DNA from: Nitrospira sp. bin75
Lineage (GTDB): Bacteria > Nitrospirota > Nitrospiria > Nitrospirales > UBA8639
NCBI GenBank assembly: GCA_002238765.1
Contig: MPMZ01000028.1
Coordinates: forward strand, 1 to 37,946
DNA length: 37,946 bases
Direction of reading: 5' to 3'
Of this stretch, positions 1-37,946 are shown in pieces. Every line of letters begins with the position of its first letter. The stretch's first letter is position 1. The notes under the pieces are model-generated. The model searched no databases, was not told where the DNA came from, and saw only the letters and a list, made by a program, of their open reading frames with translations. The position numbers and the translations under genes are program-made.

Positions 1-117
1 CGGGGGACCCTGGATGACCGGACGTTGACGATCATCCCGGTCCGGCAGTGGCATCAACCGGAAACCCCACAGGCGATGTCAACCATGTGTCCGGTTTCGT
101 TTGTAAACCATGTCCGG
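1..117 (+). mobile_element. Right end of an insertion sequence, transposase C-terminus only
   Basis: A reading frame is open from the left window edge (frame 1) and runs through TLTIIPVRQWHQPE into two near-identical direct repeats at 77-94 and 102-117, both of the form TGTmAACCATG..TCCGG. Such tandem TGTnAACCATG repeats are what I associate with ends of IS481/IS1202-like elements, so I read this as the last residues of a transposase and the element's terminal repeat. The family assignment is from memory and weak. Most of the element lies outside the window. Confidence 0.35.
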
Positions 118-150
118 CTTGCACAGGTGGGGGGGCAGCGATTGAGCTGC

Positions 151-232
151 GTAGGTCGGGTTAGCCCTTCGACTACGCTTCCTTCGACTACACTCAGGAC
201 AGGCAGGACAGGCGTAGCGTAATGCGACAATC
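151..232. repeat. Dispersed intergenic repeat, GTCGGGTTA...GTAATGCGAC type
   Basis: The outer arms GTAGGTCGGGTTAGCC and GCGTAGCGTAATGCGACA form an imperfect inverted repeat. Between them lies a second repeat type (CTTCGACTACGCT and CACTCAGGACAGG), here partly duplicated. The same composite element occurs at 1013-1070, and its parts recur near 14340, 25475-25530 and 27535. It looks like a REP-like palindromic element with no coding content. Confidence 0.6.
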
Positions 233-279
233 TGAACGACGAGATTCCTTTGGACAGCGGGTCGAGTAGGCAGCATGGT

Positions 280-308
280 TTGACAAGGTAGCTTCCAGTT
301 GCTACTTT
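280..308 (+). promoter_or_regulatory. Promoter with embedded operator dyad for the Phd-VapC pair
   Basis: TTGACA at 280-285 is followed after exactly 17 bases by TACTTT at 303-308. The spacer holds an inverted repeat GTAGC (289-293 region) and GCTAC (301-305), a likely binding site for the antitoxin itself, as is usual for autoregulated type II toxin-antitoxin operons. The start codon lies at 316, only eight bases after the -10 box, so the transcript would have almost no leader. No ribosome binding site is visible upstream of that ATG. Confidence 0.5.
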
Positions 309-315
309 ATTATCC

Positions 316-609
316 ATGAGATCGGTTGGCATCAAAGTGCTCAACAGTCGGCTGAGCGAGTATGTGCGGCTGGCGGCATCGGGGGAAATCGTTCTGGTGA
401 CCGATCGCGGCCGGGTAATCGCAGAAATCGGTCCTCCCCAAGAAACCAGAAGCCCGATACTGGCCGATGCCCTGTTAGCCGAGGCGGTACGTAGCGGATG
501 GTTGACGCCACCGATACTGCCCGGCGCAGGGAAGCCTCCAACGCCGGAACCGGTTGCACCACTCCAGGACCTGCTCGGCGAATTGGATGGTGATAGAAGC
601 GACCGGTGA
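316..609 (+). CDS. Antitoxin of the Phd/YefM (VapB-like) family
   Basis: This 97-residue protein has the Phd/YefM pattern: an N-terminal strand (SVGIKVLNSRLSEYVRLAA) followed by GEIVLVTDRGRVIAEIGPP, the conserved turn with a VxxRGRxVAxI core. This N-terminal half dimerises and binds operator DNA; the C-terminal half (about 50-97, rich in E, D and P) would wrap around and block the toxin. The frame overlaps the next gene by four bases (GTGA), the usual translational coupling of such pairs. The ATG at 316 is preferred because the family motif begins immediately after it, although no Shine-Dalgarno is seen. The partner is the PIN toxin directly downstream. Confidence 0.9.
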   Translation: MRSVGIKVLNSRLSEYVRLAASGEIVLVTDRGRVIAEIGPPQETRSPILADALLAEAVRSGWLTPPILPGAGKPPTPEPVAPLQDLLGELDGDRSDR

Positions 610-1001
610 TCTACGTCGATACCTCTGTTGTGCTCGCCCAGCTCCTGGCCGAAGACCGGCGTCCGCCCGCCCGTCTCTGGAATGAAATCCTGGTAGCCAG
701 CCGCTTGATGGAATACGAGATCTGGACCCGCCTGCATTCCCGCCAACTCGCCGAATCTCATGGTGACGCGGCTCGCTTACTCATCGGGCGAATTGCGCTG
801 CTGGAACTTTCCTCACCCGTGCTTGCGCGTGCGCTGGATGCCTTTCCCACGTCCGTGCGGACGCTGGACGCCCTGCATCTGGCGTCATGCGACTACTTGC
901 GCAATCAAGGCCAGTCGATTGCTCTTGCCAGCTATGACGCCAGGATGATCGCTCTCGCCCGCGCGATGGACATTCCCATCTTCGACCTGGAATCCGCCTG
1001 A
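606..1001 (+). CDS. vapC: VapC-family PIN-domain ribonuclease toxin
   Basis: This 131-residue PIN-domain protein starts with a GTG that overlaps the antitoxin stop. The metal-binding acidic residues are visible: D5 in MIYVDTSVVL, an E in LMEYEIWTRL (about residue 38), D in RTLDALHLAS (about 88) and D in ALASYDARM (about 106). PIN toxins cleave RNA (often tRNA or rRNA) and are held inactive by the cognate antitoxin. Length and motif order are typical of VapC. It ends 12 bases before a dispersed repeat. Function as a toxin is family knowledge; the exact RNA target cannot be read from the sequence. Confidence 0.9.
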   Translation: MIYVDTSVVLAQLLAEDRRPPARLWNEILVASRLMEYEIWTRLHSRQLAESHGDAARLLIGRIALLELSSPVLARALDAFPTSVRTLDALHLASCDYLRNQGQSIALASYDARMIALARAMDIPIFDLESA

Positions 1002-1012
1002 CACCCAACAGG

Positions 1013-1070
1013 GTAGGTCGGATTAGCCCTTCGACTACGCTCAGGACAGGCGTAGCGTAATCCGACAATC
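1013..1070. repeat. Dispersed intergenic repeat, second full copy
   Basis: This is a compact copy of the element at 151-232. Its arms GTAGGTCGGATTAGCC and GCGTAGCGTAATCCGAC are better inverted repeats here (GTCGGATTA against TAATCCGAC). The centre carries CTTCGACTACGCTCAGGACA. The two copies flank the Phd-VapC module on both sides, which may reflect how the module was inserted or simply that repeats accumulate in gaps. Confidence 0.65.
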
Positions 1071-1190
1071 CTAGCATAACCAGACAGTGTAGCTTGGTGC
1101 AGGCGAAGAGCCTGCATGAGGAACTGGCATGAAAAAGCCCACGACACCCGAATTGGTCATTCTGAGCCGGAGGCGAAGAATCTCCTTGCT

Positions 1191-1300
1191 GTCATCCCCG
1201 ACCAGATCGGGGATCCAGTTCTTTCTGTCGGGAATGACGGAAGGAGGCAGTGAAAATTGTCAACGCCTGTCCTGAGCGTAGCCGCGCGAAGTCGAAGGGA
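1191..1300. repeat. Two further dispersed repeat types in a gene-free stretch
   Basis: Positions 1191-1240 hold a GTCATCCCCGA...GATCGGGGATCCAG palindromic repeat that recurs around 16706, 23360 and 27673. Positions 1266-1300 hold CCTGTCCTGAGCGTAGCC followed by GCGAAGTCGAAGGG, which recurs at 25620-25652 and, diverged, at 27535-27570. The whole interval 1002-1773 shows no convincing gene apart from these repeats, the AT-rich tract at 1364-1480 and an operator-like dyad at 1725. Confidence 0.55.
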
Positions 1301-1363
1301 ATGAACGCTCACAGACAACGACCGGATGGGAATCTGCGGAAGGTGCAACGAAAGCGTGGCGAA

Positions 1364-1480
1364 CTGTACAAAATGTAGAAAAGTTTACAATATGTACAAA
1401 ACTTTGCAAAATGTAAACTTTGTACAATTTGTCACAAACTTTACAAAAATAAAGTTTTTAAAGAAATGTAAAAAAGTAAA
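1364..1480. other. AT-rich tract of iterated TGTACAAA / ACTTTGyACAA motifs
   Basis: In sharp contrast to its GC-rich surroundings this stretch is built from repeated short words: GTACAAAATGTA, GTTTACAATATGTACAAA, ACTTTGCAAAATGTAA, ACTTTGTACAATTTGT and ACTTTACAAAA. TGTACAAA and its complement TTTGTACA both occur, so the tract has local dyad symmetry. An 86-codon frame (1326-1586) crosses it, but its protein is only a translation of the repeats (N-, V-, K-rich) and I do not accept it as a gene. The tract could be a multi-site protein-binding region, an old replication or transfer site, or slippage-generated DNA. Confidence 0.4.
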
Positions 1481-1724
1481 AATGGTGCCAAATGTTCAAG
1501 ATGAACACATGGCGCAAAACGTCACGAAGAACGGGAAAGGGCAGAAGAGTAAGATCTGGGTCTCTTCTCGGATAGACCTCTGCTAAAGTGTGCGGGGGAC
1601 AAGCGTCGAGGCCAGACTTTGAGTCATTTAAAATGAAGTTGCATTCAGAATCGAGGTGTCTGCGAAATGGTCGGCTGAAGAATGATGCACAATGAGGGCT
1701 TGAACGGTTGATCTTGATAGTATA

Positions 1725-1740
1725 TAGTATTGTGATACTA
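1725..1740. promoter_or_regulatory. Perfect operator-like inverted repeat TAGTAT-TGTG-ATACTA
   Basis: The arms TAGTAT (1725-1730) and ATACTA (1735-1740) are exact complements around TGTG. A second, looser arm pair (GATAGTATATAGTA and TACTAACTATATC) surrounds it across 1717-1759. The dyad lies 34 bases before the ATG at 1774, in a position suited to a repressor controlling the small-gene cassette that follows. The binding protein is not known. Confidence 0.4.
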
Positions 1741-1773
1741 ACATTGTACTAACTATATCATGGGGGTGGCAAA

Positions 1774-2016
1774 ATGAAGGTGGCATTTAGCGAGCCCGCA
1801 AGAAGTAATCCGGGTTGTGAACTCCGTCTGGGGGTCGCATCATGGGATCAAGGTAGCAACAGCTTGAGATCCGTGAAGTTTGCTTGGTTCAGCAAAGATG
1901 GGAAGGTCGCCCGCGGGGGTGAATTTCCAGTTGAAGCCCTTCCTCAAGCACTCGATTTTGCGATCAGGAAAGGATACGTAAGTCTCGACTTTAGACAAGA
2001 AGAGCATAGTAGGTAA
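1774..2016 (+). CDS. Small unrecognised protein, 80 residues
   Basis: The ATG at 1774 follows a good ribosome binding site (GGGGGTGG at 1761-1769). The protein has no transmembrane segment. The pattern SLRSVKFAWFSKDGKVARGG followed by EFPVEALPQALDFAIRKGYV loosely resembles the strand-strand-helix layout of the PC4-like single-strand DNA-binding coactivator fold, but I would not name it on that basis. It is the first of three same-strand small genes (to 3192) with visibly lower GC than the housekeeping genes, and it sits behind an operator-like dyad. Function unknown. Confidence 0.55.
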   Translation: MKVAFSEPARSNPGCELRLGVASWDQGSNSLRSVKFAWFSKDGKVARGGEFPVEALPQALDFAIRKGYVSLDFRQEEHSR

Positions 2017-2127
2017 CATACGAACCTGCGGTATGCCCACGCACAGATCCGAATACCTCAATGCCTGACAGCGCTTGAGGATGGCTTAATGATCACACCT
2101 CTCAACTGCAAATGAAGGGAATTTCCA

Positions 2128-2370
2128 ATGAATTACGATCCAGCCCAGATCCTTCATGAAATCTTTAACTATATTAGAGACCACACTGAGGGCGCATATA
2201 CGCTTCAGGAAGCAGGCGTGGCGAAGAACGGTGAGGGCCAAAATTTGAAGGACAATTTGGCAGATAACAACCTTCTTCTTCTCGCATTATGCGCTTATGT
2301 CGAAGAGAAGACTAATGGTGAATATATCATCACCCGTGTAAAGCCCAGGTACGAGGGGACTAAGGAGTAA
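2128..2370 (+). CDS. Small unrecognised protein, 80 residues
   Basis: The ATG at 2128 follows GAAGGGAA, an acceptable ribosome binding site. The protein is acidic-to-neutral, starts MNYDPAQILHEIFNYIRDH and is probably mostly helical, with a short C-terminal strand pair (GEYIITRVKPRYEG). There is no signal peptide or membrane segment. It lies 111 bases after the preceding small gene and 15 bases before the next, so the latter two are probably co-transcribed. I do not recognise the family. Confidence 0.6.
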   Translation: MNYDPAQILHEIFNYIRDHTEGAYTLQEAGVAKNGEGQNLKDNLADNNLLLLALCAYVEEKTNGEYIITRVKPRYEGTKE

Positions 2371-2385
2371 CTGAAGGGAGAGGCC

Positions 2386-3192
2386 ATGAGAGTATCTAAA
2401 CCAAGAACTAAAACAAAAGAAGAAGCCCCAAAGACCAAAAACTTAAAACGATTTATTGTTGAACTTATTCGTCCTGGAAAACCTTCTAGCTTACACCCCG
2501 TTGAACCAGGTTCCAGTCATATGAAAGCTATAGAGGAATTGCCGCTTTTTGATGAGTTCAAAGAAGGGGACGAATTGCGCATCACCCATTTCTCAAACGG
2601 AATAACCTTGGCAACAATTAAAACATTCCTTTTCATTATCGCATCCGCTCTTTTGACGGTCGCATTGAACGCCCAAGATGTACACGCCATCACAAGGGCA
2701 GAGATTCTCGAAGGGTACAAAGCCGAATTGAAGCCGGACTACAATGACCCTTCGCTGAACCCTGCCGCTACCGCCCTGTGTCAATTAATAGCGAGACGCC
2801 TTCACCCTACTTTACCGGACACCTCGCAGTTGGATTACGACCTTGACGAAAAGCAGAACCAGTACTTTGAGAAAATAGCCATCCAACTTGACCTGGACAA
2901 GAAAACAAGGGGGCTTGTCGCATGGCGAATTTTTAGGGACGCTTGCAAGGCTGAAGTCGGCTACTATCAGGAGCCTTCTCGTTGGAATGGATGGAAGGGA
3001 AATTGGATCATCCAGGAGACAGAACAAGAGAAAGCAGAATGGCTACAATACAATCACTATGCAAAAAGGCTTAAGGATCTCTGTGATAAAGAGATAAAAA
3101 TATGGGAGAAAGCCGGTTCGCCGGGAGGGTCTTATGCCTGCAAGAATTGGCCACTAGGTTTTGATGCATGGCTGAATCAATTAAAGCGTTAA
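2386..3192 (+). CDS. Unrecognised protein with one internal membrane segment, 268 residues
   Basis: A strong ribosome binding site (GGGAGAGG) precedes the ATG. The N-terminal 70 residues are cytosolic-type and basic at first (KPRTKTKEEAPKTKN), with a beta-like segment KRFIVELIRPGKP. One hydrophobic helix follows at about residues 75-93 (TIKTFLFIIASALLTVALNA), then a largely helical C-terminal domain (about 95-268) rich in W, Y and charged residues with three Cys residues. The late position of the helix argues for a membrane anchor or a gene fusion, or for a start further downstream where the helix would act as a signal peptide (the context AINAQDVHA resembles a cleavage site). Family unknown; it appears to form a cassette with the small gene upstream. 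Confidence 0.6.
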   Translation: MRVSKPRTKTKEEAPKTKNLKRFIVELIRPGKPSSLHPVEPGSSHMKAIEELPLFDEFKEGDELRITHFSNGITLATIKTFLFIIASALLTVALNAQDVHAITRAEILEGYKAELKPDYNDPSLNPAATALCQLIARRLHPTLPDTSQLDYDLDEKQNQYFEKIAIQLDLDKKTRGLVAWRIFRDACKAEVGYYQEPSRWNGWKGNWIIQETEQEKAEWLQYNHYAKRLKDLCDKEIKIWEKAGSPGGSYACKNWPLGFDAWLNQLKR

Positions 3193-3486
3193 GGTGCTCA
3201 CTAGGAGATACCTCGACAAGGATCAAAAGGTGACTGTGCGGTTGATGAAGCGCAACTAAAGGATCTGCAACGGGTCGCCAACAGCTACAACATGCGCATG
3301 AGTAAGTTTAGCTGAGCCTGCATCCGGAAAAAATCATAAACGGCAAGCGCGCCGCGCCTTGGGACTAAAGCCTACTTGAGGGAGGCAGTAAAAAATCAAA
3401 CCGTTAGTCAGCACGTGCGACGGTATACCTTTGCACCCGAGCAAGATGGTGTCACTTAAAACAGTTTAATTAAGGAGGAACCCAAA
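3193..3486 (+). other. Gene-free interval with a possible tyrosine-recombinase remnant
   Basis: One frame is broken by stops but ends in YLREAVKNQTVSQHVRRYTF (about 3370-3432). This resembles the segment before the catalytic HTFRH motif of integron-type integrases (AVKxA..xxVSxHxxRHTFA). Only about 20 residues match, with no catalytic residues left, so this is suggestive only. Nothing else is seen in the interval, except a ribosome binding site AAGGAGG at 3472-3478 belonging to the next gene. Confidence 0.2.
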
Positions 3487-3885
3487 ATGGCAATTTTCGG
3501 AATTGGTGCTTTTTATAAAAAAGATGCAAGCCAAGCCTTCATTGAGGCGAATTTAGTAGGTATAGGACATAGCGTTGAGGAGGCTCCAGAATTGCACCAG
3601 TTTATGCGGGCCTTAAAGGTCGGAGATGTCGTCTATATTAAGTCATTTTCACCTAAGAGTCCTGAGATATTTATAAGAGGAATCGGTGTGATCACAGATG
3701 ATGAAGAAGTAAGGGATAGAGAGATAAGGGATGGAAGAGTTTCTTGCGGTCGTAACGTGAAATGGGTGGTCACTCAAGAGTTTCGCATTCCCAAACCTCT
3801 TGGAGAGAAGAATAATGTAAGGAATAACTCTATCTATGAAGAGTTTCAACATGAGGTTCAACGCTTGATCCTTGAGAAATTTTGA
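3487..3885 (+). CDS. Small protein with a PUA/EVE-like beta fold, 132 residues
   Basis: A very strong ribosome binding site (AAGGAGG) lies eight bases before the ATG. The pattern IFGIGAFYKKDASQAFIEA, then GIGHSVEEAP, then KVGDVVYIKSF and IFIRGIGVITDDEE is that of small EVE/PUA-like domains, in which GDVVYIK and IGVI form core strands. Such domains bind modified bases or RNA and are often found in or beside defence genes. No nuclease or NTPase domain is attached, so it would be a stand-alone reader or an accessory protein. The fold call is mine by pattern only. Confidence 0.6.
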   Translation: MAIFGIGAFYKKDASQAFIEANLVGIGHSVEEAPELHQFMRALKVGDVVYIKSFSPKSPEIFIRGIGVITDDEEVRDREIRDGRVSCGRNVKWVVTQEFRIPKPLGEKNNVRNNSIYEEFQHEVQRLILEKF

Positions 3886-3957
3886 AGGGCACCGTGATGA
3901 TGCGGAAATCCATAATGTCGCATAAGAATGATTATGTCAAATAATAAATTTCTTCAA

Positions 3958-4581
3958 CTATGATTCCATTCTGGGCTCGGTTCCCTCAAGCAAACGGAGG
4001 ATATTACCTTTATGTTTGGCAACAACCAGGCCACTCAAGAGAAGGCTGAATATCGTCCACTGTAGATCAGACGTCATGAACCAGCTTATCACCGGCAAGG
4101 CCACAAACGCCATGACCGCTCCCCCTGACGAATATCTCCAGATCCCGACAGTCGTAAGCCAGATCACCACGAGCACACCTCCCATGAGAAAGTGTATTCC
4201 CAGCATTCCTCCCAACGCCGTGGCAACCCCTTTCCCTCCATGAAACCTCAGGAAAATCGGAAAAATATGTCCAAGTACGACCGAAAGTACGGCTAGGAAG
4301 GCCCACGGATTCGAAAAAAAACCCAAGCTTGCGACCCATCCCACCAGCCAACCTTTTCCCAAGTCCCCGCATAACGTGAGAATCCCTGCCTTTTTCCCGC
4401 ATACTCGCAGGACGTTCGTAAAGCCGATGTTTCGACTGCCGGCCTGCCGAGGGTCTGGCGCTCCAAGTATATGCGAAAATACGAGTCCGAACGGAATGGA
4501 CCCAAGCACATAGGCGGCAAGGCAGGTAAGGGGCCCGAGAATCTCAGGTGACATAGCCTGCGACGATGTTACGGATTCCAC
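3958..4581 (-). CDS. plsY: Acyl-phosphate glycerol-3-phosphate acyltransferase PlsY
   Basis: This 207-residue integral membrane enzyme transfers an acyl group from acyl phosphate to glycerol 3-phosphate, the first committed step of phospholipid synthesis. The three family motifs are present: GSIPFG with GSRNIGFTNVLR (about 27-60), GHIFPIFLRFHGGKGVATALG (about 105-125) and KHKGNILRLLEGTE near the C-terminus. Five or so hydrophobic helices are visible. The start overlaps the end of pgsA by 13 bases, so the two phospholipid genes are probably translationally coupled. A slightly long N-terminus (about 10 residues) suggests that the internal ATG at residue 10 could also be used. Confidence 0.95.
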   Translation of the reverse strand: MESVTSSQAMSPEILGPLTCLAAYVLGSIPFGLVFSHILGAPDPRQAGSRNIGFTNVLRVCGKKAGILTLCGDLGKGWLVGWVASLGFFSNPWAFLAVLSVVLGHIFPIFLRFHGGKGVATALGGMLGIHFLMGGVLVVIWLTTVGIWRYSSGGAVMAFVALPVISWFMTSDLQWTIFSLLLSGLVVAKHKGNILRLLEGTEPRMES

Positions 4582-5195
4582 CCTTTTTTGGAAAACTCAT
4601 TCCAAGCTTCAAGAATATATTGTCCTGCAGAAACCAGGGAAAAGATCAGGGCCACGTAAAGAACCACGGTTCCGACCAGATGCACGTTCAGGACGGATAC
4701 GGAAATCGCACCTTCCAAGGTTAGAAGGATGATCGCAATAATCTGAAGTACAACTTTATATTTCCCAAGGGTCCCGGCGGCGATGATCAGGCCTCGACTT
4801 GCGGCGACAGCGCGCATTCCGGTCACGGCCAGGTCGCGGACAATGAGTGCAATCGCCAGCCAAGCCGCGACCCGCTGAAATTGCACGAGCAAGACCAACC
4901 CGGAAATCACGAGAAATTTGTCGGCAAGCGGGTCGATCAAGCGTCCGACTTTGGTGACTTGCGCGCGTTGCCGGGCAATATACCCGTCAAGTAAGTCCGT
5001 CAGGGCAGCCAAGCCAAAAACCGACGCGGCAAGAATTGACCTCATCACTGTCGGCGTTGAAAAGAGCCCGATATACACCGGCACCAACAATATTCGTAAA
5101 AACGTGAGCGAGTTCGGCAAATTGAACGTCCGCTCCACGCGTTTGGAGACGGGAACGGCTTTGGGTTGAGCTTTGGCGACGTGAGCTTGTGGCAT
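4569..5195 (-). CDS. pgsA: CDP-diacylglycerol-glycerol-3-phosphate 3-phosphatidyltransferase
   Basis: This enzyme makes phosphatidylglycerophosphate from CDP-diacylglycerol and glycerol 3-phosphate in the inner membrane. The CDP-alcohol phosphotransferase signature is intact: DLLDGYIAR, then G and D-P-L-A-D in VGRLIDPLADK (D-G-x2-A-R-x8-G-x3-D-x3-D). The family's usual start NLPNSLTFLRI lies about 25 residues from the chosen ATG at 5195, which is two bases after the kdsA stop. A TTG at 5237 would extend it by 14 residues into kdsA and is less likely. It forms an operon with kdsA upstream and plsY downstream. Confidence 0.94.
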   Translation of the reverse strand: MPQAHVAKAQPKAVPVSKRVERTFNLPNSLTFLRILLVPVYIGLFSTPTVMRSILAASVFGLAALTDLLDGYIARQRAQVTKVGRLIDPLADKFLVISGLVLLVQFQRVAAWLAIALIVRDLAVTGMRAVAASRGLIIAAGTLGKYKVVLQIIAIILLTLEGAISVSVLNVHLVGTVVLYVALIFSLVSAGQYILEAWNEFSKKGWNP

Positions 5196-5197
5196 GG

Positions 5198-6052
5198 TTA
5201 CAGGGTGACGTTCGAGCCTTTTCCGGAAACCTGACAAATCTGCTTCAACTCTTCAAGCAACTCTTTCAGTTTGTTCAGCGGGACCATCGTAGGCCCGTCA
5301 GATAGGGCATGATCCGGATTCGGGTGAACCTCCATGAAAAACCCGTCGCAGCCGGCCGCAGCGGCGGCTCGAGCCAACGGGGCAATGAATTCACGCTGGC
5401 CGGCTGAGTGTGTTCCCCCTCCTCCGGGAAGTTGCACACTGTGCGTGACGTCAAAGACGACGGGATAGCCCAACCCTTTCAAGACCGGAAGGGCTCGCAT
5501 ATCGACCGCTAAATTATTATAGCCGAACGAGAACCCTCTTTCAGTGAGGACGATCCGGCAAGTCCCGCTTTCTTCCAATTTTTTGACCACGTTGCCCATA
5601 TCCCATGGAGAAAGAAACTGCCCTTTCTTGACGTTAACGGTTTTTCCGGTTTGCGCCGCGGCGACCAGCAGATCGGTCTGCCTGCACAAAAACGCGGGAA
5701 TCTGCACCACGTCCACGACCTGCGCGGCCTGCCGGACTTCCTCGACACTGTGGACGTCTGTCAGGACTGGGACGCGAACCTTTTCTTTCACCCTTTGAAG
5801 AATGGCCAAGCCTTCTTCAATGCCGGGACCCCGGTAAGAATGAATGGAGCTTCGGTTCGCTTTGTCGTACGACGATTTGAAGATATAGGGAAATCCCACC
5901 GACAGGGCAACCTCGGCCAGTTGAAATGCCGTATCCAAAACCATCTGCTCACTCTCAATCACACAGGGCCCCGCAATCAGGAAATGAGGATGCCCTCCTC
6001 CACCCGGGAAATCCCCTAACGGCACTTCCTGCATCATGGTGTCTTTTTCCAT
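5198..6052 (-). CDS. kdsA: 3-deoxy-D-manno-octulosonate 8-phosphate synthase
   Basis: KdsA condenses phosphoenolpyruvate with arabinose 5-phosphate to give KDO 8-phosphate for the lipopolysaccharide core. The PEP and sugar-phosphate sites are visible: IAGPCVIES, IFKSSYDKANRSS, VNVKKGQFLSPWDM, DVTHSVQLPGG and FFMEVHPNPDHALSDGP. The Cys in GPCVIES (instead of the Asn of the E. coli enzyme) marks the metal-dependent class. I place the start at the ATG at 6052 behind AAAGG; a GTG at 6076 and an ATG pair at 6037 are alternatives. The gene is followed at once by pgsA. Confidence 0.96.
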   Translation of the reverse strand: MEKDTMMQEVPLGDFPGGGGHPHFLIAGPCVIESEQMVLDTAFQLAEVALSVGFPYIFKSSYDKANRSSIHSYRGPGIEEGLAILQRVKEKVRVPVLTDVHSVEEVRQAAQVVDVVQIPAFLCRQTDLLVAAAQTGKTVNVKKGQFLSPWDMGNVVKKLEESGTCRIVLTERGFSFGYNNLAVDMRALPVLKGLGYPVVFDVTHSVQLPGGGGTHSAGQREFIAPLARAAAAAGCDGFFMEVHPNPDHALSDGPTMVPLNKLKELLEELKQICQVSGKGSNVTL

Positions 6053-6076
6053 TAGGGGCCTTTCGCGTCCAATCAC

Positions 6077-6336
6077 TTCCCCTCTCCCTTGAGGGGAGAG
6101 GATGAGCGCCGCGATTTAGGAACCTGATCTGGCAGTCCTGCGTGGGGTTTCTTCTCTTTTCCTCCCCTTTGTAAGGGGAGGTTAGGTGGGGTAGAGCGCA
6201 GTCCCATACAACACCGGTCTAGGCTCTGAACCAAGTTGTGGCTCCATACCATGCTTAAACTCTACCTCCCCTATCCCCTCCTTACAAAGGAGGGGAACCT
6301 CAAGTCCCCCTCATCGTCAAGGGAGAGGAAATTCTA
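6077..6336. repeat. Cluster of GC-rich dispersed palindromes between kdsA and pyrG
   Basis: The gap contains three palindromes. CTCTCCCTTGAGGGGAGAGG lies near 6082-6103, a perfect CCTCCCC-TTTGTAA-GGGGAGG dyad near 6162-6182, and CCCCTCCTTACAAAGGAGGGG near 6277-6298, with a partial copy CGTCAAGGGAGAGG at 6314-6328. The same families recur at 7970, 14395, 21045, 23420, 24060 and 25550. They are non-coding and may form hairpins in the polycistronic transcript. Confidence 0.65.
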
Positions 6337-7947
<1,611 letters not shown>

Positions 7948-7976
7948 TCATGATGATGGCCGTGCGGTTTTCCCCC

Positions 7977-8765
7977 TCACCCCGGCCCTCTCCCACCAGG
8001 GGCGAGGGAGGAAGAGCGGATAAGTTCATCCCAGGACGCATTCGCTCGTTCCAAATCTTCGTGTGTATCGATCCGAAGTGAGGCATGAGTCGTCTCCCAC
8101 ACGTGAATGGGAATCCCATGTTCCAGCGCCCGTAACTGTTCGAGTTTTTCCGCTTCCTCCAACTCCCCGCTCGGCAACGCGGCAAAGCGACTCAAGGTCT
8201 CTCGACGAAAAATATACACTCCTACATGAAGCGAGGCAAAGGGTGACGCATCGTGGACCTGATCGCGAACGTGCGGAATCCGGGCCCGGGAGAAATAGAG
8301 GGCTCTCCCCTGCCTGTCCGTAACCACTTTCACGACGGAAGATCGCGCAAATTCCTCCCGGTCTGTGAGCGGACGACACAAGGTGCCAATTTCCGCGTCA
8401 CCGGCGAGAAACGGATCGATCAGATCCAGCAGCAGATCGGGAGACAAGAGAACTTCATCGGCCTGGAGATTCACAACAATCTCACAGGGAAACTCGCGGA
8501 TTGCCTCAGCCACACGGTCGGTTCCCGTACGGCAGGGCCCGGCCACCATCGTGGAACGGCCGCCGAAACGTTCTACGCTCTCGTGAATGCGAACGTCATC
8601 TGTTGCCACGAGAACCCGGGACACCTTCGGGACGCGGGTGGCTTGTTCATAGACGTGATGAATTAAGGGTTTTCCCGCCAAGAGCGCCAAGGGTTTGCCG
8701 GGAAATCTGGTGGATGCGTATCGGGCCGGAATAACGATCGTGACGTCAGGGTTAGCCACCGGCAT
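7977..8765 (-). CDS. kdsB: 3-deoxy-manno-octulosonate cytidylyltransferase
   Basis: KdsB activates KDO with CTP to CMP-KDO for transfer to lipid A. Motifs: VIPARYASTRFPGKPLALLAGKPL (nucleotide-binding N-terminus), VATDDVRIHESVERFGG, GTDRVAEA, VNLQADE, RALYFSRARIP and the C-terminal IDTHEDLERA. Two family positions differ: the usual LQGDEP is LQADEV, and the segment before GTDR is GPCR. The last dozen residues (SSSLAPGGRGPG) and the stop codon are encoded by a dispersed intergenic repeat that has run into the gene's 3' end. Overall length is near normal (262). Upstream is lepB (90-base gap), downstream pyrG. Confidence 0.92.
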   Translation of the reverse strand: MPVANPDVTIVIPARYASTRFPGKPLALLAGKPLIHHVYEQATRVPKVSRVLVATDDVRIHESVERFGGRSTMVAGPCRTGTDRVAEAIREFPCEIVVNLQADEVLLSPDLLLDLIDPFLAGDAEIGTLCRPLTDREEFARSSVVKVVTDRQGRALYFSRARIPHVRDQVHDASPFASLHVGVYIFRRETLSRFAALPSGELEEAEKLEQLRALEHGIPIHVWETTHASLRIDTHEDLERANASWDELIRSSSLAPGGRGPG

Positions 8766-8855
8766 GGCGCAGGACCTCTTTCAGTTGCGGGTTCTTTCTT
8801 TGAGGAGAAAAGGAAGTCATTGACGACGATGTCGCAACGTGCCGTCCCATGAGTC

Positions 8856-9614
8856 TCACTCGATCACTTTCCCGATTCGATTCCATCGGACCCATTCCAT
8901 CATGGACCCCTGGCCGTACCAGGACCAATAGACGAGAAACGCCCGGCCCTTGATTTTGTGCTCTTGCACGTATCCCCAAAAGCGGCTGTCCAAACTTTGG
9001 TCGCGGTTGTCGCCCATGACGAAATAGGAGTCTGAAGGAACCGTGACGGGCCCGAACGTGTCGCGGGGATTGATGCGCCCGTCGATCATACCCGGATCCA
9101 CGCGCTGGGTAAACGCTCCATCCTGAAACGGTTCGCCGTTGATATAGACGGTTTTTTCCCGGATGTGAATGGTATCGCCGGGCAGGCCGATGATACGTTT
9201 GATGAAGTCTTTATGCTCATCCTCCGGATAGCGAAAGACGATAATGTCTCCCCGCTCGGGTTTCTCGAACTCGAAGAGCATGGAAGAGGAATAGCAGGTG
9301 ACGGGAAGCAGGCCGGCCTCGAACTCGCAATCCTGGGGAATCTGCAACCCATACGCGAGTTTGTTGACCAGAATATGGTCGCCGATCTGCAAACTGGGGA
9401 TCATGGACCCCGAGGGAATTTTAAATGCCTGGACGAGAAATACACGGATAGTCAAAGCCAGGATCAGCGCAATAATGATGGCCTCGGCGTATTCCCGCCA
9501 CAATGGTTTCGTACGGGTCGTCTCCCCCCGGCTCTCTTCTTGAGAGGAGGAAAACTCGGGATCACCGGAGGAAGAATCCGGCGGCAGTGCCGGGTTCGGC
9601 TTATAATCGGTCAT
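8856..9614 (-). CDS. lepB: Signal peptidase I
   Basis: This inner-membrane peptidase removes signal peptides from exported proteins. A 40-residue cytosolic N-terminus rich in S, E and P is followed by one membrane helix (about 44-62, AIIIALILALTIRVFLVQAF). The catalytic Ser70 lies in IPSGSMIPSLQIGD and the general base Lys139 in DFIKRIIGLPGD. The third box GDNRDQSLDSRFWG is present. The start ATG shares one base with the lepA stop codon (TAATG), the classical lepA-lepB arrangement. Two Cys residues (about 96 and 107) in the catalytic domain insert could form a periplasmic disulfide. Confidence 0.96.
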   Translation of the reverse strand: MTDYKPNPALPPDSSSGDPEFSSSQEESRGETTRTKPLWREYAEAIIIALILALTIRVFLVQAFKIPSGSMIPSLQIGDHILVNKLAYGLQIPQDCEFEAGLLPVTCYSSSMLFEFEKPERGDIIVFRYPEDEHKDFIKRIIGLPGDTIHIREKTVYINGEPFQDGAFTQRVDPGMIDGRINPRDTFGPVTVPSDSYFVMGDNRDQSLDSRFWGYVQEHKIKGRAFLVYWSWYGQGSMMEWVRWNRIGKVIE

Positions 9615-11419
9615 TACTCATCCTTTACCTTCAAGAGGGCCAGAAAGGCTTCTTGCGGAACTTCCACGCGTCCGAGTTGCTTCATCCGCTTCTTGCCCTC
9701 TTTTTGTTTTTCCCACAGCTTGCGTTTTCGCGTGATGTCTCCCCCGTAACACTTGGCGGTGACGTTCTTTTTGATGGCGGACACAGTCTCCCGCGCAATC
9801 ACGCGTTTGCCGATCGCGGCCTGAATGGCGACTTCGAACATTTGTTTCGGGATCAATTCCTTCATCTTTTCCACCAACTGACGGCCTCGATGATAGGCCT
9901 TATCCTTGTGCGTGATAAAAGACAGCGCGTCGATGGTTTCGCCGTTCAACAACACATCGAGTTTTACCAGATCCGCTTCACGATAGTCCGTCAATTCATA
10001 ATCCAATGAGGCATACCCCTGGGTGCGGGATTTCAACTTATCGTAAAAATCCAGCACCATTTCGTTCAACGGCAAGGCATAGATCAGCATCATTCGCGTC
10101 GTATCCAGGTACTGCATGCTCTTTTGGACGCCACGCCGCTCCTGGCACAGGGCGAGGATGTTCCCGGCGTATCGCTCCGGGGCGATGATCGTCGCCTGGA
10201 TAAACGGTTCCTCCATGGTTTCGATGGCTTCCGGTTCCGGCAGTTTCGAAGGATTTTCAATGTTCAGCACTTCCCCATCCAACGTCCGGACCCGATAGAT
10301 CACGGTAGGGGCCGTGCTGATGAGGCTCAACCCATATTCACGGTGCAAGCGTTCTCGAATGATTTCCATGTGCAGGAGGCCGAGAAACCCGCACCGGAAG
10401 CCGAAACCCAGGGCCAAGGACGTCTCCGGTTCATAGACGAACGAAGAATCATTGAGGCGCAGCTTGTCCAGCGAGTCCCGAAGGTTCTCATAGTCCGCAT
10501 TATCCATGGTATAGAGCCCGCAAAAGACCAACGGCTTCACTTCACGATAGCCGGGTAACGGCGTTGCCGTGGGTTGAGCGGCATCGGTGAGCGTATCGCC
10601 GATTTTCGTGTCCGACACGTCTTTCATGCCGGCGACGACGTAGCCGACCGCACCGGCTTTCAATTCCCTGGTCTTTGTGCGTTTGGGAGAAAAAATGCCG
10701 ACTTCAGAGACTTCAAAGATCCGGCCGGTCGACATGAGCCTGATTTTCATACCCGGTTTGACCTCGCCGTCGAAAATCCGGACCAGCACGATCGCACCCT
10801 GATAACTGTCGAACCAGGAATCAAAGATCAACGCCTTCAAAGAAGCACTCACCGCCCCCGTGGGCGGCGGCACTTGCCGGACCATGGCATCCAGCACGTC
10901 ATCGACTCCAATCCCCTGTTTGGCACTCACCAGGAGGGCATCGTCCATCGGCAAGCCCAGGACTTCTTCGATCTGGTGCTTGACGCCGTCGATATCCGCG
11001 CTGGGCAGGTCGATCTTGTTGATCACGGGCAGAATCACGAGATCATTGGCCATGGCAAGATACACGTTGGCGATGGTCTGCGCTTCCACGCCTTGTGTGG
11101 CATCAACCAACAACAAGGCGCCTTCACAAGCGGCCAAACTGCGGGAGACTTCATAGGTAAAATCCACGTGCCCGGGAGTATCAATCAGATTCAATTGATA
11201 GGTGTGTCCGTCATGCGCCTTATACGACGTCGTCACGGCGTGGGCTTTAATGGTAATCCCACGTTCACGTTCCAAGTCCATATCATCCAGAATCTGCTCA
11301 CGAAACTCCCTGGGCGTGATCGCTCCCGTCAACTCCAGTAAACGATCAGCGAGGGTGGATTTTCCGTGGTCGATATGGGCGATAATGGAAAAATTGCGGA
11401 TAGAGGAAAGTGTCTTCAT
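9614..11419 (-). CDS. lepA: Elongation factor 4 (LepA), ribosomal back-translocase GTPase
   Basis: This 601-residue translational GTPase acts on stalled or incorrectly translocated ribosomes. The G motifs are visible: [16 protein letters not shown] (G1), [11 protein letters not shown] (G2), DTPGHVDF (G3), NKIDLP (G4) and SAKQGIG (G5). The LepA-specific C-terminus is present with [24 protein letters not shown]. Length is normal for the family. It leads the lepA-lepB-kdsB-pyrG-kdsA-pgsA-plsY run and is divergent from bioA, with 189 bases between them. Confidence 0.98.
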
Positions 11420-11461
11420 TGCGAAAGCACAATTTATTGATTCTATTAGGGTTTCCTCATC

Positions 11462-11490
11462 TTGTCAAAGAAAGATTGCACTCCTATAAT
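11462..11490 (+). promoter_or_regulatory. Near-consensus sigma-70 promoter of bioA
   Basis: TTGTCA at 11462-11467 is followed after exactly 17 bases by a perfect TATAAT at 11485-11490. Transcription would start near 11497 and leave a leader of about 110 bases before bioA. It lies in the lepA-bioA divergent gap. I saw no TTGTAAACC-type BirA operator overlapping it. Confidence 0.6.
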
Positions 11491-11608
11491 CCTGCTGCCG
11501 GACACAAAGTCCGCGAAAGAAATGGCCTTCCTGCCTGCCTAGACGGATGGAAAAGCAAGAACAGAAAATCCACAAGACAAAAAATTAAAGTTGTTCTGCA
11601 AATAATAA

Positions 11609-12991
11609 ATGAAACGATCCAAGAAAAAAGAAGAAAACAATACGCCACTTTCTTCGGCGAAACTCTCAAAATGGGACCGGCAGTATGTCTGGCACCCATT
11701 TACCCAAATGCAGGAATGGGAACAGGAGGACCCGCTGATCATCGAGAAAGGCGAAGGCATCTACCTGTACGACATTCACGGCAACAAATATCTTGATGGC
11801 TCCTCATCCATTTGGGTGAATCTTCATGGACATCGACACCGCACGCTGGATACGGCCATTCAAAACCAACTTGGCAACATTGCCCATAGCACGTTGTTGG
11901 GCGCCGCCAGCCCCCCTTCCATCGTTTTGGCCAAAGAACTCGTCAAAATCGCCCCGAGAGGCCTGACGCGCGTCTTCTATTCGGACGACGGCTCCACGGC
12001 CGTGGAAGTGGCCTTGAAAATGGCGATTCAATATTGGCAACAGCAGCGTCCGCCGCAAAAAAAGAAAAAAACGTTCGTTCGCCTGGATGTCGCCTATCAC
12101 GGCGATACGGTGGGGAGCATGAGCGTCGGCGGGATTAGCCTGTTTCATGAACGCTTCCAGCCTCTGCTATTTCCGGCTATCGCCCTTGATGCTCCCTACT
12201 GCTACCGATGCCCTTTGCATTTACGCTTTCCTTCATGCCGCACGGCATGTCTCGACCCCCTGGAAGACCTGCTGTCCACACGACACGGGCAGATCGCCGG
12301 AGTCGTCATCGAACCCATGGTTCAGGCAGTCGCGGGGATCATTACGCAGCCGCCCGGCTATCTCTCACGGGTCCGCGCCTTGTGCACCAAGTACGACGTG
12401 CTGCTGATCGCCGATGAAGTGGCCACCGGCTTTGGCCGAACCGGAACCATGTTTGCCTGCGATCATGAACGCGTGACACCGGATCTCCTGTGCGTCGCCA
12501 AGGGATTGACCGGCGGATATTTACCCCTCGCCGCGACGCTGACCACGGAAAACATTTACAAGGCGTTCCTTGGAGAACCCGGGAAAACGTTTTTTCACGG
12601 ACACAGTTACACGGGCAACGCGCTCGGCTGTGCCGCGGCCCTGGCGAATCTTGAAATTTTCAAGAAAGAAAAAACGCTCGTTCAAGTCAGAAAACGTTCC
12701 GGGATGCTCCAAACCCTGCTCAAGCCATTGGCGGAATTGCCGATCGTGGGAGACATCCGGCAATGCGGGATGATGGCCGGCATCGAATTAGTCAAAAACA
12801 GGGAGACCCGGGAAGCGTTTCCCTTGTCCGAACGCATGGGCTACAGGGTCGCGGCGGAATGCCGCCGCCATGGACTTCTCATCCGGCCGATCGGCAATAT
12901 CGTCGTCCTCGTTCCCCCGCTGGCAGCCACCGAACGGCAATTACGGAAAATGGTCAATATCGTAACGAAATCCTGCCGAATTTTATGCTGA
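11609..12991 (+). CDS. bioA: Adenosylmethionine-8-amino-7-oxononanoate aminotransferase (BioA)
   Basis: BioA transfers an amino group from SAM to KAPA, giving DAPA in biotin synthesis. It is a class III PLP-dependent aminotransferase. The substrate-side WHPFTQMQEW motif is typical of BioA; then come DGSSSIWVNLHGH, YSDDGSTAVEVALKMA (phosphate cup), RLDVAYHGDTVG, ADEVATGFGRTG and the PLP lysine K298 in CVAKGLTGGYLPL. At 460 residues it is slightly longer than usual because of a basic N-terminus (MKRSKKKEEN) and an insert QQRPPQKKKKTF around 145-156. It stands alone here: no other bio gene is adjacent. The start at 11609 lacks a clear ribosome binding site. Confidence 0.95.
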   Translation: MKRSKKKEENNTPLSSAKLSKWDRQYVWHPFTQMQEWEQEDPLIIEKGEGIYLYDIHGNKYLDGSSSIWVNLHGHRHRTLDTAIQNQLGNIAHSTLLGAASPPSIVLAKELVKIAPRGLTRVFYSDDGSTAVEVALKMAIQYWQQQRPPQKKKKTFVRLDVAYHGDTVGSMSVGGISLFHERFQPLLFPAIALDAPYCYRCPLHLRFPSCRTACLDPLEDLLSTRHGQIAGVVIEPMVQAVAGIITQPPGYLSRVRALCTKYDVLLIADEVATGFGRTGTMFACDHERVTPDLLCVAKGLTGGYLPLAATLTTENIYKAFLGEPGKTFFHGHSYTGNALGCAAALANLEIFKKEKTLVQVRKRSGMLQTLLKPLAELPIVGDIRQCGMMAGIELVKNRETREAFPLSERMGYRVAAECRRHGLLIRPIGNIVVLVPPLAATERQLRKMVNIVTKSCRILC

Positions 12992-13143
12992 GTAGAATTG
13001 ACCACGTTCGCGAAAAACGACGACAGAATTTGTCGTGGCAATTACCTGGTTGCATTATCACCTCTTTAATTTCGGCGCCAGCCGAGGTTGTCGAGATAGC
13101 AGGGTGTGACATGCTTTCACAGAGACAGACCATGAATCCGGCA

Positions 13144-13172
13144 TTGTCTCGTACATTTATGTACGATATACT
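13144..13172 (+). promoter_or_regulatory. hicA promoter with a perfect 8-bp operator dyad in the spacer
   Basis: TTGTCT (13144-13149) and TATACT (13167-13172) are separated by exactly 17 bases. The spacer is almost entirely filled by the perfect inverted repeat TCGTACAT-TT-ATGTACGA (13149-13166). Binding of the HicB antitoxin there would block RNA polymerase directly. The hicA ATG (13173) abuts the -10 box, so either the transcript begins inside the gene's first codons or another promoter is used. Confidence 0.55.
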
Positions 13173-13385
13173 ATGACAGGTGGAGATTTTATCCGAGGTG
13201 TGGGAAAACTCGGTCGTAAGCGTGGCATCCATGTACGCTTCGAGTCCAGGAAAGGCAAAGGAAGCCACGGACGCATATACTATGGAGATCGTTTTACAAC
13301 AGTCAAAGACCGCCGAAAAGAAATTGGCAAAGGGCTCCTTGCTGCAATGCTCGCACAACTTGGCTTGTCCTTTAAAGATCTCTGA
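13173..13385 (+). CDS. hicA: HicA-family mRNA interferase toxin
   Basis: This 70-residue protein is of the HicA family, a small double-stranded-RNA-binding-fold ribonuclease that cuts mRNA. It has the FIRGVGKLGRKRGIHVRF helix-strand start, the conserved GKGSHGRIYYG with the catalytic His at about residue 32, and the GKGLLAAMLAQLGLSFKDL C-terminal helix. The ATG at 13173 fits the family start. It lies 22 bases before hicB and behind a perfect operator dyad. The first codon overlaps the promoter region, which leaves initiation unusual (possible leaderless start or a downstream GTG at 13200). Confidence 0.85.
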   Translation: MTGGDFIRGVGKLGRKRGIHVRFESRKGKGSHGRIYYGDRFTTVKDRRKEIGKGLLAAMLAQLGLSFKDL

Positions 13386-13407
13386 GAACTAAAAGGAGAT
13401 GCAGAAT

Positions 13408-13845
13408 ATGGCGAAGTCAATGCAATTGGCATATCCGGTCACGTTGGACCCACAAGCAGAAGGTTCGCTATTCGTATCGTTTCCTGATGTCCCTGAGGCA
13501 CTAACAGAAGGTACGACTGAACGAGAGGCACTGGCTGAGGCAGAAGATTGTCTTATTGCCGCCCTCGGTGGGTACATCAACGAACGGCGCAACATCCCGC
13601 ACCCGTCACCGGCGCACGGATGTCCTGTTGTCATACTTCCGGCATTGGTGGCTGCCAAACTTGCCCTTTACCAAGCAATGCGCGAACAAGATGTCAGCAA
13701 TGTGGCGCTGGCCGGACAACTTGGGGTCATGGAAGGAGCCGTCCGGCGTCTGCTTGACCTCGATCACCGTTCACACATTGGCCAGATAGAAGCGGCTCTC
13801 AAGATATTCGGGAAGCGGCTGGTGATTGCCGCACGTGCTGCATAG
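13408..13845 (+). CDS. hicB: HicB-family antitoxin with C-terminal helix-turn-helix
   Basis: The 145-residue protein has the degenerate RNase H-like HicB fold: YPVTLDPQAEGSLFVSFPDVPEALTEGTTEREALAEAEDC (about 7-50), with the FPDVPEALTEG motif typical of the family. A C-terminal HTH of Cro/XRE type follows (about 90-135, MREQDVSNVALAGQLGVMEGAVRRLLDLDHRS). It neutralises HicA and probably represses the operon through the dyad at 13149-13166. I chose the ATG at 13408, nine bases after AAGGAG; the upstream ATG at 13399 is too close to the same site. Confidence 0.9.
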   Translation: MAKSMQLAYPVTLDPQAEGSLFVSFPDVPEALTEGTTEREALAEAEDCLIAALGGYINERRNIPHPSPAHGCPVVILPALVAAKLALYQAMREQDVSNVALAGQLGVMEGAVRRLLDLDHRSHIGQIEAALKIFGKRLVIAARAA

Positions 13846-13894
13846 CCGAATTATTTGACAACAGTTGATTCCGCGTTCCGTTTGGACACCCTAC

Positions 13895-14326
13895 ATGAAT
13901 TTTGATCCCGCCATTACCGCACAAGAAGCCTTGGCCCGGGCATACGCCCATGACGACCTGGGTGATACGCAACCGAACATTGAAGAAACGGAGGAAACGT
14001 TTTCTTCTGAAACGGGCTTGGAGGCCAGACGCGCCTATGAAACCCTGATTGCCATCGGCGAGGATCTGCCGCAAGCCAAGTCGTTTCAGGAGTTTCTGAT
14101 TTTCATCACCTGGCAGCAAGTCACGGAGGAAACCATTCCCCGCCATTTTCGCAAGGGCGTTCAGCTCACCGGACAATTTCTAGAAAGATTCGGCTCTCAA
14201 ATTCAAGGAACCGACGTATACGAGCGGATCGTCGCGATCAGACAGTCTTTCAAACAAGGGTTGGGCGACCGCGTCGAATCAATACGGGACGAGTACGACC
14301 GGGACGCGTTTCACGGCGGTGATTGA
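13895..14326 (+). CDS. Unrecognised soluble protein, 143 residues
   Basis: The protein begins MNFDPAITAQEALARAYAHD and is strongly acidic and helical, with no membrane segment, signal peptide or metal motif. The ATG at 13895 is preferred to the TTG at 13865, but neither has a clear ribosome binding site. It lies 49 bases after hicB on the same strand, yet does not resemble a toxin or antitoxin. Its stop codon directly adjoins a dispersed repeat. Function unknown. Confidence 0.55.
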   Translation: MNFDPAITAQEALARAYAHDDLGDTQPNIEETEETFSSETGLEARRAYETLIAIGEDLPQAKSFQEFLIFITWQQVTEETIPRHFRKGVQLTGQFLERFGSQIQGTDVYERIVAIRQSFKQGLGDRVESIRDEYDRDAFHGGD

Positions 14327-14332
14327 AATTGT

Positions 14333-14468
14333 CAGATTACGCCTTCGGCTAACCCGACAGACAAGACTCATCACCCTCATCTTTATCCTCTTCCATCAAG
14401 GGAGAGGACAGGCGCTTCACTCCCTCGCCCCTGGCGGGAGAGGGCTGGGGTGAGGGGGCGGAGGTTGG
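14333..14468. repeat. Composite dispersed repeat between convergent genes
   Basis: The block contains CAGATTACGCCTTCGGCTAA followed by CCCGAC (related to the element at 151), then CACCCTCAT...CATCAAGGGAGAGGA and CCCTCGCCCCTGGCGGGAGAGG with GGGGTGAGGGGGCGG. It lies between two convergent genes and nearly repeats the arrangement at 25545-25690. The GC-rich hairpins could serve as a two-way transcription end, but there is no T-run. Confidence 0.6.
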
Positions 14469-14522
14469 GGATGACGGAATGGGCCATTTTCATATCAAGA
14501 GACTTAAGGAACCGCTGATTAA

Positions 14523-15323
14523 TTATTGGATTTCAACAGGCGTTCCGGTTTTGACCCCGAGTCTTTCCGCGGCGCGGCCTTCCTTCATAAACACTTCGAG
14601 ATAACCGTTGCTGTTGATCAAGGCATCCGGCTTGTCCGGAGAGCCTTGCTCATAATGCGTTTTGAGCGTGTCGATCGTGACGCCCCCGATTTCAAAAGAA
14701 ATGTTTTTGCGTTTGGTGATGGTCCGGAGTTCTTGAATGTCGGCGGGCGTGATATCGGTAATAATATTGCCGAACCGGTCGACGTAGGCCACACGGCCGT
14801 GGAGGGACCCGTCCCGCACCTCGGGCTTTTGAATCGTTAATTTTTCGTAGTCAGCCACAAGGCGGCCATAGGCTCCGGGCGTTTGTCCTCGCGTCAACCA
14901 GGCGGCGGCCGGCGCAAAGACATCCCGGCCCTCAAACGTGGCTCCATCCGAATCTAGGCGAAATTGACGATTTTCGATTTGCCGAACTTCGACGGAAAGT
15001 TCGTTTTCGAAAATATGGGTCAATACGCCATTGTCGGGTGCGACGAAGAAAAACCGCGACGTCGTGACGAGTAATCCTCGGCGTGCCGACCCGACTCCCG
15101 GATCGACGACCACGACGTGTACGGTTCCGTCGGGGAAATAGTGATAACAGGAGTTCAGCAGGAAGGCGGCTTCTTCAATGGAATAGGGTGCGACGTGATG
15201 GGAAACGTCGACGATGCGGGCCTGGTTGTTAATACCCAGGATGACCCCTTTCATGCTGGCGACAAAATGGTCCCGTTCGCCGAAGTCGGTCAATAACGTC
15301 AGGACGGATATGGCTGAAGGCAT
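14523..15323 (-). CDS. SAM hydroxide adenosyltransferase (SAM hydrolase, DUF62 family)
   Basis: This 266-residue protein belongs to the fluorinase-like DUF62 family, whose common member splits S-adenosylmethionine with water into adenosine and methionine. Seen motifs: LLTDFGERDHFVASMKGVIL (N-terminal Asp), DVSHHVAPYSIEEAAF, VVVDPGVGSARRGL, FVAPDNGVLT, TFEGRDVFAPAAAWL (Asp-Arg region) and DRFGNIITDI. The trio of conserved Asp, Arg and His residues assigned to water activation is present. Nothing suggests a halogenase, which is rarer. It starts four bases after the greA stop and is probably co-transcribed with greA. Confidence 0.92.
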   Translation of the reverse strand: MPSAISVLTLLTDFGERDHFVASMKGVILGINNQARIVDVSHHVAPYSIEEAAFLLNSCYHYFPDGTVHVVVVDPGVGSARRGLLVTTSRFFFVAPDNGVLTHIFENELSVEVRQIENRQFRLDSDGATFEGRDVFAPAAAWLTRGQTPGAYGRLVADYEKLTIQKPEVRDGSLHGRVAYVDRFGNIITDITPADIQELRTITKRKNISFEIGGVTIDTLKTHYEQGSPDKPDALINSNGYLEVFMKEGRAAERLGVKTGTPVEIQ

Positions 15324-15327
15324 GTGG

Positions 15328-15801
15328 TTACTCCGGGAAAAAGATTTCTTGAATTTCGTACTCGATCATCCCCGCCGGCCGGTTCACTTGCACAACGTCC
15401 CCGACGCGATGACTGATTAACGCGCGCCCAATGGGAGATTGCACGGAAATCGAACCGTTCTTGAGATCGGCTTCTTCCTGGCCGACGAGGGTGTAGGTTT
15501 TCTGTTCTTCCGATTCGACGTCCAGGAGACGGACGGTGGCACCGAACACCACGGTTTCGCTGGGGCCGGTGCCGGACTCGATGACCTGCGCGTCGCCCAG
15601 TTTATGTTCGATCTCGCTCATCCGCGTGTCAATGAACTGCTGTCGTTCCTTCGCCGCTTTGAATTCGGCATTCTCTCGCAAATCACCATGTTCCCGCGCT
15701 TCGGCAATGTCCTGAATGTTTTGCGGACGATCCACCCTCCGCAACCGGTCCAACTCGGCCTTGAGCGCCTCATATCCTTTTTTTGTCATTGGAACAGCCA
15801 T
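15328..15801 (-). CDS. greA: Transcription elongation factor GreA
   Basis: GreA enters the secondary channel of RNA polymerase and stimulates cleavage of backtracked RNA. The coiled-coil N-terminus (GYEALKAELDRLRR...AREHGDLRENAEFKAAKERQ) carries the acidic tip (D and E in the HGDLRENAEF region). The C-terminal FKBP-like domain is from about residue 80. The start is clear: GGAGG lies four or five bases before the ATG at 15801, giving 157 residues, the normal length. A longer frame upstream to 15858 is not needed. Confidence 0.97.
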   Translation of the reverse strand: MAVPMTKKGYEALKAELDRLRRVDRPQNIQDIAEAREHGDLRENAEFKAAKERQQFIDTRMSEIEHKLGDAQVIESGTGPSETVVFGATVRLLDVESEEQKTYTLVGQEEADLKNGSISVQSPIGRALISHRVGDVVQVNRPAGMIEYEIQEIFFPE

Positions 15802-15862
15802 AAGTCCTCCAAACGAAACTCCGTCTTTACCCTCCATGGCGCTGTGCCACGCCTGCAAATTA

Positions 15863-16600
15863 CTACTTTCTCACCACCGGGATATACTCTTTGAAAATGA
15901 ATCCATTCATAGGCAATACTCTGGGCGCCCCTTTGGTCGGCCAATGATTTCGACATTCAAGCAAATAGGGTTGTATCTCGGTGGGTGCATCGTCTGAGTC
16001 GATGATATCGACCTGTGAAAAAACGTCTTTTAGGCGATCGAAGTAATCAGGACCAGGCGCCCTCCAATGACCTGAACATTCAAGCGGCTCACCGTATTCA
16101 ATCGTTTTTTCTGCGTATATCGGCACTGGCAGGAGTGCGATGCCACCCGGCTTCAGTATTCTATGGATTTCCTTGAGAGCCTTTCGTTCATCCGAGACGT
16201 GCTCCAAAACATGGTTCGCAACAACGCAATGGCAGAATTCATCGCCAAGATCCAGTCGGGTGATATCCAGCCGCAACTGTTCGTTGCCGCTGTAATCCGA
16301 CGCGAAATATTCCAAAACCCGAGACTCGAGCATCCTCCTTAAATGTGCTTCTGGAGCGAAGTGAACAACCGTCCAATTGCTGACATCCGAGTTAGAGAGA
16401 ATCCTCTTCAAGACAACAGCTTCAAGCCGATGTCTTTCTTTTGCGCCACAACTTGGGCATGATGAGGCATGGCGCCTTCCCAGATAGCGATTATTGGTGA
16501 CAACGAAAGGGCCCAAGTAATCGCAAATGGGACACTGGAAACCGGGACAAGGATGAAAGAGCTTTTGCTGTATGAGCTTTAATCGATTTCGGAGTTTCAT
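15863..16600 (-). CDS. SAM-dependent methyltransferase with N-terminal zinc-ribbon-like Cys motifs
   Basis: The first 55 residues contain two CxxC pairs, FQCPICDY and SSCPSCGA, typical of a zinc knuckle. The rest is a class I methyltransferase: VHFAPEAHLRRML, the motif II-like YFASDYSGNEQLRLDITRLDLGDEFCHCVVANHVLEHVSDERKAL and RILKPGGIALLPVPIY. The architecture resembles methyltransferases seen in glycan or small-molecule gene clusters, but no such cluster is here. The region has AT-richer codon use than greA and carB. Substrate unknown. It sits between carB and greA with a palindrome just upstream. Confidence 0.85.
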   Translation of the reverse strand: MKLRNRLKLIQQKLFHPCPGFQCPICDYLGPFVVTNNRYLGRRHASSCPSCGAKERHRLEAVVLKRILSNSDVSNWTVVHFAPEAHLRRMLESRVLEYFASDYSGNEQLRLDITRLDLGDEFCHCVVANHVLEHVSDERKALKEIHRILKPGGIALLPVPIYAEKTIEYGEPLECSGHWRAPGPDYFDRLKDVFSQVDIIDSDDAPTEIQPYLLECRNHWPTKGAPRVLPMNGFIFKEYIPVVRK

Positions 16601-16616
16601 GTATCGGCTGATACTC

Positions 16617-16631
16617 TACTGGAATCCAGTA
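16617..16631. promoter_or_regulatory. Perfect 7-bp inverted repeat TACTGGA-A-TCCAGTA
   Basis: The two arms are exact complements around one base. The centre lies 24 bases upstream of the methyltransferase ATG at 16600. It is a plausible repressor site, or a hairpin in the leader. No clear -35/-10 pair was recognised around it. Confidence 0.35.
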
Positions 16632-16705
16632 TGAAAAAAAGAAAACTTTTGTGCAGGTTTGTCGTCTACATCTCAAGGGATGAAAATGGTGTCTTTCTCC
16701 AATCT

Positions 16706-16762
16706 GTCATCCTTGATCCCCGATTACAAACGTCGGGGACAAGCGCCGGGAATGCCGGCTTC
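16706..16762. repeat. Dispersed GATCCCCGA-type repeat after carB
   Basis: TGTCATCCTTGATCCCCGA, then CGTCGGGGACAAGCG and GGGAATGCC, is a diverged member of the GTCATCCCCGA...TCGGGGATCC family at 1191, 23360 and 27673. It ends one base before the carB stop codon. Confidence 0.45.
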
Positions 16763-16763
16763 G

Positions 16764-19700
16764 TCAGGTCGGATGATAGTCCTGTAAGGGTTTGATCGTG
16801 AGTGAAGATTTCCTCATGGCCTCAATGGCCGTCACCGCCGCCTGAATACCTTGGATCGTCGTAAAATATGGAATGTTCTGTTGAAGAGCCTCCCGTCGAA
16901 TCGGCAACGAATCATGGTGTGAGGAGGCAGTGCCCACGGTATTGACGACCAACTGAGCCTGACGGTTCTTAATGTGATCCACGAGATGGGGGCGTCCTTC
17001 TTTGACTTTATTGACGGGCTCGACGTTGAGGCCGCGTTCGAGTAAATACGCTGCGGTTCCCCGCGTGGCTTGGAGCTTGAACCCCAACGCCTGCAAGCGT
17101 TCGGCGACGTTGACCGTCCCGGCTTTGTCTCCATCTCTCACGCTCATGATGATCGTACCCATATGAGGCAGGCTCAAGCCCGCCGCCGCCTGGGATTTGG
17201 CAAACGCCCATCCAAAATCCTGATCGATCCCCATCACTTCCCCGGTTGAACGCATTTCAGGACCCAATAATACATCAACGTTTCCCAGTTTCGTAAAGGG
17301 GAAAACCGATTCCTTGACCGCGATATGCCGCACCACTGGAACCTCGGTAAAATTCAGGTCACGAAGTGAATGCCCGACCATGGCTTTCATGGCAAGTTTT
17401 GCCAATGGGACTCCAATCGTTTTACTCACGAAGGGGACCGTACGGGAAGCCCTCGGGTTCACTTCCAGGATGGACACCTCATTTTCCTGAACGGCAAATT
17501 GCACGTTCATGAGACCGACGACCTGAAGCTCACGGGCCAGTGCCACCGTCTGGGTGCGAATCCGGTCGATCAACTCCGGTGTCAAGGAGTGCGGAGGGAG
17601 AGAGCAGGCGGAATCCCCCGAATGAATGCCGGCTTCTTCCACGTGCTCCATGATGCCGGCCACGACAACCTCGGCCCCGTCGGAAACCGCATCTACGTCA
17701 ACCTCGATGGCATCGGTCAAATACTGGTCGATCAGGAGAGGGAATTGGTCCGCGGTCATAACCGTATTCTCGACGTACGATCGAAGCGAGGGTTCGTCAT
17801 AGACGATCTGCATCGCCCGCCCACCCAGGACGTACGATGGACGCACGATGACCGGATAGCCGATGCGCGACGCCACGGCGGAGGCTTCGTCACCGGAGCG
17901 TGCAGCGCCGTTTCGAGGTTGCCGGAGGCCCAACGTGGTGATTAAGGCACTGAACCGTTCACGGTCTTCAGCCCGGTCGATCGCGTCGGGACTTGTGCCT
18001 AAAATCGGAATCCCCGCCCGGGCCAACGGCAGCGCCAACTTGAGCGGCGTTTGCCCGCCGAATTGCACGACGACACCCATGGGCCGTTCCACTTCCATGA
18101 TGTTCAACACGTCTTCCTCGACCAGCGGTTCGAAATAGAGCCGATCGGACGTATCGTAATCCGTGCTCACGGTTTCGGGATTACAATTCACCATAATGGT
18201 TTCAATGCCCAATTCCCGTAAAGCCAGGGTGGCATGGACACAGCAATAATCGAACTCGATCCCCTGCCCGATCCGGTTCGGCCCGCCGCCCAAAATCACG
18301 ACTTTTTCCTGGTGTGTCGGGCGGGCTTCACATTCCCGGCCGTACGTGGAATACAAATAGGGAGTGAACGCTTCGAATTCGGCGGCACAGGTATCGACCC
18401 GTGAATAGGTCACGCGACTGGAAGGCAGATGGACGCGTCGAAGAGTCCGCACGGTCGCGGCCGTGGTGTCGAGCAACTGAGCCAGGCGTTGATCCGAAAA
18501 CCCCAAACGCTTGGCCTCTTTGAGCAGCTCAAGCCCGTCCGGGTCATTGAACACCGCGTCCGGGATCGTCACGGATTCATCCGTCTTCTCCCCGGCACAG
18601 GCACGGGCTTGACTCAATAGTCGTTGTTCAAACAACACGAGTTCTTCAATTTGATCCAAAAACCAGGGATCAACGTGCGTGGCCGCAAAGATTTCGTCTT
18701 TGGAGATGCCGGTGCGCAGGCCGTCCGCGATATGCCAGGGACGATCCGGATGAACCGTTCGAATGGCCGTCCGAATGTGTTCCGGAATGGACGGGCTGAG
18801 GTCATCTCCGGGAAGGTAATGGTCCAGGCCACTGAGGGAGATCAAGCCGCACCGGTCCGTTTCCAGGGACCGTAAGGCTTTTTGAAACGCTTCCTTGAAC
18901 GTTCGTCCCAACGCCATCGCCTCGCCGACCGATTTCATTTGGGTCGTGAGCGTGGGATTCGAGCCATGGAATTTTTCAAAGGCAAAGCGTGGAATTTTGA
19001 CGACGACGTAGTCGATCGTAGGTTCAAAGGAGGCTTGGGTCACCTTGGTAATGTCATTGGCAATCTCATCCAGCGTATACCCGACGGCCAATTTCGCCGC
19101 GATTTTCGCGATGGGGAATCCGGTGGCCTTGGAGGCCAAGGCCGAACTCCGTGACACGCGCGGGTTCATTTCAATGACGATCATTTCCCCATTCTCGGGA
19201 TTGAGGGCGAATTGAATGTTCGAACCGCCGGTCTCGACGCCGATTTCCTGGATAATGCGAATCGCCGCATCCCGCATGCGTTGATACTCTTTATCCGTCA
19301 GGGTCATGGCCGGCGCCACCGTGATGCTGTCGCCGGTATGAATGCCCATGGCATCGAAGTTTTCGATGGGGCAGACGATGACGACGTTATCGTTCAGGTC
19401 CCGCATGACCTCGAGTTCGTATTCCTTCCATCCGATCAACGACCGTTCGATCAACGCCTCCCCGACCGGACTGGTGAGCAATGCCCAATCGACGTCCCGT
19501 TCGAACTCCTCACGGTTGTAGGCAATGTTTCCCCCGGCCCCTCCCAACGTGAAGGAGGGACGGACGATAGCCGGGAATCCGACGATTTCCAAAAAATTCA
19601 TGGCGTCTTCCCGGTTTCGAATCAACCGGCTTGTCGGCGTGGCCAGGCCGATGTTGTCCATGGCCCGCTTGAAGGCATCACGATCTTCAGCCTTGTTGAT

Positions 19701-20066
19701 GGCTTCATAATTGGCTCCGATGAGTTGCACGTTGTACTTCTCAAGGGCACCGCGTTCCTGAAGGCTCATGGTGACGTTCAGCGCCGTTTGGCCGCCCATC
19801 GTGGGGAGTAAGGCATCAGGACGTTCCTCTTCGAGAATACGTTCCACCACCTCAACCGTGATGGGTTCGATATACGTGCGATCCGCCAGTTCGGGATCGG
19901 TCATGATGGTGGCGGGATTACTGTTGATGAGTACGACTTCATACCCTTCCTGTTTCAGGGTCTTGCAGGCCTGGGTACCGGAATAATCGAATTCACAGGC
20001 TTGGCCGATCACAATGGGCCCCGAGCCGATGAGCAGGATGCGCCGTAAGTCGTTCCGTTTCGGCAT
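16764..20066 (-). CDS. carB: Carbamoyl phosphate synthase large subunit
   Basis: CarB makes carbamoyl phosphate from bicarbonate, ATP and the ammonia supplied by CarA. The 1100-residue protein has the two homologous ATP-grasp halves: [20 protein letters not shown] at the start, and [23 protein letters not shown] near residue 600. Each is followed by its grasp core ([42 protein letters not shown]). An MGS-like allosteric domain closes the protein (about 960-1090, ending [20 protein letters not shown]). It is separated from carA by sppA and a peptidase gene on the same strand, with a six-base gap to the latter. Length is slightly above normal. Confidence 0.98.
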
Positions 20067-20072
20067 GGAAGG

Positions 20073-20957
20073 TCAGTTCACCGAAGTTGAAGACGGAGCC
20101 GTTGCCGAGGATTCGGGGATGCCGGTATCAGGATCGGGGTCGTCGTCGCGAGGTCGATAATGCTTCATCGCATCGGGAATCCACGCCTGTATCTGTCGAA
20201 TCCGTGTGACATCCGAAGGGTGAGTCGAAAGAAATTCAGGAACGGCCGCATTTGACCGGAAACAGAACTTCCCGATCATTTGCCGCGGGCATCCACTCAT
20301 TCGCTCCCAAAAACCGACAGCCTCACGCGGATCATACCCGGCCTTCGCCATCAGTTGCAGACCGACGAAATCCGCTTCCGATTCCTGCCTGCGATTATGC
20401 GGAAGCGTCACGCCCACGCCGTATGCGCTCATGGCCCCCATGGCGACCTGGGGGTTGACGGCGCCACTGGCCGCTCCGGCGAGGATGCCGATTTGGGCGA
20501 TTTGATCGAGAATGCCGCGGCTCATGCGTTCGGCGCCATGGCGCTGAAGAGCATGCGCAACCTCATGGGCCATGACCGTGGCCAGCCCGTCTTCGTTCTT
20601 CGCGTGTTTCAGAATACCCGTAAAAATCGCAACTTTTCCTCCCGGCAGGGCAAAGGCATTGACCATGCTATCGTCTTGAATCACCGCAAATTCCCAATGA
20701 TATTCAGGTTTGTCGGCTGCGGCCGCGATGCGCCGGCCAACGCGGTTGACCATTTCATTGATTTCGGGATTGACGCTGAGCCGGGCCTGTCGCAGCACGT
20801 CACGAAAAGCGCTGATCCCCAGGGCGATTTCTTTTTCCTCCGACAGAAAGATGACTTGATCCCGCGCGGTCCCCGGAGCTTTGACGCAGCCGGCCACAAG
20901 CAGGAGCCCACAGAGGATGGCAATTTTCCGGATCGTGGATAGAGAAAAGATATTCAT
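20073..20957 (-). CDS. M48-family zinc metalloprotease, predicted lipoprotein
   Basis: A signal peptide ends in the lipobox LLVAGC (Cys about residue 24), so the protein is probably anchored in the outer membrane or facing the periplasm. The zinc motif HEVAHALQRHGAE is present at about residues 130-142, and the third ligand Glu lies in RRQESEADFVGLQLMAKAGYDP. This matches periplasmic BepA/LoiP-like M48 peptidases that take part in outer-membrane quality control. The C-terminal STHPSDVTRIRQIQAW is typical of the family. It lies six bases upstream of carB and 190 bases after sppA, both envelope-related by function or in the same operon. Confidence 0.93.
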   Translation of the reverse strand: MNIFSLSTIRKIAILCGLLLVAGCVKAPGTARDQVIFLSEEKEIALGISAFRDVLRQARLSVNPEINEMVNRVGRRIAAAADKPEYHWEFAVIQDDSMVNAFALPGGKVAIFTGILKHAKNEDGLATVMAHEVAHALQRHGAERMSRGILDQIAQIGILAGAASGAVNPQVAMGAMSAYGVGVTLPHNRRQESEADFVGLQLMAKAGYDPREAVGFWERMSGCPRQMIGKFCFRSNAAVPEFLSTHPSDVTRIRQIQAWIPDAMKHYRPRDDDPDPDTGIPESSATAPSSTSVN

Positions 20958-21044
20958 GCCGTCACGAATCGTTCCGATCGTCTTTGATATGAAAATAATT
21001 CCCTTCTGTCATTCCTGTATGTGTTCAGTCATTCGTTGACAATT

Positions 21045-21125
21045 TCCCCCTCACCCCAACCCTCTCCCACAATGGGGAGAGGGGGATTCCCCTCCTTTGT
21101 AAGGAGGGGTGAGGGGAGGTAGAGG
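21045..21125. repeat. Dispersed palindromic repeats between sppA and the M48 peptidase gene
   Basis: CCCCCTCACCCCAACCCTCT with CCCACAATGGGGAGAGGGGG, then CCCCTCCTTTGTAAGGAGGGG with TGAGGGGAGG, fill the gap. Both palindromes could fold strongly in the transcript. They belong to the families seen at 6082, 7970, 23420 and 25550. Confidence 0.6.
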
Positions 21126-21147
21126 AAATGAGTGAACATTGACAATC

Positions 21148-22116
21148 CTACGGAAGCCAGAGATACATGAATGCCGGAGTGCCGCCCGCCAACAGCAGTG
21201 AAACCGGATCGAGTTTCGGAAAAATCCAATCGGTCCGACCCGGGGCTCCGGGACCTTGAGCATAAATATTCGGCTGATATCCGCCCGGACGTCGATACAT
21301 GACCACCTGAGCCTCTTCGATTCCCGCTTCTTTTTTGGCGAGTTCAAGAGCGTCATCCAGATAGCCTATCCCATCAATCAAGCCATGGTCCTTGGCCTGG
21401 GTCGCCGAATAAATTCGACCATCGGCCAACTGACGAATGGTCTCGGGTTTCAGGTCCGGTCTCCCCTGTTCAATGACTCGAAGGAACCGGGCATACAAGG
21501 AATCGATCACGCCTTGAAAAATGGCGCGATCCTGGTCGGTCATGGTGCGGAACGGTGAACCCATGTCTTTATGAGGCCCCGACATGACCGCGTCGGCCCG
21601 GACACCGATTTTTTCCATCAGCCCCGATGCATTGAGCGTCAGCATAATGACCCCAAGACTCCCGGTGACCGATGATGGATGCGCCACGACTCGATCGGCG
21701 GCCATTGCCACATAATAGCCACCCGAGGTGCCCAGGTCCATGATGGAGGCGATGACCGGGACTTTCCGGGTCTTTTTCATTTCCTGAATTTCATGATACA
21801 GGATATCCGAAGCCGTGACCGTCCCTCCCGGCGTGCTAATCCGCAACACGATGGCCTTGACGGCCTCGTCATCGGCGGCCTTGGTGAGTTCTTCCTTGAA
21901 TCGCGCGGGCAAGCTCGGCCGATGAAAGAACCGGTCAAGCACGCCGCCTGGTTTGGCCGAGGTCAAAACCCCTGAAATCTCGACCAGCAGGACTTTATCC
22001 CGTCCCTCGCCTGAAAGCACGACTTCTTCCAGCGGGTTCGTTTTGGGGATAAAAGCCATGGTCATGCAGCCCGTCAGCGTCAGCAACACGAGGCCGAGAA
22101 TCAGGAATTTAGGCAT
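21148..22116 (-). CDS. sppA: Signal peptide peptidase SppA (S49), predicted lipoprotein or membrane-anchored
   Basis: SppA degrades signal peptides left in the membrane. The 322-residue protein is the short, single-domain form. An N-terminal hydrophobic stretch ends in LTLTGC (lipobox-like). The catalytic Ser lies in GTSGGYYVAMAADRVVAHP with VTGSLGVIM. In short S49 enzymes the Lys base comes from the same region; a Lys-containing ATQAKDHGLIDGIG follows further on. The frame overlaps carA by eight bases, so it is in the pyrimidine operon and probably translated by coupling. Confidence 0.9.
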   Translation of the reverse strand: MPKFLILGLVLLTLTGCMTMAFIPKTNPLEEVVLSGEGRDKVLLVEISGVLTSAKPGGVLDRFFHRPSLPARFKEELTKAADDEAVKAIVLRISTPGGTVTASDILYHEIQEMKKTRKVPVIASIMDLGTSGGYYVAMAADRVVAHPSSVTGSLGVIMLTLNASGLMEKIGVRADAVMSGPHKDMGSPFRTMTDQDRAIFQGVIDSLYARFLRVIEQGRPDLKPETIRQLADGRIYSATQAKDHGLIDGIGYLDDALELAKKEAGIEEAQVVMYRRPGGYQPNIYAQGPGAPGRTDWIFPKLDPVSLLLAGGTPAFMYLWLP

Positions 22117-23287
22117 GAGCTTGTTCCATCATGGCTCGGAATTGACTGAACAGGTAAGAGGAATCATGCGGGCCGGGTGAGGCCTCGGGATGATATTGGA
22201 CAGAAAGAACCGGCGCCGCTTTTCCGACAAGACCCTCCAAACAGTCATCATTGAGACTCACGTGCGTCGGTTCGAATGGCCCCCAGGGCGTCTCCAGCAG
22301 CCCATTGGCCTGCTCCGCCGAAGACAGACGAACCGCGAAGTTATGGTTTTGTGAGGTAATCTCCACTTTTCGGGATCGCAGATCCAGCACGGGATGGTTG
22401 GCGCCATGATGTCCGAACTTCAATTTATACGAGGAAAGTCCCAACGCCAGCCCCAAGATCTGGTGGCCAAGGCAGATCCCCATGACCGGCCGCCACCCGA
22501 TCAGATCCTGAATATGACGAACCGCATACGACGCGCCTTCGGGGTCCCCCGGGCCATTGGACAAAAAAACGCCGTCCGGATTCATCGCTCGAACCGTCTC
22601 AGCAGTGGTGGACGCGGGAACCACGGTGACGGCACAACCTTCATCCACCAGCCGCCGCAAAATGTTCTTTTTCACTCCAAAGTCGTAGACCACAACCTGG
22701 AATTGTTTTGTCGGAGTCGGATTGACTTGCCCCTTCGCATTCAAACGTTGCGGCCAATCCCCGGTGCCTTCTTTCCATTGATAGGCGGAAGCACAGGTTA
22801 CGGTCCCGACCAAATCCTGCTTGGAAATGGAGGGTAGCGCGTTGGCTTTGGCGACCAGATCGTCCGGGGAACCGTTCACGGAGGCAACGTGGGAGATGAC
22901 CCCTGCCTGCGACCCATGCGTGCGCAGGTGACGCGTGAGGTACCGGGTGTCGATGCCCTCGATGCCCACGATGCGATGATGCACCAGATACTCGTGCAAC
23001 GAAAGCTCCGAGCGCCAATTGCTGGGGCGGCGAGCAGCCTCCGTCACGATGAATCCTTCGGTCCACGTTTGCCGGGATTCGTTATCCTCCGGCGAAATTC
23101 CATAATTACCGATGTGCGGGCACGTCATCAGGACCATCTGTCCTTTGTAGGAGGGATCCGTGAGGATTTCCTGATACCCGGTCATGGCGGTATTGAACAC
23201 CACCTCACCGGACGCTTCACCCTCAAAACCCAAAGCCCGTCCTTCAAGCACGGTCCCGTCGGCTAATGCGAGAATTGCTTTTTTCAC
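22109..23287 (-). CDS. carA: Carbamoyl phosphate synthase small subunit
   Basis: CarA hydrolyses glutamine and channels ammonia to CarB. The N-terminal CPSase_sm domain (LADGTVLEGRALGFEGEASGEVVFNTAMTGYQEILTDPSY) is followed by the class I amidotransferase domain. It has GVFLSNGPGDPE, the nucleophile Cys in GICLGHQILGLALG, TSQNHNFAV, and the HPE of VQYHPEASPGPHD. Length (392) is normal. Unusually, the carB gene is not next but about 2 kb downstream, after sppA and an M48 peptidase gene. Confidence 0.98.
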   Translation of the reverse strand: MKKAILALADGTVLEGRALGFEGEASGEVVFNTAMTGYQEILTDPSYKGQMVLMTCPHIGNYGISPEDNESRQTWTEGFIVTEAARRPSNWRSELSLHEYLVHHRIVGIEGIDTRYLTRHLRTHGSQAGVISHVASVNGSPDDLVAKANALPSISKQDLVGTVTCASAYQWKEGTGDWPQRLNAKGQVNPTPTKQFQVVVYDFGVKKNILRRLVDEGCAVTVVPASTTAETVRAMNPDGVFLSNGPGDPEGASYAVRHIQDLIGWRPVMGICLGHQILGLALGLSSYKLKFGHHGANHPVLDLRSRKVEITSQNHNFAVRLSSAEQANGLLETPWGPFEPTHVSLNDDCLEGLVGKAAPVLSVQYHPEASPGPHDSSYLFSQFRAMMEQAHA

Positions 23288-23314
23288 GTTAGCATCTCTG
23301 CAAACATCCTCCCG

Positions 23315-23465
23315 TCATCCCTCAGTCTCTCCTTCTATCACCCTTGACTCCCCTCCTGGATCCCCTCCTGGATCCCCGACTTGATCGGGGATCCAGTGTC
23401 TTTTCTTGTCTCTTTCTTTGTCCCCCTCACCCCAGCCCTCTCCCGCCAAGGGAGAGGGTGCCTGT
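23315..23465. repeat. Dispersed repeats between carA and the DUF4149-like gene
   Basis: The 181-base gap holds a duplicated CTCCTGGATCCCC unit near 23350-23372 and a GATCCCCGACTTGATCGGGGATCCAG-type palindrome (23368-23394). CCCCCTCACCCCAGCCCTCT with CCCGCCAAGGGAGAGGG follows (23422-23460). All belong to families found elsewhere in the window. Confidence 0.55.
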
Positions 23466-23468
23466 CCG

Positions 23469-24005
23469 TCATTCAAAACCGAATGCGCCTCTGTTCCGAA
23501 CCCAGTGACGGAACTTGACCGCAAGCAAACTGACGGCAAGCCCGGCATTGATCAGATGGAGGGCCCGCACGATCATATGCATGCGGAAAAAGGCATCGAG
23601 GGCCGTTTTCTTGGCCTCCTGCGAGTCCGCGGCAAACGCAGCCTCCTGTAAGGCAACGGCCTTTGGACCCAATACCACAACAACCAAACACGTCACAAAC
23701 GCCAGGGCCGTCAACAGGCCGACCTCGGTTCGTCTTAACGGAAGACTCCCGGTCGGCTCCTGCCGGTGCTTCCAATATCGAAAAAAAGCCGTCCCGATCA
23801 ACACAACGACAACGCCACTCGTCAGGGCATTATACCCGTCAAAGACTCGACGCAAAAATCGGCCGCCTGTTTCCATATCCAGGGTATTGAACACCGCAGG
23901 GATGACCATCGTCAGGAGGGCGGCCAGGCTGCCGATCCACATCATCAGGCCGAGCAATTCCAGCAGGGAACAGGAGAGTAGCCATCCTGAAGTGCGTCGA
24001 GCCAT
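23469..24005 (-). CDS. DUF4149-like four-helix membrane protein, 178 residues
   Basis: Four hydrophobic helices are visible: about 10-30 (SLLELLGLMMWIGSLAALLT), 58-76, 92-113 and 148-165. The spacing, the first-helix G(L/S)xxxW and the conserved VFxxY-like segment (RRVFDGYNALT) resemble the DUF4149 (TMEM205-like) family of unknown function. It lies between pyrC and carA on the same strand, so it is probably co-transcribed with the pyrimidine genes; no link in function is known. Its stop adjoins a repeat. Confidence 0.75.
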   Translation of the reverse strand: MARRTSGWLLSCSLLELLGLMMWIGSLAALLTMVIPAVFNTLDMETGGRFLRRVFDGYNALTSGVVVVLIGTAFFRYWKHRQEPTGSLPLRRTEVGLLTALAFVTCLVVVVLGPKAVALQEAAFAADSQEAKKTALDAFFRMHMIVRALHLINAGLAVSLLAVKFRHWVRNRGAFGFE

Positions 24006-24133
24006 TCATCTCTCCCGCCGTGCCGGATGTCCCGGATAAAGCCGGACTTTCATTTTTGATCCCCCTCTTTTGTAAGGACGGGAACTTTTTCCGAAGAGGG
24101 AAAAGTTGGGAGGTAGAGCTTGAATTATCTTGC

Positions 24134-25453
24134 TCATCGCTGTTCTTTGATCACGGATTCGCGGTCATACACCACTTCCCCGGCCACCAACGTTTTGACC
24201 ACCCTCCCCTTCATGGTCCAGCCTGCAAACGGCGTATTGCGGCTGAGGGAATGGAGCCGGGCGGGGTCCACCACCCAGGTGGCAGCCGGGTCGATCAACG
24301 TGACATCCGCCGCAACTCCCGGCGCAAGAGTGCCATGCGACAGATCAAACACGCGGGCCGGTTCCCGCGTCAGTTTGGCAATAGCCTGCTCCAGCGTCAG
24401 CAACCCCTCCTCGACAAGATTCAAAGTCAGCGGGAACGCCGTTTCCAAACCGATGATGCCAAACGGAGCGGCGTCGAATTCCAAGAGTTTCTCCTGAACG
24501 GCATGGGGCGCATGATCGGTGGCCACGATGTCGATGGTGTGATCGCGCAACCCTTCCTTGATGGCCTGCACGTCCTCGTCGGTCCGCAACGGAGGATTCA
24601 TTTTGGCATTGGAGTCATAGGATCGAACGGCTTCATCCGTCAACGAAAAATGGTGGGGACAGGCTTCGGCGGTGACGGGCACCCCTCGCGCTTTGGCTTC
24701 CCTCACCATCCGAACCGATCCCACCGTACTGACGTGAGGCAAATGCAACCTGGCGCCGGTCAACTCGGCCAGGGAAATATTCCTGGCCACCATGACTTCT
24801 TCCGCGGCTTTCGGGATCCCGGGAATGCCCAGTTCTGTCGACACCGCGCCTTCATGCATGCTGCCGCCGCGTGAAAGCTGCGAATCTTCGCAGTGATCGA
24901 TAACCGGAAGATGAAAGGCCGAGGCATATTCCATGGCCCGGCGCATGACCAGACTGTTCATGACCGGAACGCCGTCGTCGGAAACGGCCACGCAACCGGC
25001 ATCGAACAATTCCCCGATCTCCGCCAATTCCTCCCCTTTCGAGCCTTTGGTAATGGCCCCGATGGGAAAGACCCTGGCTTTCCCGGCAGCCGCGGCCTGG
25101 GCCAGAATAAATTCCGTGACGGACCGGGAATCGTTGACGGGCTGGGTATTCGGCATACAACACACCGAGGTGAAGCCGCCGGCCACGGCCGCCGCGCTTC
25201 CCGTGGCGATCGTTTCCTTGTGTTCGAATCCCGGCTCCCGGAAGTGGACGTGCAAATCCACGAACCCGGGACACACGATCAACCCTGTTGCGTCAATCGT
25301 CGTCAGCGCCTTGACCCCTTGCAACTTTTGTTGCAGGTCCGGCTCCACGGCGCTGATTTTTCCCTCTTCGATCAGCACGTCGGCGATGCCGTTCCATTGA
25401 CCGGGATCGACAACCTGCCCTCCGGCGATCAGAATCTTGATGTCATTCGCCAT
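24134..25453 (-). CDS. pyrC: Dihydroorotase
   Basis: PyrC cyclises carbamoyl aspartate to dihydroorotate. The 439-residue protein is the class I (long) type. Zinc ligands are seen in VDLHVHFREPGFEHKET (HxH), DHCEDSQLS (His), a His in LHLPHVSTVGS and the Asp of VATDHAPHAVQEK. Substrate-binding Arg and Asn are in HFREPG and KMNPPLRTDEDV. The C-terminal LAPGVAADVTLIDPAATWVV is the usual amidohydrolase end. The order pyrB-pyrC is normal, but a 276-base repeat-filled gap separates them. Confidence 0.97.
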   Translation of the reverse strand: MANDIKILIAGGQVVDPGQWNGIADVLIEEGKISAVEPDLQQKLQGVKALTTIDATGLIVCPGFVDLHVHFREPGFEHKETIATGSAAAVAGGFTSVCCMPNTQPVNDSRSVTEFILAQAAAAGKARVFPIGAITKGSKGEELAEIGELFDAGCVAVSDDGVPVMNSLVMRRAMEYASAFHLPVIDHCEDSQLSRGGSMHEGAVSTELGIPGIPKAAEEVMVARNISLAELTGARLHLPHVSTVGSVRMVREAKARGVPVTAEACPHHFSLTDEAVRSYDSNAKMNPPLRTDEDVQAIKEGLRDHTIDIVATDHAPHAVQEKLLEFDAAPFGIIGLETAFPLTLNLVEEGLLTLEQAIAKLTREPARVFDLSHGTLAPGVAADVTLIDPAATWVVDPARLHSLSRNTPFAGWTMKGRVVKTLVAGEVVYDRESVIKEQR

Positions 25454-25471
25454 GCTGGTTTACCGCCATCC

Positions 25472-25690
25472 CGTCGGGTTACGCCCTTCGACAAGCCTGT
25501 CCTGAGCTTGCCGAAGGGCTCAGGGCCAACCCAACCTGCAAGACTTATCACCCTCACCTTCATCCTCTCCCATCAAGGGAGAGGAAATTCCACACACTCC
25601 CTCGCCCCTTGCGGGAGAGCCTGTCCTGAGCGTAGCCGCGCGAAGTCGAAGGAAGCTTGTCGAAGGGGGTTGGGGTGAGGGGGAATGATA
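25472..25690. repeat. Large composite of dispersed repeats between pyrB and pyrC
   Basis: The interval holds GTCGGGTTACGCCCTTCGAC, then CAAGCCTGTCCTGAGCTTGC with CGAAGGGCTCAGGGCC, TCATCCTCTCCCATCAAGGG, and CCCTCGCCCCTTGCGGGAGA. CCTGTCCTGAGCGTAGCC, then GCGAAGTCGAAGG, and GGGGTTGGGGTGAGGGGG follow. It is a nested assembly: one repeat type lies inside another. It has no coding potential and splits a pyrimidine operon without an obvious terminator. Confidence 0.65.
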
Positions 25691-25729
25691 GATACCGGGT
25701 GTTGTTGACTATATTCATGCCAATCCCGC

Positions 25730-27269
<1,540 letters not shown>

Positions 27270-27323
27270 AAACGAATGAAAGGCAATCTTTGCCCGAGCA
27301 CGTGAACATGACTGAACTCCTTC

Positions 27324-27341
27324 CTCACCTCACGGGATGAG
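27324..27341 (-). promoter_or_regulatory. PyrR-binding hairpin in the pyr leader
   Basis: The minus-strand sequence CTCATC-CCGTGA-GGTGAG forms a six-pair stem with one G-U pair and a hexaloop that fits the PyrR loop consensus CNGNGA. Bases UCC..G.GAGG match the known core of PyrR sites (ARUCCNGNGAGGYU). It lies between the promoter and the terminator, 55 bases before the terminator stem. In established PyrR systems protein binding stabilises this hairpin, prevents an antiterminator and lets the terminator form. Confidence 0.8.
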
Positions 27342-27357
27342 CATTAAAGGTGGAATT

Positions 27358-27386
27358 ATCTTAAAAGGTCCGAAGGGTTTAGTCAA
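27358..27386 (-). promoter_or_regulatory. Promoter of the pyr operon
   Basis: On the minus strand TTGACT (27386-27381) and TAAGAT (27363-27358) are 17 bases apart. Transcription would begin near 27351 and give a leader of about 130 bases containing the PyrR hairpin and the attenuator. Confidence 0.6.
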
Positions 27387-27730
27387 GAGCTTGTCGAAGT
27401 CCGCCACTCCTCCTCAGAGCCTGTTCTTGACTCGATCAAGTGTTGGGATCACAGAAAAGAATTCTTTGTGGGGTTTCGCCCCCACACGACGAGGTTCCTT
27501 CGCGTTGCTCAGGACCGACGGCTTCTCCCCCGTTCATCCTGAGCGTAGCGAGAGCGAAGTCGAAGGACGCTCAGACAGTCCTCGCCCCTGAATAGAATTT
27601 TCGGGACCGGGGCGCAGCCACGCCCGCAGGCGCCGGGAAATGATGCTTTCTGCTTTCTATTGTATTTGTCTGTCATCCCCGACCCCGATCGGGGATCCAG
27701 GGTCGTTTCTGTTGTCTTTGTAGCCCAGGG
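27387..27730. repeat. Gene-free interval with diverged dispersed repeats
   Basis: The 344 bases upstream of the pyr promoter hold CCTGAGCGTAGCGAGAGCGA with AGTCGAAGGACG (27538-27570), a GTCATCCCCGACCCCGATCG palindrome with GGGATCCAGGG (27673-27703), and a GGGCGCAGCCACGCCCGCAG segment near 27610. I see no gene in either strand; an 84-codon plus-strand frame across it is a translation of repeats. Confidence 0.55.
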
Positions 27731-29419
27731 TTACGATCTTTTCAGGATCCAAACGGACAGGCGAGGATTCAACGTCGCTTTTGGCAGAATCGACTTGTGC
27801 ATGCGGAAAGGCTGAACATTTTCAACAAGGTCCCCGAACACGATTTCCAACGGAACCCCCGAGACCATGGAAGAAAGCGAGTCCGGCCCGGCAAGAAACG
27901 CCAATGCGTTGGGACACAGCGCCGCACTGATCCGCGACAGGTGGTCCTGTAATGTTGCCGTGTCATCATACGAGGCAAACGGCAGCCAAGCGTATATGAC
28001 ATCGTACGTGGACACGCCGTACTCGAATGCCTCTTCAACCATGAAACGATACGCTTCTTGCCAGTCCGGCCGGTTCTTCCTGGCCAACCGGTTCCATGCC
28101 GCCTGTGCATGTTTTTGAGCATAGGCCATACGTGAATAGACGATGGTCGTGGATCGGGGCCGGTCGAAAGCCAACAAGGTGCCGATGACTCCGTCAAACC
28201 CATGAATGAGGATTTCGCCGGCTTGCCCGACTTGGACGGCCAGGCGTTGATCCTGCTCGATGAAATCGTTCAAGAAATCAGCCACAAAGGGTTGGCTCGC
28301 CAAGTCACCGATGGGCGATTCATCTTCCGGATAGAGCAGCACGGCCGAGTATGCCTCCCGTGGCGAAACCGCGGGTACGCCGTCAGGGAAAAACCCTTCC
28401 CAGGAAGTTTCCTTGCCCGCAGCCGTCTGATTGCCCGCCTGCTGTTCCAAGCGATGCGTGACGCCCCAGCTTGGCCGTTGAGCAATCTCGTGCGAGGTCC
28501 GGTGGTCAGACAAAAACAGGCGATCGGAGTCCACGGCAATACGTTTCCCGCCCGGAGCGAACCCGTGTTGATCCGGTGGCACATACGGGAGACCGGCGGC
28601 GTCATCCGGTTTGGTTACCTTGAGCACGTGACCCTGTTTGACCGTCAGGCAAATCCGGTGGTCCGTGTCCACGTAGCGCACGGGCGGATGCGGATTCGGC
28701 AGCCAATCGACCTCGTGCGACCTGGGCGGGTCCATGAAAACGGTAAAAGGATTCTCTCCGCCCCGGTGCGCAGCCGTAAAAAAATTGCTGAACAGCCCGA
28801 AGGCCGCCGCCGACGGGTACGTTGGAATGCCACGGTATTGCAGGGCACGCGGCGCATGCGGGTTCTGATCGTCATACAGCCCGCGGATCAGTTCAAATGC
28901 GGCGCTGCCTGTCCCGGGCAACAATGACTTGAACAATTCCACAACCGGCAAGTAATCAATGGCTGCCCAATGCATGGCACTCATGCAGGACATGAACCAC
29001 GCCCGGTCCCAGGTGCCATCCTCCATCACATAGAACGCGTCCTTCCGTTGACGGATCGTGGCTTGCCCTGCCTGATCGAGCACCAGATCGTCATCGGCAT
29101 AGAAGAACTCCACTTCTTCCACGGCCACACCCATGGCCCGGGAAGCCATCATGCGGAGGTCCTGCCGGGTCAGGCTTTGCCAATCGGGGCGAGTCGTCAG
29201 ATCCAGATTCATGGCGTTCACCAACCCGCCGGGCTTCAGGCCCACCCATTGTCCCCAGTCCAGGTAGAACCGGGCCGACACCAGGTGGACCATGCCGTCG
29301 GCGCGTTCGTCCCACTCACATTCATGCAGCGGGTGACCGTCGGGATCGGCCATCAGAATTCGCCGGCCCAGCGGGCCGTACACCACCACGTGGCCGGCAG
29401 CGAGTTCCTTGCACGTCAT
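27731..29419 (-). CDS. Unrecognised protein, 562 residues, with methyltransferase-like C-terminus
   Basis: The ATG at 29419 follows GGAGA, so I prefer it to a TTG at 29521 that would add 34 residues. The N-terminal 90 residues look like a beta-rich module (AAGHVVVYGPLGRRILMADP...HPLHECEWDERADGMVHL). The middle has a long segment with WAAIDYLPVVELFKSLLPG, LQYRGIPTYPSAAAFGLFSN, and VDSDRLFLSDHRTSHEIAQR. The C-terminal part contains EYGVSTYDVIYAWLPFASYD and ALCPNALAFLAGPDSLS. This layout resembles motifs post-I to III of a class I methyltransferase, although no GxGxG motif is clear. There is no signal peptide. It is divergent from the autotransporter protease. I do not recognise the family. Confidence 0.75.
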   Translation of the reverse strand: MTCKELAAGHVVVYGPLGRRILMADPDGHPLHECEWDERADGMVHLVSARFYLDWGQWVGLKPGGLVNAMNLDLTTRPDWQSLTRQDLRMMASRAMGVAVEEVEFFYADDDLVLDQAGQATIRQRKDAFYVMEDGTWDRAWFMSCMSAMHWAAIDYLPVVELFKSLLPGTGSAAFELIRGLYDDQNPHAPRALQYRGIPTYPSAAAFGLFSNFFTAAHRGGENPFTVFMDPPRSHEVDWLPNPHPPVRYVDTDHRICLTVKQGHVLKVTKPDDAAGLPYVPPDQHGFAPGGKRIAVDSDRLFLSDHRTSHEIAQRPSWGVTHRLEQQAGNQTAAGKETSWEGFFPDGVPAVSPREAYSAVLLYPEDESPIGDLASQPFVADFLNDFIEQDQRLAVQVGQAGEILIHGFDGVIGTLLAFDRPRSTTIVYSRMAYAQKHAQAAWNRLARKNRPDWQEAYRFMVEEAFEYGVSTYDVIYAWLPFASYDDTATLQDHLSRISAALCPNALAFLAGPDSLSSMVSGVPLEIVFGDLVENVQPFRMHKSILPKATLNPRLSVWILKRS

Positions 29420-29803
29420 GCTCTCCGGTGAAGCGTTCGCAACCAGGGCTTTGTTGCCTTTCAGCCCGAAACTCGACGGATTGTGAAGAATGGAGGAAAA
29501 AATCCCGGAATTGGCTTTCAAATTCCGACTCGCGCGAAAATACCTGTTGTATGAACAATCGTGGAAATACCCTTCACATCATAACGAAGACAACATGGGA
29601 AAGCGACTATTTCGGTTTGCGAACTGCGGGCTTCAATGAGTGTCTGTCTTTTGTCAGAGGGCCGTGCAGATGTCGAGCCTTTCACCTGACTTGACAGTTA
29701 TTCACATGGGTACTTGACTCACGATTCTCTGACGCTTAAGAGTAGGTGGATTTCCAGGGCTCCTTATTCACTTCATCATTCGGTCATAGCGAAAGAACAA
29801 ACG

Positions 29804-32131
29804 GTGAATACGAAAAGACTTTTCTTCTGTTTCGTGGCGGCTTGTACCGCGGCGTTGTCCGGTTGCGGCGGAGGAGGCGGCGGGGGCAACGCCGGTCCCA
29901 GTCCCATGATGCCGACCGACCCATGCATCCAGACTTCCGACTTCGGGTGCATTTCGTCATCACGATACAGTCAGGAAGTGGAAAGGCTCAGGCAGACCCA
30001 CGGGGACTCGACGGATTTTTCCAATCAACGAGGACTGGGTGCCATCAATGCGGATCAAGCCTATGCCCACCTCGAACTGGCCGAAGGCGCAACCGTGGAG
30101 CCGGGTAAAGGAGTGACCGTCGGCTTGATCGATACGGGCATTGATACGGAGCATCCCTTATTCGCAGGCGCAACCATATCGGAAGAATTCCGCGCCGGGG
30201 CGTTTGATGAACGGGGCGGGAAATTTTCTCACGGTACGGCGGTTGCCAGTGTCATCGGGGCGCAGCCCACGGAGCACGCGAATGGCTTTCACGGTGTCGC
30301 CTGGGGCGCCGACTTGCAGATGTTCGCGATTCCGTTGGCAGATCCGCCGCCGCCGGGGACTCTCTATGGACCGACGGCACCGGGCTCCTTGGGAAGTGCC
30401 GATGCAGAAGATGCCATGCTCTATCAGTACGTCTTGAGACAAAGCATGGACATTCTGAATTTGAGTTTTACGACACCGGGCCTTATCAAGGACTACACCG
30501 AACAAGACATCCGTTTCGATTTTGGTCAAACCATTGCCGCCTTGGCACAGACAGGCGTTCAAGACAAAACGATCCTTGTCTGGGCCGCAGGCAATGCGAA
30601 TGACCGGGCTTGTACGCCGGGAACTGTCAATTGCAATCGAATGGATAATATGCTTGATGCGGATTCGCCTGAGATATACGCCGGCATGGTCGCGCGAATT
30701 GCGGAATTGCAAGGGCATTCCCTTGCCGTCGCCGCCGTGGACCGGAACGGCGACATTGCCAAGTTTTCCAATCGCTGCGGCATCGCCGCCGAGTGGTGCC
30801 TCGCGGCACCCGGTGTCAATGTTTCGGTGGCCTATTTCGGCCCCAACAACGGCATCCCCGGAAGACGGGTAACCGGCACGAGCAACGGCACGTCCTTGGC
30901 CGCACCGATGGTCTCCGGCTCGCTGGCGGTGATGAAACAACTTTTTCGCGATCAACTGTCAAACACGGCACTGGTGACCCGGCTTTTCGCCACCGCTGAC
31001 AAGAGCGGCAGGTACGCGAATAGAGCAATCTACGGACAGGGCATGCTTGATCTCGGGTCGGCAGCGGCTCCCGTGGGCGTGACAGATATCGCCCTCGGCA
31101 ACACGGTCGGCAGTCCCGGAGTCAATATTCAATCGACCGGCCTCCGGCTCGGCGGCGCACTCGGCGACGGACTGGGACAGGCACTGGCGGGTCAGGAAAT
31201 TGCCGCGTTCGACAGTCTGGGGGCCCCGTTCTGGTTCAAACTTTCCGGTTTCACCGGTGCGACCCGCGGACCATCTTCATTGATACGGCTTCGCGAGTTG
31301 ACGGCGCAGTCCCCCATCACGCGACACACTGCCGGCCGACTGATGACGTTCACGCCGGCCCGAGCCGGTGGTTCGATCGAACAGGATCTGGGGTATGGGA
31401 TGCTGCGATTCGGCTACAGGGAGAGACCCGCCGGTGCCAACGGTGGGCACTTTACATTGGCGGACAACGCCACGACGTTGACCTTCACCGGGTCCAACGG
31501 CATGTCGTTCTCGACATTTACCGCGTCCGGGTTTGCGGGCAGATCGCCGACCTCGGGAGTTGCGCTCGCGTGGCGGCCGTTTGACGTGCCGGTCGGCTTC
31601 CGCGCCGGTTGGCTGGCCGAGCAGGCCACCATGTTGGGGACTATGGCAACCGGTGCGTTTGGGCAACTCTCGGCAGATGCCGCTGTGACGGGTCTTGAGA
31701 CAAGTTTCGAGATCGGCCGCTGGCACCTTGCCGCAGATGCCGAGATCGGCAAGGCACACCCGCAGGTTCGCGGCGGCATCATAACCCGTATGTCCTCCTT
31801 GACCACCAGCGCCTTTGCCTTCAACGCCACGCGTCAATTGGCAAACGGTGGCTTGTTCCGCATCGTGCTCTCACAGCCTTTGCGCGTGGAAGGAGGCCGG
31901 GCCGCCCTCTCCGTTCCGACCGGCCGCACCAAGGACGGAGCCGTGCTGCGACAATCGGTATCGGCTTCGGTTGCACCGTCCGGCCGGCAGATCGATGTTT
32001 CGGCGCAATGGTATTACCCGCTGGTCAATGGCGAATTGCGTTTCGATGCGGCTTGGATGCACAACCCGGGCCATAATGCGAACGTGGACCCGGCAGTACG
32101 CTTCTTGGCGGGGTGGCAATTCGAGTTTTAG
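29804..32131 (+). CDS. Subtilisin-family (S8) lipoprotein autotransporter, SphB1/NalP-like
   Basis: From the GTG at 29804 the protein (775 residues) has a signal peptide ending in the lipobox ALSGC with Cys21, then a glycine run. An S8 protease domain carries Asp110 (GVTVGLIDTGID), His143 (KFSHGTAVASV) and Ser364 (GTSNGTSLAAPMVSG). The last 260 residues are Gly/Ala-rich alternating strands ending in FLAGWQFEF, with a terminal Phe as in outer-membrane autotransporter barrels. A lipidated subtilisin passenger followed by a barrel is the plan of SphB1 and NalP, which process other surface proteins. An earlier TTG (29714) would add 30 residues before the signal peptide and is unlikely. It is divergent from a 562-residue protein of unknown role. 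Confidence 0.88.
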   Translation: MNTKRLFFCFVAACTAALSGCGGGGGGGNAGPSPMMPTDPCIQTSDFGCISSSRYSQEVERLRQTHGDSTDFSNQRGLGAINADQAYAHLELAEGATVEPGKGVTVGLIDTGIDTEHPLFAGATISEEFRAGAFDERGGKFSHGTAVASVIGAQPTEHANGFHGVAWGADLQMFAIPLADPPPPGTLYGPTAPGSLGSADAEDAMLYQYVLRQSMDILNLSFTTPGLIKDYTEQDIRFDFGQTIAALAQTGVQDKTILVWAAGNANDRACTPGTVNCNRMDNMLDADSPEIYAGMVARIAELQGHSLAVAAVDRNGDIAKFSNRCGIAAEWCLAAPGVNVSVAYFGPNNGIPGRRVTGTSNGTSLAAPMVSGSLAVMKQLFRDQLSNTALVTRLFATADKSGRYANRAIYGQGMLDLGSAAAPVGVTDIALGNTVGSPGVNIQSTGLRLGGALGDGLGQALAGQEIAAFDSLGAPFWFKLSGFTGATRGPSSLIRLRELTAQSPITRHTAGRLMTFTPARAGGSIEQDLGYGMLRFGYRERPAGANGGHFTLADNATTLTFTGSNGMSFSTFTASGFAGRSPTSGVALAWRPFDVPVGFRAGWLAEQATMLGTMATGAFGQLSADAAVTGLETSFEIGRWHLAADAEIGKAHPQVRGGIITRMSSLTTSAFAFNATRQLANGGLFRIVLSQPLRVEGGRAALSVPTGRTKDGAVLRQSVSASVAPSGRQIDVSAQWYYPLVNGELRFDAAWMHNPGHNANVDPAVRFLAGWQFEF

Positions 32132-32286
32132 GTAGGAACTGACGAAGACGGCAGGTTTGAGCCTACCAGTTATTGCTTACATCTCATTGATCGCCAGATC
32201 AATGAGATCGTGGATTTTTATGACTGGTCGGTCGGGTCGTCACTCATGCATAGATTTCTCATTCCAAGTAGCCTCCTATGCTTGTC

Positions 32287-32700
32287 CTAGAAGTTTTTAG
32301 TGATCCTCGTTGAATATACTTTTCCCCGTGGCTTGTCGATTAGTGCCTTGTTTGTGAAATCCTGCTGCAAGTCATGATCATTTGAATACAGTAAACGGGC
32401 TTGACTGACCTGGGCCAACGCAATTATGTGCGGATCATCTGATTTACAGGTGCCGCTCTCTGCTAACCGTGCGGTCCTATCGTTGATTTCTTGATCATTG
32501 AAGCGTTTTGCCCGCCCTGATTTAATTGCTTCTCCGAACTAATTTTTGAAGCGTTGATCTTTAAGTTCTTTCGATAACTTACCGCCGACGACCAGTTGTC
32601 CGCTTCCTGAGTTGATCCACTTGAAGAACTCTTTACCAGCCGCCGGGCAATTGGTTCCGAATACCTGATGTACTACATTATTGTCGAGAATTGCACACAC
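32287..32700 (-). pseudogene. PIN-domain nuclease gene interrupted by one in-frame TAG
   Basis: This 137-codon frame starts at a GTG that shares one base with the ATPase stop (TAGTG). It encodes CAILDNNVVHQVFG (Asp6), VVGGKLSKELKDQRFKN, then a TAG at 32539-32541 (codon 54), then FGEAIKSGRAKRFNDQEI, SDDPHIIALAQVSQARLLYS and NDHDLQQDF. The PIN acidic residues are in LDNN, SDDPH and NDHD. Coding continues in the same frame across the stop, so a single nonsense change (TGG or CAG to TAG) is the simplest reading. It forms a two-gene unit with the ATPase. The interval 32132-32286 between it and the autotransporter has no gene. Confidence 0.8.
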
Positions 32701-34061
32701 TAGAAGAGTCCCAACGACCTTTCCGTCTCGTCCATGAAGAATTTTCGGTAGCTCTGCGGTGCATTCAGGACATTGCCCTCTTTATCCAGTCGCAGAGAAT
32801 GAATACGAACATCCAAGTCGCCACGCTCGAAGAATAGAATAGAAACGTCATCGGGTTTTAATTTTGTCTTGCCATCGCGAACATCCATACGCACCCGGTC
32901 AAGCAGGTGGTCACTATGGGTCTCGACTACCAATTGACACTCCGAATTGGCAGTTTGACAAAACAGGCTGCCCAGAGCTGCCTGGGCACTGGGATGAAGA
33001 TGTACTTCCGGTTGCTGTAATAAAAACATGGGTGGTACATCCTGGCGTAGCAACTCAGTCACAACAGGCAACACTTGGCTGACGCCATAGCCAACATCAA
33101 TCAGGTTACGATGTAGCCCCATCGATTTGCTCCCAAATTTTCTGACCTGCACTTGAAATGGCCCACTCTCTTTTTGCCCCAGAGGCTTAACCGATATTTC
33201 ATCGAAAAGACCGGCTGACTGCCCAAATTTCTCAAGCGAAACCTTTAGTGCTTTCCATTGTTGCTTGTTCTGAAAATGCACGTTGGCGAGATACATGGGA
33301 ATGTAATCGCCAACTGAATCCCGTGTCGGGCGAGAAGGATCGTAGGTCCTATGCGGTTTTGAACGGACTGGAGCGCTGGCATATGGGCGCCATGTTGTAT
33401 CGCCAAACATCGGCATCCTAATTCTGACAATCTCATCAAAGAGTTTCCAATCTTCATCTGTTGGTTGAGTAGATTAACCTAATGACAAAAACTTAAATTC
33501 ACCGTCTTTCTTTCTACTTTGTGTCAAATGCCTTAACTCTAATAGAAGGAAAAAAATAGATGATATCGAGTGAGCTTCTCCAAGCGTACTGATGGCAACA
33601 GGCACTTCCCACTGCCACGCGCCGTTTGGTGTACCAAGGCCAACCTGCTGAGACTGGTCTTTCTCTTGAAATTCAACCCAGGCATCTTCGTTGTGGGATA
33701 GATGTATTCTTACAGGAACCGGCACAGTTCCTTTCTTTCCGAACGTAACCCTGAAGCGATGGTGAACATCCATTTCTCCTCTGCCCCTGTATGCATAACC
33801 AAATACAGCATCAAACCTATCCGCTCGACCACCTCTTCCACCTCGATGGTGAGCGATTTCGTCAAAACTGCCGAGATCATACGGATCCTCCTTGAAATCA
33901 GGGATGAGCCCCTGACATGCAATATCCCACAGTGCTCGGATCATCGCCATGAAAGAAGTTTTGCCGGTGCTGTTCTCGCCCACGAGCAGGGTCAAGGGTG
34001 CTAGACGTGCGGTCTGCTCTTCCCGAAAGCAGCGGAAATTTTCAAGTGTAATGCTATCCAC
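32700..34061 (-). pseudogene. AAA (OLD/SMC-like) ATPase with DUF3696-like C-terminus, one in-frame TAA
   Basis: The gene of 453 codons starts MDSITLENFRCFREEQ with Walker A GENSTGKTS (about 28-36). The frame is stopped once, at TAA 33474-33476 (codon 196), and then continues in the same frame for 19 codons (STQPTDEDWKLFDEIVRIR) before the next ATG. Beyond it are LIDVGYGVSQVLPVVTELL (signature-like), FLLQQPEVHLHPSAQ (Walker B), VETHSDHLLDRVR (H-loop) and a C-terminal IHSLRLDKEGNVLNAP with FFMDE, as in DUF3696. Such ATPases are common in prophage and defence loci. The nonsense codon splits it into 195 and at least 238 residues, so it is probably inactive unless read through. Confidence 0.85.
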
Positions 34062-34220
34062 AGGACTGATGCTCCTTAGGTTGACGCGGGAATTCTGAGG
34101 ACAGTTTACTCAACCCATCTTAACATTTTGGCCTTAACACTTGAGCGTATAAACTTGGCAAAATTGGCCTCAAATCTCAGTGTGAGTCCAAGTCAAGATA
34201 CTCCAATGAAAACGTGACGC

Positions 34221-35579
34221 TCACTCACGAACCTGTCCCGAGCCATACACAACATATTTGGAGCAGGTCAGATCTTCGAGCCCCATGGGGCCTCGAGCAT
34301 GAATCCGCGTCGTGCTGATGCCTATTTCCGCACCCAAGCCGAATTGATAGCCGTCATTGAGGCGTGACGAGGCATTGACCATCACGGCCCCGGCATCGAC
34401 TTCCTGCAGGAACCTCATGGCACGTCCGTAGTCCTTGGTCACGATGACTTCGGTATGCCGGGACCCATACGTCCGGATGTGATCCATGGCCTCATCCATA
34501 TCCTTCACCACTTTGACGGCCAAGGTCAGGGCGAGAAACTCCTGACCATAATCCTCTTCCGTCACGCTTTGGGCCTCGGGAATATATTGACGGGTTTTTT
34601 CACAGCCGCGTATTTCCACGTTGGCCTCGGTCAGGGCCTTACCCGCCTTCGGCAAGAAAGTTCTGGCAATGTTGTTATGAACCAATAAGGTCTCCATGGC
34701 ATTGCACGTGGAGGGCCGTTGAACCTTGGCGTTGACACTAATGGCTTCAGCCATCTTGAGATCAGCATCGGCATCGATATAGGTGTGGCAGACGCCTTTA
34801 TCATGCTTGATCACCGGGATGGTCGAGTTTTCGGTTACGAGTTGCATCAGTGACTCCCCGCCCCGTGGAATAATCAAATCGACGAATTGATCCTGCTTCA
34901 GCAGTTCCAGTACCGCCTCCCGTTCGGTGCGTTCGACCAGGGAAATAGCCCCTTCGGGAATACCGGCTTTTTGACCGGCTTCGGATAACACGCGGGCAAT
35001 GGCCATATTGGAATGAATGGCTTCCGACCCGCCTCGAAGCACGCAGACGTTCCCGGATTTGAGACACAGTGCCGCGGCATCGGCCGTGACGTTCGGGCGG
35101 GATTCGTAAATGATCCCGATAACTCCGATAGGCACGCGGATTCGTCCAACCTTCATGCCATTGGGCCGTTCCTGCATGCCTGATGATTGACCAACGGGAT
35201 CGCGTAACTTGGCAATTTGCCGCAGCCCGTCCGCCATGTCCTGCACGCGCTCGGGAGTCAGTCGAAGGCGGTCAGCCATGGCCTCCCGGCCATTACTCGT
35301 GTCAAAGGCTTCAAGATCTTTCTCGTTTTCTTCCAGGAGCGTGTCCGTGGCTTCTTCCAACCCTTCGGCCATGGCCACCAGAGCCTCATTCTTGACCGAT
35401 GCCTGCAGCCGACTCAGTTGGGGAGCGGCGGCTCGTGCCCGTTCCAAAAGCGCACGAAGATACGTCGGGGTATCGACAATCTCTTCTTCGACGATCTCTT
35501 CCTCGGGACTATCAACGGGTTCCGTCGACTCGTCTATCTCTTCTTCGTTCAGTTCTTCTTGGGTTTCTTTAGTGCTCAT
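34221..35579 (-). CDS. proA: Gamma-glutamyl phosphate reductase (ProA) with acidic N-terminal extension
   Basis: ProA reduces gamma-glutamyl phosphate to glutamate semialdehyde in proline synthesis. The protein shows GVIGIIYESRPNVTADAAALCLKSGNVCVLRGG, LIIPRGGESLMQLV, KHDKGVCHTYIDADAD and the catalytic Cys in RPSTCNAMETLL. The C-terminal part has ASSRLNDGYQFGLGAEIGIS and GPMGLEDLTCSKYV. The family is about 415-420 residues; here 452, because of an N-terminal tail in which 17 of the first 38 residues are acidic. The tail is in frame behind a good ribosome binding site (GGAGAAC before ATG). No proB is adjacent. It overlaps no neighbour; the ATPase lies 160 bases downstream. Confidence 0.96.
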   Translation of the reverse strand: MSTKETQEELNEEEIDESTEPVDSPEEEIVEEEIVDTPTYLRALLERARAAAPQLSRLQASVKNEALVAMAEGLEEATDTLLEENEKDLEAFDTSNGREAMADRLRLTPERVQDMADGLRQIAKLRDPVGQSSGMQERPNGMKVGRIRVPIGVIGIIYESRPNVTADAAALCLKSGNVCVLRGGSEAIHSNMAIARVLSEAGQKAGIPEGAISLVERTEREAVLELLKQDQFVDLIIPRGGESLMQLVTENSTIPVIKHDKGVCHTYIDADADLKMAEAISVNAKVQRPSTCNAMETLLVHNNIARTFLPKAGKALTEANVEIRGCEKTRQYIPEAQSVTEEDYGQEFLALTLAVKVVKDMDEAMDHIRTYGSRHTEVIVTKDYGRAMRFLQEVDAGAVMVNASSRLNDGYQFGLGAEIGISTTRIHARGPMGLEDLTCSKYVVYGSGQVRE

Positions 35580-35604
35580 GTTCTCCAGCCTTTACAATAT
35601 AAAA

Positions 35605-35618
35605 ATTTGATCTCAAAT
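35605..35618. promoter_or_regulatory. Perfect inverted repeat ATTTGA-TC-TCAAAT upstream of proA
   Basis: The arms are exact complements around two bases, 26-39 bases before the proA start codon. The spacer is too short for an FNR/CRP-type box, and a TATATT -10-like element is near it on the minus strand. It may be an operator for proA. Confidence 0.3.
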
Positions 35619-35762
35619 CGAGAATACCCACGCGTCATGAATCCGGTCAAGACAGGTGAAACCATTTCCTTGATTTTCCGCATGCAATCCTGCTACACAT
35701 GGTGCCGCTGTTACTTCAGCAACCATACAATTTCCGCCTCCTCCATCGCGATCTCACCTTGT

Positions 35763-35838
35763 GCCGAGGTAGCTCAGTTGGCAGAGCACAGCCCTGAAAA
35801 GGCTGGTGTCGGCAGTTCGATTCTGCCCCTCGGCACCA
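35763..35838 (+). tRNA. tRNA-Phe (anticodon GAA)
   Basis: The 76-base cloverleaf is complete. The acceptor GCCGAGG pairs with CCTCGGC, followed by A73 and an encoded CCA. The D arm is GCTCAGTTGGCAGAGC. The anticodon stem is CAGCC-CTGAAAA-GGCTG with anticodon GAA, the variable loop is TGTCG, and the T arm is GGCAG-TTCGATT-CTGCC. T8 and the TTCGA loop are conserved. Phe is therefore certain. It stands alone; tRNA genes often mark the edge of integrated DNA, and accessory genes begin just downstream. Confidence 0.97.
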
Positions 35839-36007
35839 TATTTCTTTTTCCTGCACTCTAACTCAGACTTCATTCCCTGCACGGTCCACGTCCCGGAACG
35901 GTCCAGACCGTATTGCAAAGGCAGAATGCTGTCCGTGCGATTCACGCCCAAAACTCAAAAAGATTGCAGAAAGAGCTGAAACAGCTTGTTTTTGTATGTG
36001 AATATAG

Positions 36008-36084
36008 CGTCAACTTACCGTCACTATATTGACATTATTTCAATTTATGTCATATTTACTGGGATTAATGTCAATTTAATGTCA
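36008..36084 (+). promoter_or_regulatory. Array of phased TGTCA/CGTCA motifs upstream of the next gene
   Basis: CGTCA at 36008, CGTCA at 36019, TGACA (reverse orientation, part of TTGACA) at 36030, then TGTCA at 36048, 36069 and 36080. Steps are 11, 11, 18, 21 and 11 bases, close to multiples of a helical turn. The array is in AT-rich DNA and ends 12 bases before the ATG at 36097. It looks like a cooperative operator with a promoter (TTGACA at 36029) inside it. Confidence 0.45.
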
Positions 36085-36096
36085 GCCACAAGAAAC

Positions 36097-36672
36097 ATGA
36101 TGGATAAATTAAAACTTCGTGTAAAAGCCTCTGATTATGAGCTTGAAGCCGAAGGCTCCCGGGATTTCCTCAACGAGCAATACGAGGCATTCAAGCAACT
36201 CCTTGAAGACGTGACACAAAAACCTGTTGCGTCCAGGTCACGGGAGAAAATTGATATTCCGTCACAACGTGCATCGAAAACACCTCCCCTGCCGGAAAAG
36301 AAGACAGTTGAACCTTTAAATTCCCAGACCAAATCTTTTCAGAAATTGTTGGTGTGGAACGACCGAACCCAACGGGTGAAGAGTACGGTCCTCCCGGATG
36401 GCCCGACGAGAATAGCCGATACGGTCCTGCTACTCTTATTGGGATATCGCGAACTTCGAGGGCTAAATCAGATATCCGCGCTGCTTCTGAATCAGGGGCT
36501 CAAATCCGCAGGCTTAGACGACTACCGCCTAGACCGGGAACTGGCCCCGTATCTGAAAGCCAGGCTGGTTCTACGTTCCGGCACCGGAAAAGGCAGCCGC
36601 TATCGTCTCACCACCCGCGGCGTCAAAAGAGCCCAGGAACTCGTCCAAACCCTGTCCGCGCTGATCCCCTGA
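36097..36672 (+). CDS. Unrecognised protein with a probable C-terminal winged helix, 191 residues
   Basis: I start at the ATG pair 36097/36100. An earlier ATG at 35986 would add 37 AT-coded residues translated from the operator array and is unlikely. The N-terminus KLKLRVKASDYELEAEGSRD followed by EQYEAFKQLLED is a recognisable opening of some small proteins of unknown function. The middle is a proline-rich linker (about 50-85). The C-terminal 100 residues (VLLLLLGYRELRGLNQISAL, then TGKGSRYRLTTRGVKRAQELV) look like a winged-helix DNA-binding domain. It could regulate itself through the TGTCA array. Confidence 0.65.
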   Translation: MMDKLKLRVKASDYELEAEGSRDFLNEQYEAFKQLLEDVTQKPVASRSREKIDIPSQRASKTPPLPEKKTVEPLNSQTKSFQKLLVWNDRTQRVKSTVLPDGPTRIADTVLLLLLGYRELRGLNQISALLLNQGLKSAGLDDYRLDRELAPYLKARLVLRSGTGKGSRYRLTTRGVKRAQELVQTLSALIP

Positions 36673-36698
36673 CCCCTCCCCTAACCCGACAATCCCAC

Positions 36699-36727
36699 TT
36701 GATACTCGTACCGGAACACAGTACAGT
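36699..36727 (+). promoter_or_regulatory. higBA promoter with a dyad in the spacer
   Basis: TTGATA at 36699-36704 and TACAGT at 36722-36727 are 17 bases apart. An imperfect dyad ACTCGTAC...GTACAGT runs from 36704 to 36727 and fits a HigA operator. The ATG at 36733 lies five bases after the -10 box, so transcription should start at about the first codon. Confidence 0.5.
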
Positions 36728-36732
36728 TTCTT

Positions 36733-37011
36733 ATGATTCGAACGATTCGACATCGGGGACTCAAACGGTTGTATGAGTACGGAGATCCCAGCAAAGTACG
36801 TGCTGACCAAGCAGAGCGAATCGCACTCGCTCTAGCGGACCTTGATGCAGCCAGCAAGCCCTCAGACCTAGGACTCCCAGGGTATGAACTCCACCCGCTG
36901 AAAGGTATTTGGAAAGGATTCTGGAGTATCTCGATCTCCGCCAATTGGCGGATCATCTTCCGCCTTGAAGAATGTGATGCATACGATGTCGACTTGATTG
37001 ATTATCACTAA
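36733..37011 (+). CDS. higB: HigB/RelE-family toxin
   Basis: The 92-residue protein is of the plasmid-maintenance killer (HigB, RelE/ParE superfamily) type: FRHRGLKRLYEYGDPSKV-like start (IRHRGLKRLYEYGDPSKV), LDAASKPSDLGLPGYELHPLKG, then GFWSISISANWRIIFRLEE, the strand with the catalytic-side Arg, and the YDVDLIDYH end. HigB cleaves mRNA on the ribosome. It precedes its antitoxin by 15 bases, the toxin-first order typical of higBA. No ribosome binding site precedes the ATG, in line with a leaderless transcript. Confidence 0.92.
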   Translation: MIRTIRHRGLKRLYEYGDPSKVRADQAERIALALADLDAASKPSDLGLPGYELHPLKGIWKGFWSISISANWRIIFRLEECDAYDVDLIDYH

Positions 37012-37026
37012 AATAAAGGAGACCCC

Positions 37027-37320
37027 ATGGCTATGAAGGATCCGCCGCATCCTGGCTACAGCATCAAGAAGAACTGTCTCGATCCCCTGGATCTGAACGT
37101 CACCGAGGCGGCAAAGGTCTTGGGCATAGCCCGCCACACGCTTTCTCGCGTGCTAAACGGCCACGCGGCCATTTCACCTGAGATGGCTATTCGGCTGGAG
37201 AAAGCCGGGTGGTCTAACGCCGAGTTCTGGCTACGCCGTCAGACAACATACAATCTGGCACAGGCGCGCAGGAGCGAAGATCGCATCAAGGTGGATCGCT
37301 ACCAACCGCAGGCGGTGTGA
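37027..37320 (+). CDS. higA: HigA-family antitoxin (XRE-type)
   Basis: A 97-residue protein preceded by AAGGAGA. An HTH of the XRE type spans about 23-60: [38 protein letters not shown], then the family tail [22 protein letters not shown]. HigA neutralises HigB and represses the operon through the dyad at the promoter. The start [10 protein letters not shown] (PPHPG motif) is typical of HigA. Confidence 0.94.
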
Positions 37321-37426
37321 TGAAAGACGGTGCACATTCAACTGGGCCGGGTTTGATCACGCACTGGGTGCGAGTTCAGGCGAGCACGTGCCTAATGAAG
37401 AACCAGAAATCGTTCACAATGATTCA

Positions 37427-37946
37427 TCACTTAGGCATAAGTTGCGTCCAAAATCGAAGACGCGGAAACTCTTTCTCTTTCAAAGCAACAGCAAAAACTT
37501 GTTCGAAGGTCTGGATAAAACTCTCCTCGGTTCGACGATTCAACGTGTACGCGTGAAATTGTGGGTAATCCAAAATTAAGCATGGTACGCCTGTTTCACT
37601 AAACAATTGAAAGGCAAGTGGACTATAAACCGCGAATTCATCACTGAATAGCTCTTTGATAATAATAAGGCCAATCACGTCGCGATTACCAAGAGGGATT
37701 TCATGTCGCTCGTTGTCAACTACGATTTCTAAGGGAACACACGATCGTGTATAAGAAATAGAACCGCGCATTTGTGCTACTGCCTTTTTCAAATGCGAAA
37801 GGGCAGTCGCTTTTTTCCGATCAATGGAACGGTCAAGCACCGCCTCTGTGTTTGGACTATCTTTTACCTGAATCAAGTATAGTTTTTGGGATGTCGTTAC
37901 CAATATGTCTGCAAATTCCCTTCCATCATCGGGTCGAATCGGATTC
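37427..37946 (-). CDS. PD-(D/E)xK nuclease-like protein, 5' end outside the window
   Basis: The frame is open to the window edge, at least 172 residues, so the start is not seen. The N-terminal part visible reads EFADILVTTSQKLYLIQVKD, a D...QVK pattern typical of restriction-endonuclease-like folds (DILV strand, then QxK). The rest is LSHLKKAVAQMRGS, VDNERHEIPLGNRDVIGLII, and LAFQLFSETGVPCLILDYPQ. Such stand-alone nucleases occur in defence and mobile genes. It is convergent with higA (107-base gap). Family uncertain. Confidence 0.6.
   Translation of the reverse strand, partial: NPIRPDDGREFADILVTTSQKLYLIQVKDSPNTEAVLDRSIDRKKATALSHLKKAVAQMRGSISYTRSCVPLEIVVDNERHEIPLGNRDVIGLIIIKELFSDEFAVYSPLAFQLFSETGVPCLILDYPQFHAYTLNRRTEESFIQTFEQVFAVALKEKEFPRLRFWTQLMPK

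What the first reader, a model, noticed from the sequence alone, without database searches (positions are those of the whole stretch)
32287..34061. AAA-ATPase/PIN cassette, each gene broken by a single in-frame stop
The DUF3696-like ATPase (TAA at codon 196) and the PIN gene (TAG at codon 54) overlap by one base (TAGTG). Each continues in frame after its stop with recognisable motifs. No frameshift is seen in either. ATPase-plus-nuclease pairs are a common plan for abortive-infection systems, and an ATPase paired with a PIN effector would be a less usual combination. Two independent nonsense changes suggest recent disabling of a costly system, or possibly stop-codon read-through.
Basis: partly seen in the sequence, partly recalled or inferred. 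Interest (0 to 1): 0.6.

Follow-up and report, generated by a model that had tools for sequence, protein, structure and literature searches.

The report
Broken ATPase–PIN nuclease defence-like pair
A two-gene module (a DNA-repair-type ATPase followed by a small PIN-type RNA-cutting enzyme), found intact and side by side in many bacteria and probably a phage-triggered suicide switch, was horizontally acquired by this bacterium and now carries three premature stop codons, so this copy is most likely dead.

Summary
On the minus strand lies an SMC/PtuA-type ABC ATPase (GTG 34061; TAA 33474-33476; frame ends TAG 32700-32702). It overlaps by one base a PIN-fold gene (GTG 32700; TAG 32539-32541).

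The pair is real. In 77 of the 80 closest relatives, and in all 10 Nitrospirota copies sampled, a PIN gene lies directly behind the ATPase. PIN folds like VapC (Z 10.2), the ATPase like SMC heads and PtuA (Z 18-22). PADLOC's best match is Menshen NsnB; it has no model for this PIN.

Here the cassette sits between convergent genes that are directly adjacent in eight congeners. Its closest relative is from another phylum. All 128 highly conserved residues are intact and no suppressor tRNA was found.

Best reading: a recently inactivated copy of a horizontally spread ATPase-sensor/PIN-RNase module, probably abortive-infection defence working like PARIS. Defence itself is inferred. Sequencing error cannot be excluded. 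New variant of a known kind.

The parts
33477..34061 (-). ATPase, N-terminal lobe (195 codons, GTG start; Walker A GENSTGKTS)
   Evidence: family alignment A4
33474..33476 (-). premature stop 1, TAA at ATPase codon 196, in the variable inter-lobe segment
   Evidence: (1 TAA inside)
32700..33473 (-). ATPase, C-terminal lobe in the same frame (QQPEVHLHP Walker B, ETHSD, DUF3696 tail); ends with TAG 32700-32702
32542..32700 (-). PIN gene, first part (53 codons from GTG; first two conserved acidic residues), overlapping the ATPase stop by one base
32539..32541 (-). premature stop 2, TAG at PIN codon 54, at a column that is nearly invariant in the family
32290..32538 (-). PIN gene, second part in the same frame (SDDPH and SND acidic motifs)
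   Evidence: (profile match 32242-32697 with 2 TAG inside)
32218..32286 (-). remaining 3' end of the PIN frame (DKHRRLLGMRNLC...) to TAA 32218-32220
32132..34220 (.). inserted cassette (about 2.1 kb, 47% GC against 54% for the window) between convergent genes that are 10-181 bp apart in eight congeners
29714..32131 (+). left flank: intact S8 serine protease/autotransporter-like gene
34221..35579 (-). right flank: intact proA (glutamate-5-semialdehyde dehydrogenase)

Best explanation
The locus is a recently inactivated copy of a horizontally spread two-gene module. Gene 1 is an ABC ATPase of the SMC/Rad50/PtuA-head type with a DUF3696-like tail, related to Menshen NsnB and PARIS AriA. Gene 2, probably translationally coupled, is a single-domain PIN ribonuclease with the four conserved acidic residues. 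Shown: conserved adjacency and order, folds, active-site conservation, insertion at an otherwise empty site, cross-phylum relatedness, three in-frame nonsense codons. Inferred: the ATPase oligomerises, senses infection and restrains the PIN protein; an infection cue makes it release or activate the PIN RNase; that RNase cuts tRNA, rRNA or mRNA and stops growth (abortive infection), as AriA/AriB do in PARIS. Here the stops leave neither gene able to make a full product, so the module is off.
For: Adjacency: PIN directly 3' of the ATPase in 77 of 80 loci, spacing -16 to +23 bp, mode 3, twelve with a one-base overlap as here; 10 of 10 in Nitrospirota; also in two viral contigs at 27-29% ATPase identity. 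Co-inheritance: ATPase and PIN distances correlate (Mantel r 0.64, 0 of 2000 permutations as high). Folds: PIN model pLDDT 95, best match a VapC, Z 10.2, rmsd 2.8, 122 aligned; ATPase pLDDT 90, SMC head Z 22.1, PtuA Z 18-20. Active-site conservation: PIN D6, E45, D110 at least 90% and D91 invariant, all kept in the window. Defence kinship: NsnB 7e-47, PDC-M55A 9e-34, HEC-03B 2e-30, AriA 3e-21. Some relatives sit inside Hma (DUF1156/DUF499) or type III restriction loci. Acquisition: empty site in eight congeners, lower GC, nearest relative from Binatota rather than Nitrospirota. Inactivation: three stops, no suppressor among 47 tRNAs, other copies also broken (L047, L068, L103, L117; G283).
Against: No experiment ties this family to phage defence; most immediate neighbours of relatives are ordinary metabolic genes and the window has no PADLOC hit outside the pair. 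Three nonsense changes with no missense change at 128 conserved columns is somewhat unlikely under plain neutral decay (about 0.01; 0.04-0.06 if the first stop was selected), so error, selection or something else may have contributed. Reads were not available. The PIN substrate and the ATPase trigger are unknown.
Confidence: 0.6

Rival explanations
1. Assembly or sequencing artefact: the pair is intact in the cell, and the three stops are errors or strain mixtures in a draft assembly.
For: The genome is a draft of 115 contigs. All 128 columns that are at least 95% conserved are unchanged in the window, which is what an intact gene would show. Neutral decay giving 3 nonsense and 0 conserved missense has P about 0.01.
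Against: Three independent substitutions, all to stop codons, in 2 kb while no indel is seen and the flanking genes are uninterrupted is an odd error pattern. Assembly errors would be expected as indels or random substitutions.
Confidence: 0.2
2. Stop-codon read-through or recoding: TAA and TAG are decoded conditionally, so the module is expressed at a low level or only under stress.
For: Amino-acid sequence downstream of each stop is fully conserved. There are few missense changes for the number of nonsense changes.
Against: All 47 tRNAs have sense anticodons. Two different stop codons are involved. No intact relative has stops at these positions. No RNA element is recognised. Neighbouring long genes use normal stops.
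Confidence: 0.05
3. Split ATPase: the TAA falls between the two ABC lobes, so N- and C-lobes could be made separately and still assemble; only the PIN gene is dead.
For: The stop lies in the variable, low-confidence inter-lobe segment, and an in-frame ATG at 33416 precedes the conserved PVRSKP motif. G283 has a lone TGA in the same segment, with its PIN gene open.
Against: Only 2 of 10 Nitrospirota copies show it. A close relative of G283 is intact (G288). With the effector gone there would be little left to select for.
Confidence: 0.05
4. Toxin-antitoxin-like maintenance module with no defence role: the ATPase neutralises the PIN toxin, and the pair persists by addiction. (This concerns the function of the intact family; the window copy would still be a remnant.)
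For: PIN folds like VapC. The PIN gene is lost or broken while the ATPase stays open in L047, L068, L103 and L117. Many copies sit singly among metabolic genes.
Against: No VapB-like partner. The ATPase is related to defence ATPases, and some copies are embedded in restriction or Hma loci. The distinction is partly semantic, since PARIS is also described as toxin-antitoxin-like (PMC11455837).
Confidence: 0.2

Closest known systems
PARIS (AriA ABC ATPase + AriB TOPRIM nuclease)
   Same: Two-gene ABC-ATPase plus separately encoded RNA-cutting nuclease; AriA models hit this ATPase (3e-21). In PARIS, AriA sequesters AriB and releases it on infection, and AriB cuts tRNA-Lys (PMC11455837).
   Different: The effector here is a PIN domain, not TOPRIM. 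AriA is not the best-scoring model, and the trigger is unknown.
Menshen (NsnA-NsnB-NsnC)
   Same: NsnB is the best PADLOC match of the ATPase and of all four relatives tested (1e-40 to 7e-47). Both end in a DUF3696-like tail.
   Different: No NsnA (GmrSD_N/DUF262) and no NsnC beside it. A Menshen-like operon with GmrSD_N, DUF3696 ATPase and a third gene exists elsewhere in the same genome (L197).
PADLOC candidates PDC-M55 and HEC-03
   Same: ATPase components PDC-M55A and HEC-03B match at 9e-34 and 2e-30. Some relatives are embedded in Hma loci.
   Different: No PADLOC model of any kind matches the intact PIN partners at E up to 10.
Septu / retron Ec78 PtuA-PtuB
   Same: ATPase head fold (Z 18-20) with a separate nuclease gene.
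   Different: PtuB is an HNH nuclease (established knowledge); here the nuclease is PIN. Sequence similarity of the ATPases is mostly confined to the P-loop region.
VapC PIN RNases (VapBC)
   Same: PIN fold (Z 10.2) and the acidic active-site set.
   Different: Partner is an ABC ATPase instead of a VapB antitoxin; Pfam PIN reaches 22.7 bits in the G009 relative, below its cut-off of 23.6.
PIN-effector defence systems DS-3 and DS-5 (DefensePredictor, PMC13092281)
   Same: PIN ribonuclease active site shown there to be needed for phage defence.
   Different: DS-3 is a single protein; the DS-5 partner is a DUF5830/AcrIF4-like protein, not an ABC ATPase.

Membership tests
PARIS | AriA-type ABC ATPase | tested here: inconclusive
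   AriA models hit at 3e-21 but NsnB scores far higher
PARIS | AriB TOPRIM nuclease encoded beside it | tested here: not met
   Partner has PIN fold, Z 10.2 to VapC; no PADLOC hit
Menshen | NsnB-type DUF3696 ATPase | tested here: met
   NsnB E 7e-47 over residues 2-450
Menshen | NsnA (GmrSD_N/DUF262) in the operon | tested here: not met
   Neighbours are an S8 protease and proA; GmrSD_N/DUF262 is not among the listed families of the relatives' neighbours
Menshen | NsnC effector | tested here: not met
   Downstream gene is a PIN protein; intact relatives of it have no PADLOC match
PDC-M55 (PADLOC candidate) | M55A ATPase | tested here: inconclusive
   E 9e-34, second-best model
PDC-M55 (PADLOC candidate) | its second component beside it | tested here: inconclusive
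   PIN partner matches no PADLOC model, but what the second component is was not known to me
ABC ATPase, SMC/Rad50/PtuA head type | Walker A, Walker B and two-lobe head fold | tested here: met
   GENSTGKTS and QQPEVHLHP kept; Z 22.1 to SMC head, pLDDT 90 for the intact relative
PIN ribonuclease | PIN fold | tested here: met
   pLDDT 95 for the intact relative; top matches VapC, Z 9-10
PIN ribonuclease | conserved acidic active-site residues | tested here: met
   D6, E45, D91, D110 conserved in 75 sequences and present in the window
PIN ribonuclease | ribonuclease activity | not testable with these tools
   needs biochemistry
VapBC toxin-antitoxin | VapB-like antitoxin beside the PIN gene | tested here: not met
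   partner is the ATPase in 77 of 80 loci
Abortive-infection defence system | phage protection with growth arrest | not testable with these tools

The most novel reading that the evidence does not exclude
The intact family is an undescribed two-gene immune system: a PIN-RNase branch of the Menshen/PARIS-like ABC-ATPase systems. It is concentrated in sponge-associated bacteria, exchanged across many phyla, and repeatedly switched off by inactivating the effector or the sensor.
Probability: 0.4. Interest if true: 0.6.

Novelty: new variant of a known kind. Interest (0 to 1): 0.42.

Why it matters
The broken copy is in itself ordinary, but it points to a widespread, tightly conserved ATPase-PIN pair whose effector has no model in the defence library searched. 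If it defends against phages, it adds a PIN ribonuclease to the TOPRIM and HNH effectors known to be paired with SMC-like ATPases. It would also be a concrete case of immune genes shared across phyla inside sponges, where defence genes are reported to be enriched and laterally transferred (PMC8163846). Repeated loss of the effector with the ATPase kept would be a natural record of its cost.

Tried and rejected
Suppressor tRNA: all 47 tRNA genes found in the assembly were typed; none reads TAA, TAG or TGA. Structured RNA or recoding element: no Rfam match in 31900-34400. Plasmid or phage carriage: the PIN protein has no tblastn match in the plasmid or phage collections; DUF3696 ATPases on plasmids are only about 25-42% identical. 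PADLOC models for the PIN partner: none, also for intact relatives. PHROGs: nothing meaningful. Solved structures by sequence for PIN: only VapC at E 0.61 plus chance hits; the fold search settled it. A second ATPase-plus-small-gene pair in the same genome (L196) was first read as a second PIN pair; profile comparison gave 1.3% probability, so I drop that reading. Defence-island enrichment: PADLOC families are clearly present among 147 immediate neighbours (Hma, HEC-01, methylases) and absent from 29 other window genes, but most neighbours are metabolic, so this is weak support. Literature: 'DUF3696' occurs in one unrelated paper; the Menshen polymorphism paper (PMC12065111) is not held.

Full report
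What is there. On the minus strand the window holds an ATPase reading frame from GTG 34061, interrupted by TAA at codon 196 (33474-33476) and ending at TAG 32700-32702. It overlaps by one base a second frame that starts at GTG 32700 and is interrupted by TAG at codon 54 (32539-32541). With the stop written as X, the ATPase aligns end to end with intact relatives: 66% identity to G009, 59% to G007. The second frame aligns with the gene that follows the ATPase in those relatives.

A third stop. In relatives that protein continues for another 15-20 residues (NKNFTKTHKRLLSRQDLCRT in G009). The window, read past its TAG at 32287-32289, gives F*DKHRRLLGMRNLCMSDDPTDQS* with the next stop at 32218-32220. 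An independent profile search placed the match at 32242-32697 with two TAG codons inside it. The pair therefore carries three nonsense codons (TAA, TAG, TAG) and no frameshift.

The pair is a real two-gene system. A scan of species genomes with the ATPase alignment gave 80 best loci. In 77 a PIN gene of the same family lies directly behind the ATPase. Where its start could be placed (76 of these, plus the two viral contigs) the spacing is -16 to +23 bp, most often +3, and twelve share the one-base overlap seen here. Of the other three, two end with the contig and one (L068) keeps only the two ends of the PIN gene around a deleted core. In a phylum-wide search that did not select for PIN, all ten Nitrospirota ATPase copies had the PIN gene beside them. 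Two viral contigs with 27-29% identical ATPases have it too. ATPase and PIN distance matrices correlate (r 0.64, none of 2000 permutations as high).

What the proteins are. The ATPase has AAA_15/AAA_21 domains and a DUF3696-like tail at Pfam's threshold. A model of the intact G009 relative (pLDDT 90) matches SMC heads at Z 22 and PtuA at Z 18-20. PADLOC ranks NsnB of Menshen first (7e-47), then PDC-M55A, HEC-03B and AriA. The small protein of G009 is modelled at pLDDT 95 and matches VapC PIN ribonucleases at Z 10.2. Its acidic residues D6, E45, D91 and D110 are conserved across 75 sequences and are all present in the window copy. No PADLOC model matches intact members, and Pfam's PIN model stays below its cut-off.

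How it got here. In eight congeners the S8 protease gene and proA are directly adjacent, 10-181 bp apart. The window carries about 2.1 kb between them, at 47% GC against 54% for the window. No transposase or integrase frame is seen in the insert. G009 has a transposase-like frame in the same gap and keeps its own ATPase-PIN pair elsewhere on the chromosome. In the tree the window ATPase pairs with a Binatota sequence (support 88, 69% identity), not with its congener. Near-identical sequences occur in Latescibacterota and Gemmatimonadota. Horizontal spread is therefore well supported, although deep forks of the tree are weak.

Ecology. At least 19 of the 80 records carry bin prefixes that fit the seven sponge species of PMC8163846, and others are named Entotheonella or Synechococcus spongiarum. 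I read this as a sponge-holobiont bias. It was not tested against a seawater background, and a query that itself comes from a sponge-associated lineage (as its congener's record name suggests) would favour it.

Is it dead, and how recently? All 106 ATPase and 22 PIN columns that are at least 95% conserved are unchanged in the window, so inactivation is recent or only apparent. A mutation-spectrum calculation gives P about 0.01 for three nonsense and no conserved missense change under neutral decay, or 0.04-0.06 if the first stop was favoured by selection. This is a mild anomaly that leaves room for assembly error. Suppression is unlikely: none of 47 tRNA genes has a stop-reading anticodon. Decay is seen elsewhere in the family too: broken PIN genes beside open ATPases in L047, L068, L103 and L117, and a single TGA in the inter-lobe segment of the G283 ATPase. 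The 80 loci were picked for good ATPase matches, so the absence of broken ATPases among them is not informative.

How it most likely works. By analogy with PARIS, where AriA holds AriB and releases it on infection to cut tRNA (PMC11455837), the ATPase is probably the sensor and restraint and the PIN protein the RNA-cutting effector. Kinship to defence ATPases, placement of some relatives inside Hma and type III restriction loci, and recurrent effector loss fit this. The trigger, the RNA target and phage protection itself are not shown. PIN ribonucleases with other partners have been validated in phage defence (PMC13092281).

Verdict. The system is a new variant of a known kind, not a member of PARIS (no TOPRIM) or Menshen (no NsnA or NsnC). 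This copy is most likely a recent remnant.

Noticed in passing
L197 (G000:C40:16000-24000), 1947-5282: Menshen-like operon in the same genome: GmrSD_N (DUF262) protein, DUF3696 ATPase and a 312-aa third protein, directly followed by an adenine methyltransferase gene.
   Followed up: partly
L196 (G000:C36:16000-26000), 4050-5989 minus: A second DUF3696 ATPase (469 aa) overlaps a 177-aa gene without Pfam match that has PIN-like spaced acidic residues but no detectable profile similarity to the PIN family here; possibly another ATPase-effector pair.
   Followed up: partly
L068 6360-6500; L047; L103; L117: PIN gene broken or its core deleted while the upstream ATPase frame is intact, in separate lineages; in L068 only the first 12 and last 14 or so residues remain.
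   Followed up: partly
L202 / G283:C32:24615-25925: ATPase of an otherwise intact pair with a single in-frame TGA in the inter-lobe segment, the same segment as the window's TAA.
   Followed up: partly
window 32181-32208: Perfect 12-bp hairpin followed by a T run on the + strand, between the S8 protease gene and the cassette; likely terminator of the protease gene or a mark of the insertion edge.
   Followed up: no
L180 (G009:C1:1662000-1670000), about 2845-4145: In G009 the gap between proA and the S8 protease holds a transposase-like frame instead of the ATPase-PIN pair, so the gap may be a repeated insertion site.
   Followed up: no
L118, L119: Viral contigs (IMG/VR) that carry a distant ATPase-PIN pair (27-29% ATPase identity).
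   Followed up: no
L005 / G012:C47 and L004 / G007:C116: Congeners carry the pair between type III modification and restriction genes (G012) and between DUF1156 methylase and DUF499 ATPase genes (G007).
   Followed up: partly
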